Source: Elizabethkingia occulta (GTDB lineage: Bacteria; Bacteroidota; Bacteroidia; Flavobacteriales; Weeksellaceae). From it: a stretch of DNA of 64,000 bases. A program made the position numbers and the translations under genes. The notes under the pieces are model-generated. The model was not told the DNA's origin and did not search any database. It was given only the letters and a program-made list of their open reading frames with translations. Shown piece by piece: positions 1 through 64,000 of this stretch (position 1 is the first letter of the stretch; each line of letters opens with the position of its first letter). The stretch is taken from positions 186,001-250,000 of the forward strand of contig NZ_MAHX01000021.1 of assembly GCF_002023715.1 (NCBI RefSeq), in the 5' to 3' direction.

Positions 1-55
1 GAGTAACCGAAAAGAGAATGTTAACTTATTTCATATCAATAAGACAAAATGATAA

Positions 56-280
56 TTACATATCACATGTTGCTTCATCAGTGTCTGATGAATTTTTTTC
101 TTCGGTAAAGGAAGAGTTATTGGGAAAAGAGCCTGTTTTAGAATAAAGTGGATCTGTTTTTTCCTTTTGTTTTAAAAAGATAACATTTAATTTGGGTGGT
201 AAATAACCCTTTTTAGTTTTTTTATCAGATAAGGATTCTTCAGGGGCAGGTTCGGAAGGATTGGTATTAGTTGTATCCAT
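56..280 (-). CDS. Small YLPP-motif protein
   Basis: A 74-residue protein of unknown function. It has an acidic, Ser/Thr-rich N-terminus, then KKGYLPPKLNVIFL, then a polar tail ending in DEATCDM. The KK(G/E)YLPP block is shared with the 62-residue protein at 21413-21601. In that second locus the small protein directly precedes a FISUMP/fimbrillin-like lipoprotein, so a partner gene may lie just beyond the left edge here. There is no signal peptide or membrane segment. From general knowledge, short proteins with a YxxP motif are common beside Bacteroidetes surface-protein genes. It follows the HdeD-like gene by 48 nt on the same strand and is probably in its operon. Function is not assigned. 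Confidence 0.7.
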   Translation of the reverse strand: MDTTNTNPSEPAPEESLSDKKTKKGYLPPKLNVIFLKQKEKTDPLYSKTGSFPNNSSFTEEKNSSDTDEATCDM

Positions 281-328
281 AATTTGATCTTATTTTATTG
301 GTTATTCGGGCTCTATTTTATATATGAT

Positions 329-916
329 CTACTTTAATTCCCTACTCAGTATTTTTATTGATTTGTAATGTTTGTTAAGCTTTTTAAACTCCGATACAAG
401 TAATATATAGCTGAGTGCGATCATAATAAATACTCCTCCAATAATGAAGCTTGTTGGAATCAAATCAAATACCGAATGAGCAATGAGTATAATTGAAAAG
501 AGAATAGCTAAACCGCTTGATCTGGCTGGTATTGCCCAATGAACCGAATCATGATTTCTAAGATCTGTTGCCAGGCTTAATAATAAAAAGCCTTGACATA
601 AAGAAATAAGTCCTAATATGGAAGTCGTATAATTTTCATGAGTGTATGGATAAGATATGGTGATAATTATTGCTATAGACAAAGTATAATATAGATACCA
701 ATTCCAAGCTTTTATACTTTTGCTGTTTTGCAGGAAAAATAAAGCTTCAATAATTGATGATAAGCTAAAAGCGATTCCTAATGGTATATAAATAGATTTG
801 TATGATATTATAAAACTTAAAATTGCAGCTGTTATAAATATAAAACTATTTAATATCAGTAGTGTAGAACCTTTTACAGTAGATCTTATTGATATATTAA
901 GAGAGTGTAAATTCAT
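329..916 (-). CDS. HdeD/DUF308-like six-helix membrane protein (copy 1)
   Basis: A 195-residue integral membrane protein with about six hydrophobic segments spaced evenly along its length and a short basic C-terminal tail (EFKKLNKHYKSIK). The size, helix number and pairwise helix layout resemble the HdeD/DUF308 family of small inner-membrane proteins, some of which act in acid stress; this is a fold-level guess. It is a clear paralogue of the protein at 21980-22567, sharing the block around TDLR/IDLKRH and the ending SEFKK(L/V)N. The ATG at 916 aligns with the start of the paralogue. A terminator-like hairpin and a predicted operator-promoter lie upstream (1000-1259), and the YLPP protein lies downstream. 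Its physiological role is unknown. Confidence 0.7.
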   Translation of the reverse strand: MNLHSLNISIRSTVKGSTLLILNSFIFITAAILSFIISYKSIYIPLGIAFSLSSIIEALFFLQNSKSIKAWNWYLYYTLSIAIIITISYPYTHENYTTSILGLISLCQGFLLLSLATDLRNHDSVHWAIPARSSGLAILFSIILIAHSVFDLIPTSFIIGGVFIMIALSYILLVSEFKKLNKHYKSIKILSRELK

Positions 917-999
917 ATAATTATTTTAGAAATAAATAACCAGTTCGTTTCATATATATTGACAAAATCCTGTTAATTCTTAATGGAAGAATTATTTTA

Positions 1000-1025
1000 T
1001 AAAAAGAGCGGGGAAACCCCGCTCT
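1000..1025 (-). terminator. Intrinsic terminator of small RNA 1 / LuxR A
   Basis: Perfect 9-bp stem AGAGCGGGG (1005-1013) with CCCCGCTCT (1017-1025) and a 3-nt loop. On the minus strand a run of U residues follows. It sits between the LuxR gene and the HdeD-like gene, so either it ends the small transcript or read-through past it controls the downstream genes. Confidence 0.8.
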
Positions 1026-1204
1026 CCAACTGTTTCCAGTTTTCACAAACAAATAACAAATAAATGATGATCATGTTATTTTCTTTAATTCCCTTTATTG
1101 TATAATAATGGCTAATAGTATTGTTCTTCTCATTCAGTATTTGAATTGTATTGCTATCATAGTTTCTGATTGAGTTTTAATAATTTATAGTAATATTTAT
1201 TTTC
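1000..1204 (-). ncRNA. Predicted small RNA or attenuated leader 1
   Basis: A leftward transcript is predicted to start just after the -7 box at 1211-1218 and to end at the strong hairpin at 1005-1025. Near its 3' end it carries ATTTGTTTGTGAAA (complement of 1041-1054), identical over 14 nt to the unit at 22754-22998. A stem-loop AACTG-GAAA-CAGTT (1028-1041) follows, then the terminator. It contains only tiny ORFs (8, 12 and 25 codons; the last at 997-1074), none of which resembles an ORF in the sister units. It may be a free sRNA or a 5' leader attenuating the HdeD-like gene. The ends are inferred. Confidence 0.5.
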
Positions 1205-1210
1205 TGTTTG

Positions 1211-1259
1211 TAAAAGTATATATCATTATAACGGAAGGAAATAGCACGAATCTGTCATT
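1211..1259 (-). promoter_or_regulatory. Operator-promoter P1 (20-bp inverted repeat plus -7 box)
   Basis: Read on the minus strand, 1259-1240 is AATGACAGATTCGTGCTATT. Exactly 21 nt further on is TACTTTTA (1218-1211), one base from the Bacteroidetes -7 consensus TAnnTTTG. The distal half-site AATGACA is identical in all five copies in this window; the promoter-proximal half is degenerate here. It lies downstream of LuxR A and points at the small RNA and HdeD-like gene. Confidence 0.65.
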
Positions 1260-1284
1260 TTTAATATTAAGTTGTCGATATTAT

Positions 1285-2085
1285 TTAAGCCGGAAGTATA
1301 CAATTGTTTATACTAAAGGCTATAAGCTCTGTAGAAGTTTTTGTCTTTGTTTTTTTTCTCAGGTTACGTTTATGGTTTTCAACTGTATGATAAGATATAA
1401 ACAAATGCTCTGCTATTTTTGGACTGTTCAGTCCCTGAGCCATTAGCCTCAATATTTCTTTTTCGCGTTGTGTAACATAAGGTTTGGATTCATCCTGCTT
1501 TGTATTATTTGAGGTCATGTGTTTAGAATATTGAATTTCTTTACCCTCATCATCTAATATTGAAAGCAATGGCATCTCATTTATTGGAAAATGGGATAGA
1601 TCATAAATAACAATTAATGAGCTTTGTATCTGGTTGTATTTATTAAAACATTGTTTAGGAGCCTGAATGAGCACCCAACGATAATTGTTTTCATGATTAA
1701 GCATTCGGACATAAAAATTAAAACGCAGATTATTTTTCTCCGATTTACGCATATTCTTATATATTCTTGCTGAAGAGACTAAAGCAGAAAGCAGGTATTG
1801 AGCATCTTCCGGATGTATCAAATCTATAAAATGCTGTATGTGCTGGTTATTTAACTCTTTTTGATTATATGGAGTATGAAGCTCTATATTAGAACTTACA
1901 ACTTTTGTTTCCATATTGATGCAATCAACTATAAACCAGAAATAATGACCAACAGCAAAGTTTTTAATGCTTTCTGTAATACCGGAATACATTACAGAGC
2001 TGTCTTTTTCATCTGCTTTATTGTAGATTGAAAAATACTCATGGAATTGTTCTGTAGTGATAGGTATAATCTTTTTCTCAGCCAT
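1285..2085 (-). CDS. PAS-LuxR transcriptional regulator A
   Basis: A 266-residue regulator. Residues about 40-175 form a PAS-like sensor region with FWFI, HPED, the YRW core and YDLSHF, the same landmarks seen in its two paralogues at 23342 and 24286. Residues about 200-266 are a NarL/FixJ-type LuxR helix-turn-helix: REKEILRLMAQG, then IAEHLFISYHTVENHKRNL, ending KTKTSTELIAF. There is no receiver domain and no membrane segment, so it probably senses a soluble ligand or partner protein. It is transcribed towards the HdeD-like gene, with operator P1 just past its stop. It is a candidate binder of the five-copy inverted repeat; the ligand is unknown. Confidence 0.85.
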   Translation of the reverse strand: MAEKKIIPITTEQFHEYFSIYNKADEKDSSVMYSGITESIKNFAVGHYFWFIVDCINMETKVVSSNIELHTPYNQKELNNQHIQHFIDLIHPEDAQYLLSALVSSARIYKNMRKSEKNNLRFNFYVRMLNHENNYRWVLIQAPKQCFNKYNQIQSSLIVIYDLSHFPINEMPLLSILDDEGKEIQYSKHMTSNNTKQDESKPYVTQREKEILRLMAQGLNSPKIAEHLFISYHTVENHKRNLRKKTKTKTSTELIAFSINNCILPA

Positions 2086-2160
2086 AATTTTTTATTTTAT
2101 CTGTTACTTATACTTACTTATTTGTAAATGAACATTCATTAATCAGCTTCATTTTAATTA

Positions 2161-2240
2161 AACTGCCCCGTTAACTGTTCTTTATGCTAAAACTATTATG
2201 GGGGACCATTTCATCAGGTGTGTTCTGATTCGGGGCAGTT
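2161..2240. repeat. 80-bp element with 10-bp perfect terminal inverted repeats
   Basis: AACTGCCCCG at 2161-2170 is perfectly inverted as CGGGGCAGTT at 2231-2240. An inner 5-bp hairpin (ATCAG...CTGAT, 2213-2229) sits in the right half. I see no clear target-site duplication. Immediately to its right is a gene fragment lacking its 5' end. It could be a MITE-like or IS-end remnant, or a structured RNA. Confidence 0.5.
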
Positions 2241-2264
2241 ATGCAATTATTTAATTTTGATTAA

Positions 2265-2399
2265 AATGGATGTTATATTGATATACAACAAGCAATTTTG
2301 TTTGATGGGACAAAAGTATCATGGCATGAGCATGCGATTCCACAAATGCTTATTCTGATTTGTTTCGGAGTAGCATTCGTTTTCTTACGAAAAAGTTAA
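2265..2399 (+). pseudogene. 3' remnant of a membrane protein gene (possibly ABC permease)
   Basis: An open frame without a start codon runs from the in-frame stop at 2262-2264 to TAA at 2397-2399. It encodes 44 residues that read like the C-terminus of a membrane protein: a polar stretch with VSWHEHAIPQ, one hydrophobic helix MLILICFGVAFVF, and a basic end LRKS. Many ABC-2 permeases end this way, but I cannot name the family firmly. A good plus-strand terminator follows directly (2401-2434) with no other plus-strand gene to serve. That supports a once complete gene whose 5' part was lost, possibly through the inverted-repeat element ending 24 bp upstream. Confidence 0.45.
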
Positions 2400-2400
2400 A

Positions 2401-2434
2401 ACCACATAAAAAGCTATGTTTTATGTGGTTTTTT
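2401..2434 (+). terminator. Orphan intrinsic terminator
   Basis: Perfect 11-bp stem ACCACATAAAA (2401-2411) with TTTTATGTGGT (2419-2429), followed by a T run to 2434. It directly follows the stop of the truncated plus-strand frame. It could also terminate transcripts in the opposite direction, but no minus-strand gene ends here. Confidence 0.75.
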
Positions 2435-2459
2435 GTTAAAATATTTTTAAAGACTATTT

Positions 2460-3935
2460 TTATTTATCTATTAACCAGATGTAAATATTTTCTTCAGATG
2501 TTATATTCAATTTTTTCCTGATCCGGTGTTTTTTGCTCTCCACTGCACCCACGGAAGTCTTTTTAATAATAGCTATTTTTTTTGTATCAAAGTTTAGCTT
2601 CATCATAGCACAATATTCCAGATCGGATTGTGTAAGTCTCGGATTAATATTTAAAAGTTTTTGATTGAAATCCGGAAATATCTCCTGAAATTTTAAATAA
2701 AATGCAGTATTGTTGTTTTCTGCAAGTTCTATAACGTGATCTAGTTTTTTGTGATCTTCATAGCCTCCATAGTCTAATTCAGTATTGTAATCGATAACTG
2801 AACCGGATATTTTTTGCTTTTTAAAACGCTTGTAAATTGTATAGATGACAATTATTGATAAAATAATAAATGGCACTATATAATACCAGTTGATGGGATT
2901 CTCCCATATCTTATCAGGTACTTTAGTTTCAAGCTCTTTCTTTAATATATAGCTGTTGGTTTGTTTTTCTGCTTTAGAAAGGCTGTCACTTAGTTTTTTA
3001 TTCTGAGCCAGATAATAGGATTCATTTTTATAGTCTTGTAATTCATGATAGCTTTCAGCGAGAAGAGAATACATCAGTTTCTGGTCATATACCAATTTAT
3101 AGGATTTTGTAAGATCAAGTGCTATCTTAAAGTGTTCTGCCGCTTTGGAAAAATTTTTTCTTTTTGTTTCCATTTCTCCAAGAAGAACATTGCGGGTTAA
3201 AGGCCAGGTAGACTCTGTGCTCTCATTAATTTTATCTCCTTCAGCAAGATATGCTTCGGCTTTATTTAACTCCCCCCAATCTGTATAAGCTGATATAAGA
3301 CTTTGAAGGCTTTTGGTCATAATGTAAGCTTTTTGTTTGTAATCCGGAGAAATCTGGCAGGCTTCTTTATAGGCACTTTGAATATAGAATTCTGTTTCTT
3401 TTTTATCTAATGGCGCATTGCGATCGCGTTCGTATAGAAGTCTGATAAGAAAATAGGTGAGAGATTTATTGTAATGTTTGATATTGTTATCTTCAGGTGG
3501 AGCCTTGTCTGCTGCATCAAGAGCTTCCTTAAAAGTACGGATTGCTTTGTCGAAATAACCCAGCTTAGAAAGAGCCGCCCCTTTTGCTATTAGTAAATTC
3601 GATTTGTCGATTGTATATTTTTTATTATTTCCGGCAAGTGCTATACCTTCATCGGCTTTTGCCAGAGCCATTTTTGTATTCCCTGTATTAGTATAGATCT
3701 CAGTCATATAGCTTAATGCATCTATTTGACCATCTATGTAATTTATTTCCCGGGATTTGTAATAAACTTCTGTGGAAACTTTCAGTATTTTATCTGTTTC
3801 TTTTTTTACATAAGGATTGTTTGCCTTGGATTTTATTGTACTGAAAAGACTGTCTATTTCTTTCTCTTTTTTACTCTGAGCAGAAATAGAGATATATAAA
3901 GAGGCTAAAAATAATAATAACAGTTTGCTTTGCAT
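2460..3935 (-). CDS. TPR sensor-regulator with membrane anchor and C-terminal HTH
   Basis: A 491-residue protein with a type found widely in Bacteroidetes: N-terminal signal peptide (residues 1-20), a periplasmic helical region of tetratricopeptide repeats (about 30-310, for example the KAIRTFKEALDAADKA unit), one transmembrane helix (about 345-368, WYYIVPFIILSIIVIYTIYK) and a cytoplasmic LuxR-like helix-turn-helix. The HTH has LTQSDLEYCAMMKLNFDTKK and VESKKHRIRKKLNI. The TPRs probably sense or bind a periplasmic partner and pass the signal to the DNA-binding end. It stands alone, with a long upstream gap and no obvious operon partner. Targets and signal are unknown. Confidence 0.82.
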   Translation of the reverse strand: MQSKLLLLFLASLYISISAQSKKEKEIDSLFSTIKSKANNPYVKKETDKILKVSTEVYYKSREINYIDGQIDALSYMTEIYTNTGNTKMALAKADEGIALAGNNKKYTIDKSNLLIAKGAALSKLGYFDKAIRTFKEALDAADKAPPEDNNIKHYNKSLTYFLIRLLYERDRNAPLDKKETEFYIQSAYKEACQISPDYKQKAYIMTKSLQSLISAYTDWGELNKAEAYLAEGDKINESTESTWPLTRNVLLGEMETKRKNFSKAAEHFKIALDLTKSYKLVYDQKLMYSLLAESYHELQDYKNESYYLAQNKKLSDSLSKAEKQTNSYILKKELETKVPDKIWENPINWYYIVPFIILSIIVIYTIYKRFKKQKISGSVIDYNTELDYGGYEDHKKLDHVIELAENNNTAFYLKFQEIFPDFNQKLLNINPRLTQSDLEYCAMMKLNFDTKKIAIIKKTSVGAVESKKHRIRKKLNITSEENIYIWLIDK

Positions 3936-4280
3936 ATTTAAAGGTTGCTTGTTGGTTGCATTATCAATTTTCGGTGTTTTTTGTTGAATAAATTTTTATA
4001 TTTAATTATTATGTAATAAAAGGCTTTTACAGAAATAGAAAATATGAGATTATTCCTGTTGTTTTGAAATGGCTAAACTATAAACTTGACATTGAATTCT
4101 CTATTTTATTTTCTTACGATTTCTTGCGATTTCATGCTAAAGCATACAATTTGTGAGTTTTATATATTGTGTTTAGTTTTTAATGAATGCTTCTTTATGG
4201 GCATAAAAAGCAGCACATTTAATTTTACTTAAAAATATTGCTACTATAATTTTGTGACTTTGTAAAAGAACCGTTAATTT
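3936..4280. other. Intergenic region, nothing recognised
   Basis: AT-rich spacer between the DUF389 gene and the TPR regulator. It includes the upstream region of the TPR regulator. I find no ORF, strong hairpin or copy of the operator repeat. Confidence 0.6.
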
Positions 4281-5567
4281 TTATTCCTCTTTAATGAGTT
4301 TGAGATTAGTTTCGCCCAATTGTTCTGCAATCCATTTTTTTAGTTTGTCTTCGTCTGTTTTTTTGTCAGCTTTATAAAGCAATACAGTTGATGTACTAAC
4401 GGAGTCATTGGAATAATAATTGTTCATTTTCCCCAATGATACTTCAGAAATTTCAGGAAATAATATTCCAATTTCCTTAATAAGCTTTGGATTTTCAATT
4501 TTATATTTCTTCAATTCAGAACTTAGTGCATTCAATTGTAAATCTTTTTCGGAAAGATTAGCATTTTGCCTGTTAATTTCAGACAAAATTTCAGTTTTAA
4601 GATCTGAGGTATTTTGTTTTATAACAAGTTTTGTATTGTTTAATCCGTAGTCTGCAAGATCTTTGTTCAGTGTATTGATTTCTATACTGTCAAATTTTTT
4701 AGACAAAAAAGCCAGCTCTATACTTTTGGGATTAGAGTTATAGCTGATTTTCTTATATATAGCTATATAGCCATTATTGTAGAATTTATCCTTGAGAAAA
4801 CGTTCTGCATTCTGAGAGAATTTCTTTTCACTCAGTAGATTATATGCGAGATAGGAGCTGGGGATAATCATTAGTAGCATAAGTACTGTAATGGTGATTC
4901 TTAGTTTTTTATCAAAAGCAGAATTTCCAGATGTTACCGGACTATACTTCATATACTTAATGATAAGAAAAGTAGAAATGCCTATAAAAAAACAGTTGAT
5001 ACTATAAAGATACAGCGCTCCTGCTAAAAATTTTAAATTTAAAGTTGCGAGCCCAAACCCTGCTGTACATAAAGGCGGCATAAGAGCCGTTGCTATAGCA
5101 ACACCCGGAATAGGATTTCCTTTTTCTGCTCTTGTAATGGAAACAGCACCAACAATGCCTCCAAAGAATGCAATGAGTACATCATAAATAGTGGGAGAGG
5201 TTCTGGCTAAAAGCTCAGATTGTACCTCTTTAAAGGGGCTCAAGTAGAAATATATAGAGGAAACAAAAAGACTTACTCCGGTTGCAATGATAAGATTTTT
5301 AAAAGATTTCTTCAGCAAAATAAAATCATAAGTAGCAAGGGCGAAGCCTGCGCCTACAATAGGTCCCATAAGCGGCGAGATAAGCATAGCACCAATAATA
5401 ACGGCTGTTGAATTTACATTCAGTCCAATAGAAGCAATCAGAATAGCACAGGCTAATATCCAGAGATTGGCACCTCTGAATGAAATGTTTTTGAGTACAC
5501 CCTCCTGAACTTTTGTACGGTCTTCTTCTCCGTGATGAAGACCAAATAAATTACTGAAATATTTCAT
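4281..5567 (-). CDS. DUF389 family membrane protein
   Basis: About 428 residues. The N-terminal half (about 30-240) has six or so hydrophobic helices with the conserved GLNVNSTAVIIGAMLISPLM and IPGVAIATALMPPLC blocks that define DUF389/TIGR00341 proteins. The C-terminal half is soluble: a domain with coiled-coil character (about 310-365), then a terminal segment containing KADKKTDEDKLKKWI. The biochemical function of the family is unknown. I start at the ATG at 5567 rather than the upstream in-frame TTG at 5585 because the ATG gives the usual short N-terminus. It is a single gene with no operon partner. Confidence 0.85.
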   Translation of the reverse strand: MKYFSNLFGLHHGEEDRTKVQEGVLKNISFRGANLWILACAILIASIGLNVNSTAVIIGAMLISPLMGPIVGAGFALATYDFILLKKSFKNLIIATGVSLFVSSIYFYLSPFKEVQSELLARTSPTIYDVLIAFFGGIVGAVSITRAEKGNPIPGVAIATALMPPLCTAGFGLATLNLKFLAGALYLYSINCFFIGISTFLIIKYMKYSPVTSGNSAFDKKLRITITVLMLLMIIPSSYLAYNLLSEKKFSQNAERFLKDKFYNNGYIAIYKKISYNSNPKSIELAFLSKKFDSIEINTLNKDLADYGLNNTKLVIKQNTSDLKTEILSEINRQNANLSEKDLQLNALSSELKKYKIENPKLIKEIGILFPEISEVSLGKMNNYYSNDSVSTSTVLLYKADKKTDEDKLKKWIAEQLGETNLKLIKEE

Positions 5568-5781
5568 GTTATGTTTTGATAACAAAATAATGAAATATTT
5601 ACTTAAGAATGTAGTTACAAACTCTTTTTAACAGGGATATTGTCATATAAATGAGTATTGCAGAAAAATCTTTATTTCGGTATTTATTTTATATTAAATT
5701 TCATTTATGTGCTTTTATTTTATGAATGTGTGAATAAATTATGTTATATTTAACCGAAAATTAATTAAATTCTACCAAATC

Positions 5782-7371
5782 ATGAAAACAAAACTATTCA
5801 AACCCTTATTGGGCGCATTTTTGCTTGCCTTTATGTTAAACTCCTGTAAAAGGGATATAACCTCCGAAGGGGAAACGAATCCTCAGGCCAGGGCCGGGAT
5901 TACAACTACAACGATTACGAATGCTTGGCGTAACAATCCTTACAAACTTAATGTCATCTATTTTGTACCCAACGATATAGATACTATTCCTAACTACCGT
6001 AAAAGACTTAGCAACATCATGCTTCAGTTGCAAAAATTTTATGGAGACAATCTGCAAAGAGCAGGTTATGGTTATACCTCTTTTGGGCTGGATCTTTTAT
6101 CAGATACTCAGGTAAATATTATTACGATTAAGGGAACAAAAGGTAATGCTTCCTATCCCTATGATGGTGGCGGAGGAGTTGTGCTGGATGAAGTAAGACA
6201 ATATTTTACACAAAATCCTACACAAAAAAAGAGTGACCATAACCTCATTATTATGCCTTCTTATAATTCAGATCCTAATAATCCGGGCGGACCTCCGTTT
6301 TATGGGTTAGGAAGAGATTGCTTTGCGCTGGATTATCCCGGAATGGATACCGACAAGTTAGGAGTGCCCGGAGCAACAGGAGATCTGGCTACAAAATGGA
6401 TTGGTGGCCTTGCCCATGAACTTGGACATGGACTGAATGCTCCTCACAACAAAGAACATAAAACAGATAAACCTACTCTGGGGACTGCATTAATGGGAGC
6501 CGGAAACTATTCGTATGGAAAAACTCCTACTTATATTACCAATGCAACATCAGCACTATTTTCACTTTCCCAGACATTTGCAACAACAACGAGAAGCGAC
6601 TGGTATGCTTCTGTGCAGAATAACCTGGTAAAGCTGAAAGGTGAGGTTAAGGACAATAAGATTATTATCAGCGGTAAATATACTTCAAGTTTACCGGTGA
6701 AAATCGTAAATGTGTATCATGATCCTTTTCCTGCTGGTGGTAATAAAGATTATGATGCTTTGGCGTGGGATACACGCCCGACAGGTGGGGATTCATTCTC
6801 TATAGAATGTCCGCTGGATGATTTTTATACATTATCCGGGCAGTATGAATTGAAGCTTAATTTCTATCATGAAAATGGAACACTTGTAACCTACAAATAC
6901 CAATATGAGTTTGTAAACGGGGTACCAAATATCTCAGTAATCAATACAAAAGACTTACTGGACAGAACAGGATGGCAGGCTCTTTCTGCAGACAGTCAGG
7001 AAACCAGTGACGGTATAATCGCAAACATTCTGGATGGTAACTCGGCAACGGTATGGCATACCAAGTGGAGAGGAGGTGAAGCGCCACTCCCGCACCAGTT
7101 TGTTGTTGATATGGGAACTGCAACTACAGTTAATGGATTTGCTTTTGCTAACCGAAGCAATTTAAACGGTGCTATGAAGGATATCGAAATTTTCAAAAGC
7201 AATGATAATTCTAACTGGACAAGTATAGGTACATTCTCACTAAAAGCGCAGCAAAGCTGGCAATATGTAGATCTGACGCAGGCTCAGTCTATGAGGTATG
7301 TAAAAGTGAAAGTAACTTCTACAAACGGCGGATTTCAGTATGCACATCTGGCAGAATTTGCAGCTTATTAA
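5782..7371 (+). CDS. Secreted metzincin-type metalloprotease lipoprotein with F5/8C domain
   Basis: A 529-residue lipoprotein with the lipobox LNSC at Cys22. The zinc site HELGHGLNAPH begins at His212, with His212, Glu213, His216 and His222 in metzincin spacing (HExxHxxGxxH), but Asn replaces the usual Gly. TALMGAGNYSYG follows as a plausible Met-turn. Residues about 395-529 form an F5/8 type C (discoidin/CBM32-like) domain containing DGNSATVWHTKW and QYAHLAEF, which usually binds glycans. Predicted role: surface-attached protease acting on glycosylated host or polymer substrates. A transcription terminator follows at 7401. A secreted GH18 enzyme lies about 1.2 kb downstream on the same strand. 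Confidence 0.8.
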   Translation: MKTKLFKPLLGAFLLAFMLNSCKRDITSEGETNPQARAGITTTTITNAWRNNPYKLNVIYFVPNDIDTIPNYRKRLSNIMLQLQKFYGDNLQRAGYGYTSFGLDLLSDTQVNIITIKGTKGNASYPYDGGGGVVLDEVRQYFTQNPTQKKSDHNLIIMPSYNSDPNNPGGPPFYGLGRDCFALDYPGMDTDKLGVPGATGDLATKWIGGLAHELGHGLNAPHNKEHKTDKPTLGTALMGAGNYSYGKTPTYITNATSALFSLSQTFATTTRSDWYASVQNNLVKLKGEVKDNKIIISGKYTSSLPVKIVNVYHDPFPAGGNKDYDALAWDTRPTGGDSFSIECPLDDFYTLSGQYELKLNFYHENGTLVTYKYQYEFVNGVPNISVINTKDLLDRTGWQALSADSQETSDGIIANILDGNSATVWHTKWRGGEAPLPHQFVVDMGTATTVNGFAFANRSNLNGAMKDIEIFKSNDNSNWTSIGTFSLKAQQSWQYVDLTQAQSMRYVKVKVTSTNGGFQYAHLAEFAAY

Positions 7372-7400
7372 TCTGATGTATTCATTTTTAAATAAACTAA

Positions 7401-7425
7401 AACCTCCCATTTTGGGAGGTTTTTA
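7401..7425 (+). terminator. Intrinsic terminator after the metalloprotease gene
   Basis: Stem AACCTCCCA (7401-7409) with TGGGAGGTT (7413-7421), followed by TTTT. The minus strand also has a short T run, so it may serve the convergent SDR gene as well. Confidence 0.85.
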
Positions 7426-7445
7426 TTCTTCAGAAAGATCTTATA

Positions 7446-8201
7446 TTATAGGTGGATACCTCCTGAAACTTCTATTCTCTGGCCATTAACCCATTTTGAC
7501 TCATCAGAGCAAAGGAAAGCAACCACCGGACCTATGTCATCCGGAAGACCGACTCTGCCCAAAGCAGTTCCGCCTGCAATATTTTTATTGATTTCAGCAT
7601 TATCCCGTACAGCACCGCCACCAAAATCTGTTTCAATAGCACCCGGGGCTACAGCATTTACTCTTATTTTTCTGTTACCCAGCTCCATTGCCCAGTATCT
7701 GGTCATGGTTTCCATAGCAGATTTTAATCCTGCATATACAGAATAGCCAATCATGGAAAATCGGGTAAGTCCAGTCCCTATATTTACAATCCCTCCGCCA
7801 TCATTCATAAAATTTATGGCACTCTGAACAAGAAAATAAGGGCTTTTAAGATGAATATTCATAAGAGTGTCAAATGATTTTTCGTCTGTATGTCCCAAAA
7901 GAGTTGGAAGGCCTATTCCGGCATTATTTACCCAATAATCGATTTTATGACCATCGAATTTATCATTAAGCACACTGGATAACTGATCAAAGAAAAGATC
8001 GAAACTGCTTTGTCTTTCTACATTAAGCTGAATTGCTGCAGCTTTTCTGCCTAGTGCCTCAACTTCTTTTATAACCTCGTTGGCCTCATCTTCTTTACTG
8101 TTGAATGTAAAGATAATGTCTTTTCCTCCCTTAGCCAGGTTAAGTACCATATCTCTTCCTAGTCCGCGGTTTCCACCGGTTACGACTGCTATTTTACTCA
8201 T
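7446..8201 (-). CDS. Short-chain dehydrogenase/reductase
   Basis: A 251-residue classical SDR. The N-terminal Rossmann motif is VTGGNRGLG, WVNNAGIG forms the NNAG block, the active site has SVYAGLK (Tyr-x3-Lys), and the C-terminus has VAFLCSDESKWVNGQRIEVSGG. It is predicted to be a cytosolic NAD(P)(H)-dependent oxidoreductase; the substrate cannot be told. The frame extends 18 codons further upstream, but the start at the ATG of MSKIAVVTGG puts the Rossmann fold at the usual distance. It converges with the metalloprotease gene and stands alone. Confidence 0.85.
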   Translation of the reverse strand: MSKIAVVTGGNRGLGRDMVLNLAKGGKDIIFTFNSKEDEANEVIKEVEALGRKAAAIQLNVERQSSFDLFFDQLSSVLNDKFDGHKIDYWVNNAGIGLPTLLGHTDEKSFDTLMNIHLKSPYFLVQSAINFMNDGGGIVNIGTGLTRFSMIGYSVYAGLKSAMETMTRYWAMELGNRKIRVNAVAPGAIETDFGGGAVRDNAEINKNIAGGTALGRVGLPDDIGPVVAFLCSDESKWVNGQRIEVSGGIHL

Positions 8202-8530
8202 AATTAATGTTTTTATTGATTCGACTATCAAAGTTATTATAAAATAAATCATCAAAAAATGGGTGACAGTTAGTTTTAACTATGTATCGTATTTAAAATA
8301 TTTATATAAGTGTAGCTAATCTTATAAATTAGATCAGATAGGGTTTTCGGAAATTCAGGATATTGTTTATTAATAATTTCATGTTATGTTAAATGACTAT
8401 CCTACACATATCATACATTTATTATTTTTCAAATTCTTTATTTGCGTTATTCTATATTTTTGATGTGAAAAATAAAGTGAGAGCTGTTTTTCAGAAGTAA
8501 AAAAACTAACCAATCAAAAATATTAATAAT
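8202..8530. other. Divergent intergenic region
   Basis: AT-rich spacer between the divergent SDR and GH18 genes, so it should hold both promoters. TATTTTTG at 8455-8462 matches the Bacteroidetes -7 consensus about 70 nt before the GH18 start, but no -33 element is at the usual spacing. No ORF or strong repeat is seen. Confidence 0.45.
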
Positions 8531-10006
8531 ATGAATTTTCAAATTAAAAGAATACTATTGGGTATTATTGCAATAGTGATGCTTGGATTTATGTTTAACT
8601 GTTCAAGTGATCTGAGAGAAGAATCGGTTGTCAGTGACAAAAAAGCATTAGCTTTAAATGCAGCTGTAGGAGGAAGTGCAGAGTTCGCAAATCTGATAGC
8701 TTATAAAAACAGTCCGCACCAGCTTCATGGAGCTTATTACAGAACATGGCGGGATATAGCAACGGAATCAACAAATAAAACTGCAATGACCGCTTTACCG
8801 GACAGTCTCGATTTCGTTATGGTTTTTAATGCTGATACGCCGCCATCCAGTGCATATTGGCAGACACTAAAAAACACTTATATTCCTTATCTCCATGCCA
8901 GAGGAACAAAAGTTATTTATACATTAGGAATTGATGGAATCAAGTCAAGTTTTAATAATAATAAATATTCTCGTGATAAAAATGGATACGCTCAGTTTGC
9001 AAAAGATGTAATGAGAGATTATGTTGATCTTTATAATTATGACGGAATAGATATTGACTTTGAAACCAGCTTTCCTAATCAGCAGGAAATAAATCTTTTA
9101 CAGGGAGTTTATAATGCGTTGTCAGTTTATTTAGGGCCTCAGTCCGGAACTTCTAAATGGTTGATTTTGGATACTAATCAAAGTCATAAATCTTATTTTA
9201 CAAGTCTTTATCCAAAAATTAATTATTTATTTTTACAGGTATACGGCCAGAGTACATCGTCTATTCAGAATTACTATACAGCTTATAATGGTGGAGGACT
9301 TACTTCGAATAAAATATTACCTGGTTTTTCTTTTAGAGAAGAAAGAGGATCAAATTGGGGAGATGTTAGTTATCCTGATGTAAACTCTGATTACTGCTAT
9401 AAAATGGCAAAATGGAATCCAACACAGGGTCAAAAAGGCGGAACTTTTTCTTATGCTGTGGACAGAGACTTTAGTGGAAGTTATACAGATAATCTTGTGA
9501 CGCCGGATTATCACGTGACCAGGAAAATTATCTCTATACTTAATCCATTACTGACAAGCTCTGCCATTACTTCCGGAGCTACATATCAGTTGGTTTCAGC
9601 GGTAAATAATACAAGTGTTTTGGATGTGGAAGGCGGAGCAACGGCTAACAGTACAAAAACATTACTCTGGGGCAATGCTGGTTCTGATAATCAGAAGTGG
9701 ATTATTACCAGTACAGGAAATGGCTATTATAGGCTGTCTCCTAAACATGCTCCTAATCTGGCGTTAGATGTTGCAGGAGGAGCGGCAAGTAATGGTACAC
9801 AGGTACAGATTTATCAGAGTAATGGAACCAATGCTCAGAAATGGAAAATAACCAGTGTTGGTAATGGTTATTTTACACTTTCTCCGGCGAATGCTGCTTC
9901 ATCTAATCTTGATGTGAACGAAGGCAGCTCTTCAAATGGGACTAAAATACAGATTTATACTGCTAACAGTGGTAATGCTCAGAAGTGGAAACTGGTGAAA
10001 TTATAG
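8531..10006 (+). CDS. GH18 endo-beta-N-acetylglucosaminidase-like lipoprotein with ricin-B domain
   Basis: A 491-residue lipoprotein (Cys24 in FNCSS). Residues about 55-340 are a GH18 TIM barrel with the catalytic DGIDIDFE (Asp171, Asp174, Asp176, general acid Glu178). The overall pattern is like the Endo F/Endo H type that cuts the chitobiose core of N-glycans, which Elizabethkingia is known to secrete. Residues about 350-491 form a ricin-B/CBM13 lectin with three QKW repeats (NQKWII, AQKWKIT, AQKWKLV). Predicted role: surface or secreted deglycosylation of glycoproteins, with the lectin tethering it to sugars. A hexosaminidase at 28256 could process the released glycans. Confidence 0.85.
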   Translation: MNFQIKRILLGIIAIVMLGFMFNCSSDLREESVVSDKKALALNAAVGGSAEFANLIAYKNSPHQLHGAYYRTWRDIATESTNKTAMTALPDSLDFVMVFNADTPPSSAYWQTLKNTYIPYLHARGTKVIYTLGIDGIKSSFNNNKYSRDKNGYAQFAKDVMRDYVDLYNYDGIDIDFETSFPNQQEINLLQGVYNALSVYLGPQSGTSKWLILDTNQSHKSYFTSLYPKINYLFLQVYGQSTSSIQNYYTAYNGGGLTSNKILPGFSFREERGSNWGDVSYPDVNSDYCYKMAKWNPTQGQKGGTFSYAVDRDFSGSYTDNLVTPDYHVTRKIISILNPLLTSSAITSGATYQLVSAVNNTSVLDVEGGATANSTKTLLWGNAGSDNQKWIITSTGNGYYRLSPKHAPNLALDVAGGAASNGTQVQIYQSNGTNAQKWKITSVGNGYFTLSPANAASSNLDVNEGSSSNGTKIQIYTANSGNAQKWKLVKL

Positions 10007-10039
10007 CAGTCATCATAGCTAGATTCCGGTATCAAGAAA

Positions 10040-10855
10040 TCATGGGCATATCTTTTTACCGTCTTTTCCTTTAATGCTATCTAGCCTCTGATAAGAAAAT
10101 CCTATAAAGTTTTGTTTTCCACTTATATATAGTACTGCACCGGGTTCAGGATCTGGGGCAGTACTGCATTTATATCCTGTTTCCGTATTGGCAGCCGCGT
10201 AAACCCAGAAAACTTCTTTTTTTCTGTTACTAAGCTTCATATTCCAGTAACGATGCCAATAATATTTCCCCCTGGTAGATCCAGTGCTGGTAACTTCTGC
10301 AGTATAATGAGCTTCTTTTTGTGGCAAATAGTAGGCAGCAGTACATATAATCTGGTTAATAATCCACCAGGTAGCTCCTACAAAAAGGAAGACAGCCAAA
10401 ACGGATATTATTTTTTCATACAACGGTTCAGGTTTTTGTTTCAATTCTTCAATCAGGGATTTTATTCTGATTTTGTTGCTATGAAATAATACTACAATGA
10501 AAAACAATATTATAAGAGTATTAATACTGTAAATAACCAGATAATTCTTATTCCATAATAATCTTCTCTGCCATACGCTGTCGGATCCCATAAATAAAGT
10601 AAACATAACGAGTGGTAGTGCCCATGACATTGTAAACTTATTAGGAGACCGGAAAAGAGATAAAATAAATACAATAAGGGTGAGGCAAAAATAAATTAGC
10701 AGCATTACTGTAAGCTTCATTTTCTCCGGAATAGAAGGAATTATAAAACTAAGTCCGAAGAGAAGCAGTGCTACAAGAGAAGGAATAATCCCCATGAGTA
10801 TTTCTCTTTTGTTATTTTTTTTCTCAGTGATTTGCGGCTGTATTTTCTTTTTCAT
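10040..10855 (-). CDS. Membrane protein of unknown function, downstream gene of a pair
   Basis: About 271 residues with a basic N-terminus, then four hydrophobic segments in the first 125 residues and a fifth at about 155-180. A soluble C-terminal part follows (about 185-271) that includes YYWHRYWNMKLSNRKKE. The ATG at 10853-10855 overlaps the TGA of the upstream gene (10852-10854) as ATGA, so the two are translationally coupled. An in-frame TTG at 10864 is less likely. I do not recognise a family. The C-terminal domain could face the periplasm. Function is unassigned. Confidence 0.7.
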   Translation of the reverse strand: MKKKIQPQITEKKNNKREILMGIIPSLVALLLFGLSFIIPSIPEKMKLTVMLLIYFCLTLIVFILSLFRSPNKFTMSWALPLVMFTLFMGSDSVWQRRLLWNKNYLVIYSINTLIILFFIVVLFHSNKIRIKSLIEELKQKPEPLYEKIISVLAVFLFVGATWWIINQIICTAAYYLPQKEAHYTAEVTSTGSTRGKYYWHRYWNMKLSNRKKEVFWVYAAANTETGYKCSTAPDPEPGAVLYISGKQNFIGFSYQRLDSIKGKDGKKICP

Positions 10856-11469
10856 CTCTCGCAATTTATCCAGACGTCAGGATTTTTTAATTTTATATTT
10901 TCGGCAGCAAATACTGATTGAACTTCCTGAGTAAAGTTGAATGTATATTCTGCATGCTCTTCTGTATCTATTTGTAATCTGTATTTAAATGAAACGCCCG
11001 GGATTTTTATTGTTTTGGTACTGATACGTATAATCTGTTGATATGGGATTGTCTTATTGCCAAATGTTCTTAGGATTGTAAATCCGTCTTTTACAAATAG
11101 GTAAGGCGGAATACCAGCCCAGACACGGACAATTTTTGAGATATAAAGCTGATACAATATTATATATTCTTTATCCAGATTTCTTAAAATAACAATAAAT
11201 GTTTTGAACCTTTTGTAGGTAATATAAATGAGTGGGCCTATAGCCAGTAATAATATTGCCTGAATAGATAATACAGTGGAAAGAATATACGGAATAAAAG
11301 AAGGTTTTGTGATGTTTCTATTCGTGTAAGCTATATGAAAATTGTAGATAAAGAAAAATAAAATGCCACAGTCTAATCCAATGAGAGCAATGTAAATAGT
11401 ATTTCTAAACTGTTTTAGCTTTTTAATTTCTGTCTGTCTGAAATCTTCATAAGAAATTTGCGAAGTCAA
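10852..11469 (-). CDS. Membrane protein of unknown function, upstream gene of a pair
   Basis: About 205 residues with two transmembrane helices (about 25-48 and 65-90), then a cytoplasmic-looking domain with an apparent beta-rich pattern (TFGNKTIPYQQIIRI, FKYRLQIDTEEH) reminiscent of bacterial PH-like domains. No ATG is available at the N-terminus: the frame opens with TTG at 11469, so the true start is uncertain. It is coupled to the next gene through an ATGA overlap, indicating that the two products are made together and may interact. No family is recognised. Confidence 0.65.
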   Translation of the reverse strand: MTSQISYEDFRQTEIKKLKQFRNTIYIALIGLDCGILFFFIYNFHIAYTNRNITKPSFIPYILSTVLSIQAILLLAIGPLIYITYKRFKTFIVILRNLDKEYIILYQLYISKIVRVWAGIPPYLFVKDGFTILRTFGNKTIPYQQIIRISTKTIKIPGVSFKYRLQIDTEEHAEYTFNFTQEVQSVFAAENIKLKNPDVWINCER

Positions 11470-11562
11470 ATGCTGATGTTTTTTGTTGCTGTCAAATATA
11501 ATAAAAGCTATTGATTATTCATTTTTCAGAGAAATATTATTTTGGAGATGAGAGATGTAAAT

Positions 11563-11608
11563 AAAAAACTTGTCCGAATTTACAATGCTAAATATAAATT
11601 CGGACAAG
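11563..11608 (-). terminator. Intrinsic terminator of the ABC-TlpA operon
   Basis: Perfect 12-bp stem CTTGTCCGAATT (11569-11580) with AATTCGGACAAG (11597-11608). On the minus strand it is followed by a run of T residues. It lies 24 nt beyond the stop of the permease-TlpA gene. Confidence 0.85.
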
Positions 11609-11631
11609 ATTAAAGTTTACTTAATATGAGG

Positions 11632-13815
11632 CTAATCTTTCTTAATCTGATTCATAATCTCCACAAAGTTATCTTCGTTCGGTGATGGTGCATTCATATT
11701 GTAGATTTTGCCTTCAGGGTCCAGAATAATAAATCTCGGGATTCCCTGTATACCGTATTCCATAACAAACTTATTAGAATCAGCCAGATGCCATTGCAGT
11801 GTTTTTGATGGTTTGGTTTTTAAGAAATTTTTCCATCTTTGCTGATCCTGATCTACACTAATAGAGATGAATTTGATATTCTGATAATATTTGTAGCTCC
11901 TTTCTCTGGCTTCAAATGCAGGACGTATTTCCAGACAAGGCTGGCACCAGGTAGCCCATAAGTCGATAATGACATATTTTCCACGGAACTGAGAAAGTTT
12001 TTGAGCTTTCCCGGCATGATCCGTAAAGCTGAGATCCGGGAATAGCATACCTTTCTGGCTCTGATTTAGTGCCGTTAATTTGTTTTTAAGATATTGCTTT
12101 ACCTCCTTATCTTCTATATAGCCAATTTCAGAACGGAACAGGTTATTTCGCGAAGCACTATCAGATTTTAGTTCCAGCGATTTGTAAAGTTGTGTGCCCA
12201 CAAGTCTGTCTTTTTCTATTCCGGCCGGCAGGGCATTGAGTTTATTAAAAATAAGGCTGTCATTGCCCTCAGCATTAGCTTGTCCTGCCATCAGCTGATT
12301 CAGTCTGTAATCCAGATAATTGTCGTTTTTCTTCAGAAGACGTACCGGATTTTTTACCGTATTCTGCAATTCATTCATGAGTTCCTCCGGAGCCGCAGCA
12401 GCATCGGATATTTTTCTGTAATTCTCGATATTACTAATGAATTTTATGGCTAAAAGCTGTTTCCTGTATTCTTTAAATTCATTGGAAAGACCAAAGTTTT
12501 CGGATGTGGAGAATTTGCTAAGGTACTTCTTACTGTCATCCCATTCCTTTTGTATTTTGTTATAGAATTCCTGTGGATTTTTAAATTCTTTATTGTCCAG
12601 TTGATATTGGAAGTTTCCGGCAAAATCTTCTTCTGTATCAAGATAATTTTGTTCTGCTTTTCGGTTGCTTTTTACATAGCTTAGCATTTTTGTGGCATTC
12701 AGACGGAAGAATAAATCAAACCAGTCTCCTTTACCAAATACTAATGGATATTTCTTATTTCCGAATTCCAGAACATATTCATCCATTGGGAGATTTTCTT
12801 TTGTTTCCCATTTAAACTGATTGTTTGTAACAGGTATTGCTGCTATTTTTTTATGAAAATCTTTTGTGAAAACACGTACAGAATCTATTTTCACATCAGT
12901 TTCAAATTTCCCGGTAATGCTTGTAAGCGCCGGATTAACTTTAGGAATAACAGGTTTTGTCATTGTAAAAAAAATACCTCCAAAAATGATGACAGCAAAA
13001 ATGCTTATAAAAAGAGATTTTTTGTCACTGATAAAAGCACTGTGAAAGCCTTTTTTTGCATACCAGAAATATCCGGCAATAAGAAAAACCAGCATCCAGA
13101 ATAAGCTCAGATATTCTGAATAAGAAACAAGATGATTAAGGCTTCTTACATTATTGTTTTTACTCATAATGTAGAAAACATTATATGGCGAATATTCTAT
13201 GTTTATCCTTTGAACCAGAGAGAAAATATTAAGAATAAGACCTAAAATACCCAATAAGAAAGGCCAAATAAATCCGGAAATTATAACAGAGATCATAAGC
13301 TGTAAGGCGATAATCCCTAATGCTGATACCATAATCCTGAACAGAGTTTCGGCTGACCATATAAAATTAAGGTCTAATATTTTAGCCGGATCGGGATATA
13401 TATAATATTGGGCGACAGCAACAAGAGCTGTCACCAACAAAAAGCTTACCGCACAGATAAAAGACATAATAACCAGGTTGATATACTTGGCCATATAAAT
13501 GTTCAGCTTGCTTACAGGCTGGGTCTCCATCAGCAGCCATCCGCCATTTTTGTGATCGGTTTGGGCAATTCTGTTTGCTGAAATAATAATATACAGCAAA
13601 AAGAAAAACATAACAAAACCTTTTAAAGAGTCTTGTATAGCCGTTTCAATAACCGGATATTTTAGCGTAGCCGCGTCAGGATTATGATCCCGGAAAAAGT
13701 CTGAGATAAATCCTAAAACTGGCATAACGGCACCTATGGCTATAGCAAGGTATACCAATCCTAAACCTTTGGTTTTTAACCATTCTACTTGTGTTGCAAT
13801 CAATAGTTTTTTCAT
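11632..13815 (-). CDS. ABC-2 permease fused to a TlpA-like thioredoxin domain
   Basis: A 727-residue fusion. Residues about 1-285 are an ABC-2 type permease with six or seven helices, including the N-terminal QVEWLKTKGLGLVY and the SANRIAQTDHKNGGWLLMETQPVS loop. Residues about 295-585 are an extracytoplasmic region with an N-terminal beta-rich part resembling the DUF4369-like region found before many Bacteroidetes TlpA domains. Residues about 590-727 are a TlpA/AhpC-type thioredoxin fold with the active site WCQPC (Cys624, Cys627) and the cis-Pro segment GIPRFI. The permease pairs with the ATPase 4 nt upstream. Inference: the exporter carries its own periplasmic redox domain, perhaps for folding or reducing a cysteine-containing export substrate. 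Confidence 0.85.
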   Translation of the reverse strand: MKKLLIATQVEWLKTKGLGLVYLAIAIGAVMPVLGFISDFFRDHNPDAATLKYPVIETAIQDSLKGFVMFFFLLYIIISANRIAQTDHKNGGWLLMETQPVSKLNIYMAKYINLVIMSFICAVSFLLVTALVAVAQYYIYPDPAKILDLNFIWSAETLFRIMVSALGIIALQLMISVIISGFIWPFLLGILGLILNIFSLVQRINIEYSPYNVFYIMSKNNNVRSLNHLVSYSEYLSLFWMLVFLIAGYFWYAKKGFHSAFISDKKSLFISIFAVIIFGGIFFTMTKPVIPKVNPALTSITGKFETDVKIDSVRVFTKDFHKKIAAIPVTNNQFKWETKENLPMDEYVLEFGNKKYPLVFGKGDWFDLFFRLNATKMLSYVKSNRKAEQNYLDTEEDFAGNFQYQLDNKEFKNPQEFYNKIQKEWDDSKKYLSKFSTSENFGLSNEFKEYRKQLLAIKFISNIENYRKISDAAAAPEELMNELQNTVKNPVRLLKKNDNYLDYRLNQLMAGQANAEGNDSLIFNKLNALPAGIEKDRLVGTQLYKSLELKSDSASRNNLFRSEIGYIEDKEVKQYLKNKLTALNQSQKGMLFPDLSFTDHAGKAQKLSQFRGKYVIIDLWATWCQPCLEIRPAFEARERSYKYYQNIKFISISVDQDQQRWKNFLKTKPSKTLQWHLADSNKFVMEYGIQGIPRFIILDPEGKIYNMNAPSPNEDNFVEIMNQIKKD

Positions 13816-13819
13816 CGGT

Positions 13820-14722
13820 TTAGTTTTTAGTTAATTCTATAAACCAGTCTTCAAGACCAGTATTACTCTTTAATTCAAATATTTCGGCTTGTTGAGAAAC
13901 GAGAAGGCTGTTTAGCGCTATCACTTCTTCCTTACTGCCTACAGCACATTCCAAGGTATTTTCATTAATGATTTTTGGATTGTATACAGATGGTATCTTA
14001 TCTATAAACTGATGTGCATTGTTGATACCGACTTTTACACTGCTATATTGGTAAAGCGTATTCAACTCTTCCTTACTTCCCATAAATTTTATTTCACCAT
14101 GAGAAATAATAGCCAGGTGTGTAATCATTTTTTCGATTTCCTGAAGCAGGTGGCTGGATATGAAAATAGTGATTCCTTTCTCACGATTTAGCTTCAGAAG
14201 CAGTTCCCGGATCTCTATCATTCCGTTAGGATCCAGTCCGTTTACAGGTTCATCCAGAATCAAAAGCTCAGGATTTCCTAATAGAGACATGGCAATGGCA
14301 AGCCGTTGCTTCATTCCCAGAGAATATTTTTTCATTTTAATATTCCGCGTATCCCATAATCCCACAAGATGTAAAACCTCTTCGGCATTTTGTTTGGGAA
14401 GTTGTCTTAGCTGTGAAAGAACCATAAGGTTGTCCCAGCCTGATAGATGATCGTAGAATGCGGGATAGTCTATAAGCGAGCCAATTTTATTGAACCCATC
14501 GGGATAAAATGTGTCCAGATTTTCACCGAAAAGTTTAATGGTTTTATTGGTGTCCGTAAGTGCCCCAATAATAAATCTCATAGTTGTTGATTTCCCGGCA
14601 CCGTTTGCGCCAAGAAATCCAAAAATGCTTCCCTTCGGGACGTTAATGGTCAGATCCTTTAATATGGGTTTCCCTTTATTGAAAGAGAAGCTTAAATCTT
14701 TAATATCAATTGTGTTCTCCAT
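13820..14722 (-). CDS. ABC transporter ATP-binding protein
   Basis: A 300-residue nucleotide-binding subunit. The Walker A is GANGAGKST (residues 38-46), the ABC signature YSLGMKQ (133-139) and the Walker B LLILDEP (153-159), followed by the switch histidine in FISSHLL. The sequence resembles the ATPases of the lantibiotic-immunity and ABC-2 export type. Its stop is 4 nt from the start of the permease-TlpA fusion, so the two form a two-gene exporter operon. The last 80 residues form a C-terminal extension common in this class. The substrate is unknown; bacteriocin, peptide or antibiotic export or protection are all possible. Confidence 0.9.
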   Translation of the reverse strand: MENTIDIKDLSFSFNKGKPILKDLTINVPKGSIFGFLGANGAGKSTTMRFIIGALTDTNKTIKLFGENLDTFYPDGFNKIGSLIDYPAFYDHLSGWDNLMVLSQLRQLPKQNAEEVLHLVGLWDTRNIKMKKYSLGMKQRLAIAMSLLGNPELLILDEPVNGLDPNGMIEIRELLLKLNREKGITIFISSHLLQEIEKMITHLAIISHGEIKFMGSKEELNTLYQYSSVKVGINNAHQFIDKIPSVYNPKIINENTLECAVGSKEEVIALNSLLVSQQAEIFELKSNTGLEDWFIELTKN

Positions 14723-14825
14723 AGCTTATAATGTGATTTCTTTTATTTTATCAGTCTTGGGTAAAACAGAATTGTTACAAAAAAATCAAAATCAATAATC
14801 TAATGTGGAGATATAAAAATGCAGA

Positions 14826-14846
14826 AAACCCCTTATTAAAAGGGAT
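14826..14846 (-). terminator. Possible terminator downstream of the ferredoxin gene
   Basis: A short G/C stem, CCCTT (14830-14834) with AAGGG (14840-14844), reads on the minus strand as a hairpin followed by GTTTT. The stem is short, so this is a weak call. Confidence 0.35.
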
Positions 14847-14866
14847 TTGTGAGGTTCAATGAAAAA

Positions 14867-15019
14867 AAGCTTTCTCAGAAGCTGTCATGTAGCTTGGGCG
14901 AAACATATGGATTGATATAGCATTGATAGCTAAAAAAAATCCTTCGATAGTTCGTCAGGCTCACTACTGGCTCTGCTCAGGATGACAAAGTGAAATACTT
15001 TTTACTTCTGAGAAAGCTT
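14867..15019. mobile_element. MITE-like element with 15-bp terminal inverted repeats
   Basis: AAGCTTTCTCAGAAG (14867-14881) is perfectly inverted at 15005-15019, bounding 153 bp with no ORF. The interior has CAGGCTCACTACTGGCTCTG and CTCAGGATGAC, a motif typical of dispersed repeats in Bacteroidetes genomes, and further self-complementary words (GTCAT/ATGAC). It fills most of the gap between the ABC operon and the ferredoxin gene. No transposase is present and no target duplication is obvious. Confidence 0.55.
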
Positions 15020-15051
15020 CAATATTAATAAAAGAAACTGAATGCTCCTTA

Positions 15052-15267
15052 CTATTCATTCATTCGGTACCCTAATGCACCGGTTGGACATTTTTCAATC
15101 TGATTTTTTAATTCTTCAACACTAGCCTCTGCAGGCGTAATCCATGGTTTATCTTTTGGGTGATATACCCTTGGTAGTGTTTTCACACATACTCCGGCAT
15201 GTTTACACTTTGAGGGAGTCCATAGAACTGTAATCCCTTTGTTTTCTGAATATTCTTTCGTTTCCAT
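15052..15267 (-). CDS. Small divergent 4Fe-4S mono-cluster protein
   Basis: A 71-residue ferredoxin-like protein of the divergent mono-cluster type (Fer4_19-like). It has CKHAGVC (Cys21, Cys27), LPRVYHPKDKPWI in the middle and CPTGAL (Cys60) near the end. This arrangement is typical of small cytosolic iron-sulfur proteins, often found with N-acetyltransferases or redox enzymes. Only three cysteines are visible, as is usual in this subfamily. It is a single gene with a MITE-like element downstream. Its physiological partner is not evident here. Confidence 0.85.
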   Translation of the reverse strand: METKEYSENKGITVLWTPSKCKHAGVCVKTLPRVYHPKDKPWITPAEASVEELKNQIEKCPTGALGYRMNE

Positions 15268-15417
15268 CTTATATGTTACTTATTGTTCAGTTATAAAGTT
15301 AAACTAAAAAGTAGAAATAATAAAATCCGGATTAATGCAAAACCGTGAAATGCAGAAATAGATATCAGATTGAGCTTTTCTGAATGGGTATCGTTGATTT
15401 AGTATATACAGTGTATA

Positions 15418-15448
15418 AACCTCACAGGTTTCTAAAACCTATGTGGTT
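15418..15448. repeat. Imperfect palindrome related to the 166-bp repeat core
   Basis: AACCTCACAGGTTT pairs imperfectly with AAACCTATGTGGTT. The same type of palindrome, but perfect, forms the core of the tandem array at 18701-19245, so it looks like a diverged single copy. Confidence 0.45.
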
Positions 15449-15549
15449 CGATTATCAATTATTTAAAGTCAAAACTATTTGTCATATTTATGGATGTCAA
15501 TTTTAAATTAACAATATCTCTGAAAGAAATAAGTCGAAATCTAATCTAT

Positions 15550-16011
15550 TTACAGGGAGTCTCTTTTCTCCACTGACTTTATCCATTTCAGCAATTCCTG
15601 CTTCTGCGGTTCAGATAACTTCGCATTCTGATGAAGTATCAGGTAGGAGGGAAGTGGCATTTTATTGTTTTCTATCTGCTCTCTGATGGCACTTAGTTTA
15701 TTTCTTTTTTTACGGCTGCTGTAATTGCCCCATTCATTAAAGTTCAGTTCCTGTTTCCCGTTGCGAATGTGTTTTTCCAGAAGATAACCTATGGGCTGAA
15801 CATAAGAATAAAAAGGATAATGGGTATTGTTGCTGTGGCAGTCGTAGCACGAATTCAGCATTGTACGCTGTATACTGATAGGTGCCTTATATACCTGCAT
15901 GAAATCAGAAGAAGGAGCCTGTCCTTTATCTGTATTCCGGATAGGCTGAAAAAACTGAAGAACCAGCAAAAGAATAATTCCTGCAAGGAATATTTTTTTG
16001 ATTGCTTTCAT
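15550..16011 (-). CDS. Haem-binding domain protein (single CxxCH)
   Basis: A 153-residue protein with an N-terminal membrane anchor or signal (residues 5-21) and one haem c attachment motif, CYDCH (Cys55, Cys58, His59). The following YPFYSYVQPIGYLLEKHIRNGK and FNEWGNY and the late ENNKMPLPSYL fit the Haem_bd family of small cytochrome-like proteins. It probably sits on the periplasmic side. Its start lies 4 nt after the stop of the DUF3347 lipoprotein, so the two are co-transcribed. The electron-transfer partner is unknown. Confidence 0.82.
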   Translation of the reverse strand: MKAIKKIFLAGIILLLVLQFFQPIRNTDKGQAPSSDFMQVYKAPISIQRTMLNSCYDCHSNNTHYPFYSYVQPIGYLLEKHIRNGKQELNFNEWGNYSSRKKRNKLSAIREQIENNKMPLPSYLILHQNAKLSEPQKQELLKWIKSVEKRDSL

Positions 16012-16015
16012 TATT

Positions 16016-16582
16016 TTACAATTCTTTTTTTACAGATCCACAATCAGACATTTTTGATCCGTAATAGGGATTTATAATTTCTTTCTTCTCACTGATCCAT
16101 ACTGCACCTTTTTGTTTGTTATACATAGGGCAAAAATCCACATAAAGCTTTAGTCCTCCCGTACCGAAATTATCAGTGAGATCATTGATATCTCTGCTTA
16201 ACAGCGCGAAATGTTCTCTTTGGTGTTCTACATTTCCGGCATTGGCACCAATATGTTCGGCATTTTCACGGATACTCTCATAAATATCAATAAATACTGC
16301 TTTTTTTTCCTTATCCAATGCATCTGTATTGGTAGTTTCCAGAGTTTCAAATAGTTTTTTTCCGGCTTCGGCGGTAGCTTTTCCATCGTCTTTTGCCAGT
16401 GCATTTTTTATCTCCAGATAATTGCTGATAATCTCTTTTACAGAAATCGAATTTTCAGTTTGCTTTTTTGTTTCTGTTTTATCTTCGGCACTTTGCGGCA
16501 CATTGTTTTCTGGTTTTGTTTTTTTGTCAGCACAGGCTATTAAGCTCAGCCCTATAAGTGCTGTTATGATAATGTTTCTCAT
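16016..16582 (-). CDS. DUF3347 lipoprotein
   Basis: A 188-residue lipoprotein (Cys17 in LIACADKK) with a low-complexity, Lys/Glu-rich linker to about residue 45 and then a DUF3347 domain. Diagnostic features are the helical region VKEIISNYLEIKNALAKDDGKA and the C-terminal block FCPMYNKQKGAVWISEKKEI with NPYYG and DCG. DUF3347 domains are often linked to copper and other metal-efflux systems in Bacteroidetes. Here it is directly followed by the haem-binding protein and lies beside a Cys-rich small protein, suggesting a periplasmic metal or redox role. Confidence 0.82.
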   Translation of the reverse strand: MRNIIITALIGLSLIACADKKTKPENNVPQSAEDKTETKKQTENSISVKEIISNYLEIKNALAKDDGKATAEAGKKLFETLETTNTDALDKEKKAVFIDIYESIRENAEHIGANAGNVEHQREHFALLSRDINDLTDNFGTGGLKLYVDFCPMYNKQKGAVWISEKKEIINPYYGSKMSDCGSVKKEL

Positions 16583-16747
16583 TTCAGAGTATGTTTTTTA
16601 GATTAATTATTTGTACCTGTTGTATTGGGCTGAAATATTATATTCAGAAGTAAACAGGTATATTGATTCGTAGTTGTCTGATTAAGCAAAGCGAGATTGC
16701 ATCACTTTTTATGATGTAAATATGCTCCGGACAAAATACAATTTGGG

Positions 16748-17113
16748 CTATACGTAATGGAACGGACTTATTTTAGGTGTAAGCCAGATAAAAAGAAATC
16801 CTTTAGAAATAGTGTATTCAGGATTAATGAAAGATGACCTGTTATAGTACATCGTTTTTTCAAAACTGAAATTTTGTGAATCAGGAAGAAGGGTAGTGGT
16901 ACAGCAGCTAAGACATTTACATTGCTCTGTACAGCTCTGGCGATCCCGTTGGGAGTTACACCCCTCACAACCATTGCAATACTCTTTTTCCGATAATCCG
17001 GTTTTATAACCCGCTTCCGATACAGGAACTATATTTATGTCACAGGCAGAAAATTGCCCGGGAATAAATAGAAATCCTAACAGGATTATGATTATGAATC
17101 GGTATTGTAACAT
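16748..17113 (-). CDS. Small exported cysteine-rich protein (DUF6660-like)
   Basis: 121 residues with a signal peptide or anchor at residues 1-22 and then a cysteine-dense stretch: CDIN, EYCNGCEGCNSQ, SCTEQCKCLSCCTTT. The C-terminal part has aromatic patches ending ISPFHYV. Length and pattern resemble small DUF6660-like proteins often encoded next to Bacteroidetes metal-efflux genes; I am moderately sure of that. The clustered Cys pairs suggest metal binding or disulfides outside the cytoplasm. It is 165 nt upstream of the DUF3347 gene on the same strand, plausibly in one operon. Confidence 0.65.
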   Translation of the reverse strand: MLQYRFIIIILLGFLFIPGQFSACDINIVPVSEAGYKTGLSEKEYCNGCEGCNSQRDRQSCTEQCKCLSCCTTTLLPDSQNFSFEKTMYYNRSSFINPEYTISKGFLFIWLTPKISPFHYV

Positions 17114-17173
17114 ATTAACAATAACAAATTTAAAAATTTATTTTAATTGCAAGTGCTTTATTATTTTTTCTAA

Positions 17174-17204
17174 TAAAAAACGGACAACCCCAAAAGGATT
17201 GCCC
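17174..17204 (-). terminator. Intrinsic terminator of the thioredoxin-like gene
   Basis: On the minus strand GGGCAATCC pairs with GGGTTGTCC (9 bp, two G-U pairs), followed by a T run at 17180-17174. It lies downstream of the gene ending at 17301. Confidence 0.7.
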
Positions 17205-17300
17205 GCAAGAAAAACTGCCGATAAAGGCCGTAGTATTATGATAAGACCCGGTATTTTTACCGGATTAATTTAAACAGCTTCCGATTAGTATAGTAACAAT

Positions 17301-18632
17301 CTAAAAATTAATAGATGCTCCTCTGGACAATATCTTTCCGTTGGCATCTACCAGTATAATGGTGGGACCGCCTATAACGCTATAGTTTTTGAAGTTAATG
17401 CCTGCTTTGCCTTTATAATCGCAATAAGTATCTTTCCATGGAAAAGTCCTGGCCCTGTTAGTGAAGTCTTTTTCTTCCTTATCAGCAGAAATTGCAATAA
17501 CACGAACTCCCTGATTAGCGAGTTTCTCATAATTTCTTGTAAGCTCCCTTAGCTGCTGGTCGCATGTAATACAGTCAACAGACTGGTAGAAAAATAAAAG
17601 TGTCTGCTGAAAAGCTTTATCGGCGATTTTTATTATTTTAGTTTTATTACCGGTACCCTCATTAGGCAGTATAAGATCCGAAGCCTGCGAACCTAATACA
17701 CCTTTTGTATAGGAGGTCAGATACCCGTTGTAGCCGGATATTTTCCCGGAGGACTTTATGATGGGAACCAGAGCAGCGATGTATTCGTCCTGTCCCTGCA
17801 TAGCCAGTGTTTTGGCAATTTCTTCTGCCAAAGCGGTATATAGTTTCGGAGATTTTATCCTGCCCGTTGCTTTCTGAAAATCTTCTGCAAAAAGATTTGG
17901 ATTTTTAATCTCTCTTAGATGAGTACCCAGCCAGATATTGACAATCTCATTCCATTGCCCGGATGTATAGAGCATTTGCCAGTCCAGTTCGTTGGTAATG
18001 TATTCGTAGGTAGCCTTGGTAATATCTTTTGGGTCTTCGGAAAGTACCGGAGCGATGTCATTATTAATATTTGTAATCTGGATATACTGACTGATGTCTT
18101 CAGACGTGGATTTCATATTTTTCTGAAAGTTATTGTAGGCAAGGATCTCTTTTTGGTAATCCCGTTTGGTATCCTGATAACTGGCATCAGTAGGCTTAAG
18201 AGTATCTAGTTTTCTTTGCAAAGTATAATAACGGGTCAGGATAGCGCCTTCCTCAGAAAGCAGTTCTCCCATTTCACTTTGGGCTGCATTGTCGGTATCA
18301 ATGATATATTTTTTTTCGGTTGTTGCCGGATCTAATGTAATACTTGAAGAGAAATCTTTACCTGCAATATACAGATCCAGTCCGCCACCCTCTGCGGAGT
18401 CATCTATCAGCCAGCGTGCGAAACCTTTGTAGGGGGCATACTCCTTGGGAATATGAAGTGTAAATTTGCCATTGGCAGGGACTCTGGCCTGGGATAAAGT
18501 TTTCTCTTCTCCTCCCTGGGAAATTATAAAAATGTAGCTGTGTCCTGCATATACAGGAGCATTGATTTTTATATTCTGGGCTTTGAAAATGCTGAAAATA
18601 AATAGGAAGCTAATTAAAAATTTCGTATTCAT
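17301..18632 (-). CDS. Exported TlpA/AhpC-type thioredoxin-fold protein
   Basis: 443 residues. A signal peptide (1-18) precedes a beta-rich N-terminal region with an alpha-helical middle (about 120-310). The C-terminal thioredoxin fold has the active site DCITCDQQ (Cys354, Cys357), VIAISADKEEKDF and the cis-Pro GGPTIILVDANGK. The layout matches Bacteroidetes TlpA-like proteins that carry a DUF4369/DUF5106-like N-terminus. It probably acts as a periplasmic thiol-disulfide oxidoreductase. It is a single gene ended by a terminator, in a part of the window that also holds the permease-TlpA fusion. Confidence 0.8.
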   Translation of the reverse strand: MNTKFLISFLFIFSIFKAQNIKINAPVYAGHSYIFIISQGGEEKTLSQARVPANGKFTLHIPKEYAPYKGFARWLIDDSAEGGGLDLYIAGKDFSSSITLDPATTEKKYIIDTDNAAQSEMGELLSEEGAILTRYYTLQRKLDTLKPTDASYQDTKRDYQKEILAYNNFQKNMKSTSEDISQYIQITNINNDIAPVLSEDPKDITKATYEYITNELDWQMLYTSGQWNEIVNIWLGTHLREIKNPNLFAEDFQKATGRIKSPKLYTALAEEIAKTLAMQGQDEYIAALVPIIKSSGKISGYNGYLTSYTKGVLGSQASDLILPNEGTGNKTKIIKIADKAFQQTLLFFYQSVDCITCDQQLRELTRNYEKLANQGVRVIAISADKEEKDFTNRARTFPWKDTYCDYKGKAGINFKNYSVIGGPTIILVDANGKILSRGASINF

Positions 18633-18700
18633 ACACTATATTGTTATGCTAATTGTATTATGCTTGTTTTAAAAAAATTATTCATTTAAGAGAGGTTCAA

Positions 18701-19245
18701 GTCCTTTATAAAATAATGTGTTGTATCTATTGTAATTTATTTGCTTACAAAGCTGTTTAATAAAGCATCTATATATGGGATTAGGAAACCTTATAGGTTT
18801 TTAAAACCTATAAGGTTGAAATCCTTTATAAAATGATAAATAAAAATCTGTTCATCAACTATTTTATGTGTTATATCTATTGTAATTTATTTTCTTACAG
18901 ACATTTCTTATTATAAAGCTTTTTAATAAAGCATCTATAGATGGGATTAGGAAACCTTATAGGTTTTTAAAACCTATAAGGTTAAAATCCTTTATAAAAT
19001 GATAAATAAAAATCTGTTCATCAACTATTTTATGTGTTATATCTATTGTAATTTATTTTCTTACAGACATTTCTTATTATAAAGCTTTTTAATAAAGCAT
19101 CTATAGATGGGATTCGGAAACCTTATAGGTTTTTAAAACCTATAAGGTTAAAATCCTTTATAAAATGATAAATAGAAATCTGTTCATCAACTATTTTATG
19201 TGTTATATCTATTGTAATTTATTTTCTTACAAACATTTCCTACTA
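18701..19245. repeat. Tandem array of a 166-bp unit with a 31-bp palindrome core
   Basis: Three copies plus a partial one: a shortened copy at 18701-18820, full 166-bp copies at 18821-18986 and 18987-19152, and a truncated copy to about 19245. Full copies differ at only a few bases. Each complete unit holds the palindrome AACCTTATAGGTTTT-T-AAAACCTATAAGGTT (18787-18817, 18953-18983, 19119-19149). No ORF spans the array. It lies between two minus-strand genes. It is not a CRISPR: the units are adjacent and there are no variable spacers. Confidence 0.85.
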
Positions 19246-19531
19246 TATATGTACAATTAGAAATAACCGGTTCTGCGATTTTACATTTGAAGATTACTTT
19301 GCAATATTTTATCAATATAGTCTTTCCAGGGTTTCAAACCTAGGAAAGACTGAAGAACTCTGTTTAGATTATACTTTTCTTATACCAAAAAGCCAGATGT
19401 AATCTGGCCCTTTGGATTTATTGATACAAATTAAGATTTGAAAATATGTGCTTATGGATACAAAAATCAAAATTTTGAAGTAACCCGATACCAGCAAATG
19501 TATTTGGATTTCAACTCTCAATTTACATTTT
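19246..19531. other. Downstream region of the FISUMP gene with an inverted repeat
   Basis: AGTCTTTCC and GGAAAGACT (about 19319-19351) form a 9-bp inverted repeat with a further inner pairing. Without a T run it is a weak terminator candidate for the FISUMP gene. Nothing else is recognised. Confidence 0.35.
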
Positions 19532-21394
19532 TTATGGAGTAGGAGCATCAACTTTTATACAACGAACACTATTCAACATATTTCCAGTTGGAACAGGAGT
19601 GACTGTGATAGGATTAAGAGGGAGATCAACATTATTATTAATCAGTACATAGTATGCTCCATCGATAAGTGTTTTATCAGAAGTCCAATAAGCTCCCGAT
19701 GGAACTCCAACTCCAATATTATCTCCAGTTTGATTATTATTAAGTTTAATAAAATATCTAAATCCTGCTAATGGAATACGCAATTTCAAGTTTTTCCCAC
19801 TTTTACTTCTAAATTCAAAGGCTTGTTGGAAAAAGGGAATATTAAAACCACCTATAAAAGTAGAATTATTACTGTCAGTAGTACCAGATCCTGCGTATGC
19901 TCCATATTTTACAATATCATTACCACCAGATTTTAGTCCCAGCCATTCACTTCTGGTAGGAACTCTGTATCCATTACTACAGGGATTGTTCTCCCCTCCG
20001 TCCGTTACATTATCCCAATATCTGTTATTTACACCAGGACTTGTCATTAAACCTGAACCTGTTGAATTATATTCCTGAAAGGGATAATTTTTATTTCCTG
20101 AATTAGCCTGGTCGTCCACCATCGATAATCCCTGATTAGGTTTTACACCCCATGCATATTTTCCACCGGCTGCCGACTTAAGGATAACTGCTTGGGGATA
20201 AGTATTAACTGTAAAAATATCGGTTTTAAATGGATCATTAGTTCCGTCTGAGGTTCTGTCTGCACCTAAATTATAACAGTCAAATATTCTGTCTACACCA
20301 TTTACACTGGCACCACATTTACCTTCAACAATATTTAAGTTGGTTTTGTATCCTGGTTTTATAATAAATTTACCCGTTACAGGCCTTGCACCTGTTGCAG
20401 TTGTTGCGATTGTTGCACTAAATGTTCCGACTGGAAGGACTCCAGCTGTTCTTTCCAAGCCTCCGTTTATCCTGACCGGAGCAAAAGTTGCATCCCCTGT
20501 TGTACCACTAATTGTAGCACTACCAAGATCTACATCACCAGTTACAGAGCCACTAGTGGCTACGTAACCTTCTTGTGTTATAACACCTGTATTCAGTGCC
20601 ACAGTACCCTGAGCAAAATTGCCACCTATTTTTGCACCGGTTATACCTGTAATATTATTTGTAAAATTAACACTGGTAACCACCTGAGTGGTTTTGTGTT
20701 GCAATCTGATCGTGAAAGGATTTACGCCCATATCTCCGTTAGGTTTGAACTCTTTATATTTTCTGTACATAAAGTCCAGCTGAAGATCTGTAGCTGGCGT
20801 TAGATAATCGTAAGTAATGCTGGGAGCATGTCCTGGTAAAGTAGGTGTTCCGTTGGAATATACCACAAGATCATAGAGAGCATTGTGGGTCAATTGTAAT
20901 TCAGTACCATCAGTCGACTTTAGAGTTCCGTCTGTCTGTACAAGATAATCTTTTTGTGCCTGTATATCAGTAGTACTCCCTGCAGTGTAAGCAACAATTC
21001 GTACCCTTGCTCCGGGTTTAAGGGGAAGGGGAGAGATATTCCCATCAGGAATAGTTGGTCCACTAGCAGCTACTGCATTGGATTTTGTATGAGTTGGGGA
21101 ATTTTCTGTAACAGCTTCTATAGAGATAAATGTACTGGGATCTATCATTGTAGTACTTTGCATTCTGATGTTGTCTGCTGCTACATTCATTCTGTTGGCA
21201 GATGCCTGTGGCTGCGGATTACCAGTCTGGCTTCCATATTCCACGCCATCCAGTTTTACAGAAATAGTTACGGGACCTCCTGTTGCCAAAGTATTTTCTG
21301 TATCATTGGTACGACAGGAAGTGGTCCATAGAAATGAGGTTACGGCTGCTAAAGTTGTAATTCTTTGTATCGATTGTTTCATTTTTTCGTTCAT
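19532..21394 (-). CDS. Fimbrillin-like lipoprotein with FISUMP domain
   Basis: A 620-residue surface lipoprotein (Cys27 in WTTSCRTND). The N-terminal two thirds has a beta-rich, Ala/Thr/Gly-rich pattern like Bacteroidetes fimbrillins (TISVKLDGVEYG, LKPGARVRIVAYTAG, LVVYSNGTPTLPG, then a FMYRKYKEF block). The C-terminal third is a FISUMP-type region (Fibrobacter succinogenes major paralogous domain): NPCSNGYRVPTRSEWLGL, then GAYWTS and the closing SVRCIK. It is predicted to be exported, lipidated and displayed, possibly as an adhesin or pilus component. It starts 18 nt after the YLPP protein and shares its operon, driven by promoter P3. Confidence 0.78.
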   Translation of the reverse strand: MNEKMKQSIQRITTLAAVTSFLWTTSCRTNDTENTLATGGPVTISVKLDGVEYGSQTGNPQPQASANRMNVAADNIRMQSTTMIDPSTFISIEAVTENSPTHTKSNAVAASGPTIPDGNISPLPLKPGARVRIVAYTAGSTTDIQAQKDYLVQTDGTLKSTDGTELQLTHNALYDLVVYSNGTPTLPGHAPSITYDYLTPATDLQLDFMYRKYKEFKPNGDMGVNPFTIRLQHKTTQVVTSVNFTNNITGITGAKIGGNFAQGTVALNTGVITQEGYVATSGSVTGDVDLGSATISGTTGDATFAPVRINGGLERTAGVLPVGTFSATIATTATGARPVTGKFIIKPGYKTNLNIVEGKCGASVNGVDRIFDCYNLGADRTSDGTNDPFKTDIFTVNTYPQAVILKSAAGGKYAWGVKPNQGLSMVDDQANSGNKNYPFQEYNSTGSGLMTSPGVNNRYWDNVTDGGENNPCSNGYRVPTRSEWLGLKSGGNDIVKYGAYAGSGTTDSNNSTFIGGFNIPFFQQAFEFRSKSGKNLKLRIPLAGFRYFIKLNNNQTGDNIGVGVPSGAYWTSDKTLIDGAYYVLINNNVDLPLNPITVTPVPTGNMLNSVRCIKVDAPTP

Positions 21395-21412
21395 TTATGT
21401 ATTTGGAATTGT

Positions 21413-21601
21413 TTAGTAAATAACCGGTACTTCTTGTGTATCTTCATGTTCCCATTCAGTTTGCGTGTTATCGGGTTTTGGAGCTACAATAACCGAATTG
21501 GCGGCGATACCATATTCCATTTCTATTAAATCCATCGTTACGGTAGGAGGCAGGTATTCCTTTTTAGAATTGTCTTTGTTGGTCTCATTTTTTTCCATCA
21601 T
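21413..21601 (-). CDS. Small YLPP-motif protein (copy 2)
   Basis: 62 residues: a charged N-terminus, then KKEYLPPTVTMDLIEMEYGI, then AANSVIVAPKP and an acidic tail. The YxxPxV block followed by an acidic stretch and a small-residue IAANS segment is the standard form of short proteins encoded beside Bacteroidetes surface lipoproteins; copy 1 at 56-280 lacks the IAANS part. There is no Sec signal peptide. It could be a chaperone-like partner, a processed peptide or a precursor; there is no direct evidence. The stop is 18 nt before the FISUMP lipoprotein gene. Either of two adjacent ATGs could start it. Confidence 0.75.
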   Translation of the reverse strand: MMEKNETNKDNSKKEYLPPTVTMDLIEMEYGIAANSVIVAPKPDNTQTEWEHEDTQEVPVIY

Positions 21602-21888
21602 TTTGTTTAATTTTAATATGTTAAAAAGTTACATTTCATATCCTTCCGAAAAGCAATTGTTTCCGGTAGTTCGTTATAATTAATTAATCAGATTTTGCCC
21701 AATAGTATATGGGGTAGAATACTTGTTTAGCTAAATAAACAAGCTTTGTACATAGTTTTTTTTATCATCATTTTGTATATGTTTTCATGCATTGCAATAA
21801 ATGCCGGATGCAGTTTATAATTTTGTGTTTTTGGGACCTGTGCTTATTTCACTTTTCAGTGAATGAATAACGCGTGTTAGTCTTGGTA
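21602..21888 (-). promoter_or_regulatory. Long 5' leader of the YLPP/FISUMP operon
   Basis: From the P3 -7 box to the YLPP start codon is nearly 290 nt, unusually long. It holds a perfect hairpin CTTGTTTA-N6-TAAACAAG (21722-21743) and one 21-codon frame with no known counterpart. Unlike the other leaders it lacks the ATTTGTTTGTGAAA core. It may be a regulatory leader. Confidence 0.4.
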
Positions 21889-21937
21889 CAAAGATGAAAT
21901 ATTGAGATAATAAAAAAAATGACAGATATGTGTCATT
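21889..21937 (-). promoter_or_regulatory. Operator-promoter P3
   Basis: On the minus strand 21937-21918 is AATGACACATATCTGTCATT, a near-perfect inverted repeat. After exactly 21 nt comes CATCTTTG (21896-21889), which fits TAnnTTTG except for its first base. It points at the YLPP/FISUMP operon. Confidence 0.7.
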
Positions 21938-21979
21938 TTTTTTGATATTGTTTTTTAATTATTTATAGCATACAATATT

Positions 21980-22567
21980 TTATTTAGGGATAGCCAGTTT
22001 TCTTACTCTTTTATAGAATAAATTGACTTTTTTAAATTCTGATGAGAGCAAGATTGAAGAAATCCCTGTGGACATAAATACAGCTGTAATAATTGGCCCT
22101 GCAGAATTATCCGGGGATGATGAGCCTGCCAATAAAATAACCGAAAATAATATCCCTGCCATACTTACTAAAGCTATCTTTCCCCATTTTTGATGTTCAT
22201 GTCTTTTTAGATCTATCGCTGTACCCGTTAGTATAATGGATCTTAGAAGAGAAACAAATCCAATATAAAAGACAACAGAATCGCCTGTATAGAAAAACAG
22301 GTAAATAGCCATACCTAGAATAAGTATTCCGTATACCATATACCACCCCCAGCCATTGATGGCTTTACGATTGCGTAAAGTGAATAATAATATGGTAAGT
22401 CCAGATGTTATAATGGTAAGTCCGGAGACTATTTTAAAACTCATATAACTGTCAGCGTATAAAGAGAAAATCCAGATACTGGCAATAATATAAATAATAC
22501 CATTTATTAATGGAAGGTACCAGCCTTTTAAAGGCATTTTTATTGTTGTATTGAAAGAAGCAGACAT
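21980..22567 (-). CDS. HdeD/DUF308-like six-helix membrane protein (copy 2)
   Basis: 195 residues from the ATG at 22565-22567, the same length as copy 1 at 329-916, to which it aligns from the start. The frame extends upstream to a TTG at 22654, which I reject because that stretch is hairpin-rich leader. About six hydrophobic helices are evenly spaced. Shared landmarks with copy 1 are the N-terminal amphipathic segment, the (S)xxxLLLxxT(D/I)LK(R)H turn and the ending SSEFKKVNLFYKRVRKL. HdeD/DUF308 membership is a fold-level inference. P3 lies just after its stop and P2 about 470 nt before its start. The role is unknown, perhaps membrane stress. Confidence 0.72.
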   Translation of the reverse strand: MSASFNTTIKMPLKGWYLPLINGIIYIIASIWIFSLYADSYMSFKIVSGLTIITSGLTILLFTLRNRKAINGWGWYMVYGILILGMAIYLFFYTGDSVVFYIGFVSLLRSIILTGTAIDLKRHEHQKWGKIALVSMAGILFSVILLAGSSSPDNSAGPIITAVFMSTGISSILLSSEFKKVNLFYKRVRKLAIPK

Positions 22568-22613
22568 TCTATAATAAAGTTTAACCGAAATTAAATAGCT
22601 GTTACATAAAAAT

Positions 22614-22635
22614 GGGTAAACCCATAGGTTTACCC
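22614..22635 (-). promoter_or_regulatory. Leader hairpin before HdeD-like copy 2
   Basis: Perfect 9-bp stem GGGTAAACC (22614-22622) with GGTTTACCC (22627-22635), followed on the minus strand by ATTTTTAT, so it looks like a weak intrinsic terminator. It lies 47 nt before the start codon. A longer-range pair, AAAACTGTTAA/TTAACAGTTTT (22637-22647 and 22701-22711), encloses the adjacent leader. Confidence 0.5.
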
Positions 22636-22753
22636 GAAAACTGTTAACTAACAAAAAATATGATCTAATTAACGAATCCGGTACTCTGCCGAAAGAGATT
22701 AACAGTTTTAAGTAAAAAGTGATTAATTGATTTAAAAAAATGAGTGTTTTCAG

Positions 22754-22793
22754 AAAAAAACCGGGCGGAGAATGATGATGATGAGTCCGCCCG
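22754..22793 (-). terminator. Intrinsic terminator of small RNA 2
   Basis: 8-bp G/C-rich stem CGGGCGGA (22762-22769) with TCCGCCCG (22786-22793) around a 16-nt loop with repeated CAT/ATG triplets. On the minus strand a run of seven T residues follows. Confidence 0.85.
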
Positions 22794-22870
22794 ACAACCT
22801 TATGGTTTCACAAACAAATGATTTTGATTTTTTTATCCCAAGTGTGTATTTCTGAGAATCTATTGTTTAT

Positions 22871-22984
22871 TTATTTTACGGGAATGTAATTTTTATTCAG
22901 TATCAATGTACAGTTTAACCCGTATAATTCTATATCCTGCAATTGCTGAAGCAGGTTTTGCTTCTGGGTATTTATTCTTTTCAT
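22871..22984 (-). CDS. Possible 37-residue peptide inside small RNA 2
   Basis: An ATG-initiated frame of 37 codons ending at TAA 22871-22873, starting about 15 nt after the predicted transcription start. The product would be polar and Gln-rich at first (KRINTQKQNLLQQLQ), with a mildly hydrophobic end. It has no signal peptide and no visible ribosome-binding site. No equivalent frame exists in the two sister units, so it may be fortuitous. Confidence 0.25.
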   Translation of the reverse strand: MKRINTQKQNLLQQLQDIELYGLNCTLILNKNYIPVK

Positions 22985-23003
22985 TATTTGTATTTGTTAC
23001 GTG

Positions 23004-23052
23004 CAAAGGTATAGGATGGAGATGTACAACGAAATAACAGATATGTGTCATT
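23004..23052 (-). promoter_or_regulatory. Operator-promoter P2
   Basis: On the minus strand 23052-23033 is AATGACACATATCTGTTATT. Exactly 21 nt later is TACCTTTG (23011-23004), a perfect TAnnTTTG -7 box. It is aimed at small RNA 2 and the HdeD-like copy 2. Confidence 0.75.
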
Positions 23053-23085
23053 TTTTATAACTATTTTTTTAATGAACATCAATCA

Positions 23086-23208
23086 TAAAGGCAGCTATTA
23101 TAGCTGCCCGTGAAAAAAACTGTAAACAGTTATATAAACAAATAGGTATTACTGATTTAGAATCCTGATTATATATCAGCTTTATATTCGATATAATAGC
23201 CTAAACCA
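23086..23208 (-). ncRNA. Predicted small RNA 3
   Basis: A leftward unit between P4 and P2. It has the shared core ATTTGTTT (within the complement of 23135-23143), then four nt, then the stem-loop AACTG-TTTA-CAGTT (23118-23131) followed by a T run, then a second hairpin GGCAGC/GCTGCC (about 23090-23108) and TTT. The stem-loop has the same arms as unit 1 with a different loop, a covarying-like change. No ORF longer than a few codons is present. The 3' end is uncertain because either hairpin could terminate. Confidence 0.5.
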
Positions 23209-23214
23209 TGAATT

Positions 23215-23263
23215 CAAAATTAGGTTTTATTACCATGCTATTAAATAGCATATATGTGTCATT
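23215..23263 (-). promoter_or_regulatory. Operator-promoter P4
   Basis: On the minus strand 23263-23244 is AATGACACATATATGCTATT, and exactly 21 nt later TAATTTTG (23222-23215), a perfect -7 box. The plus-strand direction towards LuxR B has no such box at that spacing, so the promoter faces small RNA 3. It could still affect the divergent LuxR B gene 79 nt away. Confidence 0.7.
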
Positions 23264-23341
23264 TTGCGGTCAAATTACCAATTGATAACCCACAATAACA
23301 TTATTTATATATGATGTTATTTACTTTTATAAAAAATTTCC

Positions 23342-24142
23342 GTGAAAAAGATCAAACCGATAAATTCTGATAAGTTTTTTACTTCAATATCTGTTAAAAA
23401 TGATAGTAAAGAAATATTATATTATGATTATTTCCAAAGTACAATAGAACAAATCCGTAATTATACAATAGGACCATATTTTTGGATCATTTCAAATAAT
23501 TCCAAAATGAAGATTGAATCTATTAGTGATGCTGTAGAGCAACTGACCCCTTATACGAAGGAAGAATGGATGGCTTCTGCTCCTCAATTTTTTATTGAAG
23601 CATTTCACCCTGAAGACAGAGCCTACCTGATGGCTGCGTTTGCATTTGCTGTCAAAATGAGACTTGGAATGGATGAAGAAAGAAGAAAGCATCTCAGAAT
23701 TAATTTCTATGCAAGAATGCTGGATGTGGATTGTAACTACAGATGGATTCTTTTGAATTCCCCAAAGATTTACATAAATGAAATGAACGAAATAGAAGCT
23801 TCTTTAACTGTTATTTATGATTTGTCACATTTGAATATTTTCAATTTTCCTCTTCTTACGGCAATGGATCAAAGTAATCGAAAAGTTCAGTATTATAAAC
23901 ATTTTGACAGGGAAATAAAGAAAGTTGGCGAAGAATTATCAGCACCGGTTATTACCAAACGTGAAAAAGAAATTTTAAGTCTTATGATCCGTGGGTTTAA
24001 TACACCTCAGATTTCACAGCAATTATTTATATCCTATTATACTGTGGAAAATCATAAACGTAACCTTAGAAAGAAAACCCAAACCAAAACATCCTCCGAA
24101 CTTATTGCCTTTATAATTAAATATAACCTGTTATTTATTTAA
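23342..24142 (+). CDS. PAS-LuxR transcriptional regulator B
   Basis: 266 residues, starting with GTG at 23342; MKKIKPIN aligns with the N-termini of its paralogues. The PAS-like sensor part (about 35-175) has GPYFWII, FHPEDRAYL, YRWILLNSPK and YDLSHL. The C-terminal NarL-type HTH (about 200-266) is REKEILSLMIRGFNTPQIS, then LFISYYTVENHKRNL and KTSSELIAF. It is a paralogue of A and C, with the recognition helix nearly the same in all three, suggesting that they share a binding site. It is divergent from small RNA 3 and 143 nt upstream of LuxR C. The sensed signal is unknown. Confidence 0.85.
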   Translation: MKKIKPINSDKFFTSISVKNDSKEILYYDYFQSTIEQIRNYTIGPYFWIISNNSKMKIESISDAVEQLTPYTKEEWMASAPQFFIEAFHPEDRAYLMAAFAFAVKMRLGMDEERRKHLRINFYARMLDVDCNYRWILLNSPKIYINEMNEIEASLTVIYDLSHLNIFNFPLLTAMDQSNRKVQYYKHFDREIKKVGEELSAPVITKREKEILSLMIRGFNTPQISQQLFISYYTVENHKRNLRKKTQTKTSSELIAFIIKYNLLFI

Positions 24143-24220
24143 TTATGTAGTATTTGTATTGAAATAAACCCATTATTATTACATCTCTTATAAAATTTGA
24201 TCGGTATTTTTTACTGAAAA

Positions 24221-24269
24221 AATGACACATATCTGTCATTTCATGCCTTTTATAGCTTCAATACTATTG
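24221..24269 (+). promoter_or_regulatory. Operator-promoter P5
   Basis: AATGACACATATCTGTCATT at 24221-24240, identical to P3 in promoter orientation, then exactly 21 nt, then TACTATTG (24262-24269), one base from TAnnTTTG. It is the only copy on the plus strand and lies just before LuxR C, leaving a leader of only about 10 nt. Confidence 0.72.
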
Positions 24270-24285
24270 CAGGACAAACACTTGT

Positions 24286-25092
24286 ATGAAAAGAATACCT
24301 GCAATTAATATCCAGCACTTTGTGGAGGGTATTAGAATAAATGATGGAAATAATATAAATGATAATAAAGATTATTTTTCTTATTTCTCGGATGCTATTG
24401 ATAGGGCAAAGAATTTTGCAATAGGTCCGTTTTTTTGGTTTATTCCAAACAATTATCAGTTAAAAATCAAATGGGTAAGTAATAATGCCGGCATGCTTAC
24501 ACCTTACAGTAATGAGGAATGGTACAACAAAGGGCCTGAGTTTTTTGCCGATCAGCTGCATCCGGACGATCGGGATTATGTTTTGTCAGCCTGCATTTTT
24601 ATTTATAAGATTTTTGCAGACACCAAAACGATAAATAAAGAAAATTTTGTATTTAATATATACGCCCGGTTTCTGGACAGGCATAAGGAATACAGATGGA
24701 GGGTTATACAAGTCGCAAAGATCTATATGAATGAACAGAATCAAATAGAAAGTGCATTGCATATTATCTATGACCTGTCGCATTTACAGATCAAAAACAT
24801 GCCTTTACTTTCACTGGTAGATATAAATAATAACCATGTTCAGTATTTTAAAAGCTTTGAAGAAAGTATTGAGCCTGAGTATGTTGATATACCAGTAATA
24901 ACCAAGCGCGAAAAAGAAATTCTCCAGTTAATGGCACAGGGAGATAATACCCCTATAATTGCCCAAAAACTATTTATATCTTATCACACAGTACAAAATC
25001 ATAAAAGGAATCTGAGGAAGAAAACGAATACTAAAACATCTTCGGAGCTTATTGCTTATGTGATTAAATACAATATATTATTTATCTCCTGA
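24286..25092 (+). CDS. PAS-LuxR transcriptional regulator C
   Basis: 268 residues, ATG start. The PAS-like region (about 38-178) has GPFFWFIPNN, LHPDDRDYV, YRWRVIQVAK and YDLSHL. The LuxR-type HTH (about 202-268) has REKEILQLMAQGDNTPIIA, LFISYHTVQNHKRNL and KTSSELIAY. Compared with A and B the recognition segment changes TVENHK to TVQNHK. It carries its own copy of the inverted-repeat promoter (P5), so it is likely a target of the family, by autoregulation or under A or B. No receiver domain is present, so it is not a classical response regulator. Confidence 0.86.
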   Translation: MKRIPAINIQHFVEGIRINDGNNINDNKDYFSYFSDAIDRAKNFAIGPFFWFIPNNYQLKIKWVSNNAGMLTPYSNEEWYNKGPEFFADQLHPDDRDYVLSACIFIYKIFADTKTINKENFVFNIYARFLDRHKEYRWRVIQVAKIYMNEQNQIESALHIIYDLSHLQIKNMPLLSLVDINNNHVQYFKSFEESIEPEYVDIPVITKREKEILQLMAQGDNTPIIAQKLFISYHTVQNHKRNLRKKTNTKTSSELIAYVIKYNILFIS

Positions 25093-25149
25093 TATAGTAT
25101 TGATATATAGTATTCATTTATTTTTTTTTGATACAATAATTAATCTGAT

Positions 25150-26448
25150 TCAGGAATGTTGTAATGCCTTTTTATAAACCTGCAATGCACGTTGTCTTGC
25201 TACATCATGCTGTATTATAGGAGGCATTATATTTTGTTGAAAGCCCGGATTCCATTTTTTTATATATTGTAAATCTTTGTCAAATTTCTGCGTTTGGGCT
25301 GTTGGATTAAAAATCCTGAAATAAGGTGCTGCATCACAACCACAACCCGCTGCCCATTGCCAATTGCCATTATTGGCGGACAAATCATAATCGAGAAGTT
25401 TTTCCGCAAAATAAGCTTCACCCCAACGCCAGTCAATAAGCAGATGTTTGCATAGGAAGCTCGCAACAATCATTCGTACTCGGTTGTGCATGAAGCCTGT
25501 AGAGTTGAGCTGCCGCATACCGGCATCTACTATCGGATAGCCGGTTTCGCCTTTGCACCAAAGCTGGAATTCTTCTTCATTATTGCGCCATTCAATATAA
25601 TCGTACTGAGTTTTAAAGCTTTGGTGAACAACCTGAGGGAAATGATAAAGAATCTGCATAAAGAACTCCCTCCAGATAAGTTCTGACAGCCATGTATCGT
25701 TATGTTTAACCGCAAAAGAAACACATTCTCGTATCGAAATAGTGCCGAACCTTAAAGCGATGCCTAAGTGAGACGTTTTATCTAAAGCCGGAAAATCTCT
25801 ATACAAGCTGTAATCTTTTACAATTTCAAGATCGGGTTCGGGCTTTTGGAATACAAAATCTGTTTTTTTGAAACCAATATCTGATAAAGCTGTAATTTCC
25901 TGTGGGACAGCTTTATAAAGACTGTTTAAATCTGTTTTTGCTGCTGTATAATGTTCCGGCTGAAGCTCGCTTCGCCATTTTTTAGCATAAGGTGTGTAAA
26001 TAGTGTAGGGAAGGCCATCTGTTTTTACAATTTCAGACTGATCGAAAATAACCTGATCTTTGAAATCGTAAAATCGAATTGCATGTTGTTCTAAAAATGT
26101 TTTTACAGCCTTATCTCTTTTTATTGCCAGAGGCTCATAATCTCGATTGCAGTATACAGCTTGTACCTGATATTGTGTTATAATTTTTTTAAAAACTTCT
26201 AAAGGCTTTCCATGGTATACCTGAAGAGTTGAATTGTATTTATGAAGTGTATCGTTAATTGATATTAATGCCTGATGTATATAATCGACGCGACGATCAC
26301 AGGGATCATTTAACTGATCGAGAATCTCTCTGTCAAAAATAAATATAGGAATTACCGGTAAACCAGAAGCTAAAGCCTGTTGTAATCCCTTATTGTCTTC
26401 TGTACGTAAATCTCTTCGAAACCAGTAAATAACAATTTTATTTTCCAT
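25150..26448 (-). CDS. DNA photolyase / cryptochrome family
   Basis: 432 residues from the ATG at 26446-26448; an in-frame TTG sits 6 nt upstream. The N-terminal alpha/beta antenna-binding domain begins with IVIYWFRRDLRTEDN. The C-terminal FAD-binding helical domain has ELIWREFFMQILYHFPQV, the DAGMRQLNSTGFMHNRVRM segment, DWRWGEAYFAEKLLDYD and NNGNWQWAAG. This is the class I CPD-photolyase pattern: light-driven repair of UV pyrimidine dimers, with FAD as the catalytic cofactor. Its start overlaps the end of the lipocalin gene by 11 nt, so it is the last gene of a MarR-lipocalin-photolyase operon. Confidence 0.93.
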   Translation of the reverse strand: MENKIVIYWFRRDLRTEDNKGLQQALASGLPVIPIFIFDREILDQLNDPCDRRVDYIHQALISINDTLHKYNSTLQVYHGKPLEVFKKIITQYQVQAVYCNRDYEPLAIKRDKAVKTFLEQHAIRFYDFKDQVIFDQSEIVKTDGLPYTIYTPYAKKWRSELQPEHYTAAKTDLNSLYKAVPQEITALSDIGFKKTDFVFQKPEPDLEIVKDYSLYRDFPALDKTSHLGIALRFGTISIRECVSFAVKHNDTWLSELIWREFFMQILYHFPQVVHQSFKTQYDYIEWRNNEEEFQLWCKGETGYPIVDAGMRQLNSTGFMHNRVRMIVASFLCKHLLIDWRWGEAYFAEKLLDYDLSANNGNWQWAAGCGCDAAPYFRIFNPTAQTQKFDKDLQYIKKWNPGFQQNIMPPIIQHDVARQRALQVYKKALQHS

Positions 26449-26995
26449 TTGCAAAAGGATTATTTTTATCCTGCTTCACCCATATTAATTTTGAGGTATC
26501 ATAACCAATTGATTGAGCTTTTTTCAGGTATTCTTCCTTAATATTCTCAGGTATTGATTTTTCACGCGAAAGTATCCATAGGTATTTCAGATTTTGTCCT
26601 GCAACCAAAGCATATTTGTAATCTTTATCCAGGGCAATAACATTGTAACCCGCGTAAAAAGGTTTGAAAAAACTCACCTTCAGCGCAGCAGTTGTTTTAT
26701 CGTTTCTGAATTTAGCACTGCCAATTGCAGATTTCCATTCTTTTGTTTCGGTATTGTAACCGCTGTTTAGAACTTTAATTTCTCCGTTATCTTTAAAGCT
26801 GTAGTGTGCCGTTACATTGTCTAGATTCTTTTCAAACTTATAGTCGAATCTTGCAATCTCATACCAGGTACCGAGATACCGATTTGCATCAAAACTTTCA
26901 ATAGGCTTAGCATTTTTTGGAATATTGGAACAAGATGATAGGAATGCCAGTATGGTAAGCGTAAGAGCTGTACCGAGTATAATTTTATTTTTCAT
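26438..26995 (-). CDS. blc: Outer-membrane lipocalin lipoprotein (Blc-like)
   Basis: 185 residues with lipobox Cys22 (FLSSCSNIPK). The lipocalin signature NRYLGTWYEIARFDYKFE is followed by the Blc-type strands (NVTAHYSFKDNGEIKVLNSG, WKSAIGSAKFRN, KVSFFKPFYAGYNVIALD) and WILSREKSIPE. It is a lipid-binding beta-barrel anchored in the outer membrane, known from E. coli Blc to bind lysophospholipids under envelope stress. It lies in an operon between a MarR regulator and a photolyase, an arrangement that suggests a joint response to membrane and light or oxidative damage. Confidence 0.92.
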   Translation of the reverse strand: MKNKIILGTALTLTILAFLSSCSNIPKNAKPIESFDANRYLGTWYEIARFDYKFEKNLDNVTAHYSFKDNGEIKVLNSGYNTETKEWKSAIGSAKFRNDKTTAALKVSFFKPFYAGYNVIALDKDYKYALVAGQNLKYLWILSREKSIPENIKEEYLKKAQSIGYDTSKLIWVKQDKNNPFANGK

Positions 26996-26996
26996 T

Positions 26997-27665
26997 TTAT
27001 ACTGCTTTATAGTTATTTTCAGAAACTTTGTCCAGAAGTTCAGATGATTCTATATTCTGAGTAAATATGGGATGGTGAAATTCATTGAGTTTATTTAATA
27101 ATTCAATCAATTTCATTTTCTCTTTATATGTAAGATTTCCTGCCACAATTTGTGTAGCCTGACGTATTTTTTCCATTTGAGCATCCAAAGCATGTAATCC
27201 TTCTGGTGTAATTCGAATAATTTTGCTTCTCTTATCCGTTTCAGAGTCTGATTGTTCTATCCAACCCTGTTGAAGAAGTCTGTTGATAATTTGAATTCCG
27301 GCAGGCTTTTCCTGAATGTTCTTTTTAATAAGCTCCATTTTTGTCATACCACCAAAAGCCCTGAGGTTAATGAGATATATAAATTCTTCCTGCGTAGAGA
27401 AAGCAGAACCAAATATTGCGGATTTGGAATAAGTTTTGGCATAACGGTTCATATGTACCAGCAACGTGCTGATTACACTTTCCGGCGTCCTTTTATTCTC
27501 TTTTCCTTCCCAATAAGGTTCGGTAAAAGACTCTTCTTCTGTTACCTGATTTGCAATCCAGCTCTTAAAGCTTTCAATATTGTGATCGTACTGATTTGTT
27601 TTTTGTATTTCAGTTTCAAATTGCTCAATAAGTTTTATAGTATCTTTTATTAGTGTATAATCCAT
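26997..27665 (-). CDS. MarR family transcriptional regulator
   Basis: 222 residues from the ATG of MDYTLIKD; an upstream in-frame TTG at 27692 is rejected. The N-terminal third is an extra helical region. The winged helix lies at about 95-165, with REEFIYLINLRAFGGMTK-like start (EEFIYLINL), KNIQEKPAGIQIINRLLQQGWI and the wing SETDKRSKIIRITPEG. Its stop is 1 nt before the lipocalin start, so it probably controls its own operon with the lipocalin and photolyase. The ligand is unknown. Confidence 0.85.
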   Translation of the reverse strand: MDYTLIKDTIKLIEQFETEIQKTNQYDHNIESFKSWIANQVTEEESFTEPYWEGKENKRTPESVISTLLVHMNRYAKTYSKSAIFGSAFSTQEEFIYLINLRAFGGMTKMELIKKNIQEKPAGIQIINRLLQQGWIEQSDSETDKRSKIIRITPEGLHALDAQMEKIRQATQIVAGNLTYKEKMKLIELLNKLNEFHHPIFTQNIESSELLDKVSENNYKAV

Positions 27666-28205
27666 GGTAAAAGAATATTTAATAGTATTCAAATATACTA
27701 ATTATTCACCATTAAAGTATATTTTTGTGCTTTTTAATTTTATTGTTTTATATAAAAACACACCTATAAGGACAGATCTATGAAAAAGGCTGTATTCAGA
27801 TGACTAAGCTAAATACGCCTGACTTTAGCTTAGAAGTTATCATATTGATTTTATCAAGACATATTCATTTACAAATCCTTCAGCTATTCAGCATAATAAT
27901 AAAGCTGTTTAAACTTTTTTATTAAACCACAAAAGCCACAAAAGCTTTATTTTAAATACTTTAGTGTTTTTTTAAGTTTAAATACTTTGCACATAGAAGT
28001 TCATATAAACTTTTAAAAATTTTTGATTTTTATTCTTTTTTGAGAACTTTTATCATATCTAACATCTGTACAGGTAGCTTTTGTTTCTTTTGATATTATG
28101 CTTAAAATGAGTTTTAAGCATAATTATTTATACTTTTAATGTCCTGCTAAAAAGTTTAAATAAGTTTAATGTAAAATACATTTGAATTTGATGACTGATG
28201 GATAC
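27666..28205. other. Long AT-rich intergenic region
   Basis: About 540 bp upstream of the MarR operon and downstream of the hexosaminidase gene. It contains no ORF of note, no strong hairpin and no copy of the inverted-repeat operator. Short repeats of the type CCACAAAAG (27926-27945) are visible. The MarR operon promoter should lie at its left end. Confidence 0.5.
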
Positions 28206-28228
28206 AAAAAAGGAAAGCATTGCTTTCC
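28206..28228 (-). terminator. Intrinsic terminator of the hexosaminidase gene
   Basis: Stem GGAAAGCA (28212-28219) with TGCTTTCC (28221-28228), followed on the minus strand by six T residues. It is 28 nt past the stop. Confidence 0.8.
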
Positions 28229-28255
28229 CTTTATGAATATTGAGTTAAATCAGTT

Positions 28256-30514
28256 TTAGTGGTAGAACCAATTATCAGGAATTGGTTGAGGTTCAGAATT
28301 ATTGACACTATAATAAAGCTTCAACGTAAATCCGCCTCCGGCTTCAATAAAGTCTATATCTATCGGATGATAGCCAGCTTCCAGAGCAATTTGTCCGCTT
28401 TTCATAACCGGTGCATGCTGGCCATCGTTATCGACAACCAATTGTTCTGCAATTTTTAAAACTCCACCGTCATCACATGTAAAGTAGAAATTATAAATTC
28501 CTTTTTCCGGAACACGAATCATTCCTTTTATTTTTGTTCCAAAGGCCGGCATTTTTATAGTATCACTCAGTTTTACATTAGAGATAATCTCATTCTTTAC
28601 AACTTCACCCTTAATGCCTTTTGTATTTGGAAATACACCAGAGTAGAATGTTGCATTTAATCCCGGAGCAACTGATTTTGTTTTTACAGCCGGATACCAT
28701 TTGCTTTGTTTAACCTGTACCTGATACAATTCGCTTTTGGCTCCCGAGGAAGAGATTGTTGCAAACCGGATTTTAGCAGGCTCGCGGATGATTAACGAAT
28801 TTTGTAATACAGGGCTGGAAGCAGTCGGTAACGAGCCATCCTGTGTATAATGTATTTTGCTTGTGGCTAAAGGGTTATTTACTTTTAATACAGATTGTCC
28901 ATCTACAATAACCTGTTCATCGGCAAAGCCAGTAAGGTCTGGCATCCGGTAACGGTAATCTTTTTTATCCCATAGATTGTAATGTTGAATTACCCGCTGC
29001 TGGTAAGATGAATACAGATCTTTGTCTGTCCATACTCTTTCTGCAAGAGCTGTTAAACGGGGAAGTATCATAAATTCCAGTCGTTCACGCGACGGAATCA
29101 TTTCTGACCACATATTGGCCTGTGCTCCCTGAATAAGATGGTGCTTCTCCTGAGGTATATCGGCAGGAATCACCTTCATGTTATAAACGCTTTCTAGTGA
29201 ACTACTGTTGGGTAAGTAATCGAAGTATAGCGGATTTGTAGGAGACATAATCAAAGGGTGATTGCGATTTACAGCTTCCAGAGGAGCATTCTTTTTCCAG
29301 CCACGCCAGTACATAACAGTCATGTTTGGATCAGACGGACCATCCAGTATTTCGTCCCAGCCAATAGCTGTTTTCCCTTTTGATTGGATAAAATTATTCA
29401 CACGTTTTACAAAATAGCTTTGAAGATCATGCAGAGAGTTTAGCTTTTCTTTCTGCATTAGTTTCTGACAAAGAACAGATTTGCTCCAGCTGGTTTGTTC
29501 CACTTCATCGGCTCCGATATGAATATAACGGGAAGGAAATAAATCCATAACCTCTTTTAGTACATTCTGAATAAATTGATAAGAACTTTCTTTGGCTGGA
29601 TTAATGGGAACTGAAAACTGTTTTCCCCATCCTGAGGTAATACCGTCCAGTAAAAGTTCGGGATATGCAGCCGTAGCAATCATCATATGTCCGGGCATAT
29701 CAATTTCCGGAATGATCTCAATATTTTGTGAGGCTGCATAGGCTACAATGTCTTTAATATCCTTCTGGGTATAGTAGCCACCATATTGTTGCTTTCCGTT
29801 TATAGTTCGTAGGTGCTCTTTAGGCAGCTCAAAGTCCGGATTTTCTTTTGCTTTCTCCAGGCAGGCAAGATCTTGATTGTTGAATTCACGCCATGCTCCC
29901 TGTTCTGTTAGTTTTGGATATTTTTTTATTTCAATGCGCCATCCCTGGTCATCGGTAAGATGTAGGTGCAGTTTGTTGAACTTGTATGATGCTAATAAGT
30001 CTATGAATTTGTATAAATATTCTTTGGAAAAGAAATGTCTTGCAACATCCAGTTCTGCACCGCGCCAACTGTAAGCAGGGCTGTCCTGTATAGACAGTGT
30101 CGGAAGTTGTGTGTTACCAGAAAGCTGGTAGAGCTGCTGTAACGTTTGTAAAGCGTATAAAGCACCTGCTTCAGCGGAAGCAGATATTTCAATTTTATTA
30201 TTGGTAATCTGTAGTTTATAGGCTTCCGGTTTTAGATCAGACTGAATTTTTATCCGAAGATCTGCCTGTGCAGAATTGCCTTTTTTACGGATAACTGATG
30301 TGCTGAAAAGCGATTGGCTGATAAAACGCTCTGCTCGTTTCCATGATTGTTTTGCTTCTACTGAATAGGTAATTGTATTGTTTTTCAGAGAAAAGCTTCC
30401 GGTCGTTTGTTCCAACTTTGCCGGATAGGGAATAAGAGCCGGAACCTGTAATTCTTGCCCTGAAAAGAGCAAAGAACCTATAACACAGGTGAAAATTGTG
30501 GAAAGTATTTTCAT
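28256..30514 (-). CDS. GH20 beta-N-acetylhexosaminidase with PA14 domain
   Basis: 752 residues from the ATG of MKILSTIF; an upstream TTG gives a longer frame I reject. Signal peptide (1-20), then a GH20b domain (about 25-145), and the GH20 catalytic barrel (about 146-500) with WRGAELDVARHF, HLHLTDDQGWRIEIK and the catalytic pair Asp336-Glu337 in HIGADEVEQTSW. A C-terminal chitobiase-like fragment (about 520-600) precedes a PA14-type beta domain (about 610-752). It removes terminal GlcNAc/GalNAc outside the cytoplasm, plausibly downstream of the Endo F-like GH18 at 8531. It stands alone. Confidence 0.92.
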   Translation of the reverse strand: MKILSTIFTCVIGSLLFSGQELQVPALIPYPAKLEQTTGSFSLKNNTITYSVEAKQSWKRAERFISQSLFSTSVIRKKGNSAQADLRIKIQSDLKPEAYKLQITNNKIEISASAEAGALYALQTLQQLYQLSGNTQLPTLSIQDSPAYSWRGAELDVARHFFSKEYLYKFIDLLASYKFNKLHLHLTDDQGWRIEIKKYPKLTEQGAWREFNNQDLACLEKAKENPDFELPKEHLRTINGKQQYGGYYTQKDIKDIVAYAASQNIEIIPEIDMPGHMMIATAAYPELLLDGITSGWGKQFSVPINPAKESSYQFIQNVLKEVMDLFPSRYIHIGADEVEQTSWSKSVLCQKLMQKEKLNSLHDLQSYFVKRVNNFIQSKGKTAIGWDEILDGPSDPNMTVMYWRGWKKNAPLEAVNRNHPLIMSPTNPLYFDYLPNSSSLESVYNMKVIPADIPQEKHHLIQGAQANMWSEMIPSRERLEFMILPRLTALAERVWTDKDLYSSYQQRVIQHYNLWDKKDYRYRMPDLTGFADEQVIVDGQSVLKVNNPLATSKIHYTQDGSLPTASSPVLQNSLIIREPAKIRFATISSSGAKSELYQVQVKQSKWYPAVKTKSVAPGLNATFYSGVFPNTKGIKGEVVKNEIISNVKLSDTIKMPAFGTKIKGMIRVPEKGIYNFYFTCDDGGVLKIAEQLVVDNDGQHAPVMKSGQIALEAGYHPIDIDFIEAGGGFTLKLYYSVNNSEPQPIPDNWFYH

Positions 30515-30864
30515 GTTTGAATTAGTTTTTCCCAAAAATAGGACTTTTTTCTGTTTTATTCAATGTTATAATTTGCCGTCTTTTATATAAGAACTTATAT
30601 TTATTTTAATGATTTTCAGTTGTTTATGTGTTTTGTACTTTTTCTTTTTATTATATTTGATTACTAATTTTTAAAATGTTTAATATGAAAATATAGTATA
30701 AATACTCTGAATGAGTATTTGTATAAAATGTCTGATGCAAAGAAGAGACTTTATTCACCGAGCTGAATGGGTCTCTTTGTTTATTAATAGAATGAATATA
30801 ATTAATGTTGACAAAGTATTGTAGCATTTAGTAATTTAGCCGGCAAAGTATTTATAATCAGCGG
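30515..30864. other. Divergent intergenic region with a hairpin
   Basis: Upstream region of both the GH20 and AraC-type genes. AAGAGAC (30743-30749) and GTCTCTT (30771-30777) form a stem with an inner TTCA/TGAA pair. It may be a leader hairpin or terminator. No ORF is seen. Confidence 0.35.
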
Positions 30865-31950
30865 ATGGATATAAACCTTTTAATTCTTTTACTGACAGCA
30901 GGAGGACTAATTCTATTGTCCTTTCTTTTGCTTAGTAATGCTATCAGGGTAAACGGGAAACCTAATTTTTATTTCGGAATATGTTTACTCATTTGGTCAA
31001 GTTTCTTTTGGGACGATTTGCTATTGGGTGATTTATTACAAAATCAGATCGTTTATATAATTACTCGGTTTATTCAGTTTTTAGCACCATTAGTTTTTTA
31101 TCAGAGTGTTCATTTTTACTCCAATCCATATTATAAATATAAAATAAAAGATACCGGGCATCTGATATTGGCCTTCTTGTTTTTGATATTGTTGTGCAGT
31201 GAATCAATAATAAATCCTCGGCAATTCCATATTATATACCTTACTTTGGTTCTGGGGAATGCATTGTTTTATACAGGATTATCCTATCTGAAAATCCTAA
31301 AACATCGGAAGAATATTGAATCTTTTGCTTCCAATAAAGAGAATATAGACCTTAGTTGGATTACCTGGATTATTTACGCTACTATTGCAGCATCACTTGC
31401 CACAGCTTTTTATAATGTGTTTTCTGGTGAAAGATCATTGAATATTTATATCAGCTTTTTCTTTATGCTTGTAGTCTATATTGTTGCTTATTATACTGTT
31501 CAGCAGAAAGAAATCTATCCGAAAGGATTAGAGGCAAGGGATATTGAAACAGAGTTTTCTGAAGTTACTTCTGGTACAAGAAGCAAGCTGATGGATGATG
31601 CAGAGCTTGAAGACCTTAAGGTAAAGCTTACAATTCTTATGGAGACTGCTAAACCTTATCTGGAAAGTGAACTGAATTTAGTTAAGCTTGCTTCAAAAAT
31701 AGATGTTTCTGCGCATCAGCTTTCTTATGTGCTTAATCAAGGTTTTGATGAGAATTTCTTTCATTTTGTCAATAAATACAGAGTTAAAAAGGCAGAAGAG
31801 CTATTAACAAGTCCTGCTTACAAACAATATACAATATTGGCGATAGGATATGAAGCAGGGTTTAATTCGAAAACATCATTTAATAATGCGTTTAAAAAAA
31901 TAACTTCTTTTACACCTACAGAATACCGGAAAAAACGTTCAGATTTATAA
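30865..31950 (+). CDS. Membrane-embedded AraC family regulator
   Basis: 361 residues. The N-terminal 215 residues form about seven hydrophobic helices (for example LLILLLTAGGLILLSFLLL and the ISFFFMLVVYIVAYYTV helix). A linker leads to a C-terminal AraC-type HTH (about 255-361) with LNLVKLASKIDVSAHQLSYV, FFHFVNKYRVKKAEELL and FNSKTSFNNAFKKITSFTP. This architecture is common in Flavobacteriia and suggests direct sensing in the membrane with DNA binding at the cytoplasmic face. The next gene on the same strand, an SDR, is a possible target. The signal is unknown. Confidence 0.88.
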   Translation: MDINLLILLLTAGGLILLSFLLLSNAIRVNGKPNFYFGICLLIWSSFFWDDLLLGDLLQNQIVYIITRFIQFLAPLVFYQSVHFYSNPYYKYKIKDTGHLILAFLFLILLCSESIINPRQFHIIYLTLVLGNALFYTGLSYLKILKHRKNIESFASNKENIDLSWITWIIYATIAASLATAFYNVFSGERSLNIYISFFFMLVVYIVAYYTVQQKEIYPKGLEARDIETEFSEVTSGTRSKLMDDAELEDLKVKLTILMETAKPYLESELNLVKLASKIDVSAHQLSYVLNQGFDENFFHFVNKYRVKKAEELLTSPAYKQYTILAIGYEAGFNSKTSFNNAFKKITSFTPTEYRKKRSDL

Positions 31951-32073
31951 AAGTGTTCATTTTTATTGTTGTAAATCAGTGCGTTAATTAATTTGTCTGA
32001 TTTTGTTCCGATTGATAAAACGGAGCATTTCCACCTATCACTTCATCTACTTTTGTGCTATAATATTTAGAGT

Positions 32074-32862
32074 ATGAAAGATTCGTATGCTGTAATTACA
32101 GGAGCTAGTCAGGGGCTGGGAAAAGCTTTTGCTGAAGAATTGGCTAAAGAAAAGAATAACCTGATCCTTGTGAGCCTGCCGGGACAAAACCTAAAGGAGT
32201 TTGTAGAAGAGCTGGAATCACAGTATTGTATAAAAGTATGTTATCATGAAACTGATCTTAGCTTAAGAGATAATGTACTGGCTTTGACAGAATGGATTAA
32301 TTCAGAATTTAATATTGATTTACTCATTAACAATGCTGGTATCGGAGGTTCCGGAAAATTTACCGATGTCTCCGGAAGTTACATCGAAAAAATTATTCAG
32401 CTCAACGTATTGGCTATTGCATTGTTAACCCATCAGTTGTTACCTAATTTGCAAAAAAGCCCCAAAGCATATATACTCAATGTTTCCAGCCTTGCCGCTT
32501 TTTCACCCATGGGTTACAAAACCGTATATCCTGCGTCTAAAGCTTTCGTTCATTCATTTTCCAGAGGTTTGTATCAGGAATTAAAGGATACCAATGTATT
32601 CGTAAGTGTTGTAAACCCCGGACCTATGAAAACAAATGCAGAGGTAAGCCGTAGAATAGAGGAGCAGGGCTTTTGGGCAAGAATTACAAGTCTGGATCCG
32701 CATAGAGTTGCCCGCTATTGTATCCGTCAGCTAAAAAAGCGCGATACCGTAATTATGGTAAATCACTTTAGCTGGTTATTATTGAGAATTCTTCCTATAT
32801 GGTTAAAAATGCCTGTGCTGACAAGTAAAATGAAAAGAGAAATTAATGTTATCACTACATAA
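32074..32862 (+). CDS. SDR family oxidoreductase (DltE/YqjQ-like)
   Basis: 262 residues with the Rossmann TGASQGLGKAFAEELA, LINNAGIGGSG, the catalytic Tyr-x3-Lys in YPASKAF and NPGPMKTNAE. The C-terminal part has LKKRDTVIMVNHFSWLLLRILPIWL, an amphipathic or hydrophobic end typical of the membrane-associated short-chain dehydrogenases near fatty-acid enzymes. It is probably cytoplasmic and NAD(P)-dependent; the substrate is undefined. It is 124 nt downstream of the AraC-type gene. Confidence 0.85.
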   Translation: MKDSYAVITGASQGLGKAFAEELAKEKNNLILVSLPGQNLKEFVEELESQYCIKVCYHETDLSLRDNVLALTEWINSEFNIDLLINNAGIGGSGKFTDVSGSYIEKIIQLNVLAIALLTHQLLPNLQKSPKAYILNVSSLAAFSPMGYKTVYPASKAFVHSFSRGLYQELKDTNVFVSVVNPGPMKTNAEVSRRIEEQGFWARITSLDPHRVARYCIRQLKKRDTVIMVNHFSWLLLRILPIWLKMPVLTSKMKREINVITT

Positions 32863-32881
32863 GGTTGCTCAACATTTTGAG

Positions 32882-32989
32882 TTATTTAAGCTCTAGCTTC
32901 ATCATAATATCTGTTTGTTCATCGTTGCCTAATTTGAAAATATGTTTGCCAAATTTCTGATGTAGATCGCTGATGATTTGTATTTTCAT
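32882..32989 (-). pseudogene. N-terminal remnant of a metallophosphoesterase
   Basis: A 35-codon frame from ATG 32987-32989 begins MKIQIISDLHQKFGKH, the exact start of calcineurin-type metallophosphoesterases (SDLH holds the first metal-ligand Asp and His). The frame then loses similarity and stops, without the expected GDxxD/GNHD motifs. The missing part is not found nearby. I read it as a deletion remnant in the short decayed patch between the SDR gene and two orphan genes. Confidence 0.55.
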
Positions 32990-33016
32990 AATTATATAAT
33001 TAAATGCTGAATATTT

Positions 33017-33427
33017 TTACCAGATTACATTATCCGAATATTCTTCATCTCTATATTTGTCAAAATCTCTCAATTTTACCAAACTTCTGCTGATTGCATT
33101 AAATATCCATATAGAAGAGTTTTCAGACCAGGGATCAATTAAAATTTCATATTCATCGTCCATTGCTTTTCGTATGTCATAGATATCTTTTAAATTTTCA
33201 AATATTATTGATTTGCCATCTACCCATAAAATGAGTTCATAGCCACCAATAATACAGTATTTATTATCAATACTTATTACACCACAGCAAGGATCTCCAT
33301 ACATTTCATCTATAAAAATAAATTCATTGTTAGCTTTTTTTACCAGATATATTTTTTCATAAGTATGAACTAATAATAATTCTGTTGTTTCATCTAATAC
33401 AATAAAATTTTTAAATTTTTCAGGCAT
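33017..33427 (-). CDS. Orphan protein of unknown function
   Basis: 136 residues, no signal peptide and no membrane helix. The pattern is beta-rich and acidic: TTELLLVHTYEKIYLVKK, FIFIDEMYGDPCCG, CIIGGYELILWVDGK, then a polar Asp/Tyr-rich end. The repeated beta-hairpin, aromatic character recalls small immunity or beta-propeller-like proteins, but no family is recognised. It is AT-rich and lies directly beside a truncated metallophosphoesterase, so it may be part of a transferred or decaying patch. It follows the lipoprotein gene by 20 nt and is possibly co-transcribed. Confidence 0.6.
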   Translation of the reverse strand: MPEKFKNFIVLDETTELLLVHTYEKIYLVKKANNEFIFIDEMYGDPCCGVISIDNKYCIIGGYELILWVDGKSIIFENLKDIYDIRKAMDDEYEILIDPWSENSSIWIFNAISRSLVKLRDFDKYRDEEYSDNVIW

Positions 33428-33447
33428 AATAGCTTCTTTTTTACCTA

Positions 33448-34014
33448 TTACCGAATAAGATTTTGTATAACAATAGAGTTATTTTTATCAGTATTTTTCG
33501 ACATGAGTAAATTTAGTATTTCTTTATAGAGTTCTTGCTGTTTTGAGGTAGGATCATTCAAGGGTTTTATTTGCTTTACCATATCATTAGAATAGGCAAT
33601 GATAATATTAAGAGATATTCCATCAATTGCTGGCAGATCCTTGTTTTCAAAATCTTCTTTCTGGAAATCATTCAGAATCTTTTTTATCCTTTGCATATCT
33701 TTTTCTTCGATTGAAGTTTTGAATGGAGTTGGTTTTGGGTACATTGCTAAATATTGCTGGTATTTAATTTCTTTCTCCTGATTATGCTCTCTATTTTTAT
33801 ATGGAGGTGGTTCTGGTAGAAAAGCATTTGGCGAATAGAATAAGATATACTTGTCTTTCAAATTAACAGTTGTTTCTACATGCTGATGAAATGTAGGATA
33901 ATACCCAACTGTAATTAATATTGGAGCAGAAGCTTCTTTTGTCTTCTCACTGAATTTATTATCACAGGATAATAAAAATAGAAAAGTAGAAAAAATAAAT
34001 AAATTTTTTTTCAT
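33448..34014 (-). CDS. Lipoprotein of unknown function
   Basis: 188 residues from the ATG of MKKNLFIFS; the frame opens earlier at a TTG that I reject. The lipobox is LLSCDNK (Cys17). The mature part has an Ala-Pro-rich start, then LKDKYILFYSPNAFLPEPPPY, a charged helical region around KDMQRIKKILNDFQKEDFENKD and DGISLNIIIAYSNDM. Family unknown. It is probably in an operon with the 136-residue protein downstream. The pair may be a strain-variable accessory unit. Confidence 0.65.
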   Translation of the reverse strand: MKKNLFIFSTFLFLLSCDNKFSEKTKEASAPILITVGYYPTFHQHVETTVNLKDKYILFYSPNAFLPEPPPYKNREHNQEKEIKYQQYLAMYPKPTPFKTSIEEKDMQRIKKILNDFQKEDFENKDLPAIDGISLNIIIAYSNDMVKQIKPLNDPTSKQQELYKEILNLLMSKNTDKNNSIVIQNLIR

Positions 34015-34103
34015 AGTAGTAGAGTCGCCACTAAATATAGACAATATTTTAGGTTTGATTAATAATAAAAACAGCCAAAAGAAAAACTTTTAGCTGTATT
34101 ATA

Positions 34104-35234
34104 TTAACGTTTGGTATTCATATACTTTTGGGTAAGCCATCTTCTTACCGGAATGTCATAATATTTCAGGAGTAACCAGGCAACTACAATACTCATAGTC
34201 AGGATCCCAACACCTACAGGCCAAGCCTGATCCAGAGTTACCTTGTTATTTACAACCCAGGCATAATAAACATAAAGAACAGGGAAGTGGGTGATGTATA
34301 ATGGATAAGAAATATCTCCCAAAAAGTTGCAGATCTTTGTCGCTACTTTTCCTTTGATACTTCCACTGGCACCTAAAAACAAGATAAGAGGAAATATGAA
34401 TATAATAATAACAGCTTCATAAGCTCCATTCATCCATAGTTGCTCTTTTCCACCTATTCTTGGCATTGCCAGAACAGCTATCAGTAATATACTGCATAGT
34501 AGAAAACCATTTTTCAGAGACATCGGCTTGAATATACGGTATAATAATAATCCTGCCAGAAACGGATACAGAAGTCTCGTGAAGCCTATTGTGAGTTGTT
34601 CACCGGTAAGTGACCAGCCGCCAATAATATCTCCTTGCGGACTTGTAATGGTATAATAAGCCAGAAATGCTCCGGATAACAAAACCAGTATACTGAGAAC
34701 AGTTGTAGATGCTTTTCTTAAAAAAAGTGCATACAGAATATTGCCTACATATTCATAAAATAATGACCACGCAGGTCCGTTTAGCGGGTGCATCTCGCCC
34801 CAACCATGAATATCCAGAGACAACGGAACAGGTATAAGTGTGTAGCCAATAAGCATTACTAATATTAACTTCCATACGGGAGTTTCTCCAACAATAGGGA
34901 AGAGCACAGCTGATTCGCTGAAATAGAAAAATATCCCGCCAAGAGTCATCCCTGCAATAATTAAAGGATGCAGTCGGATCAGTCTTCTTTTGAAAAACTG
35001 ACCAACAGTCATTTTGTTCCAGCGGTCATCATAAGCATGGGCAATTACAAAACCAGATAAGAGAAAGAAAAAGTCTACAGCAAGGTAACCGTGGTTGATC
35101 ATTAGTTTTGTATGGTCACCACCGGCAAATATTTCCAGAATATGGAGCATAACGACCATAATAGCGGCAACTCCGCGAAGGCCATCCAGAATTTCATAGT
35201 GTTTTTTGGAATCAGAAAAAGTAGTGTTACTCAT
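34104..35234 (-). CDS. Acyltransferase 3 family membrane protein (OafA/YrhL type)
   Basis: 376 residues with about ten transmembrane helices. The N-terminus has LDGLRGVAAIMVVMLHI, with the family's conserved Arg and the motif His. NHGYLAVDFFFLLSGFVIAHAY and NGPAWSLFYEYVGN are also standard family blocks. These integral membrane enzymes transfer acetyl or other acyl groups to extracytoplasmic sugars such as O-antigen or capsule. The acceptor here cannot be told. It is a single gene. Confidence 0.9.
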   Translation of the reverse strand: MSNTTFSDSKKHYEILDGLRGVAAIMVVMLHILEIFAGGDHTKLMINHGYLAVDFFFLLSGFVIAHAYDDRWNKMTVGQFFKRRLIRLHPLIIAGMTLGGIFFYFSESAVLFPIVGETPVWKLILVMLIGYTLIPVPLSLDIHGWGEMHPLNGPAWSLFYEYVGNILYALFLRKASTTVLSILVLLSGAFLAYYTITSPQGDIIGGWSLTGEQLTIGFTRLLYPFLAGLLLYRIFKPMSLKNGFLLCSILLIAVLAMPRIGGKEQLWMNGAYEAVIIIFIFPLILFLGASGSIKGKVATKICNFLGDISYPLYITHFPVLYVYYAWVVNNKVTLDQAWPVGVGILTMSIVVAWLLLKYYDIPVRRWLTQKYMNTKR

Positions 35235-35415
35235 CAGTATTTCAGTTTGTTAAATGGATTATTAGTATGGTATCAAATATCTAAAATTATTTTATGATAA
35301 ACAATAGGCTTTTTATATAATAAGTTGATAATTTATTGTTTGTATATGTTATTATTTTTAATTATTTAGGTGATGAATTTGTTATTTTAATAAAATGATA
35401 TTATAATCTGACATA

Positions 35416-35439
35416 AAAAGCCCTCCAAAGAGGGCTTTT
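35416..35439 (-). terminator. Intrinsic terminator of the barrel/PCMD operon
   Basis: Perfect 10-bp stem AAAAGCCCTC (35416-35425) with GAGGGCTTTT (35430-35439) and a 4-nt loop. A T run follows on the minus strand, 20 nt past the stop of the barrel protein. Confidence 0.9.
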
Positions 35440-35459
35440 AGAATTGTATATTTTATTCG

Positions 35460-36245
35460 TTAGAATTTGTAACCGAAGCCCATATTCAGATATACATTGT
35501 GCATACTAAATGAGATCGCGTCAAAGTCTTTATTCAGAAGTCCATTGATTCCGTAAGAGAATTCAGGGAATAAAACAAAATGTTTGTTCATAGACCATTC
35601 TGCTCCCAGTTGCAATCCCCATTGGAATTTACGTACTTCATTCGAGAAGTCATAGGTTGCAGTACTCCCTTCAGAGAATGTAATTTTTGGCCCTGTAGGT
35701 GTATTCTGACGCAGGTAGCCATCGGAAACATAACCATCAAAGTTTTTGTCAATAAGACCGGAGAAATAAAGTCCACCATAAAGGTTCCATTTATCAGACA
35801 GGCGATAGACCGCAGAAACAGGTACTGTGATATAGGAATTTTTTACAGTGGTTTGTACTTTACCGGTATAGTATCCGCGTACTTTTGAATTGTCCTGTTT
35901 TATTTCTGTAAGATAATTCTTTACTTCTGCTTTGGTTTTCATTCCTTTCCCTTCTACACGAACACCTAAACGGATACCCCATTTCTTGTCTTCAGAAATC
36001 CATTTTGTAGCATTAGCTTCAAGGCCTAAAGCCAGGGTTGGGTTATAACTTTCTATTTTGCGGATTTCGCGTGGCATACCTAGTGGTGTACTACCACCAA
36101 TGCTATAGTTTGCGCGGATCTGATAATCAATATCAGTATTGAAAAAATTGGGCTTTGCCGTAGAGATATTGGCTTCTGCTTGTTGTGCAGAAATAATACT
36201 GCTGGTTCCCAGTGATAATAATATGGTTAATAATGCTCTTTTCAT
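35460..36245 (-). CDS. Outer-membrane beta-barrel protein
   Basis: 261 residues with a signal peptide (MKRALLTILLSLGTSSIISAQQ) and then alternating strands: FNTDIDYQIRANYSIGG, KWGIRLGVRVEGKG, SYITVPVSAVYRLSDKW, KFQWGLQLGAEWSMNKHF, and a final strand VYLNMGFGYKF ending in the aromatic residue expected of barrel proteins. It belongs to the PorT/OMP_b-brl class. Its start is 41 nt after the stop of the PCMD lipoprotein and they share a terminator, so they are likely one operon and may form a surface complex. Confidence 0.85.
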   Translation of the reverse strand: MKRALLTILLSLGTSSIISAQQAEANISTAKPNFFNTDIDYQIRANYSIGGSTPLGMPREIRKIESYNPTLALGLEANATKWISEDKKWGIRLGVRVEGKGMKTKAEVKNYLTEIKQDNSKVRGYYTGKVQTTVKNSYITVPVSAVYRLSDKWNLYGGLYFSGLIDKNFDGYVSDGYLRQNTPTGPKITFSEGSTATYDFSNEVRKFQWGLQLGAEWSMNKHFVLFPEFSYGINGLLNKDFDAISFSMHNVYLNMGFGYKF

Positions 36246-36286
36246 GTGATAATTCTGATTCTGTTAAGATTAGAAAACTTTAGTTA

Positions 36287-37417
36287 TTACTCCGTTACGA
36301 CATTTACTTCGTCGATCCACAAAGCACTTCCTACGGCTCCGTTAAACAAATCACCTTCTAAGCTTGATGAAAATACAATCGTGTACATGTATTCCTTGTT
36401 TTTATCAAAAGCTTTTCCGTTTACATTCTCAAAAGGAATTTCGAACGCTGTCCACTTATCTGTTTCAATTCTTTTATCTGCTTTTATTCTCGCCACACTT
36501 ACCATTCGTACATCTTTGAAAGAATGATCACCACTCAGGTAATTATTTTTATCCGATTTCTCAAATAAAATAGCATAGGCATCCCAAGTGTCTTTTGTAA
36601 GTTTGGTTCCGGTTTTACTGTTCACTACAAAATTGTCTCCGGCCTTGTATTTAAAATAACCTTTAATAGCCTTTGGCGCGGTTTTGAAGTTGTAAGGTAT
36701 TCCGAAAAGAGTTGACTTAATTGCTGGAACGGTCAGTTTAAATGTTCCAAGGAATAGGTTTCCTGCAGCCAGTGGCGAACCAAACATGCCACCTAGAGGT
36801 CCGGTGCTTTTTGTCTGCATTTTTACTCCTTTTCCAATATAACCATCTGGTATCTGAGCTGTAGGGTAGAAGGCCGGAGTAAGTGTCTCACCATCTTCCA
36901 GTAGTGTTTCAGCCAGAATGTTATAACCCTCATTTGCTGTTGCCCAATCATACTTTTTCTGTCCATTAGCCTGGTAGTCGAAAAATCTATGGAAATGACC
37001 CTCAGGTCCGTCCGTATCAATAACTTCTGCATTTTCAAAAGGGTAATAGCGTCTTTCTGAGTCATCGATAACAAATGATACTGTATATTCCTTTTTCCAT
37101 GCACCATCTTCTGACGTCACTGTATATTTCTGAGGTGTGTTGAAATCCAGTTTTGTTCCGCTTGCAGGTTTTATACTGGCACCCGGTGTTAAGGTGAATT
37201 CCGGAGAAAAATGGAAATCGGTGGTGTATTCCCTTAATCTGAATGTAATTGTATTATCAGTGATAATAGGTTGGATTTGTAAGATCTCTGTAGAGTTTGC
37301 TATTGTTGCGGTTTCTATATCGGCTTCCATATTCTGAGCCTGCTCCCGGATACAGGAGGCTAATAACACACCTGTAGCCAATAGTAATAAATAGATAAAG
37401 TTTTTGACTCTCATCAT
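36287..37417 (-). CDS. PCMD-domain lipoprotein
   Basis: 376 residues with lipobox Cys22 (LLASCIREQ). An N-terminal Ig-like or DUF-type beta segment (about 40-120, including KYTVTSEDGAWKKEYTVSF) precedes a PCMD (putative carbohydrate metabolism) domain, with TDGPEGHFHRFF-like, IGKGVKMQTKSTGPLGGMFGSPLAAGNLFLG and VNVVTE at the end. The family is seen in polysaccharide-utilisation and surface glycan loci of Bacteroidetes, probably as glycan-binding. It is exported and lipidated. The outer-membrane barrel gene follows in the same operon. Confidence 0.82.
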   Translation of the reverse strand: MMRVKNFIYLLLLATGVLLASCIREQAQNMEADIETATIANSTEILQIQPIITDNTITFRLREYTTDFHFSPEFTLTPGASIKPASGTKLDFNTPQKYTVTSEDGAWKKEYTVSFVIDDSERRYYPFENAEVIDTDGPEGHFHRFFDYQANGQKKYDWATANEGYNILAETLLEDGETLTPAFYPTAQIPDGYIGKGVKMQTKSTGPLGGMFGSPLAAGNLFLGTFKLTVPAIKSTLFGIPYNFKTAPKAIKGYFKYKAGDNFVVNSKTGTKLTKDTWDAYAILFEKSDKNNYLSGDHSFKDVRMVSVARIKADKRIETDKWTAFEIPFENVNGKAFDKNKEYMYTIVFSSSLEGDLFNGAVGSALWIDEVNVVTE

Positions 37418-37571
37418 TATAATATAAGATTAATTAACAGATTAATATATGATATGGATCGGAAGTATTGGGTTAAAAATACTTTCCGGATGACTGAAAA
37501 GAATGTCACAGCCGTAATTGTAAGCAAAGATACTGTAAAAAAATGAAGTGCCTTTCCGTTTTGCCAAAAAT

Positions 37572-37604
37572 AATAAAGCTGCTCCGGTGTGGAGCAGCTT
37601 TATT
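37572..37604 (-). terminator. Intrinsic terminator of the RRM/cold-shock operon
   Basis: Perfect 14-bp stem AATAAAGCTGCTCC (37572-37585) with GGAGCAGCTTTATT (37591-37604) and a 5-nt loop. T-rich on the minus strand; the hairpin could also act in the other direction. Confidence 0.88.
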
Positions 37605-37649
37605 GAAAATAGATTTTTAACCCGTTAAAGATTAAAAATTCATTTTTTA

Positions 37650-38084
37650 TTACTTAACAATCTGGATATCAATAGCTGCAAATCCTTTCATTGTTCTTTC
37701 TTTTTCGAAAGATACTTTGTTGCCTTTTTTTACCGGCTCTTTACAGTTATTGATGTGGAAGAAGATATTCTCTTTGCTTTTGTCTTCTGTGATGAAGCCA
37801 TAGCCTTTTTCACTAAGGAATGTAATAATCCCGGTTTTTACAGCTTCTTCTGCTTCTATAGGAGCAGCACCCAGCTGTATGTCATCCAGATTAATCTCCA
37901 GTGGAGCGTTGTCTTCCGGCGGAGTCATAGTGATCTGACCATTGGCATCTACATATGCCATCATCTCGTCCAGACTCTTGCCTTTGTTATTAGTTGATTT
38001 ACGCTCTTCGCGTCTTTTTGCTTTTTCCTGTTGTTTTTGTGCTTTTTTCTTGTTGTTTTCCTTTTTAGAGAAAGAATCTGCCAT
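37650..38084 (-). CDS. Cold-shock domain protein with basic N-terminal extension
   Basis: 144 residues. The first 45 are highly basic and Gln-rich (KKENNKKKAQKQQEKAKRRE), followed by a short linker and an acidic spacer. Residues 83-144 are a cold-shock domain with the RNA-binding motifs KGYGFI (93-98) and NIFFH (106-110). It is a cytosolic single-stranded RNA/DNA binding protein. Flavobacteriia often encode this long form. It follows the RRM protein gene by 38 nt, so the two RNA-binding proteins are probably co-expressed. Confidence 0.92.
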   Translation of the reverse strand: MADSFSKKENNKKKAQKQQEKAKRREERKSTNNKGKSLDEMMAYVDANGQITMTPPEDNAPLEINLDDIQLGAAPIEAEEAVKTGIITFLSEKGYGFITEDKSKENIFFHINNCKEPVKKGNKVSFEKERTMKGFAAIDIQIVK

Positions 38085-38122
38085 ATATTGTTTTAGTTTA
38101 TTTAGTTATGATCTGGGTTATG

Positions 38123-38383
38123 TTATAATCTATATCTGTTACTGTTTTGTGAGGCTTTGCTCACGAATATTGCATGTCCATCCAGAGATGTACCATTCAG
38201 CTTTCTAATTGCCGTTTCTGCTTCTTCAGGATTGGGCATCAGCACATATCCATAGCCTAGAGAATCACCGGAGTAAGACTCTTTAATGATGTCTACAGCA
38301 GTTATAAAGCCAAAAGAATTAAAATGTTTTTCCAATTGTTGCTCGGTTGTCTGAGGATTCAGTTTACCAACTAATATATTCAT
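38123..38383 (-). CDS. RRM-type RNA-binding protein
   Basis: 86 residues forming one RNA recognition motif. RNP2 is ILVGKL (residues 3-8) and RNP1 LGYGYVLM (42-49), where Tyr replaces the more usual Phe; the helix TTEQQLEKHFNSFG and the final strand HAIFVSKA complete the fold. Small bacterial RRM proteins of this sort are cold-induced in some lineages. It is paired with the cold-shock domain gene downstream, so a shared post-transcriptional role is likely. Confidence 0.92.
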   Translation of the reverse strand: MNILVGKLNPQTTEQQLEKHFNSFGFITAVDIIKESYSGDSLGYGYVLMPNPEEAETAIRKLNGTSLDGHAIFVSKASQNSNRYRL

Positions 38384-38610
38384 AATTATTGAATTATAGG
38401 TTAAAAAAAATACGGCAACTGAAAAAAAGCGAAAACTGAGAAAAAAATATAAATATTCTAAACTATTACAGAAATAGCATAGGCAAAAGCCCTGTTCATA
38501 TTGTCATATGATTATGCAAATATACGAAAAATATATTTAATAGCATTAAATTTATTTGCTTAAAAAGTTGATTGAAAAGATTATAGCATAAAACTCTTAA
38601 ATAAATATGA

Positions 38611-38979
38611 TCAATTTAGAGTTTGGACAACTGTAGACTGGGGTGTATTGATAATAGTAGTTCTATTAAAGGAGGATGGCTCCTGTCCTTGCTTAAGAGA
38701 GACAAGCTTTCCAGATTTAAAGGTTAAAATATTTGTGATTTCACCACTTCCTGCAACATAAAGGAATTCTTTATAAAATAAAGTTTCTTCAATTGCTCCG
38801 GTTTCTTTATCTTGTTCAAATGAAGATTTGTAAGGCTTTCCAAACTTTGCCAGAACCTGTTCTTTTGTCATTCCTATGCTTAGGGATTCCGAAGAAAACT
38901 TGCTCCTTGTTGAACATGAGCTCATAAATAACGCAAACAGAATTGAAGATATAAACCAAATAATTTTATTTTTCATCAT
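38611..38979 (-). CDS. Small SmpA/BamE-like lipoprotein
   Basis: 122 residues with lipobox Cys22 (FMSSCSTRSK). The mature part has the SmpA/OmlA signature LSIGMTKEQVLAKFGKPYKS, then LFYKEFLYVAGSGEITNILTFKSGKLVSL, the strand pattern of a BamE-like domain. It is likely an outer-membrane periplasm-facing lipoprotein, but membership in the Bam complex is not implied. Two adjacent ATGs are possible starts. It is a single gene. Confidence 0.75.
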   Translation of the reverse strand: MMKNKIIWFISSILFALFMSSCSTRSKFSSESLSIGMTKEQVLAKFGKPYKSSFEQDKETGAIEETLFYKEFLYVAGSGEITNILTFKSGKLVSLKQGQEPSSFNRTTIINTPQSTVVQTLN

Positions 38980-39107
38980 TGATGTATTTTATTAGTTTTA
39001 ATATACTAAAAATGAGTGTTATGTTTTGATAGTCTGTCTATTATTTTTTAAGGTAGAAAGCACTGATAGGAAGTTATGTGCAAATATGTATTTCAGAATA
39101 GGAATAA

Positions 39108-39138
39108 TAAAAAAACATCTTTCCAATAAAGAAAGATG
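39108..39138 (-). terminator. Intrinsic terminator of the acyl-CoA dehydrogenase gene
   Basis: Stem CATCTTTC (39116-39123) with GAAAGATG (39131-39138), followed by seven T residues on the minus strand. It lies 25 nt past the stop. Confidence 0.8.
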
Positions 39139-39163
39139 CTTTTATTATAGATGAAAGAATGTA

Positions 39164-40675
39164 TTATGAAAATAACATCCAATCACTTTTATTGCTTGTG
39201 TCTTCCAGAGCAGATATGTTTTCATGGTGCTCTATGGAAGCGATAAGATTTCTGATTTCCTGTCTTACCATTTGTATACAGTTATCTGTAAGTTCCTGGC
39301 TGAATCCGGAATCATTAAGCTCTAACAGGTCATTTATGATAATTACACGAGCAACGATTTTGCCAAGATCTATCATTTTACGCTGAGAAATAGGTGTACT
39401 AATGCTGATATTCAAGTCTTTACTGTATACTGTAGCAGCATTTTTAGTCGTTTCGTTAATGCTTAAATACTGACCCAGATTTTCTGTTTTCTTTTTCTTC
39501 ATATCCTTTAAGATTCCTTCAGCAATCTGAGTGTAAAGCATTTCGTTAGAACCTTCAAAAATCTGGAACGGACGGCTGTCCATAATACCACGTCCGCCAA
39601 TATGGCTCATGCGGTAACCTTTAGCTCCGGATAGCTGTACATAGAGCTGAGCAGCTTCCTGCATCATATCTGTTACTAAAGCTTTCATACTGTTTGCATG
39701 AATACCGCTTCCGGATACATCATGATCTATACCACTTACCTTAGTACTTTTTGCACACATTGCAGAGCAAAGTGTAAAGAAAGATTGCATTTTGGAAAGC
39801 TGAAACTGTACCTGATCGAAACACAAAAGATTTCCTGTACCTACCTGTCTTTCCTGACAGTGCTTGGATGCTTCTTCCATCATGCGTTTCAAAAAGCCCA
39901 TACCCATTCCCGGGAACTGAAGTCTGCTTCTGTGAAGAATATCCAGCATCATTTTCAGTCCCGTAGATTCAGGGATTAGTTTATTCTGCTGTGGTACTTT
40001 TATATCGATTTTATTCAACCCGTAAGGAATCATATACAATCCCGGATTGTCATAGTATTCGACTACCTCTATATTCTGATCTGGTTGATGTGTATTGGCT
40101 ATAAAAAAGTCAACATCTCTTGCAAGAGCGCCTTCTGCATTTATATTCCTGGAAGTGACTAACCAGTAATCGGCCATTCCTGTAAGGCCTTGCCAGTGTT
40201 TTGTTCCTTTTATATGGTATTTTTCACCTTCCAGCTTATTCTGGGTTTTCATGTTCAGAGCATCACTGCCATAATCAGGTTCTGTAATCATAAGCCCGCC
40301 CATAGCGCCATATTCTAAAAAATGCTTAAAGATATCAGCTTTTGCCAGTGCGTTTCCATACTTAGCCAATGGCTCCAGGAAAAGGGCAATGTTGATTCCA
40401 AATGTTAAGGAAAGGGGAAGTGATTCGTAAGATGCTGCTGAAAGTATTCCAAGACATTCCTTTACTTTAGTTCCTCTTCCGCCAAATTCCTCAGGGATAG
40501 CAACTGATAAAGGCTTTAAGTTCATAATGGTTTTCCATACATGTGGAGGAAGACCTCTGGATAAACTTAGCTGGTTTATGCAGTCTTTTTTGAAAAGTTG
40601 AGAAATTGAATCTTTAAAGTGAGTTAAAAATTCGGAAAACGGAATTCCGGTAAGGGCTGTTGCCGATGGATTCAT
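39164..40675 (-). CDS. Acyl-CoA dehydrogenase family protein
   Basis: 503 residues. The N-terminal helical domain includes IPEEFGGRG. The middle beta-domain has LMITEPDYGSDALNMKTQ, a core acyl-CoA dehydrogenase motif, and YHIKGTKHWQGLTGMADYW. The C-terminal helical domain contains ALVTDMMQEAAQLYVQLSGAKGYR and SRPFQIFEGSNEMLYTQIA, the FAD- and nucleotide-binding end. It should be a cytosolic FAD flavoprotein that oxidises a CoA thioester, but the substrate is unclear and the final 80 residues are longer than usual. It is a single gene. Confidence 0.85.
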   Translation of the reverse strand: MNPSATALTGIPFSEFLTHFKDSISQLFKKDCINQLSLSRGLPPHVWKTIMNLKPLSVAIPEEFGGRGTKVKECLGILSAASYESLPLSLTFGINIALFLEPLAKYGNALAKADIFKHFLEYGAMGGLMITEPDYGSDALNMKTQNKLEGEKYHIKGTKHWQGLTGMADYWLVTSRNINAEGALARDVDFFIANTHQPDQNIEVVEYYDNPGLYMIPYGLNKIDIKVPQQNKLIPESTGLKMMLDILHRSRLQFPGMGMGFLKRMMEEASKHCQERQVGTGNLLCFDQVQFQLSKMQSFFTLCSAMCAKSTKVSGIDHDVSGSGIHANSMKALVTDMMQEAAQLYVQLSGAKGYRMSHIGGRGIMDSRPFQIFEGSNEMLYTQIAEGILKDMKKKKTENLGQYLSINETTKNAATVYSKDLNISISTPISQRKMIDLGKIVARVIIINDLLELNDSGFSQELTDNCIQMVRQEIRNLIASIEHHENISALEDTSNKSDWMLFS

Positions 40676-40959
40676 ACATTATTAAATTAGTGCTGTACGC
40701 CATCTACACAACGATAAAAAGAAAATAGAGCGGATGGCACCCAACTTAATAATCTAAATAGCAGCCCTATATAATCTAAATAAAATATTCTTCTTTGTAA
40801 AAAGAACCATTTGTCACAAAGTACGTTTAAAAAAAAAACTCTTGCAAGTATTTATAATATAAATAGTAAAGGTCGTTTCTAAATAAGTGTTTAATATTTG
40901 GAATTCCTTGTTTTCTATATGTTTATCCAGACTGTTTTATATTTATTTTTTTTAAATAT
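40676..40959. other. Intergenic region, nothing recognised
   Basis: AT-rich upstream region of the acyl-CoA dehydrogenase gene and downstream region of the sigma-factor operon. No hairpin with T run or ORF was noticed. Confidence 0.4.
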
Positions 40960-42204
40960 TTAGTCCAAAATACCCTTTAATCGTTCAATTTCCTCTTGAA
41001 TATGCTGTTTTTCGGCTCCGGATTTCACCAGTTTTATTGCTTCAGAATAATAATGTATTGCTTTGGATATTTCCGTATCAGCGTGTAAAAATCCCAATAG
41101 TTCATAATAATAACTACTTTCTGTTTTTTCATCTTTCTGAAGCTCTTCAAGTGCCTTATCTTTTCCATAAACTCTTGAGAAAGCATAAAGCCTGTTGAGA
41201 GCTGTAACAGGCGATTTTTCAATACAAACAAGTTGATTATACAGTTCTAATATTTGCGGCCATTTTTTTTCTTTTCCAACAGTGGTGTGCCAATAAGCAA
41301 TAGCTGCTTCCAGGTGATATTTGGAAACTTCATTTCCTGTACAAGCCTTTACAAGATAGTAATTTCCTTTGTCGATAAGAGATTGATCCCAAAGACTTGT
41401 GTCCTGATTGTCAAAGAGGATCATCTTTCCGTATGAGTCCGTTCTTGCTTCCAGCCTGGAGCTTTGGAAACACATCAGGGCTAATAGTGCATTGGCCTGC
41501 GGAGTATTGGTAATAGTAGCTTCTGTAAGTATCAGGCTAAGTCTTATCGCTTCCAGACATAAGTCTTTCCGGATATAGTATTGGTTGCTTTTAGAAAAAT
41601 AGCCTTCACTGAATAAAAGATATAAGGTTTTTAAAACTGTGTTAAGTCTGGATTTTATTTCAGTTTCACTTAAGAGAATGATCTGAAAATTCGTGTTTCT
41701 AAGGTTTTCCCGAGCTCTTGTCAATCTCTTTTTTATGGTTTCCGGTTTACTGAGCAGAGCGTTAGCAATTTCTGCAATACTGAAGCCGCATAATACTTGC
41801 AATGCCAGACATATTTGAGATTCAGTGGGTATTGCAGGATCGCATACGGCAAATATCATGGCCAGTTGGCTATCCGTAATATATTGTCCAATAGCTTCTG
41901 TTTCTTGCACTACTTCACTGTGTGTTGTTCTGAAAATTTCCTGAAGCTTTTCTTCGGCAATACTGATATGTTTGTTATAATCTTTAGCTTTATTTTTAGC
42001 CACAGTATAAAGCCACGCACTGGGATTTTCTGGTATTCCGTGAAGAGCCCAGTATTCCGAGGCTTTTAAAAATGTATCGCTGGTAAGGTCTTCAGCTATT
42101 TCAATATGTTGAATGCCAAAAAGACGGCATAATACAGCCGTCATTTTAGCATATTCCTGTCGGAATAGATGGGGAAGTATATCTTTAGCCGATTGTTGTT
42201 TCAC
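40960..42204 (-). CDS. ECF sigma factor, ECF42-like (DUF6596)
   Basis: 414 residues. The sigma-2 part has AEDLTSDTFLKASEYWALHG (-10 recognition), then sigma-4 with LALQVLCGFSIAEIANALL and KRLTRARENLR. The long C-terminal extension (about 190-414) is helical with TPR-like character (AIAYWHTTVGKEKKWPQILELYNQL, ETESSYYYELLGFLHADTE). ECF42 factors of this size use this extension for activity and are nearly always beside a DGPF/YCII gene, as here: the YCII start-to-stop gap is only 2 nt. Target promoters are unknown. Confidence 0.9.
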   Translation of the reverse strand: MKQQSAKDILPHLFRQEYAKMTAVLCRLFGIQHIEIAEDLTSDTFLKASEYWALHGIPENPSAWLYTVAKNKAKDYNKHISIAEEKLQEIFRTTHSEVVQETEAIGQYITDSQLAMIFAVCDPAIPTESQICLALQVLCGFSIAEIANALLSKPETIKKRLTRARENLRNTNFQIILLSETEIKSRLNTVLKTLYLLFSEGYFSKSNQYYIRKDLCLEAIRLSLILTEATITNTPQANALLALMCFQSSRLEARTDSYGKMILFDNQDTSLWDQSLIDKGNYYLVKACTGNEVSKYHLEAAIAYWHTTVGKEKKWPQILELYNQLVCIEKSPVTALNRLYAFSRVYGKDKALEELQKDEKTESSYYYELLGFLHADTEISKAIHYYSEAIKLVKSGAEKQHIQEEIERLKGILD

Positions 42205-42206
42205 AA

Positions 42207-42548
42207 TTAATTGCGCGCTAAAACTTCACGTACTTCTATGCTTCCGCCTATTTTGAAGATAGGATTTCCTTTAGCCATTTCAACAGCTTCTTCAATGTTC
42301 TCAGCTCTTACGACAATATATCCGCTTATAAACTCCTTGATTTCGGTATATGGGCCATCGCTTATAACATTATCAGACTTTACTGTTTTGGCACTTCCCG
42401 GCACAGGTAATAGGGTATTCCCTTTATCTGCCAGTTTATTTTGAGCAACAATACCTGCCAGCCAGTTCATGCGCTCCTGCATTTGCTCCCGAGAAGGGCG
42501 GAAGTCATTGATATCTGTAAGTCTGAAAATTAATGTAAATTCTTTCAC
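42207..42548 (-). CDS. YCII/DGPF-domain protein
   Basis: 113 residues starting with GTG at 42546-42548, with no better ATG. The C-terminal half has the DGPF-type segment ISDGPYTEIKEFISGYIVVRA and the end MAKGNPIFKIGGSIEVREV; the N-terminus begins KEFTLIFRLTDIND. YCII-like domains form small alpha/beta ferredoxin-fold dimers. In ECF42 loci they are regulators or targets of the neighbouring sigma factor, as expected here. Enzymatic activity is unproven. Confidence 0.9.
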   Translation of the reverse strand: MKEFTLIFRLTDINDFRPSREQMQERMNWLAGIVAQNKLADKGNTLLPVPGSAKTVKSDNVISDGPYTEIKEFISGYIVVRAENIEEAVEMAKGNPIFKIGGSIEVREVLARN

Positions 42549-42559
42549 GCCTGCTTTAT

Positions 42560-43156
42560 TTATAGGTTTTGTATAATCCTTTTGTAATCGTCCGTACTGT
42601 AATTATTCTCTATGGTTCCTTCAACCCTAAATGTACGAATATCTGTGATTCCTGTATAAGCCTGGAAAACAGCTTTTATATAGGATTCTATATAATCATT
42701 TTCCCGCATAGTGTCCGATAATTTACCTCCCGAGGCAATTGCCAGATATATTTTTTTATTATGGAGAAGGCCAACTCTGGCACCTGTATTATCGAAACTG
42801 TAAGTAATACCCGGGCGTATAAGCAGATCTATCCATGCTTTAAGCGGAGCCGAAATACCAAAATTATGCATAGGAGTACCTATTACGATAATATCGGCAT
42901 TCTTGACTTCACTAAATATGGTATCAGAATGCTTTAGAAGCCTGTCCGATTTCTCATTATATTCTGTGGGAAATTTATAAAGCTCCGGAATTAGTATTTC
43001 GTCAATAAATTGCGGAAATTCCTTTGTAAGATTTCTTTCTGTAATATTTACATTAGGATCTGTACTCATTAATTTTTCTATGATAGCAGAGCTTAGCTTG
43101 TAACTGTAAGACTCTTGTCCTCTCGCACTGGAGATAATGTGCAGTATATTTTTCAT
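42560..43156 (-). CDS. azoR: FMN-dependent NADH-azoreductase-like flavoprotein
   Basis: 198 residues. The N-terminal FMN-binding segment is ILHIISSARGQESYSYKLS; the core has ADIIVIGTPMHNFGISAPLKAWIDLLIRPG, the AzoR/AcpD family signature, and the AIASGGKLSD phosphate/FMN loop. It is a cytosolic flavodoxin-fold quinone or azo-dye reductase using NADH. Upstream there is a perfect 8-bp-arm palindrome (43309-43330) and a hairpin (43221-43247), either of which may regulate it. It sits next to a second flavoprotein (43485). Confidence 0.88.
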   Translation of the reverse strand: MKNILHIISSARGQESYSYKLSSAIIEKLMSTDPNVNITERNLTKEFPQFIDEILIPELYKFPTEYNEKSDRLLKHSDTIFSEVKNADIIVIGTPMHNFGISAPLKAWIDLLIRPGITYSFDNTGARVGLLHNKKIYLAIASGGKLSDTMRENDYIESYIKAVFQAYTGITDIRTFRVEGTIENNYSTDDYKRIIQNL

Positions 43157-43220
43157 TAGGTAAAATTTTTAAATTCATTAGCATAACGATTGAAATAACT
43201 GCAGGGGGACATTATCTGTA

Positions 43221-43247
43221 AAAAAATACCTCCGCTATAGAGGTATT
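43221..43247 (-). terminator. Terminator-like hairpin upstream of azoR
   Basis: Stem AATACCTC (43225-43232) with GAGGTATT (43240-43247), then a T run on the minus strand. It lies about 65 nt before azoR. It may end transcripts from the flavoprotein gene upstream or act as an attenuator. Confidence 0.65.
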
Positions 43248-43308
43248 ATAAGTTGAAATAATTAAATTGTTAATACTTTGTCATATATAAGGTTATTTAG
43301 TTTCCAGA

Positions 43309-43330
43309 TATCACTATTTTGTTAGTGATA
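43309..43330. promoter_or_regulatory. Palindrome in the azoR upstream region
   Basis: TATCACTA-ttttgt-TAGTGATA, perfect 8-bp arms with a 6-nt spacer. The size fits a dimeric regulator such as a MarR/HxlR or Crp-type protein. The regulator is not identified. Confidence 0.4.
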
Positions 43331-43444
43331 CAATATTACAACAAGGTTTTGAATTATACAACTATTTTTTTAGTTATATTGAAGATTGTACTAAAATGCC
43401 CGAATCGAATGTATAAACACTATTTGTATGGCTTAAAATAATAA

Positions 43445-43473
43445 CCCTGTCAATGTTTTAAACCTTGACAGGG
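43445..43473 (-). terminator. Hairpin downstream of the quinone-reductase-like gene
   Basis: Perfect 9-bp stem CCCTGTCAA (43445-43453) with TTGACAGGG (43465-43473), 11 nt past the stop at 43485. The T content after the stem is modest. Confidence 0.5.
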
Positions 43474-43484
43474 CAGTATATGCT

Positions 43485-44063
43485 TTATTTTAATTCTAAT
43501 CCCATTCTTTTTACCTGTTGCAGCCATTTCTTTCGACTGGCTTCAGGAGAGTTTCGGATAATTCCGATATAAGTAACTTTTACCGGAGATATACCACAGA
43601 ATTGTAAAGTTGATTTCCGAAGCTGATTAACGCTTGGCCTTCCATACATGAGCCTGTAATACCAGCCTGGCTGATCCAGGGTTGTGATAATTCGGGCTGT
43701 TTTACCTTTTAGGAGTTTGTCCCACAATATCGAATTGTCACGGTATTTATAAGCCATTCCCGGAAGAAACAAACGGTCGATAAAACCTTTGGTGATTGCA
43801 GGAAGACCTCCCCACCAGACGGGATGAATCCATACCAAATGCTCTGCCCATTGAATAATTTCCCATGCCTTTAAAAGATCTGGCTCCAGCTCTGTTCTTT
43901 TACTGTAACCACCTTCCAGATTAGGGTTGAACTCAAGTTCTGCAATGTTTATTTCTTGTATAGTAGCTCCCGTTTGCAAGGCCCCTTCTTTATAGGCTTT
44001 TACCAAGCCTGTATTAAAAGATGCTGCATAGGGATGTCCGTTGATAATTGCGATGCGTTTCAT
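43485..44063 (-). CDS. NAD(P)H-dependent flavodoxin-fold oxidoreductase
   Basis: 192 residues of the MdaB/KefG/NQO family: IAIINGHPYAASFNTGLVKAYKEGA, FNPNLEGGYSKRTELEPDLLKAWE, HLVWIHPVWWGGLPAITKGFIDRLFLPGMAYKYRD and QPGWYYRLMYGRPSVNQLRKSTLQFCGI. It is an FMN/FAD quinone reductase that likely acts on quinones or other electrophiles in the cytosol. It is downstream of a Crp/Fnr regulator gene (56-nt gap) and upstream of azoR, so the three may share a redox-related role. Confidence 0.88.
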   Translation of the reverse strand: MKRIAIINGHPYAASFNTGLVKAYKEGALQTGATIQEINIAELEFNPNLEGGYSKRTELEPDLLKAWEIIQWAEHLVWIHPVWWGGLPAITKGFIDRLFLPGMAYKYRDNSILWDKLLKGKTARIITTLDQPGWYYRLMYGRPSVNQLRKSTLQFCGISPVKVTYIGIIRNSPEASRKKWLQQVKRMGLELK

Positions 44064-44119
44064 AAGATTGATTTGTGCAAAGCTATGAACAGGACTTAGA
44101 GCAATAATAGGACATATGT

Positions 44120-44686
44120 CTAAAAAGAAATCTGCTTTCTGATGCGGCTCAGGTGGCGCTGGGTTATTCCCAGATAAGAGGCAAGATATTGTAAGGGGAT
44201 TTCCCGTACCAATTCCGGATGATTGTTCAGAAGGGAAGTGTAGCGATATAGAGCTGTTTCTTTCTGAAGCTGAAATACCCGGTTTTCAAGTTCCAGGTAT
44301 TGTTGCTCAGCTATTATTTTCAGAAACATTGTCCATTTGGGATTTTGAGCTTCCAGTTCGTCTATTGTACTTTTTTGTATAACGAGTAAGGTTGCGGGGA
44401 TAATCGCCTGCATACTTTCGGTACTAGGGTTTCCGGTTATAAAAGAAGAGTAGGCCGCCAGCATATCTTTAGGAAAGCGGAAGCAATAGGTTGTATCATT
44501 ACCGTCAGCGGAAGTGTAATAGGATCTGAAAATCCCGGATTCTATAAAAGCAACTTCACTATTTTTTTCATGCTCCCTTACAAAGAAATCACCCTTATCC
44601 AGTTTTTTGCTTTCGAACAACCGGACTGCTGTGGCAATTTCCTCAGAAGTAAAAATATTGAAGCTGCTAAAATATTCTGTAATCAC
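44120..44686 (-). CDS. Crp/Fnr family regulator 1
   Basis: 188 residues, GTG start at 44684-44686, 2 nt after the TAG of the esterase gene. The N-terminal cyclic-nucleotide-binding-like domain (about 15-130) has the KLDKGDFFVREHEKNSEVAFIESGIFRSYYTSADG fold pattern without an Fnr-type cysteine cluster. The C-terminal HTH ends in YLASYLGITQRHLSRIRKQI. Regulators of this type in Bacteroidetes generally do not bind cAMP as far as known; the ligand here is unclear. It probably controls the flavoprotein genes next to it. Confidence 0.85.
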   Translation of the reverse strand: MITEYFSSFNIFTSEEIATAVRLFESKKLDKGDFFVREHEKNSEVAFIESGIFRSYYTSADGNDTTYCFRFPKDMLAAYSSFITGNPSTESMQAIIPATLLVIQKSTIDELEAQNPKWTMFLKIIAEQQYLELENRVFQLQKETALYRYTSLLNNHPELVREIPLQYLASYLGITQRHLSRIRKQISF

Positions 44687-44688
44687 TA

Positions 44689-45555
44689 CTATTTGGAATA
44701 AGCTGATTTTGGATAAAGCTTTTTAAAACCATTATATACACCTTGGTGTATTGCTGTGGAGTGCAATTCATCAGGCATGTAATCAAAGCTTACTGTTATG
44801 TTTTTATTAGACTTTAGTATTTTATAAAGCGCCTCGGCTTCATTATACATTCTTACATCTTCCTCTTTGTTTGGAGCACCGATATAAACATTTTTAGTTG
44901 TTTTTAATCTGGATTTCAAAAGGCTGTCAGCTTCTTTTAATAATTTTTCTCCACCCCACCACATACTTGGGCTAATGATGATGTACTGATTAAACATTTC
45001 CGGCTCTTTCAGTAATATTTCGGTTGACATCAATCCGGCAAGAGACTCCCCAATAATTGTTCTGTTATTATTGGCTTTGTATTTTTTCTCAATATAAGGC
45101 TGAAGCTCGTTTTTCAAAAAGCTGATATATTTTTCAGAACCACCATACTGCGGAAAACTTTCCTTTTTAAAACCTTCTTTCTCCAGGAAGTTAAGATCGG
45201 GAACAGCGTAAGTAAAGTCTCTTCTTCTGTTGGTGTTTTCTATGCCAACAACGATAGATCTTGGGAAACGTTCAACCCATGGTTGTGTGTTATAGCGTAC
45301 AATCCCTGCAATATGGAAAAAATCCTCTTCTACACCGCCATCCAGAATATAGATGACCGGATATTTTGTAGCATCAGTCGGGTTAAACTCTTCGGGAAGA
45401 TAAATATTGATATTTCGGTCTTCTTTCAGTATATTAGAATGAAAGACTTCACTATTGCCAAATACTAAAGGCTTGGTATTGTTTTGTGAAAACAGGGGAG
45501 AAGCGATAGTCAGAGCTACCAGCATAAAAAAAGTTCTGCAGCGTGTGAGTGCCAT
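44689..45555 (-). CDS. Exported alpha/beta-hydrolase esterase (IroE/Fes-like)
   Basis: 288 residues with a signal peptide (MALTRCRTFFMLVALTIASPLFSQ), then an esterase-D type alpha/beta hydrolase: PVIYILDGGVEEDFFH, the nucleophile elbow TIIGESLAGLMS, and C-terminal FDYMPDELHSTAIHQG with the catalytic His. This is the enterochelin-esterase/S-formylglutathione-like fold, PF00756. It is probably periplasmic. It is followed by the Crp/Fnr gene 2 nt later, so the two are translationally linked. The substrate could be an iron-siderophore or a carbohydrate ester. Confidence 0.85.
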   Translation of the reverse strand: MALTRCRTFFMLVALTIASPLFSQNNTKPLVFGNSEVFHSNILKEDRNINIYLPEEFNPTDATKYPVIYILDGGVEEDFFHIAGIVRYNTQPWVERFPRSIVVGIENTNRRRDFTYAVPDLNFLEKEGFKKESFPQYGGSEKYISFLKNELQPYIEKKYKANNNRTIIGESLAGLMSTEILLKEPEMFNQYIIISPSMWWGGEKLLKEADSLLKSRLKTTKNVYIGAPNKEEDVRMYNEAEALYKILKSNKNITVSFDYMPDELHSTAIHQGVYNGFKKLYPKSAYSK

Positions 45556-45655
45556 GTAATGTTAATTAGGTTTGTTCGAAATTTAGTTATTTCCCTTGTA
45601 TAGGGGAAAAGCTTAACGAAGTTAGTCTTTTTATGGCGATTAACCGCAATGATTT

Positions 45656-46420
45656 TTAATAGGATATTCCGTTCATTCTGGTCAGTACAACAGGCTTTTT
45701 ATCAGTTATAAGAATTGTGTGTTCATGTTGGGCCATATAACCACTTTTGTTTCCGGTCATTGTCCAGCCGTCATTTTCTTCTTCGGCATAGGTAGAAGTA
45801 GTAGAAATAAAGGTTTCAATAGCAATTACAGTATTTTTTCTAAACCTTCTCTGGTCGTTTTTGTTTCGGTAATTAAGAATTTCATTGGGCTCTTCATGCA
45901 AGCTTTTCCCCACACCATGACCAGCGAGGTTTTTAATTACCCGATAACCTCTTTTTTTGGCTTCGGTTTCCATTAGGTAACCAATATCGGCGATCTTTAC
46001 ACCACCTTTTATATTGGCAATAGCTTTATTCAGGATATCTTTAGAGGCGTCGACCAGTTTCTGATGCTGATGAATGTCAACACCGATAACGAAGGAAGCT
46101 CCATTGTCTGCCCAATAACCATTCAGCTCTGCGGATACATCAATATTAATGAGATCTCCTTCCTGCAAAATTCTGTTTTCTGAAGGAATGCCGTGGCAAA
46201 ACTCCTGACCCACACTAATACAGGTATATCCCGGGAAATTATAGGTAAGGAGGGGTGCAGATTTAGCACCGAAATCTGCCAGTATCTTCGCGCCATAATC
46301 ATCCAGTTCTTTAGTCGACATACCTGCGCGGGCATAGGCTTTCATCTCTTTCAGGGTATAGGCTACGGCTTCACTTACCTGTTGCATGCCGGTAAGTTCT
46401 GTTTCATTGGTAATAGACAT
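45656..46420 (-). CDS. map: Type I methionine aminopeptidase
   Basis: 254 residues, pita-bread fold. Metal site and active residues: FCHGIPSENRILQEGDLINIDVSAELNGYWADNGASF (an Asp pair) and the later NLAGHGVGKSLHEEPNEI and VIAIETFI with Glu, and TIL near the C-terminus. It removes the N-terminal Met from new proteins. It follows a peptide deformylase by 6 nt, coupling the two steps of N-terminal processing. Since essential map/def copies are commonly elsewhere, this may be a secondary set; that cannot be tested here. Confidence 0.9.
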   Translation of the reverse strand: MSITNETELTGMQQVSEAVAYTLKEMKAYARAGMSTKELDDYGAKILADFGAKSAPLLTYNFPGYTCISVGQEFCHGIPSENRILQEGDLINIDVSAELNGYWADNGASFVIGVDIHQHQKLVDASKDILNKAIANIKGGVKIADIGYLMETEAKKRGYRVIKNLAGHGVGKSLHEEPNEILNYRNKNDQRRFRKNTVIAIETFISTTSTYAEEENDGWTMTGNKSGYMAQHEHTILITDKKPVVLTRMNGISY

Positions 46421-46426
46421 TGGTGA

Positions 46427-47008
46427 TTATTTTAAAAATTTGACAGGATAGTTGCTTTCAGTTTGTCCGTTTTTGATTTTACGGAGTTTTGTTTCCATTA
46501 GTTTTTTTGTAAAAGGCTTTAGATGATCCAGATAAAGAATACCCTGAGTATGATCGTATTCATGTTGTATGGTTCTTGCTGTAGCTCCGCTAAAGCTTCG
46601 TTTTTGAGGCTGGAGACTGGCATTAAGATATTCAATAGTTATGCTCCAGGGTCTTTTTACTTTTTGAGAAAGTCCCGGAATGCTTAGGCAACCTTCATAA
46701 TCGTCCCATTGTTCCTCCGAGTAATCTGTAATTCTGGCATTTATGAATGTTTCGGTTATGCCGTGATCCGCAGCATCAAAATATTTTATGCGATCTTCAT
46801 TGTCCATTAGTCTATAGACAGAATTACTGTCTACAATAAATAATTGCTTGGCCTGTCCGATTTGTGGAGCTGCCAATCCGCAGCCATTGGCGTTTTGCAT
46901 GGTTTCCCACATATCCTTTACGAGTGTGTTCAGGTCAGGGTTTTCGGTTATAGGAGAGCATTTTTGTTTCAGAATACTATGGCCATATACTATAATAGGT
47001 AAGATCAT
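46427..47008 (-). CDS. def: Peptide deformylase
   Basis: 193 residues with all three family motifs: NGCGLAAPQIG (residues 41-51), EGCLSIPG (Cys107 as metal ligand) and QHEYDH (His149, Glu150, His153). It removes the formyl group from the initiating fMet. A 70-residue middle segment and a C-terminal tail (GQTESNYPVKFLK) are typical of type I/III enzymes. It is directly upstream of map (6 nt) and downstream of a Crp/Fnr-like gene that ends 63 nt before its start; the pair is thus likely a regulated cassette. Confidence 0.92.
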   Translation of the reverse strand: MILPIIVYGHSILKQKCSPITENPDLNTLVKDMWETMQNANGCGLAAPQIGQAKQLFIVDSNSVYRLMDNEDRIKYFDAADHGITETFINARITDYSEEQWDDYEGCLSIPGLSQKVKRPWSITIEYLNASLQPQKRSFSGATARTIQHEYDHTQGILYLDHLKPFTKKLMETKLRKIKNGQTESNYPVKFLK

Positions 47009-47071
47009 TGTAAAAATTTTTACAAAGTTCTTGCGACCCGATTACACAGGCAATGAACAAATGATAAGTAA

Positions 47072-47644
47072 TTAAACGATCTGGCGGCGAATTCTGCTTA
47101 AACCTTGTGGTGTTGTACCAATATAGGAGGCAATATATTTTAGCGGGATATACTTCAGAACATCGGGTTCTTCTTTAAAAAGGTTCAGGTATCTTTCTTT
47201 TATGTTGTATTTCAGTAAAGAGAGTTCGCGTTTGCTTTTTGTCAGAAATAACTTCTCAGAGGCCAGACGGCCAATATAATTGCCCACTTTTGTTTCCATG
47301 TACACACGTTGAAGATTGTGGTGAGAGATCTGCCAGATTACGGTTTTAGTTAGTGCCTGTACTTCGTATTGAGAAGGAGTACGGGTTAGAAAAGAATCAT
47401 AGGCACAGGTAAGCTCTTTGTCGAAGCTGAAATTAAAAGTCAGTTCATTCTCTTCTTCCTCTTCCGGAATATAGAAACGTACAATACCAGATTCTATAAA
47501 AGACAAATAGTTTTCTGTTTCACCCTGCTGGGTGATAATTTCGTTTTTAGTCACCACTTTACGCTCGAAATGTGATGCAATAAAATCCCATTCCGATTCC
47601 TGAAGTTCAACTATTTGTTCGTAATATTCTTTTAAGAAACCCAT
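47072..47644 (-). CDS. Crp/Fnr family regulator 2
   Basis: 190 residues. The effector domain (about 15-125) has VVTKNEIITQQGETENYLSFIESGIVRFYIP and the later SQYEVQALTKTVIWQI; the C-terminal HTH ends YIASYIGTTPQGLSRIRRQI. It is similar in form to regulators 1 (44120) and 3 (56828), so they are a local family. It precedes def and map on the same strand, with a 63-nt gap, and may control them. No Fe-S cysteines are seen, so it is not an Fnr oxygen sensor in the strict sense. Confidence 0.85.
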   Translation of the reverse strand: MGFLKEYYEQIVELQESEWDFIASHFERKVVTKNEIITQQGETENYLSFIESGIVRFYIPEEEEENELTFNFSFDKELTCAYDSFLTRTPSQYEVQALTKTVIWQISHHNLQRVYMETKVGNYIGRLASEKLFLTKSKRELSLLKYNIKERYLNLFKEEPDVLKYIPLKYIASYIGTTPQGLSRIRRQIV

Positions 47645-47839
47645 AATGCATTTGTGTTTTTTAGCGCTGCGGAAACTTTATGCAAAGATAGTCAATAAAG
47701 AGAGAAGGAAGATAAAGATTGGTAAATAGAGGTGATAGATGATAAGTAATGAGCAATAGGTAATGGTTAATGGCGAATATGGATAATAAGCACTAAATTA
47801 TAAGCTGTAAGCAGATAACTTAGCGCTCATTTATTTTAG

Positions 47840-48679
47840 TTAAAAAGGAACATGATCCGGATTTAAACCAGAGAATCCGATTTCTTCCATTCCGGAAATT
47901 GTTTTCATATCTTCATCTGAAATATTGAAATGATCTACATTCAGATTGCTTTTAATATTGGCTGGTGTTACAGACTTTGGAAGTGGTAAAACATCATTCT
48001 GTAAACAGAACTTCAAACACAATTGTGCCACGCTGGCCTGATATTTTTCTGCAATACCTTTAAGAAGTTCGTTATCCAGAAGTCTTCCTGAACCAATAGG
48101 ACTCCAGGCTTCTACAAGGATTTCATTGTTTTTGCAGTAGTTAACGACATCATTCTGCAGGTATCCCGGATGATATTCAATTTGGTTAACCATCGGGTTT
48201 ATTTTTGCTGTTTCCTTTAAAGCTTCAAGATGATGCGTCAGGAAGTTGCATACACCAATAGCTTTTGCTCTTCCGGAAGTATATAGATCTTCCAGTGCTC
48301 GCCATGTTTCGGAATTTAGCATTTTCCAGTTGTCGAACTGAGAAGCAACTGCCGGCCAGTGAATAAGATACAAATCGACGTAATCTGTTTGTAATAATTC
48401 CAGTGATTTTTCGAATGCAGCCATGGTTTCGTTATAGCCACGGTCACTATTCCATACTTTTGTGGTCAGGAATATTTCTTCACGGGCTATACCGCTTGCT
48501 TTTATGCCATCGCCAACACTTTTCTCATTTTCATAAATCTTAGCTGTATCTACGTGTCTGTAGCCATTTTCAAGAGCAGACAATACCGCATTTCTAGCGT
48601 CATCACCTTCAGGTATCTGCCAGGTTCCGAATCCTATTGAAGGTATTGGCAAGCCATTGTTAAGCATGAAATCTTTCAT
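47840..48679 (-). CDS. Aldo/keto reductase
   Basis: 279 residues, TIM-barrel family. Key parts: GFGTWQIPEGDDARNAVLSALENGYRHVDTAKIYENEKSVGDGI (catalytic Asp and Tyr), VDLYLIHWPA (catalytic His), IEYHPG, and NDVLPLPKSVTPANIKSNL for NADP binding. It is a cytosolic NADPH-dependent reductase of carbonyls such as methylglyoxal, 2,5-diketogluconate or others. It is a single gene 27 nt downstream of the aconitase gene on the same strand, so it may be co-transcribed. Confidence 0.9.
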   Translation of the reverse strand: MKDFMLNNGLPIPSIGFGTWQIPEGDDARNAVLSALENGYRHVDTAKIYENEKSVGDGIKASGIAREEIFLTTKVWNSDRGYNETMAAFEKSLELLQTDYVDLYLIHWPAVASQFDNWKMLNSETWRALEDLYTSGRAKAIGVCNFLTHHLEALKETAKINPMVNQIEYHPGYLQNDVVNYCKNNEILVEAWSPIGSGRLLDNELLKGIAEKYQASVAQLCLKFCLQNDVLPLPKSVTPANIKSNLNVDHFNISDEDMKTISGMEEIGFSGLNPDHVPF

Positions 48680-48706
48680 TTTATAAAATTTTGTTTAATT
48701 TTTTAT

Positions 48707-51481
48707 TTAGTTATTTTTCAAATATTCTCTTAGTACATACTGTAGAATACCCTGATGTCTGTAGTATTCAATTTCAATAGCAGAGTCCAGTCGGGCTTTT
48801 GCTTTAAAGTTTGTTTCCTTACCGGAAGGATGCACCGCTTTTACATCCAGTATTTTGTGAGGTGTAAGGTTTTCTGCAAGACCGGATATACTATAGGTTT
48901 CTGTACCGTCCAGACCAAGAGATTCAGCATTTTGTCCTTCTGTGAATACAAGTGGAGCAACGCCCATACCGACCAGGTTACTTCTGTGGATACGCTCAAA
49001 GCTTTCAGCAATTACCGCACGTACACCCAACAGGAAGGTTCCTTTTGCTGCCCAGTCTCGGGAAGAGCCTGATCCGTATTCTTTTCCAGCAAGAATAATC
49101 AGTGGGGTATGGTCCTTTTCATAAGCCATTGCAGTATCGAATACTGTTTTTACTTCATTAGTAGGGAAGTAACGGCTAAAGCCACCTTCTTTATCGGCAA
49201 TTTTATTTTTAATTCTTACGTTGGCAAAGGTTCCACGCATCATAACCTCATGATTTCCTCTTCTGGATCCATAAGAGTTGAAGTCTTCTTTGTTTACATT
49301 ACTGTTTTTCAGATATGCGCCTGCTGCCGAATCTTCTTTGAAAGAGCCTGCAGGAGAGATGTGGTCGGTAGTTACGGAATCGCCTAAGTATAATAATACT
49401 CTGGCATCTTTGATATCAGTTACCGGATCAGGATCTGCACTAATGTTCTCAAAGAAAGGAGCTTCTTTGATGTAGGTAGAATTTTGATCCCATTCGAAGT
49501 TCTGATCCAGGTTTACTTCCAGATTCTGCCAGTCTTCAGAGCCATCGAAGATGACATCATATACCTCTTTGAAGTCGCCTTGTTTCAGGCACTCATTTAT
49601 TGTTTCCTGAATTTCTTCACGGGTAGGCCAGATGTCTTTCAGGTAGACAGGCTCACCATTTGGATCATACTGCAGAGGTTCCGTAGTAAGGTCTATATCA
49701 ACATGCCCGGCTAATGCATAAGCAACAACGAGCATAGGGGACATCAGGAAGTTCATTTTTACCTGCGGATGAACTCTGGCTTCAAAGTTCCTGTTTCCGG
49801 AAAGTACTGAGGCAACAACCAGTTCACCTTTGTCCACAGCAGTGGCAATGGCCGGAGGTAATGGTCCAGAGTTACCGATACAGGATGTACATCCATAACC
49901 TACAGTATGAAAGCGAAGTGCTTCCAAATCAGTATTCAGCCCTGAACGTTCGAGATATTTGGTTACAACTTTAGAACCCGGTGCCAGAGATGTTTTTACC
50001 CAGGGCTTTGTTCTTAGTCCTTTTTCAATAGCATTTCTGGCAAGTAGTCCGGCACCTACCATTACAGCAGGGTTGGATGTATTGGTACAACTGGTAATAG
50101 CTGCAATAACAATACTACCATCACTTAATACAAATTCAGAGTTGTTTTGTTTTATTCTTACCGTATGCAGGGTATCCTGAATAACCTCAGAATGGCTCTG
50201 TCCTTCTATGGGAACTTTACCAAAAGTAAACTCCGTTCCCGAACCACCGTCAGATAACCAGGCATATTCTGTTCTTTTGGAAATAGGTTCGTAGTCACGA
50301 TGGTGCTCATCTTTCAGTACTTCAGAGAATTTATGGCTGAGGTCTTTTACCAGAATTTTATCCTGTGGACGCTTAGGACCGGAAACTGTAGGTTCCAAAG
50401 TATCCAGATTCAGTTCTACTACAGAGGAATACAGGATATTTTCGTTTCCGGTTCTCCATAACAGGTTTTCTTTACAGTATTCTTCCACTATTTTAATTTG
50501 CTCCGGTGAACGGTTAGTGGCGTGCATATATTCTAATGTACGATCATCAATAGGGAAGTAGGTTACAGTACATCCAAACTCCGGAGACATATTAGAGATT
50601 GTAGCACGGTCTGTTACCGTTAGGTTGTCCAGACCGTCTCCAAAGACTTCTACAAATTTTCCGACTACTCCTTTGTCTCTCAGAATACGTGTAATAGACA
50701 ATACCATATCGGTAGCTGTACAGTGTGGCGGGATCTTACCGGTAAGCTTCAAACCAACAACCTCAGGGCAGGTGAAAAATATTGGCTGTCCCAGCATAGC
50801 GGCTTCGGCTTCTATACCGCCTACACCCCAGGCAATTACGCCAATTCCGTTTACCATAGGTGTGTGTGAATCGGTTCCTACTAAAGTGTCCGGGAATAAC
50901 CAGCCTTCTCTGTCAATGACACCTTTGGCCAGATATTCGAGGTTTACCTGGTGGCAGATTCCCATACCTGGTGGAACAACGGTAAAGTTGTTCAGTCCTT
51001 TTTGTGCCCATTTCAGGAGCTCATAACGCTCTTTATTTCTGTCAAATTCTAAAGTAACATTTTTATCATAAGAGTAATCTGTACCAAAATAATCAACCTG
51101 TACTGAATGGTCTATAACCAGGTCTACAGGAATAGCAGGATTTATTTTTTGTCCATCTTTTCCCTGACGTACAAATTCAGCACGGAGGGAAGCCATATCT
51201 ACTACAGCAGGAACACCCGTGAAATCCTGCATTAGGATTCTGGCAGGCTTAAACGGTATATCTTTATCTACCGGGGCAGGCGTCCATTGCAGCAGGGTAT
51301 CAACATGTTCGTCTGTTATGCTGAAACCATCGTAATTCCTCAGGACATTTTCCAGAAGAATACGAATACTGAAAGGAAGATGATTGACTCCTTTTTCCGA
51401 GAGATTTTTTAAAGAACTGTAATGGTAGTTTTTACCGTTTACAGATAACTCCTGTACCGATTTAGCTTTTTGGGTATTCAT
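48707..51481 (-). CDS. acnA: Aconitate hydratase A
   Basis: 924 residues, the normal AcnA/IRP length. 4Fe-4S ligands are in TSCTNTSNPAVM and the later GYGCTSCIGNSGPLPPAI; LVGTDSHTPMVNGIGVIAWGVGGIEAEA and GKEYGSGSSRDWAAKG (swivel domain) are family hallmarks, together with SFERIHRSNLVGMGV. The enzyme interconverts citrate and isocitrate in the TCA cycle. Aconitases of this kind can also bind mRNA when they lose the cluster. There is no operon upstream; aldo/keto reductase follows 27 nt downstream. Confidence 0.95.
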   Translation of the reverse strand: MNTQKAKSVQELSVNGKNYHYSSLKNLSEKGVNHLPFSIRILLENVLRNYDGFSITDEHVDTLLQWTPAPVDKDIPFKPARILMQDFTGVPAVVDMASLRAEFVRQGKDGQKINPAIPVDLVIDHSVQVDYFGTDYSYDKNVTLEFDRNKERYELLKWAQKGLNNFTVVPPGMGICHQVNLEYLAKGVIDREGWLFPDTLVGTDSHTPMVNGIGVIAWGVGGIEAEAAMLGQPIFFTCPEVVGLKLTGKIPPHCTATDMVLSITRILRDKGVVGKFVEVFGDGLDNLTVTDRATISNMSPEFGCTVTYFPIDDRTLEYMHATNRSPEQIKIVEEYCKENLLWRTGNENILYSSVVELNLDTLEPTVSGPKRPQDKILVKDLSHKFSEVLKDEHHRDYEPISKRTEYAWLSDGGSGTEFTFGKVPIEGQSHSEVIQDTLHTVRIKQNNSEFVLSDGSIVIAAITSCTNTSNPAVMVGAGLLARNAIEKGLRTKPWVKTSLAPGSKVVTKYLERSGLNTDLEALRFHTVGYGCTSCIGNSGPLPPAIATAVDKGELVVASVLSGNRNFEARVHPQVKMNFLMSPMLVVAYALAGHVDIDLTTEPLQYDPNGEPVYLKDIWPTREEIQETINECLKQGDFKEVYDVIFDGSEDWQNLEVNLDQNFEWDQNSTYIKEAPFFENISADPDPVTDIKDARVLLYLGDSVTTDHISPAGSFKEDSAAGAYLKNSNVNKEDFNSYGSRRGNHEVMMRGTFANVRIKNKIADKEGGFSRYFPTNEVKTVFDTAMAYEKDHTPLIILAGKEYGSGSSRDWAAKGTFLLGVRAVIAESFERIHRSNLVGMGVAPLVFTEGQNAESLGLDGTETYSISGLAENLTPHKILDVKAVHPSGKETNFKAKARLDSAIEIEYYRHQGILQYVLREYLKNN

Positions 51482-51599
51482 AAAGATGCGATTTTATGTG
51501 AACACCTAATTTACCGCTAAAAAAGAAAAAGCAAGCTAATATTATGATAGATTAACATGAATATTAACATTAAGGATGACTATTTGGAGAGGAGATATA

Positions 51600-51807
51600 A
51601 TTAATAGGTGAATAGGTAAATTTGTTGAGAATGGTAAATGTGTGCAATCGTTAAATCGTAAATTTGTTAATTGGGTTAGGCGATTAAACAGTTACACGAT
51701 TCCACAATTTTACAAAGTAATCAATATATCAATGCGCGAATGTGATAATCTGGTATTAAGGTTTTACGGTTCCACGATTAAACAATTGCACAATTTCACA
51801 ACTAAAT
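51600..51807. repeat. Degenerate repeat block 1 (CGATT/ACGG words)
   Basis: Between acnA and the beta-lactamase gene there is a run of short words such as GCAATCGTTAAATCGTAA, ACGATTCCACAATTTTAC, GGTTTTACGGTTCCACGATT and AACAATTGCACAATTTCAC, including complementary pairs. The same word family recurs in blocks at 52763, 56505 and 59521. A 97-codon open frame on the plus strand runs through it and is not credible as a gene. Confidence 0.6.
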
Positions 51808-52700
51808 TATTTCTTATTACTGTAATAATCATAAGCCGCTCTGCCAATATCAGAAATAATCTTTTCAGAGTCATCAAAGCTTTCATAGGTATTATGGACA
51901 AAAACAGCAATATAAATCTTCTTCTTGCCCGGTAATTCTATTATTCCGTAATCATTAATTGCTCCAGTCATTCCTTCTTTATTGGTAAATGAAGTTCCGG
52001 TTCTGTGGGCAACTTTTACTCCAGTCGGAAGATTGCCTTTCAGGCGTTTTTTTCCACTTACATTATTTAGCATGGCGTTATACAGCCACTGTGTATTGGT
52101 TTTATTAAGAATCTTACTATTACTGAACTCTTGTAGTAAAAGCACTGCGAAATTAGGTGTAATCTTATTAATGAACTGAGAATCCCAGTCTTTATGCATT
52201 CCTTCCTCATTATTCTTTATGATAAAACTGCTGCTGTCCATAAATTCCTGTACCGTTTCAGGACCACCGATTAATCTGATAAGAATATCTGTAAGGTTAT
52301 TATCACTATAGGAAACTGTCCATTTTAGGGCTTCTTCTAAAGTTATTGTGATATTTCCTGCCGGATATTTTTCTTTAAAGGGACTCCATGTATCATCCAA
52401 AAGTTCTTCTTTTTTGATGAAAAGTTTCTGATTCATGGAAAGCTTTCCTTTTTCTACTTCATGTAGGGCAGCAAGAGCCAATGGAAACTTAACTGTACTA
52501 AGCATTGGCAGCATTTGGTTTGCATTTATTCCGGTCATTTCCTTTTCATCGGGGCTCATAACAGAAATTCCGACAATTGATTTTTTACCAGAAATAATAG
52601 ATTCTAAAGTTTTCTTTAATTGAGGATTTTCTCGGGTTTGAGAAAAAACAGATATTGATAGAAACAATGCAACAATGCACAGAATAGCTCTTTTAGCCAT
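51807..52700 (-). CDS. blaCME: Class A extended-spectrum beta-lactamase, CME/PER-like
   Basis: 297 residues with a signal peptide (cleaved near SVFSQT). Class A motifs: S68-TVK (active-site serine), SDN at 132-134, NEEGMH containing the likely omega-loop Glu, and HRTGTS (R233-T-G) where many class A enzymes have KTG. Overall length and pattern fit the CME family described in Elizabethkingia/Chryseobacterium meningosepticum, related to PER/VEB. It is periplasmic, hydrolysing penicillins and cephalosporins. No AmpR/LysR gene is next to it and it is flanked on both sides by the degenerate repeat blocks. Confidence 0.88.
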   Translation of the reverse strand: MAKRAILCIVALFLSISVFSQTRENPQLKKTLESIISGKKSIVGISVMSPDEKEMTGINANQMLPMLSTVKFPLALAALHEVEKGKLSMNQKLFIKKEELLDDTWSPFKEKYPAGNITITLEEALKWTVSYSDNNLTDILIRLIGGPETVQEFMDSSSFIIKNNEEGMHKDWDSQFINKITPNFAVLLLQEFSNSKILNKTNTQWLYNAMLNNVSGKKRLKGNLPTGVKVAHRTGTSFTNKEGMTGAINDYGIIELPGKKKIYIAVFVHNTYESFDDSEKIISDIGRAAYDYYSNKK

Positions 52701-52762
52701 AAATAATGATGAGGTGTTAATTAATTTTTCGGAGACTAAAATAACTATAAAAACCCAAATTT

Positions 52763-52945
52763 TGTGAATAGATGAATATGTAAATTCGTGTAATCGTTAA
52801 ATCGTTAATTTGTATATACAGTTTTACAGTTACACAGTTTCACGATTGGACAAATATTCAATGGGTGAATAGGTGAATGAGTGAATTCGTTTGTACGATT
52901 AGCTAACTTTACGATTTCACGATTAAACAATTCCACAAATTAACA
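52763..52945. repeat. Degenerate repeat block 2
   Basis: Same word family as block 1: GTGTAATCGTTAAATCGTTAA, TTTTACAGTTACACAG and TTACGATTTCACGATTAAAC. It fills the gap between the beta-lactamase and helicase genes and reads as alternating direct and inverted short words, capable of stem formation. Confidence 0.6.
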
Positions 52946-52947
52946 AT

Positions 52948-55900
52948 CTATAAAATACTCAATAGGTCATCTTTGGATAGATTACTGAAGAAAGAAGTTT
53001 CGGTGGTAATAAGATCCTGAGCCAGTTTTTTCTTTTTATTTTGCAGGTTCATCATTTTTTCTTCAATAGTATCAGAACATATCATTCTTACAGCCACTAC
53101 ATTTTTGGTCTGTCCGATGCGGTAGCTGCGGTCTATTGCCTGGTTTTCTACAGCAGGATTCCACCATGGATCTACAAGGTATACATAATCGGCCTCAGTA
53201 AGGTTAAGGCCTGTACCACCGGCTTTCAGGCTGATAAGGAAAACCCGTACCTGATCGTTATTCTGAAAGTGCTGAACTTTTGCACCGCGATCACGGGTTT
53301 GTCCGGTAAGATATTCATAGCGGATGTTCTTCTTATCCAGCTTAGCTTTAATCAGATCCAGCATTTCTACAAACTGAGAAAATACCAGTATTTTATGCTC
53401 TTTAGATTTGTTTTCTATCTGCTCAGTCAGAATCTCAATTTTCACAGCATTATCTCCCGAATGGCCATCTTTTAGCAAAGCCGGTGAGTTGCATATCTGC
53501 CGGAGTCTTGTTAGTCCCGTTAGTACATGCATGCTTTTGTTGTGGATTTCATTTTCCTCCGTAGCCGATATAAAGTCGCGGACTTCCTTTTCATAGATAT
53601 CGTAAATTCGGCGCTGCTCCTCATTCATCTCACAATAGATCAGCATTTCGGTTTTTTCTGGTAGTTCTGTAGCTACCTGCTTTTTGGTTCTTCTGAGGAT
53701 AAATGGTTTTATTTTATTTTGAAGCTCGATAGCCCGTTTACTATATTCGAATTTATCAATGGGAATAGCGTATATGTCTTTAAAATATTGTTTGCTTCCT
53801 AATAACCCGGGACAGGCAAAGGAAAGCTGCCCGTACAAATCAAAAGTATTATTTTCTACAGGGGTACCCGTCAGTGCAATTTTGTTACGGGACTGCAGCA
53901 GGCGTGCAGCTTTATATCTTTCCGAGTTTGGATTTTTAATGGTTTGTGATTCATCCAGAAAGATGTAGTTGAATTTGAATTTTTTCAGAAATGTAATATC
54001 TGAAAGTAACATGCCATACGTAGTTAGTACAACTTCGTATGGCTGGAAATCTGCGGCGCTTTTCTGTCTGTCTGCACCATAATGGGTTAGTACTTTTACA
54101 GAAGGTGCAAACTTAGCGAGTTCTTCCTGCCAATTGAAAAGCAGGGAAGTAGGCAGTACTACGAGATTGGTTGTATGTCCATGTTTTTCTCTTTGTGAGA
54201 GGATAAAAGCAATAATCTGAATGGTTTTACCCAGCCCCATATCGTCAGCAAGACAGCCTCCGAAATTATGATCATCCAAAAAGTTCAGCCAATTTAGTCC
54301 CTCCAGTTGATAAGCTCTTAGCTCAGCATCTAAAGCTTCGGGTACTGCAACTTCTGGGATACTGGCAGTTGCAGAGAAATGTTGTGTATAGGTTGCAATT
54401 TCTGCCTGTACTTCTTCACTCAGGACTTCCTTTTCAAATAGATCTTGTATTTCGGTATAGCTTATTTTTGGGATTTTCAGCAGCTCTTCATCAATATCAC
54501 CAGCCTGAAAATAACGTGTAATTTTATGAATCCATTCTTCTGGAAGTATTCCAAGGCTACCATCATCCAGTTGTACAAACTTACTCTTATTCCGGATTGC
54601 ACGGTGCACCTGTTTCAGGCTTGCCTTTTTATTTCCAAAACCTACTTTTAGCTGTGCATTGAACCAGTCGATTCCACTCGTTACTTCTATATTTATTTTA
54701 GCCCGGTACGGATTGAGCTTATTACTTTTTATATCATTGAATCCCAGAATTTGTATGCCTTCGCTTCGCCATGATTCAAATGCATTTAGAAACCATTCGT
54801 CATCCAGAAATTTATCTTTATGGAGGTAAAAGTATTCATGCTCTTCCATTTGTTCCCGGAAGTCGGAATGTTGCTCCATCACAATTCTGGTGAGCCTGAT
54901 TTCAGCATTTTGATCACGCTCAATTTTAAACTCGTTTCCGTTCTGGTCGCTATCCAGTAATTGCTTTCGCGAGTATACCGGAATTTCCACATTGCCATAC
55001 TTCATTACCGGAGTGATGGAAATATAATTGCCTTCCTGATGAAGATAGACCAGCTTTTCTGTCTTGTAATCTTTATCGGCTAACTGGCTTGGTGTAGCCT
55101 GCCGGATATAACTGTAATTAACCTGTACTTGCTGTTCCAGTGGTGCCAGTATACTCTGCATAAAAGTTTCGTATTTGGAACTGTGGATTATGAGTATTTC
55201 GTTATTGGACTTAAAGAACTGTATCACCCGCTGCATATCAGGATCTGTAATTACGTAATAAGTATTCCGGTAGTATACGAAATATTCGTTTCTGATAATT
55301 ACCTGACTGAATGGGAGCGCAGTGTCACTAAATAATAATTCTCCGGTTACTTCGTAAAAAGGTTCTTTTTGGAAAACATGGAGCTTAATTTCAGCTTTCA
55401 GTGTATCTAGATTTACAGGAATCAATGATTTTGCCGATATAGTTTCTGCTACATCTCTGTCATGGTAATAGACTTCCAGATTTAGCGGATTTTGTACAAC
55501 ATGCTTCAGCGCTTCAGCTTCATCGGGATTAGTCTCTCCATACTGATTGTTAAAGCTTGCTATCGCTGAGTAGAACTTAATTTCTGACGCCTGTTCTGTT
55601 TTCCAGAGCAGCTTCATTACATCAATACTGTTTACCGGATTTTTCAATTTTCCGACCTGGGTAATATCAGCTTCCATCAACTGAAAATTCAGCATATTAT
55701 AATACCGGTGTTTACCGATAACCAGAATCTGTCTTTTGTCGGTATTTTGTGTTGCCAGTTCTTTTATGAGGGACGGACGACGGGGAAGTAAATCTCTTTT
55801 CAGAATATGTTCATCTACCTGTAGTAATTCTTTTATTTTAGGACTTACCTGGAGTCTTCCGTCAATATAATCCAGCTGAAAATATACATCCAGATTGTTC

Positions 55901-56283
55901 TCTTTCTCTAGTCCATAGCCTTTTGCATAGGGGAGAAGGGTTTTATAACGCAGATAAGCATCAAAGAAAATACGATAATCTTTCTCTTCGATGATACAGT
56001 GGATAATTTCGGCTTGATGTACACATAGTTTATCGTCGCCAAAATCACAGGAGCACAATGTTATCAGATTGGCACCAACCTGACTAACAGCTACTCTGGG
56101 GAAATCTTCAAGAGAAGAACTCTTTGTAAATACACCGGCATTTAGTTCCAGTGCAATAGGAGAGATATCCTGAAACTCCTTTATAGCTATAAAGTCTGCA
56201 TTTGTTGTATGCTTTAGCAGATCATAGATGTGCAGAGTTCTTATATTAAAGTCCGGTAAGATATATTCCTTAGGCAATCCCAT
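52948..56283 (-). CDS. SWI2/SNF2 helicase-like ATPase with SWIM zinc finger
   Basis: 1111 residues. Near the N-terminus is a SWIM-type zinc finger, CxC-x7-CxH (Cys77, Cys79, Cys87, His89). A long beta-rich region follows to about 640. The SNF2 core has Walker A DDMGLGKTIQ (Lys686), the DESQ box in YIFLDESQTIKN, LTGTPVENN and the C-terminal helicase lobe with FSQFVEMLDLI, SLKAGGTGLNLTEADYVYLVDPWWNPAVE and DRSYRIGQTK. It is predicted to be a DNA translocase remodelling protein-DNA complexes, often with stress or restriction links. It lies between repeat blocks 2 and 3. Confidence 0.93.
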   Translation of the reverse strand: MGLPKEYILPDFNIRTLHIYDLLKHTTNADFIAIKEFQDISPIALELNAGVFTKSSSLEDFPRVAVSQVGANLITLCSCDFGDDKLCVHQAEIIHCIIEEKDYRIFFDAYLRYKTLLPYAKGYGLEKENNLDVYFQLDYIDGRLQVSPKIKELLQVDEHILKRDLLPRRPSLIKELATQNTDKRQILVIGKHRYYNMLNFQLMEADITQVGKLKNPVNSIDVMKLLWKTEQASEIKFYSAIASFNNQYGETNPDEAEALKHVVQNPLNLEVYYHDRDVAETISAKSLIPVNLDTLKAEIKLHVFQKEPFYEVTGELLFSDTALPFSQVIIRNEYFVYYRNTYYVITDPDMQRVIQFFKSNNEILIIHSSKYETFMQSILAPLEQQVQVNYSYIRQATPSQLADKDYKTEKLVYLHQEGNYISITPVMKYGNVEIPVYSRKQLLDSDQNGNEFKIERDQNAEIRLTRIVMEQHSDFREQMEEHEYFYLHKDKFLDDEWFLNAFESWRSEGIQILGFNDIKSNKLNPYRAKINIEVTSGIDWFNAQLKVGFGNKKASLKQVHRAIRNKSKFVQLDDGSLGILPEEWIHKITRYFQAGDIDEELLKIPKISYTEIQDLFEKEVLSEEVQAEIATYTQHFSATASIPEVAVPEALDAELRAYQLEGLNWLNFLDDHNFGGCLADDMGLGKTIQIIAFILSQREKHGHTTNLVVLPTSLLFNWQEELAKFAPSVKVLTHYGADRQKSAADFQPYEVVLTTYGMLLSDITFLKKFKFNYIFLDESQTIKNPNSERYKAARLLQSRNKIALTGTPVENNTFDLYGQLSFACPGLLGSKQYFKDIYAIPIDKFEYSKRAIELQNKIKPFILRRTKKQVATELPEKTEMLIYCEMNEEQRRIYDIYEKEVRDFISATEENEIHNKSMHVLTGLTRLRQICNSPALLKDGHSGDNAVKIEILTEQIENKSKEHKILVFSQFVEMLDLIKAKLDKKNIRYEYLTGQTRDRGAKVQHFQNNDQVRVFLISLKAGGTGLNLTEADYVYLVDPWWNPAVENQAIDRSYRIGQTKNVVAVRMICSDTIEEKMMNLQNKKKKLAQDLITTETSFFSNLSKDDLLSIL

Positions 56284-56504
56284 TCTCTGAATTAGTAAAG
56301 AACAAAAATAAGGATTTTAGCAAAGCTTACTTCTGTATAAGTACATCTGAATCTGAAAAAATAAGCGCTATTGTTACAGCAGTATTTTTTCTTGTCCCTG
56401 AACGGAACATTGACAGAGAGAACATAGCAATAGTATTACAGATTTTACAGGAGAAAACATAATGATATAGTAGTAATCAGAACAAATATAAGGGATAATA
56501 AGGA
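56284..56504. other. Upstream region of the SNF2 gene
   Basis: AT-rich region with no ORF or strong hairpin noticed. The SNF2 promoter should be at its left end. Confidence 0.35.
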
Positions 56505-56790
56505 CTTGGTTGTTGGTTATTAGTTAATTGTAAAATCGTTTAACCGTGTAACTATTTAATCGTATAACCATATAAGCAAATTAACGATTGCACGGTTTAA
56601 CAAATTCACCTCTTATAATTGTAAAATCGTTTAACCGTGTAATCGTATAAGCAAATTAACGATTACACGGTTTAACAAATTCAACTATTCATCCATTGAC
56701 ATATTGATTAATCTTTGTCAAATCGTGTAACTGTAAAACTGTATAAACAAATTAACGATTACACAAATTCACCTCTCGCCATTGCTATAT
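56505..56790. repeat. Degenerate repeat block 3 with an 18-bp inverted repeat
   Basis: Two near-identical sub-blocks, each with TAAAATCGTTTAACCGTGTA then GCAAATTAACGATT and CACGGTTTAAC. GTTTAACCGTGTAATCGT (56629-56646) is perfectly inverted as ACGATTACACGGTTTAAC (56659-56676), an 18-bp stem with a 12-nt loop. It sits between the SNF2 helicase and the Crp regulator 3 gene. Confidence 0.7.
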
Positions 56791-56827
56791 GGCTGTATTA
56801 GTCTAATTTTATATTGAAATTGAATGG

Positions 56828-57439
56828 ATGGTTATGACGGAAAAGAGTACAGAAGAATACCTGATTGATATATTTAAACTAAAAGAAGCTCCTAAGGATA
56901 AAGAATGGCAGGATTTGCTGGAACATGCACATTTAAGAACTTTTAAAAAGAATGAGGTTATCCTAAAGCAGCATCTGAGATTCACCGATGTACTGTTTGT
57001 AGCGGAAGGTATACTGGCTTCGGAATTTACCATGAAGGATAAAACGGTAATCGGAAGATTTTTTACTCCGCAAAATCTTTGCACCAATTTCGACAGTCTC
57101 CTTAATCAAACCGTTTCTCAATATAAGGTGGTCAGTATGACAAGCTGCAAAGTAATTGCCATTTCAGCTTCACAGTTTATGGAATATTATTACAATGGTA
57201 GTAGTGTAGGGAAGATACTCCGTAAAATTGTGTTGGAGATTATTACTGAAGATATCTGGATGACCAATGTAAAACTAATGTATCAGAAACCAGAAATGAT
57301 CGCTTTTATGCAACAGCATTATCCTGAAATTGTCCGTGAAGTCCCGTATAAATATGTTGCCTTATTTCTGGGCATTACCCCCGAAGCTTATAGCCGTATT
57401 CTAAAGAAAGGCTATGAGCGTACTTTACTAAAGTCTTAA
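56828..57439 (+). CDS. Crp/Fnr family regulator 3
   Basis: 203 residues. The cNMP-like domain is at about 25-135 (RTFKKNEVILKQHLRFTDVLFVAEGILASEF and YKVVSMTSCKVIAISASQF). The C-terminal HTH is KYVALFLGITPEAYSRILKKG. It is of the same class as regulators 1 and 2, with the short Bacteroidetes form of the C-terminal HTH. The PhlG-like gene starts 70 nt downstream on the same strand, so it is the obvious target. No iron-sulfur cysteines are evident. Confidence 0.85.
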   Translation: MVMTEKSTEEYLIDIFKLKEAPKDKEWQDLLEHAHLRTFKKNEVILKQHLRFTDVLFVAEGILASEFTMKDKTVIGRFFTPQNLCTNFDSLLNQTVSQYKVVSMTSCKVIAISASQFMEYYYNGSSVGKILRKIVLEIITEDIWMTNVKLMYQKPEMIAFMQQHYPEIVREVPYKYVALFLGITPEAYSRILKKGYERTLLKS

Positions 57440-57509
57440 CCATGGTTAAGTTTTTCAATTCTCTTTCGCGCCTACATTTGAAGTATAAATAATCCCAAAA
57501 AATAAAATT

Positions 57510-58211
57510 ATGATAGCGGAAGAGAAAGAGACTGAAACCATGTTTTCAACAGTTAATCAATTACTGTCACCAAAACCTATGCTATTGGAAACCGGCGTTA
57601 AAAGGTTGGATAATGGTATGCTTCAGATTTCTGTACGTACGGATCTGCATGGCTGTAAAAGCCGAATGCTGGATTGGTGGTTTAAATATTTCGAGACAAC
57701 AGAGCATTTAAAATGGTGGCACCCACATGACCATGTATCGCACGGTGGCTGGGACAGCCTTTGGGTAAAAAATAAATGCTATATAGGAGCAACAATACGG
57801 GCTACAGAATCTTTGGGAGATATTCCACCGCTACCGGCAATAATCAAATTCCATGATCCGGCAGAAATATTTAATCCTGTATTATTAGATCAGGCTTATG
57901 AGAATGAAGATGTAGGCGCTGTAGTATATGCACGAATTGGTTTTGGCGAGCATGCACCTGTAGACCAGAATGGAGATCCTGTGGATGGTTATATGTTTCA
58001 TGTTTCCCGCGATACACCATTTGGCTGTGTACTCAGAAGCCAGTTTTATTTAGGTGCTACAGTTGCGAATACCCCCAATCCTTTGACTGAAGAAATTGGA
58101 TTGGGACTTATGCAGCATTGTTATTCAGAATTTACTTATCTGTCCCGTTTTCTGGCTTCTATCTATTATGCCGAGAATCAGGATGGCGATAAAGCTCCAT
58201 TACCATGGTGA
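57510..58211 (+). CDS. DAPG hydrolase (PhlG) family protein
   Basis: 233 residues. Signature segments are MLDWWFKYFETTEHLKWWHPHDHVSHGGW, YIGATIRATESLGD and IGFGEHAP, with DRDTPFGCVLRSQFYLG-like DTPFGCVLRSQFYLGA, and SEFTYLSRFLAS at the end. In PhlG, a zinc-dependent hydrolase that cleaves the C-C bond of 2,4-diacetylphloroglucinol, His and Glu residues in these positions bind zinc; the WHPHDH cluster and SEFTYL Glu could fill this role. The substrate here is not known and may be another phenolic ketone. It follows Crp regulator 3 and is followed by a terminator. Confidence 0.8.
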   Translation: MIAEEKETETMFSTVNQLLSPKPMLLETGVKRLDNGMLQISVRTDLHGCKSRMLDWWFKYFETTEHLKWWHPHDHVSHGGWDSLWVKNKCYIGATIRATESLGDIPPLPAIIKFHDPAEIFNPVLLDQAYENEDVGAVVYARIGFGEHAPVDQNGDPVDGYMFHVSRDTPFGCVLRSQFYLGATVANTPNPLTEEIGLGLMQHCYSEFTYLSRFLASIYYAENQDGDKAPLPW

Positions 58212-58294
58212 AAGTAAGTACGAAGTTAGAAGTACGGAGATAGAAGTTAGAATTAAGAAATTGGCGGTATGCCTTAAGTGATTTTATATGATCA

Positions 58295-58329
58295 ATCAAA
58301 AACTCCCGGTTATGCCGAGAGTTTTTGAT
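58295..58329 (+). terminator. Bidirectional terminator between PhlG-like and lipoprotein genes
   Basis: ATCAAAAACTC (58295-58305) is inverted as GAGTTTTTGAT (58319-58329), with an inner CGG/CCG pair. T-rich on both strands, it serves the convergent genes on either side. Confidence 0.82.
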
Positions 58330-58333
58330 GAGA

Positions 58334-58840
58334 TTATTCAATACATTTAAAATTGTCCATTAGAAACTGCGCTTCATTTTCTGAAATATTTTCAGAAATA
58401 ACAAGTGTTACTTTATTCTTTTTATTGCATTTTATGGTTTTTATAAAATCACTATCAGGATATTTTTTTTGGCCTACGGAAATATCAAAGAAGTGTTCAA
58501 ATACAGTAGCGTTATTATGATAAGTTGTAAAGGCATATAATAATTTGTTCCAACTTTTAAAAGGGATTTTATTGGTTATAGACTTATCATCCATCATCTT
58601 CTTGTATTGCTGCATATTTTGTGCATAAACAAAATCTCCATACATGAGCATTGTAATTCTATAATATTCATTAGTATACCGATAGTAATTACCATTTGAA
58701 TAAGATTCAGACTTGTTCGGAATCGAGTTATAGGAAGCGTATTTACTATATGATGTACAATTGGTTAAAAATAAAATTAGGACAAATAAAAGATACCTTG
58801 ATTTTTGTACACCTTTAACTGGATAAAATTTTAATAACAT
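58334..58840 (-). CDS. Lipoprotein of unknown function
   Basis: 168 residues with lipobox FLTNCTSYS (Cys28) after a basic, hydrophobic N-terminus. The mature part is Tyr/Asn-rich (SYSNGNYYRYTNEYYRITMLMYGDFVYA) followed by FKTIKCNKK-like KTIKCNKKNKVTLVISENISENEAQFL, which looks like a small alpha/beta fold. No family recognised. It converges with the PhlG-like gene and has no partner. Confidence 0.6.
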   Translation of the reverse strand: MLLKFYPVKGVQKSRYLLFVLILFLTNCTSYSKYASYNSIPNKSESYSNGNYYRYTNEYYRITMLMYGDFVYAQNMQQYKKMMDDKSITNKIPFKSWNKLLYAFTTYHNNATVFEHFFDISVGQKKYPDSDFIKTIKCNKKNKVTLVISENISENEAQFLMDNFKCIE

Positions 58841-58973
58841 GCTGTCAAATTATTTAAGTGTTATATCACTTCATTTTCAAATATTCAAATTAGTAAATTT
58901 TCAAATGGCTGCCTCTTCAATTTGAAATAATTTTATCTTATTTTTGCCCGAACATTCACTAGTACGAGCATTC

Positions 58974-59519
58974 ATGGAATTAAATTATAAGTTAGAGGAA
59001 CAGGATTATTTACAATTGTATATGTATGCTGCATCTAAAAACCAGGTTATAAAGCAACAGCGACAAAGAGTGTTATGGCTTTTGATTATAATCTACATCA
59101 TTTGTTCATTGCTTATGTTTAGTATGAGTATGGTTTCTTTGTTTGTTTTTATAGCAGCAGCGATTACTGTTACACTTATTTATATATATTACTATGAACG
59201 TAAGCGTTATGAAAAGTTTTACTTAAAGAATATAAGAACTAATCTTAAAAATAGGATAGGGGTTAATTATAAGACTGTATTTGGCCCTCACGATGTTATT
59301 GTGACAGAGCCTAATGCTGAAGCAAAGTTTAAATATCCGAATATAGAACTTGTAGAAGAAATTAATGCCCATTATTTCTTTAAAATGAAAACAGGTGAAA
59401 GATTCATTGTACCTAAAAGTGCTGTTCAGAATCCTCAGGAGTTTAATCAGGTAATCAACAGGCTGTCTCAAGATTATAATATTCAGTTGGAACAGGAGCT
59501 TAATTGGAAGTGGAGATAG
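58974..59519 (+). CDS. YcxB-like membrane protein
   Basis: 181 residues from the ATG at 58974; the frame opens with a TTG ten codons earlier that I reject. A short N-terminal helix (LEEQDYLQLYMYAASKN) precedes two adjacent transmembrane helices (about 33-75) with a basic turn (YYERKRYEKFYLKNIRTNLKNRIG). The C-terminal domain (about 90-165) has FGPHDVIVTEPNAEAKFKYPNIELVEEI and YFFKMKTGERFIVPKSAVQNP, the YcxB C-terminal pattern. Function of the family is not established. It is a single gene. Confidence 0.78.
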   Translation: MELNYKLEEQDYLQLYMYAASKNQVIKQQRQRVLWLLIIIYIICSLLMFSMSMVSLFVFIAAAITVTLIYIYYYERKRYEKFYLKNIRTNLKNRIGVNYKTVFGPHDVIVTEPNAEAKFKYPNIELVEEINAHYFFKMKTGERFIVPKSAVQNPQEFNQVINRLSQDYNIQLEQELNWKWR

Positions 59520-59520
59520 G

Positions 59521-59835
59521 AGGTTAGTTATTGGTTGTCAGATAATAGTGCAACTGTAAAACCGTTTAATCGTTTAATCGTATTACCCCATTCACATATT
59601 ATAGTTGTAAAATCGTTTAATCGTTTTTACAATGTAAGCAAATTCAACCATTCACCTATTGACCCCATTGACATATCAATATATCTTCGCTTTACTGTAC
59701 AAGCAAATTAACAAATTTACGATTGCACGAATTTACATATCCACCTACTCACCAATTATAGTTTTGAAATCGTTTAATCGTGTAACTGTATATACAAATT
59801 AACGATTACACGAATTCGCATATTTACAAATCTAG
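59521..59835. repeat. Degenerate repeat block 4
   Basis: Many words of the family: TGTAAAACCGTTTAATCG, TAAAATCGTTTAATCG, TTTACGATTGCACGAATTTAC, TGAAATCGTTTAATCGTGTA and AATTAACGATTACACGAATT. It fills the gap between the YcxB-like and CDF genes and ends at a terminator hairpin. Confidence 0.65.
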
Positions 59836-59851
59836 TATATTATAAAAAGAA

Positions 59852-59880
59852 AACCTTTCAGTACTCCTGAAAGGTTTTTA
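59852..59880 (+). terminator. Bidirectional terminator between YcxB-like and CDF genes
   Basis: AACCTTTCAG (59852-59861) with CTGAAAGGTT (59867-59876), 10 bp around a 5-nt loop, followed by TTTT. T-rich also on the minus strand for the CDF gene. Confidence 0.85.
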
Positions 59881-59900
59881 TATATCTGGACTTTTGGGTT

Positions 59901-60797
59901 TTAATCATGCATTTCGCTTTCGACATAGCCCTCATCTTCAATTTGGAAGGTAGTATGGCTAATTTTGAAATTGCTTGTTGCCTGATCTGTGAGTATCCGT
60001 AGCATCTGGTTATGCGGAATAGTCTGATCAGAGATAACATGGGCACTCATAGCATTGATACCAGAGGTTAGTGACCATACATGGAGATCATGAAGGCTTT
60101 TAACACCCGGGACTTTTTCCATAGTACTGCGCAGCTCGTTAATATCTACATCTTTAGGAGTTCCTTCCAATAATACATGAATAGCTTCCATCAGAAGTCG
60201 CCATGTTCTCGGGAAGATCAGTAGACCAATACCTGCTGAGATCAGAGGATCGGCATAATACCAGCCTGTTGTAAGCATAACCACACCGGCGATCATTACC
60301 CCGACAGAGGTTAGCATATCAGATAATACTTCAAAGTAGGCACCCTTCATATTCAGGCTGTCACCAGAGCTTTTCCTAAGGATCATCATCCCGGCAATAT
60401 TCACTAAAAGTCCGATTCCTGCTACGATAAGCATCGCCTTGCTTTGTACTTCCGGTGGATTCAGGAAGCGCTGATAAGCTTCGTAGAGCACATAAATAGA
60501 AATCGCTAAAAGGACAACAGCATTGATAACTGCGGCTAGTATCTCGGTACGGTAATAGCCAAAAGTTTTGGAGGATGTAGCTTTTCGTTCACCAATTCGG
60601 ATGGCAATATAAGCCAGCAATAGGCCTACAACATCGGTAAGCATATGTGCTGCATCGGCTAACAGAGCCAAACTATTGGTGATAAGTCCACCAATGACTT
60701 CAGCGATAAGGTAAAGACCACTGAAGGAAAGTACAATCAGTAAGTTTTTTTTATGCTTACTGGAGGCTGAGGCTGTTTGTATATTCGTTTCACTCAT
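59901..60797 (-). CDS. Cation diffusion facilitator family metal transporter
   Basis: 298 residues with six transmembrane helices, of the CzcD/ZitB type. The metal site in helix 2 is LADAAHMLTDVVGLLLAYIAI (His-x3-Asp), repeated in helix 5 as YFEVLSDMLTSVGVM; a His-containing N-terminus and a C-terminal regulatory domain (about 210-298) with SLHDLHVWSLTSGINAMSAHV are typical. It exports Zn2+ or other divalent metal ions from the cytosol in exchange for protons. It follows a bestrophin gene by 11 nt and lies beside the RND efflux genes. Confidence 0.92.
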   Translation of the reverse strand: MSETNIQTASASSKHKKNLLIVLSFSGLYLIAEVIGGLITNSLALLADAAHMLTDVVGLLLAYIAIRIGERKATSSKTFGYYRTEILAAVINAVVLLAISIYVLYEAYQRFLNPPEVQSKAMLIVAGIGLLVNIAGMMILRKSSGDSLNMKGAYFEVLSDMLTSVGVMIAGVVMLTTGWYYADPLISAGIGLLIFPRTWRLLMEAIHVLLEGTPKDVDINELRSTMEKVPGVKSLHDLHVWSLTSGINAMSAHVISDQTIPHNQMLRILTDQATSNFKISHTTFQIEDEGYVESEMHD

Positions 60798-60808
60798 GGT
60801 GTTTGGGA

Positions 60809-61699
60809 TTACATTTCGTAGTATAAAGGATTTCTCTTTTTCTGTGGCACATTTTGCTCACCCATCATTTCCCTCAAGTTGATTTCTATGGTCTGAGCCA
60901 GAGAAGTCATCGGTGTATCTACAGGCGTATTTTCAAACGGATCCTGCATGATAATAGCTGTTTTTTCAATAGCGATAAATAGGGTAGGGATAAGGATGGT
61001 AATTCCAATTTCTATGATTAACAGGGAAAGCTGAGAATCGTCGAATCCAAATGGCAGAATGGCAGCAAATACATAGATAAGGCTATGTACCAAAATGCTG
61101 TAAGAACGTGGAAATACTGTATTCTTGATCCTTTCACATTTTCCCATGCTGTCGCATAGACGTGCTAAGGTTTCATTCAGTTGTACAAGTCTGAACTCAC
61201 TAATCAGTCCTTTGTCCGCCAATTGCTTTAGTTGCAAAGAATGCTCATCCAGTAAAGTATTGGGGATATTAGTGGCCGCTATTCTGTGATCGATAAGATA
61301 ATCCTGAACACGATCCGAGAAAGGGAGCTTTCTAAGGGATTCCCCAAGAGCATAGTTCCAGATAATTTGACGCTGGGCAAATTCCTGAATAATAGCTTCG
61401 CTTCCCAAAGGAAGTGCCTGGGTAATCTGACGGATAAATGTGCGGGAATCATTGACAATGGCTCCCCATATCATACGGGCTTCCCACCATCTCTCGTAAG
61501 ACTGTGAAATTCTGAAAGCCAGGAGGAGAGATACAGCTGTCCCTACCAATGCCGGAATAGCAAGAGGAAGTGATATTTTCTGAAAGGCCGGTAACTGATC
61601 TAAAATACCAATAGCCACTGCAAACATGGAAATCAGTAATAACTGGGATTTAATTAGATTAATGAAATACCAGATAGATATTTTCTTTTTTAGCAGCAT
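60809..61699 (-). CDS. Bestrophin family channel-like protein
   Basis: 296 residues, bestrophin/UPF0187 family. Two N-terminal membrane helices (about 20-70, ending LAFRISQSYERWWEARMIWGAIVND, a strongly conserved family block) are followed by helices around 195-240 and the Cys/Pro-rich VFPRSYSILVHSLIYVFAAILPFGF. The C-terminal part has EKTAIIMQDPFENTPVDTPM and TIEINLREMMGE. Bacterial members form pentameric ion channels. It is in a putative operon with the CDF transporter (11-nt gap). Confidence 0.9.
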   Translation of the reverse strand: MLLKKKISIWYFINLIKSQLLLISMFAVAIGILDQLPAFQKISLPLAIPALVGTAVSLLLAFRISQSYERWWEARMIWGAIVNDSRTFIRQITQALPLGSEAIIQEFAQRQIIWNYALGESLRKLPFSDRVQDYLIDHRIAATNIPNTLLDEHSLQLKQLADKGLISEFRLVQLNETLARLCDSMGKCERIKNTVFPRSYSILVHSLIYVFAAILPFGFDDSQLSLLIIEIGITILIPTLFIAIEKTAIIMQDPFENTPVDTPMTSLAQTIEINLREMMGEQNVPQKKRNPLYYEM

Positions 61700-61757
61700 A
61701 GTGTGTTGTGTTATTGTTTGTGATATATAAAAGATGAAGGCGTTTTTATTTAAAAAT

Positions 61758-61895
61758 GTCAGTCCGGGCGTTTAATGGAAATGACGATAAATGATAATTA
61801 CAGCGTAATAATTAATAATATAAAATTAAACTTTTGAAATCATATTCGATTATAAAAATGGTTCAAAATATTACACCAGATTTACCCGGACTGAC
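61758..61895. repeat. 11-bp inverted repeat spanning the bestrophin/RND intergenic region
   Basis: GTCAGTCCGGG (61758-61768) is perfectly inverted as CCCGGACTGAC (61885-61895), enclosing 116 bp of AT-rich sequence. It lies in the spacer between the efflux adaptor gene's stop and the bestrophin gene's start, both on the minus strand. It could be a long-loop regulatory structure or the ends of a short mobile element. Confidence 0.5.
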
Positions 61896-61943
61896 GTGTT
61901 TACATTAATTAGATGTGTGTTTTTGGGTTAATGTAAATTTATC

Positions 61944-63191
61944 TTAATGTTCGTGCTCGCCGACATTGGTAAGCTTGGCATTGACAAAGAAGGCTCCTTT
62001 TACTACAACTTTGGCGTCGGGTGCAAGTTGCCCTACAGGTGTTATTGCTGTATAGCCCATATCAGATGTACCTTTTATAACTTCTATTTTTTCGAAGTTG
62101 GTTGTTTTAGCATGAGACTTTTCAGCAAGAGCATCTTTTTTATCTTCTGATTCTTCATGTGCTTCCGTTTTTTTATTCGTCTGTATAAAAACGTAAAATT
62201 TGCCATCAGCCTCTACAATCGCTTCGTTTGGAACAGCAGGTGTTGTACTGTGATCCAGACTTACCACTCCGGTGATGTTCATTCCGTCAATAAGTCCAGT
62301 TTTGTTTCCGATTACAGTACAGTGTACCGCAATTGTTTTGCTCTCGTTTTCAAAAGAAGATCCTATACTATATACCTTAGCATCGTATTCTGTTTCAGGA
62401 TTGTTGGTGAGTTTGAAATGTACAATCTGACCAATACGCATTCTTGGCAGATCTTTTTCAAATACCTGTAAATCCAGGTGAAGCGAAGTGTTGTCTATAA
62501 TTTCGGCAACAGGAGCAGATACATCTACATAGCTGCCAATCTGAGCTCTGATATTACTAATTGTTCCACTGATAGGAGCCGTAATAGCCAAACCTGTTCT
62601 CATACTTGCATTGGTAACGGAAGCCGGATTAATACCCATCATTTGTAATTGTCGGGCTAGAGAAGCCTTTTGTGTAGACAAAGTTCTGAGTTCGGAAGAA
62701 GAACTTTGCAGGTTCTTTTTGGTTCCGGCATCGTGCGTATACAATTCATTTTGTCTTTTGTATTCCTGTTCGGCAAAAGCAATTCTGCTGATCGTGGTAA
62801 GATACTGTTCCTGCACACGGATGTATTCCGGATTGGCTATAGTAGCAATTACCTGGCCTTTGCGAACATAGTCTCCCTCCAGAATGTTAAGCGTTTTTAC
62901 AACACCGCTGAAAAGAGCTGCTACAGTTGCCTTATTATTATTGGGAACACGAAGCAGACCATTGGCTTTTACTGTAGCCGTTAGTTCCTTCATTTCTATG
63001 GGACCTGTAGTAACGCCGACTGACTGTATCTGGTCTTCAGTAAGACTGGCAATAGTAGGTGCTGCCTCTTCATGATCTTTCGCTTTTGCAGGCTGTTCGG
63101 CTTTAGTCTCAGGAGCAGCTTCTTTTTTGCCACAGCTGGTGAAGATTAAAGAAGCAGTTATCAGGTAAATTATGGTTTGTTTCAGTTTCAT
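61944..63191 (-). CDS. RND efflux periplasmic adaptor (CusB/CzcB-like)
   Basis: 415 residues, lipoprotein with Cys20 (FTSCGKKEA) and an acidic, Lys/Glu-rich linker. The membrane-fusion fold follows: barrel-sandwich part (VKTLNILEGDYVRKGQVIATIANPEYIRVQEQYLTTISRIAFAEQEYKRQNELY), a hairpin, the lipoyl strand (SGTISNIRAQIGSYVDVSAPVAEIID) and a C-terminal His-containing segment (TNVGEHEH). It bridges an inner-membrane RND pump to the outer-membrane channel for metal or drug efflux. The outer-membrane component gene precedes it; the pump is likely beyond the window. Confidence 0.9.
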   Translation of the reverse strand: MKLKQTIIYLITASLIFTSCGKKEAAPETKAEQPAKAKDHEEAAPTIASLTEDQIQSVGVTTGPIEMKELTATVKANGLLRVPNNNKATVAALFSGVVKTLNILEGDYVRKGQVIATIANPEYIRVQEQYLTTISRIAFAEQEYKRQNELYTHDAGTKKNLQSSSSELRTLSTQKASLARQLQMMGINPASVTNASMRTGLAITAPISGTISNIRAQIGSYVDVSAPVAEIIDNTSLHLDLQVFEKDLPRMRIGQIVHFKLTNNPETEYDAKVYSIGSSFENESKTIAVHCTVIGNKTGLIDGMNITGVVSLDHSTTPAVPNEAIVEADGKFYVFIQTNKKTEAHEESEDKKDALAEKSHAKTTNFEKIEVIKGTSDMGYTAITPVGQLAPDAKVVVKGAFFVNAKLTNVGEHEH

Positions 63192-63192
63192 T

Positions 63193-64000
63193 TTATTGAT
63201 TAATTATAGAATTAATAATAACCACAGATTGGTTTACTTGCTGTATAGATTCCAGATATTTCAGCTGGATGTTGGTTGAGGTTTGCAGGGCGAAAAGATA
63301 TTCTACATAAGAAATATCTCCGGTACGGTAGCCGAGTTGTGCTGCTTTAGCTATTTTTTCGGCATTAGGAATGGCTTGTTGCACATAGTAATTGTACTGA
63401 TCCACATCCTGGCGGTATTGGCGCATAGCAGTATCAAACTGTGTTGTCAACTGTTGCTGTTGCAATCTGGCGTTGTTTTCCGCAGCTTGCCTTTGGTATT
63501 CCAATGATTGTATTCTGGCTTTGGTAGCACCAAAAGTAAGGGGAATGCTCACGCCAACGTTTACCGAATTAAAACGGTTCCAGCCATTGTAGTATTTCTC
63601 ACCGCCATTATTAGTGGGATGCATACCTGTAAGGGATTGACTGGTAACACCTAATGTAAATTCCGGCAAGCCCTGTGCTTTTTCTATTTTCTTGTTTTTC
63701 TCAGCAATTTCCATTTCCTGATAAAAAGCTCTTACCGACGGATTATTGGCAATTACACTACTGTCCAGAATATAGTCTATTTTTAGAGGCTGGTAGTTAT
63801 CACTGGGTGCTACTCCTATAGATTCCGAAGTATTTAATAGTGTCTTCAGATTTTTGTAAGCATTGTCCAGATAGACCTGATTCTGCTTAAGCAGTAAGTT
63901 GATTTCTCCTTTTTGGGTTTCTGCAGTGCTGATTTCGATTTTCTTAATATCGCCGGCATTGTACCTTACAGTGGCAATACGGATAAAATCCTGATAGAGA
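63193..64000 (-). CDS. TolC-type outer-membrane efflux protein, 5' end off the window
   Basis: About 269 residues visible; the reading frame is open to the right edge. The first ATG seen inside (63714) is internal, since the frame continues upstream through YNAGDIKKIEISTAETQKGE and NPSVRAFYQE. The helical, Gln/Ala-rich pattern (MEIAEKNKKIEKAQGLPEFTL, ERQQLTTQFDTAMRQYRQDVDQYN-like) is of outer-membrane efflux channels. It is 1 nt from the adaptor gene, hence the same operon. In Bacteroidetes this OMF is sometimes fused to the C-terminus of a CzcA/CusA pump, which cannot be excluded here. Confidence 0.82.
   Translation of the reverse strand, partial: LYQDFIRIATVRYNAGDIKKIEISTAETQKGEINLLLKQNQVYLDNAYKNLKTLLNTSESIGVAPSDNYQPLKIDYILDSSVIANNPSVRAFYQEMEIAEKNKKIEKAQGLPEFTLGVTSQSLTGMHPTNNGGEKYYNGWNRFNSVNVGVSIPLTFGATKARIQSLEYQRQAAENNARLQQQQLTTQFDTAMRQYRQDVDQYNYYVQQAIPNAEKIAKAAQLGYRTGDISYVEYLFALQTSTNIQLKYLESIQQVNQSVVIINSIINQ

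Follow-up and report, generated by a model that had tools for sequence, protein, structure and literature searches.

The window analysed here, a 64,000-nucleotide stretch of the Elizabethkingia occulta genome (C21:186001-250000 in a 4.15-Mb assembly of 21 contigs), encodes three PAS-LuxR regulators, designated LuxR A (23342..24142, + strand, GTG start), LuxR B (24286..25092, + strand, 268 aa) and LuxR C (1285..2085, - strand, 266 aa), which have 45-50% identity to each other's reference. All three carry a GerE helix-turn-helix domain (PF00196, 53-56 bits against a cut-off of 23.5), and the PAS_3 domain (PF08447) scored above its cut-off in LuxR A and just below it in LuxR B and LuxR C. No Pfam match to an autoinducer-binding (acyl-homoserine-lactone) domain was found in the three proteins up to E = 1, nor was any match to a NarL/FixJ receiver domain, and their NCBIfam matches were restricted to the helix-turn-helix part. 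An AlphaFold model displayed a PAS fold joined to a LuxR helix-turn-helix (pLDDT 82.9), with PAS folds among its structural matches; that the PAS domain acts as the sensor is an inference.

The regulators are accompanied by genes for two HdeD-like membrane proteins (protein 1, 21980..22567, - strand, DUF308 below cut-off; protein 2, 329..916, - strand, without a confident Pfam match), two YLPP-type small peptides (peptide 1, 21413..21601, - strand; peptide 2, 56..280, - strand) and a FISUMP-like lipoprotein of 620 aa (19532..21394, - strand). With FISUMP membership defined as a TIGR02145/PF09603 match above cut-off, the window lipoprotein fell below the TIGR02145 threshold (15 bits versus 41.65, a weak E = 0.031); its E. 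miricola homologue (L104:1174-2784) exceeded the Pfam cut-off (49.2 bits versus 33.9).

Five copies of a 20-nt palindromic operator, P1 to P5, were confirmed in the window at the coordinates and on the strands originally predicted, all of them intergenic, and the predicted gap of 21 nt between the operator and an 8-nt TAnnTTTG-type -7 box proved exact in 5/5. P1 (AATGACAGATTCGTGCTATT, 1240..1259, - strand) has luxR C directly upstream and lies 21 nt from the box TACTTTTA (1211..1218, - strand), from which transcription is expected to start at approximately position 1206 if the -7 box occupies -12 to -5 (PMC9723704). P2 (AATGACACATATCTGTTATT, 23033..23052, - strand) is paired with TACCTTTG (23004..23011, - strand), and P4 (AATGACACATATATGCTATT, 23244..23263, - strand), which has no coding gene directly downstream, with TAATTTTG (23215..23222, - strand). 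P3 (AATGACACATATCTGTCATT, 21918..21937, - strand) and its box CATCTTTG (21889..21896, - strand) precede YLPP peptide 1 as the first downstream gene and the FISUMP-like lipoprotein as the second. P5 carries the 20-mer of P3 in the opposite orientation, 2.3 kb away (AATGACACATATCTGTCATT, 24221..24240, + strand), and its box TACTATTG (24262..24269, + strand) is followed 16 nt further on by the luxR B start codon, a position from which autoregulation is predicted.

The bare pattern AATGACA-N6-TGTCATT, allowing up to three mismatches, was not enriched in the window (10 observed versus 6.3 expected), and weight was therefore placed on copies with 0-2 mismatches and on the composite of operator and -7 box. 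Pattern searches of the whole genome returned eight composite matches with at most one mismatch, one of them P5 read on the opposite strand, compared with none for a reversed-pattern control. The genome holds eight operator copies, five in the window and one each on contigs C2, C5 and C7. The original remark that no copy lies elsewhere in the window held, but it did not extend to the genome, which has three further copies. Random scatter of the repeat, coding DNA included, would have counted against the prediction; looked for genome-wide, it was not seen, as the copies are few and all intergenic. The C2 (C2:258318) and C5 (C5:22989-23037) copies are perfect composite matches and precede operons in which, as in the window, a YLPP-type peptide is followed by a large FISUMP-like lipoprotein; these operons have no adjoining luxR of the PAS-LuxR subfamily. 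At the C7 copy (C7:11149-11197), where the -7 box is poor, the gene downstream encodes a 780-aa protein containing a mechanosensitive-channel domain. Across six Elizabethkingia genomes, composite matches numbered three in G002 and seven in G003, where they are upstream of YLPP peptides, FISUMP-like proteins, luxR or HdeD-like genes; three other genomes had none, and these also lack PAS-LuxR. G002 additionally contains a broken luxR of the subfamily adjoining an HdeD-like fragment (L112:5482-6445).

Within the family, the palindrome with at most one mismatch was present in 21 of 247 genomes, and the reversed control in one. When carriers of PAS-LuxR were defined by profile matches at E < 1e-60 (16 of the 247), the palindrome was found in 15/16 carriers versus 6/231 other genomes (Fisher p = 2.2e-18, a value that overstates independence because the genomes are related). 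In the sixteenth carrier, G171, a variant with three mismatches was found close to the luxR genes. Of the six palindrome genomes without PAS-LuxR, five (G074, G108, G142, G219 and G221) lack a -7 box 21 nt away, and their palindromes were taken as chance. The remaining one, Chryseobacterium G201, bears a site whose -7 box is perfect (C4:1226598-1226646, L100) and no PAS-LuxR at E <= 1e-20, which can be read either as recent loss of PAS-LuxR or as the work of another regulator. Two weak Chryseobacterium PAS-LuxR homologues had no site.

A scan of named genomes located the subfamily in Elizabethkingia, Chryseobacterium, Kaistella, Pedobacter, Lacihabitans and unclassified Bacteroidota. The palindrome was observed upstream of luxR, and divergent from it, at 5/5 loci in Pedobacter and 3/3 in Lacihabitans, and likewise in Kaistella jeonii and several Bacteroidota metagenome-assembled genomes, in each case at a distance of roughly 60-190 bp from the luxR match. 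The gap to TAnnTTTG or GAACTTTG is 21 nt at all the Pedobacter and Lacihabitans loci and at most loci of this set as a whole. A site was present within 6 kb at 31/42 Bacteroidota PAS-LuxR loci versus 0/21 other LuxR loci, and shuffled loci gave none; some genomes of the 11/42 loci without a site in this range bear one elsewhere. Lower-scoring class-level PAS-LuxR homologues had a site in 0/11 loci, which spanned only 3.7 kb versus 12 kb for the positives. Where readable, the recognition helix of these homologues reads TVxxHRKN versus TVENHKRN in the subfamily, a contrast that is partly by construction, since the named-genome loci were picked in part by the TVENHKRN peptide. What lies downstream varies with the genus. 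Elizabethkingia has YLPP/FISUMP-like lipoproteins there; Chryseobacterium has secreted QVGINT-type proteins and small HTH proteins as well as luxR itself; Pedobacter and Lacihabitans have proteins that are secreted or act in signalling. Cell-surface output is the theme shared across genera, as judged from signal sequences by inspection and without a formal test.

Recurrence of the palindrome beside one PAS-LuxR family across three orders makes that family the likely, though untested, DNA-binding activator. Another regulator encoded nearby could in principle bind the site instead, such as the small HTH proteins of the MDFKNIHIG... family in Chryseobacterium operons, which sit between the site and luxR, and the G201 site without PAS-LuxR would be compatible with this. 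We nevertheless regard it as improbable, because in Pedobacter and Lacihabitans the site is directly upstream of luxR. The MDFKNIHIG... family itself was rejected as the regulator, since it is missing from 6/6 Elizabethkingia and 4/4 Kaistella genomes tested and occurs in 1-17 copies in most site-free Chryseobacterium genomes. Members of this multi-copy family were observed downstream of secreted QVGINT-type proteins at L098, L099, L102, L114 and L118.

The geometry of the sites bears on how a PAS-LuxR protein would act. From 64 distinct composite sites we derived the consensus AATGAyAGATATCTryyATw, which is nearly palindromic throughout, with the six central bases constrained rather than free and, as originally remarked, the distal half-site more conserved than the proximal half. 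In a set of 33 centres drawn from palindrome-only matches, selected irrespective of the -7 box and read in both directions, -7 boxes matching all six key bases occurred 14 times at 21 nt versus once across 40 other spacings. A scan of Pedobacter for any palindrome combined with a perfect -7 box retrieved, at 21 nt, only the operator word. The TTG expected at the -33 place, near the operator edge, was present in only 6 of the 64 sites and absent in 58. At some sites in Chryseobacterium and Kaistella (L094, L103, L121 and L139), the -7 box was seen as the variant GAnnTTTA, exactly 21 nt away and near a start codon.

The sigmaA -7 box of Flavobacterium psychrophilum spans -12 to -5 (PMC9723704). 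On that numbering the operator would extend from about -53 to -34 with its centre near -43. Class II activators and LuxR act from approximately -43. The sites show class II-type features, namely a fixed distance beside the -35/-33 region and a missing -33 element, from which we infer activator-dependent transcription at class II-type sigmaA promoters. Repression by a PAS-LuxR protein bound to the same palindrome deserves consideration, given that many palindromes close to promoters serve as repressor sites and that P5 precedes a regulator gene; however, the palindrome lies upstream of the -7 region without covering it, its spacing is rigid to the base, it presents a constant helix face to polymerase and the -33 element is missing, and we hold this reading to be quite unlikely. 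Still harder to sustain is the proposal that the repeats are crossover sites for a promoter-inverting DNA invertase of the kind that acts at surface loci of Bacteroides. The identical 20-mers of P3 and P5 do flank 2.3 kb in opposite orientation and surface-protein genes are typical invertase targets, but several genomic copies are single, nearly every copy retains the -7 box at 21 nt, no invertase was noticed next to the repeats, and the association is with luxR. An alternative-sigma-factor promoter, with the proximal palindrome half serving as a -35 element, would account for the rigid spacing and for the place of that half near -33, but can be virtually dismissed, as the -7 box follows the ordinary sigmaA consensus, conservation is stronger in the distal half and the site is two-fold symmetric.

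Collectively, co-occurrence, the common loci in three orders, the fixed 21-nt spacing, the near-constant lack of the -33 TTG and the failure of the rival HTH family favour a single activator that works from around -33/-43 and for which the PAS-LuxR proteins are the candidates, in support of the original interpretation. We therefore consider it highly probable that the palindrome is the operator of a single PAS-LuxR (GerE-type) activator subfamily. This support is entirely comparative, in the absence of binding, start-site, expression or mutant data. Counting against it are the G201 site, the 11/42 loci lacking a site in the 6-kb range, the want of a coding gene immediately after P4 and the poor -7 box of the C7 copy.

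Not every site leads to a simple operon. P1 and P2 do not run straight into a gene; approximately 150-180 nt separate them from a conserved block that precedes the HdeD-like genes. The P1 block (ATTTGTTTGTGAAA followed by a small hairpin and an intrinsic terminator, 999..1054, - strand) also occurs in E. miricola (L105) and G002 (L113), and the P2 block (ATTTGTTTGTGAAACC with a hairpin and a strong terminator, 22754..22819, - strand, z = -2.86) in E. miricola (L104). Exact matches to the block core in the genus were confined to P1/P2-type loci (two in the window genome, two in G003 and one in G002), and the terminator hairpin varies in sequence while the hairpin itself is kept. A 9-bp hairpin, GGGCAGCTATAATAGCTGCC, followed by TTTAT (23085..23109, - strand, z = -4.77) is a possible P4 terminator. 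P1 and P2, and perhaps P4, thus appear to make terminated transcripts rather than simple mRNAs. Without transcript data, the P1 product remains a candidate, either as a small RNA of about 200 nt or as a leader of the HdeD-like gene; the P1 and P2 blocks are paralogous and non-coding and represent a candidate new small RNA family, and neither matched Rfam above the gathering score. When small-RNA seeds from P1 and P2 were examined for pairing at translation starts (of luxR, YLPP and FISUMP-like genes), the outcome was uneven: the C2 YLPP start ranked first of 135 for the P2 seed and that of luxR C second for the P1 seed, with the remaining targets scattered through the ranking.

Two further features were observed between P4 and the P2 block. 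A 19-base palindrome, GGCAGCTATTATAGCTGCC, lies at 23091-23109 between P4 and P2. The P2 transcript would contain a 37-aa open frame, MKRINTQKQNLLQQLQDIELYGLNCTLILNKNYIPVK (22871-22984, - strand), with the luxR-like start MKRI, whose E. miricola counterpart has only 17 aa.

Under the PAS-LuxR activator model, a dimer would bind the 20-bp palindrome centred near -43, an inferred geometry, and may contact sigmaA RNA polymerase so as to substitute for the missing -33 element in a class II-type manner. Such binding is predicted to activate YLPP-peptide/FISUMP-like surface lipoprotein operons from P3, C2 and C5, to create positive feedback through luxR B from P5, and possibly to yield, from P1, P2 and, less certainly, P4, short transcripts that terminate ahead of the HdeD-like genes. 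To our knowledge, only a small number of regulator-operator pairs have been described in Bacteroidota. In the literature searched we found no report of the operator sequences and no paper joining these subjects into a PAS-LuxR regulon in Chryseobacterium. Owing to the precise site, the exact geometry, the small predicted regulon and the parallels in Pedobacter and Lacihabitans, a single purified protein and a handful of probes would suffice to test the model. If it is true, many unannotated surface-protein genes gain a regulon, and a possible small-molecule signalling route emerges in Elizabethkingia, Chryseobacterium and their relatives.

Several known systems resemble parts of this arrangement. 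The lux box of LuxR/TraR is a palindrome of about 18-20 bp bound by a GerE-domain dimer near -42. The sites described here share with it the palindrome size, the GerE domain of the proposed regulators and the inferred position near -42, whereas the regulators carry PAS in place of the acyl-homoserine-lactone domain, the DNA word is another one and the promoter is of the Bacteroidota sigmaA type. With the Bacteroidota sigmaA promoter (TAnnTTTG, PMC9723704), the operator-bearing promoters have the -7 box consensus in common; they differ in that the -33 TTG is missing in 58/64, with the palindrome in its place. The best structural match to the AlphaFold model is 3CLO, a putative LuxR-type regulator of Bacteroides thetaiotaomicron (19% identity), with a profile match over the helix-turn-helix and the last part of the sensor domain.

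The next-best solved structures are those of VqmA (6ugl, 6kju and 6ide; Foldseek E = 1.8e-7), a PAS-LuxR receptor of Vibrio cholerae that activates the small RNA VqmR (PMC8284805). VqmA has the PAS and LuxR helix-turn-helix architecture and fold of the window proteins at 13-16% identity, and its low whole-chain TM-score is attributable to differently placed domains. Sequence orthology was not met, as the hmmsearch match is confined to the helix-turn-helix (E = 2.5e-4). In the window, luxR C is directly upstream of a promoter that seemingly yields a terminated short RNA, although this is unproven, and the luxR C-P1-terminator arrangement, if not the transcript itself, is kept in three Elizabethkingia genomes; unlike in the VqmA-VqmR system, sites in the window genome also precede surface-protein operons and a luxR gene. 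We raise only as a tentative possibility that Bacteroidota possess a self-contained VqmA-VqmR-like circuit, in which small-molecule sensing and palindrome binding would control surface adhesin-like operons and an undescribed small RNA family built of the ATTTGTTTGTGAAA block, hairpin and terminator, with positive feedback on the regulator's own gene. The resemblance to VqmA is one of architecture, possibly also of circuit, rather than of orthology.
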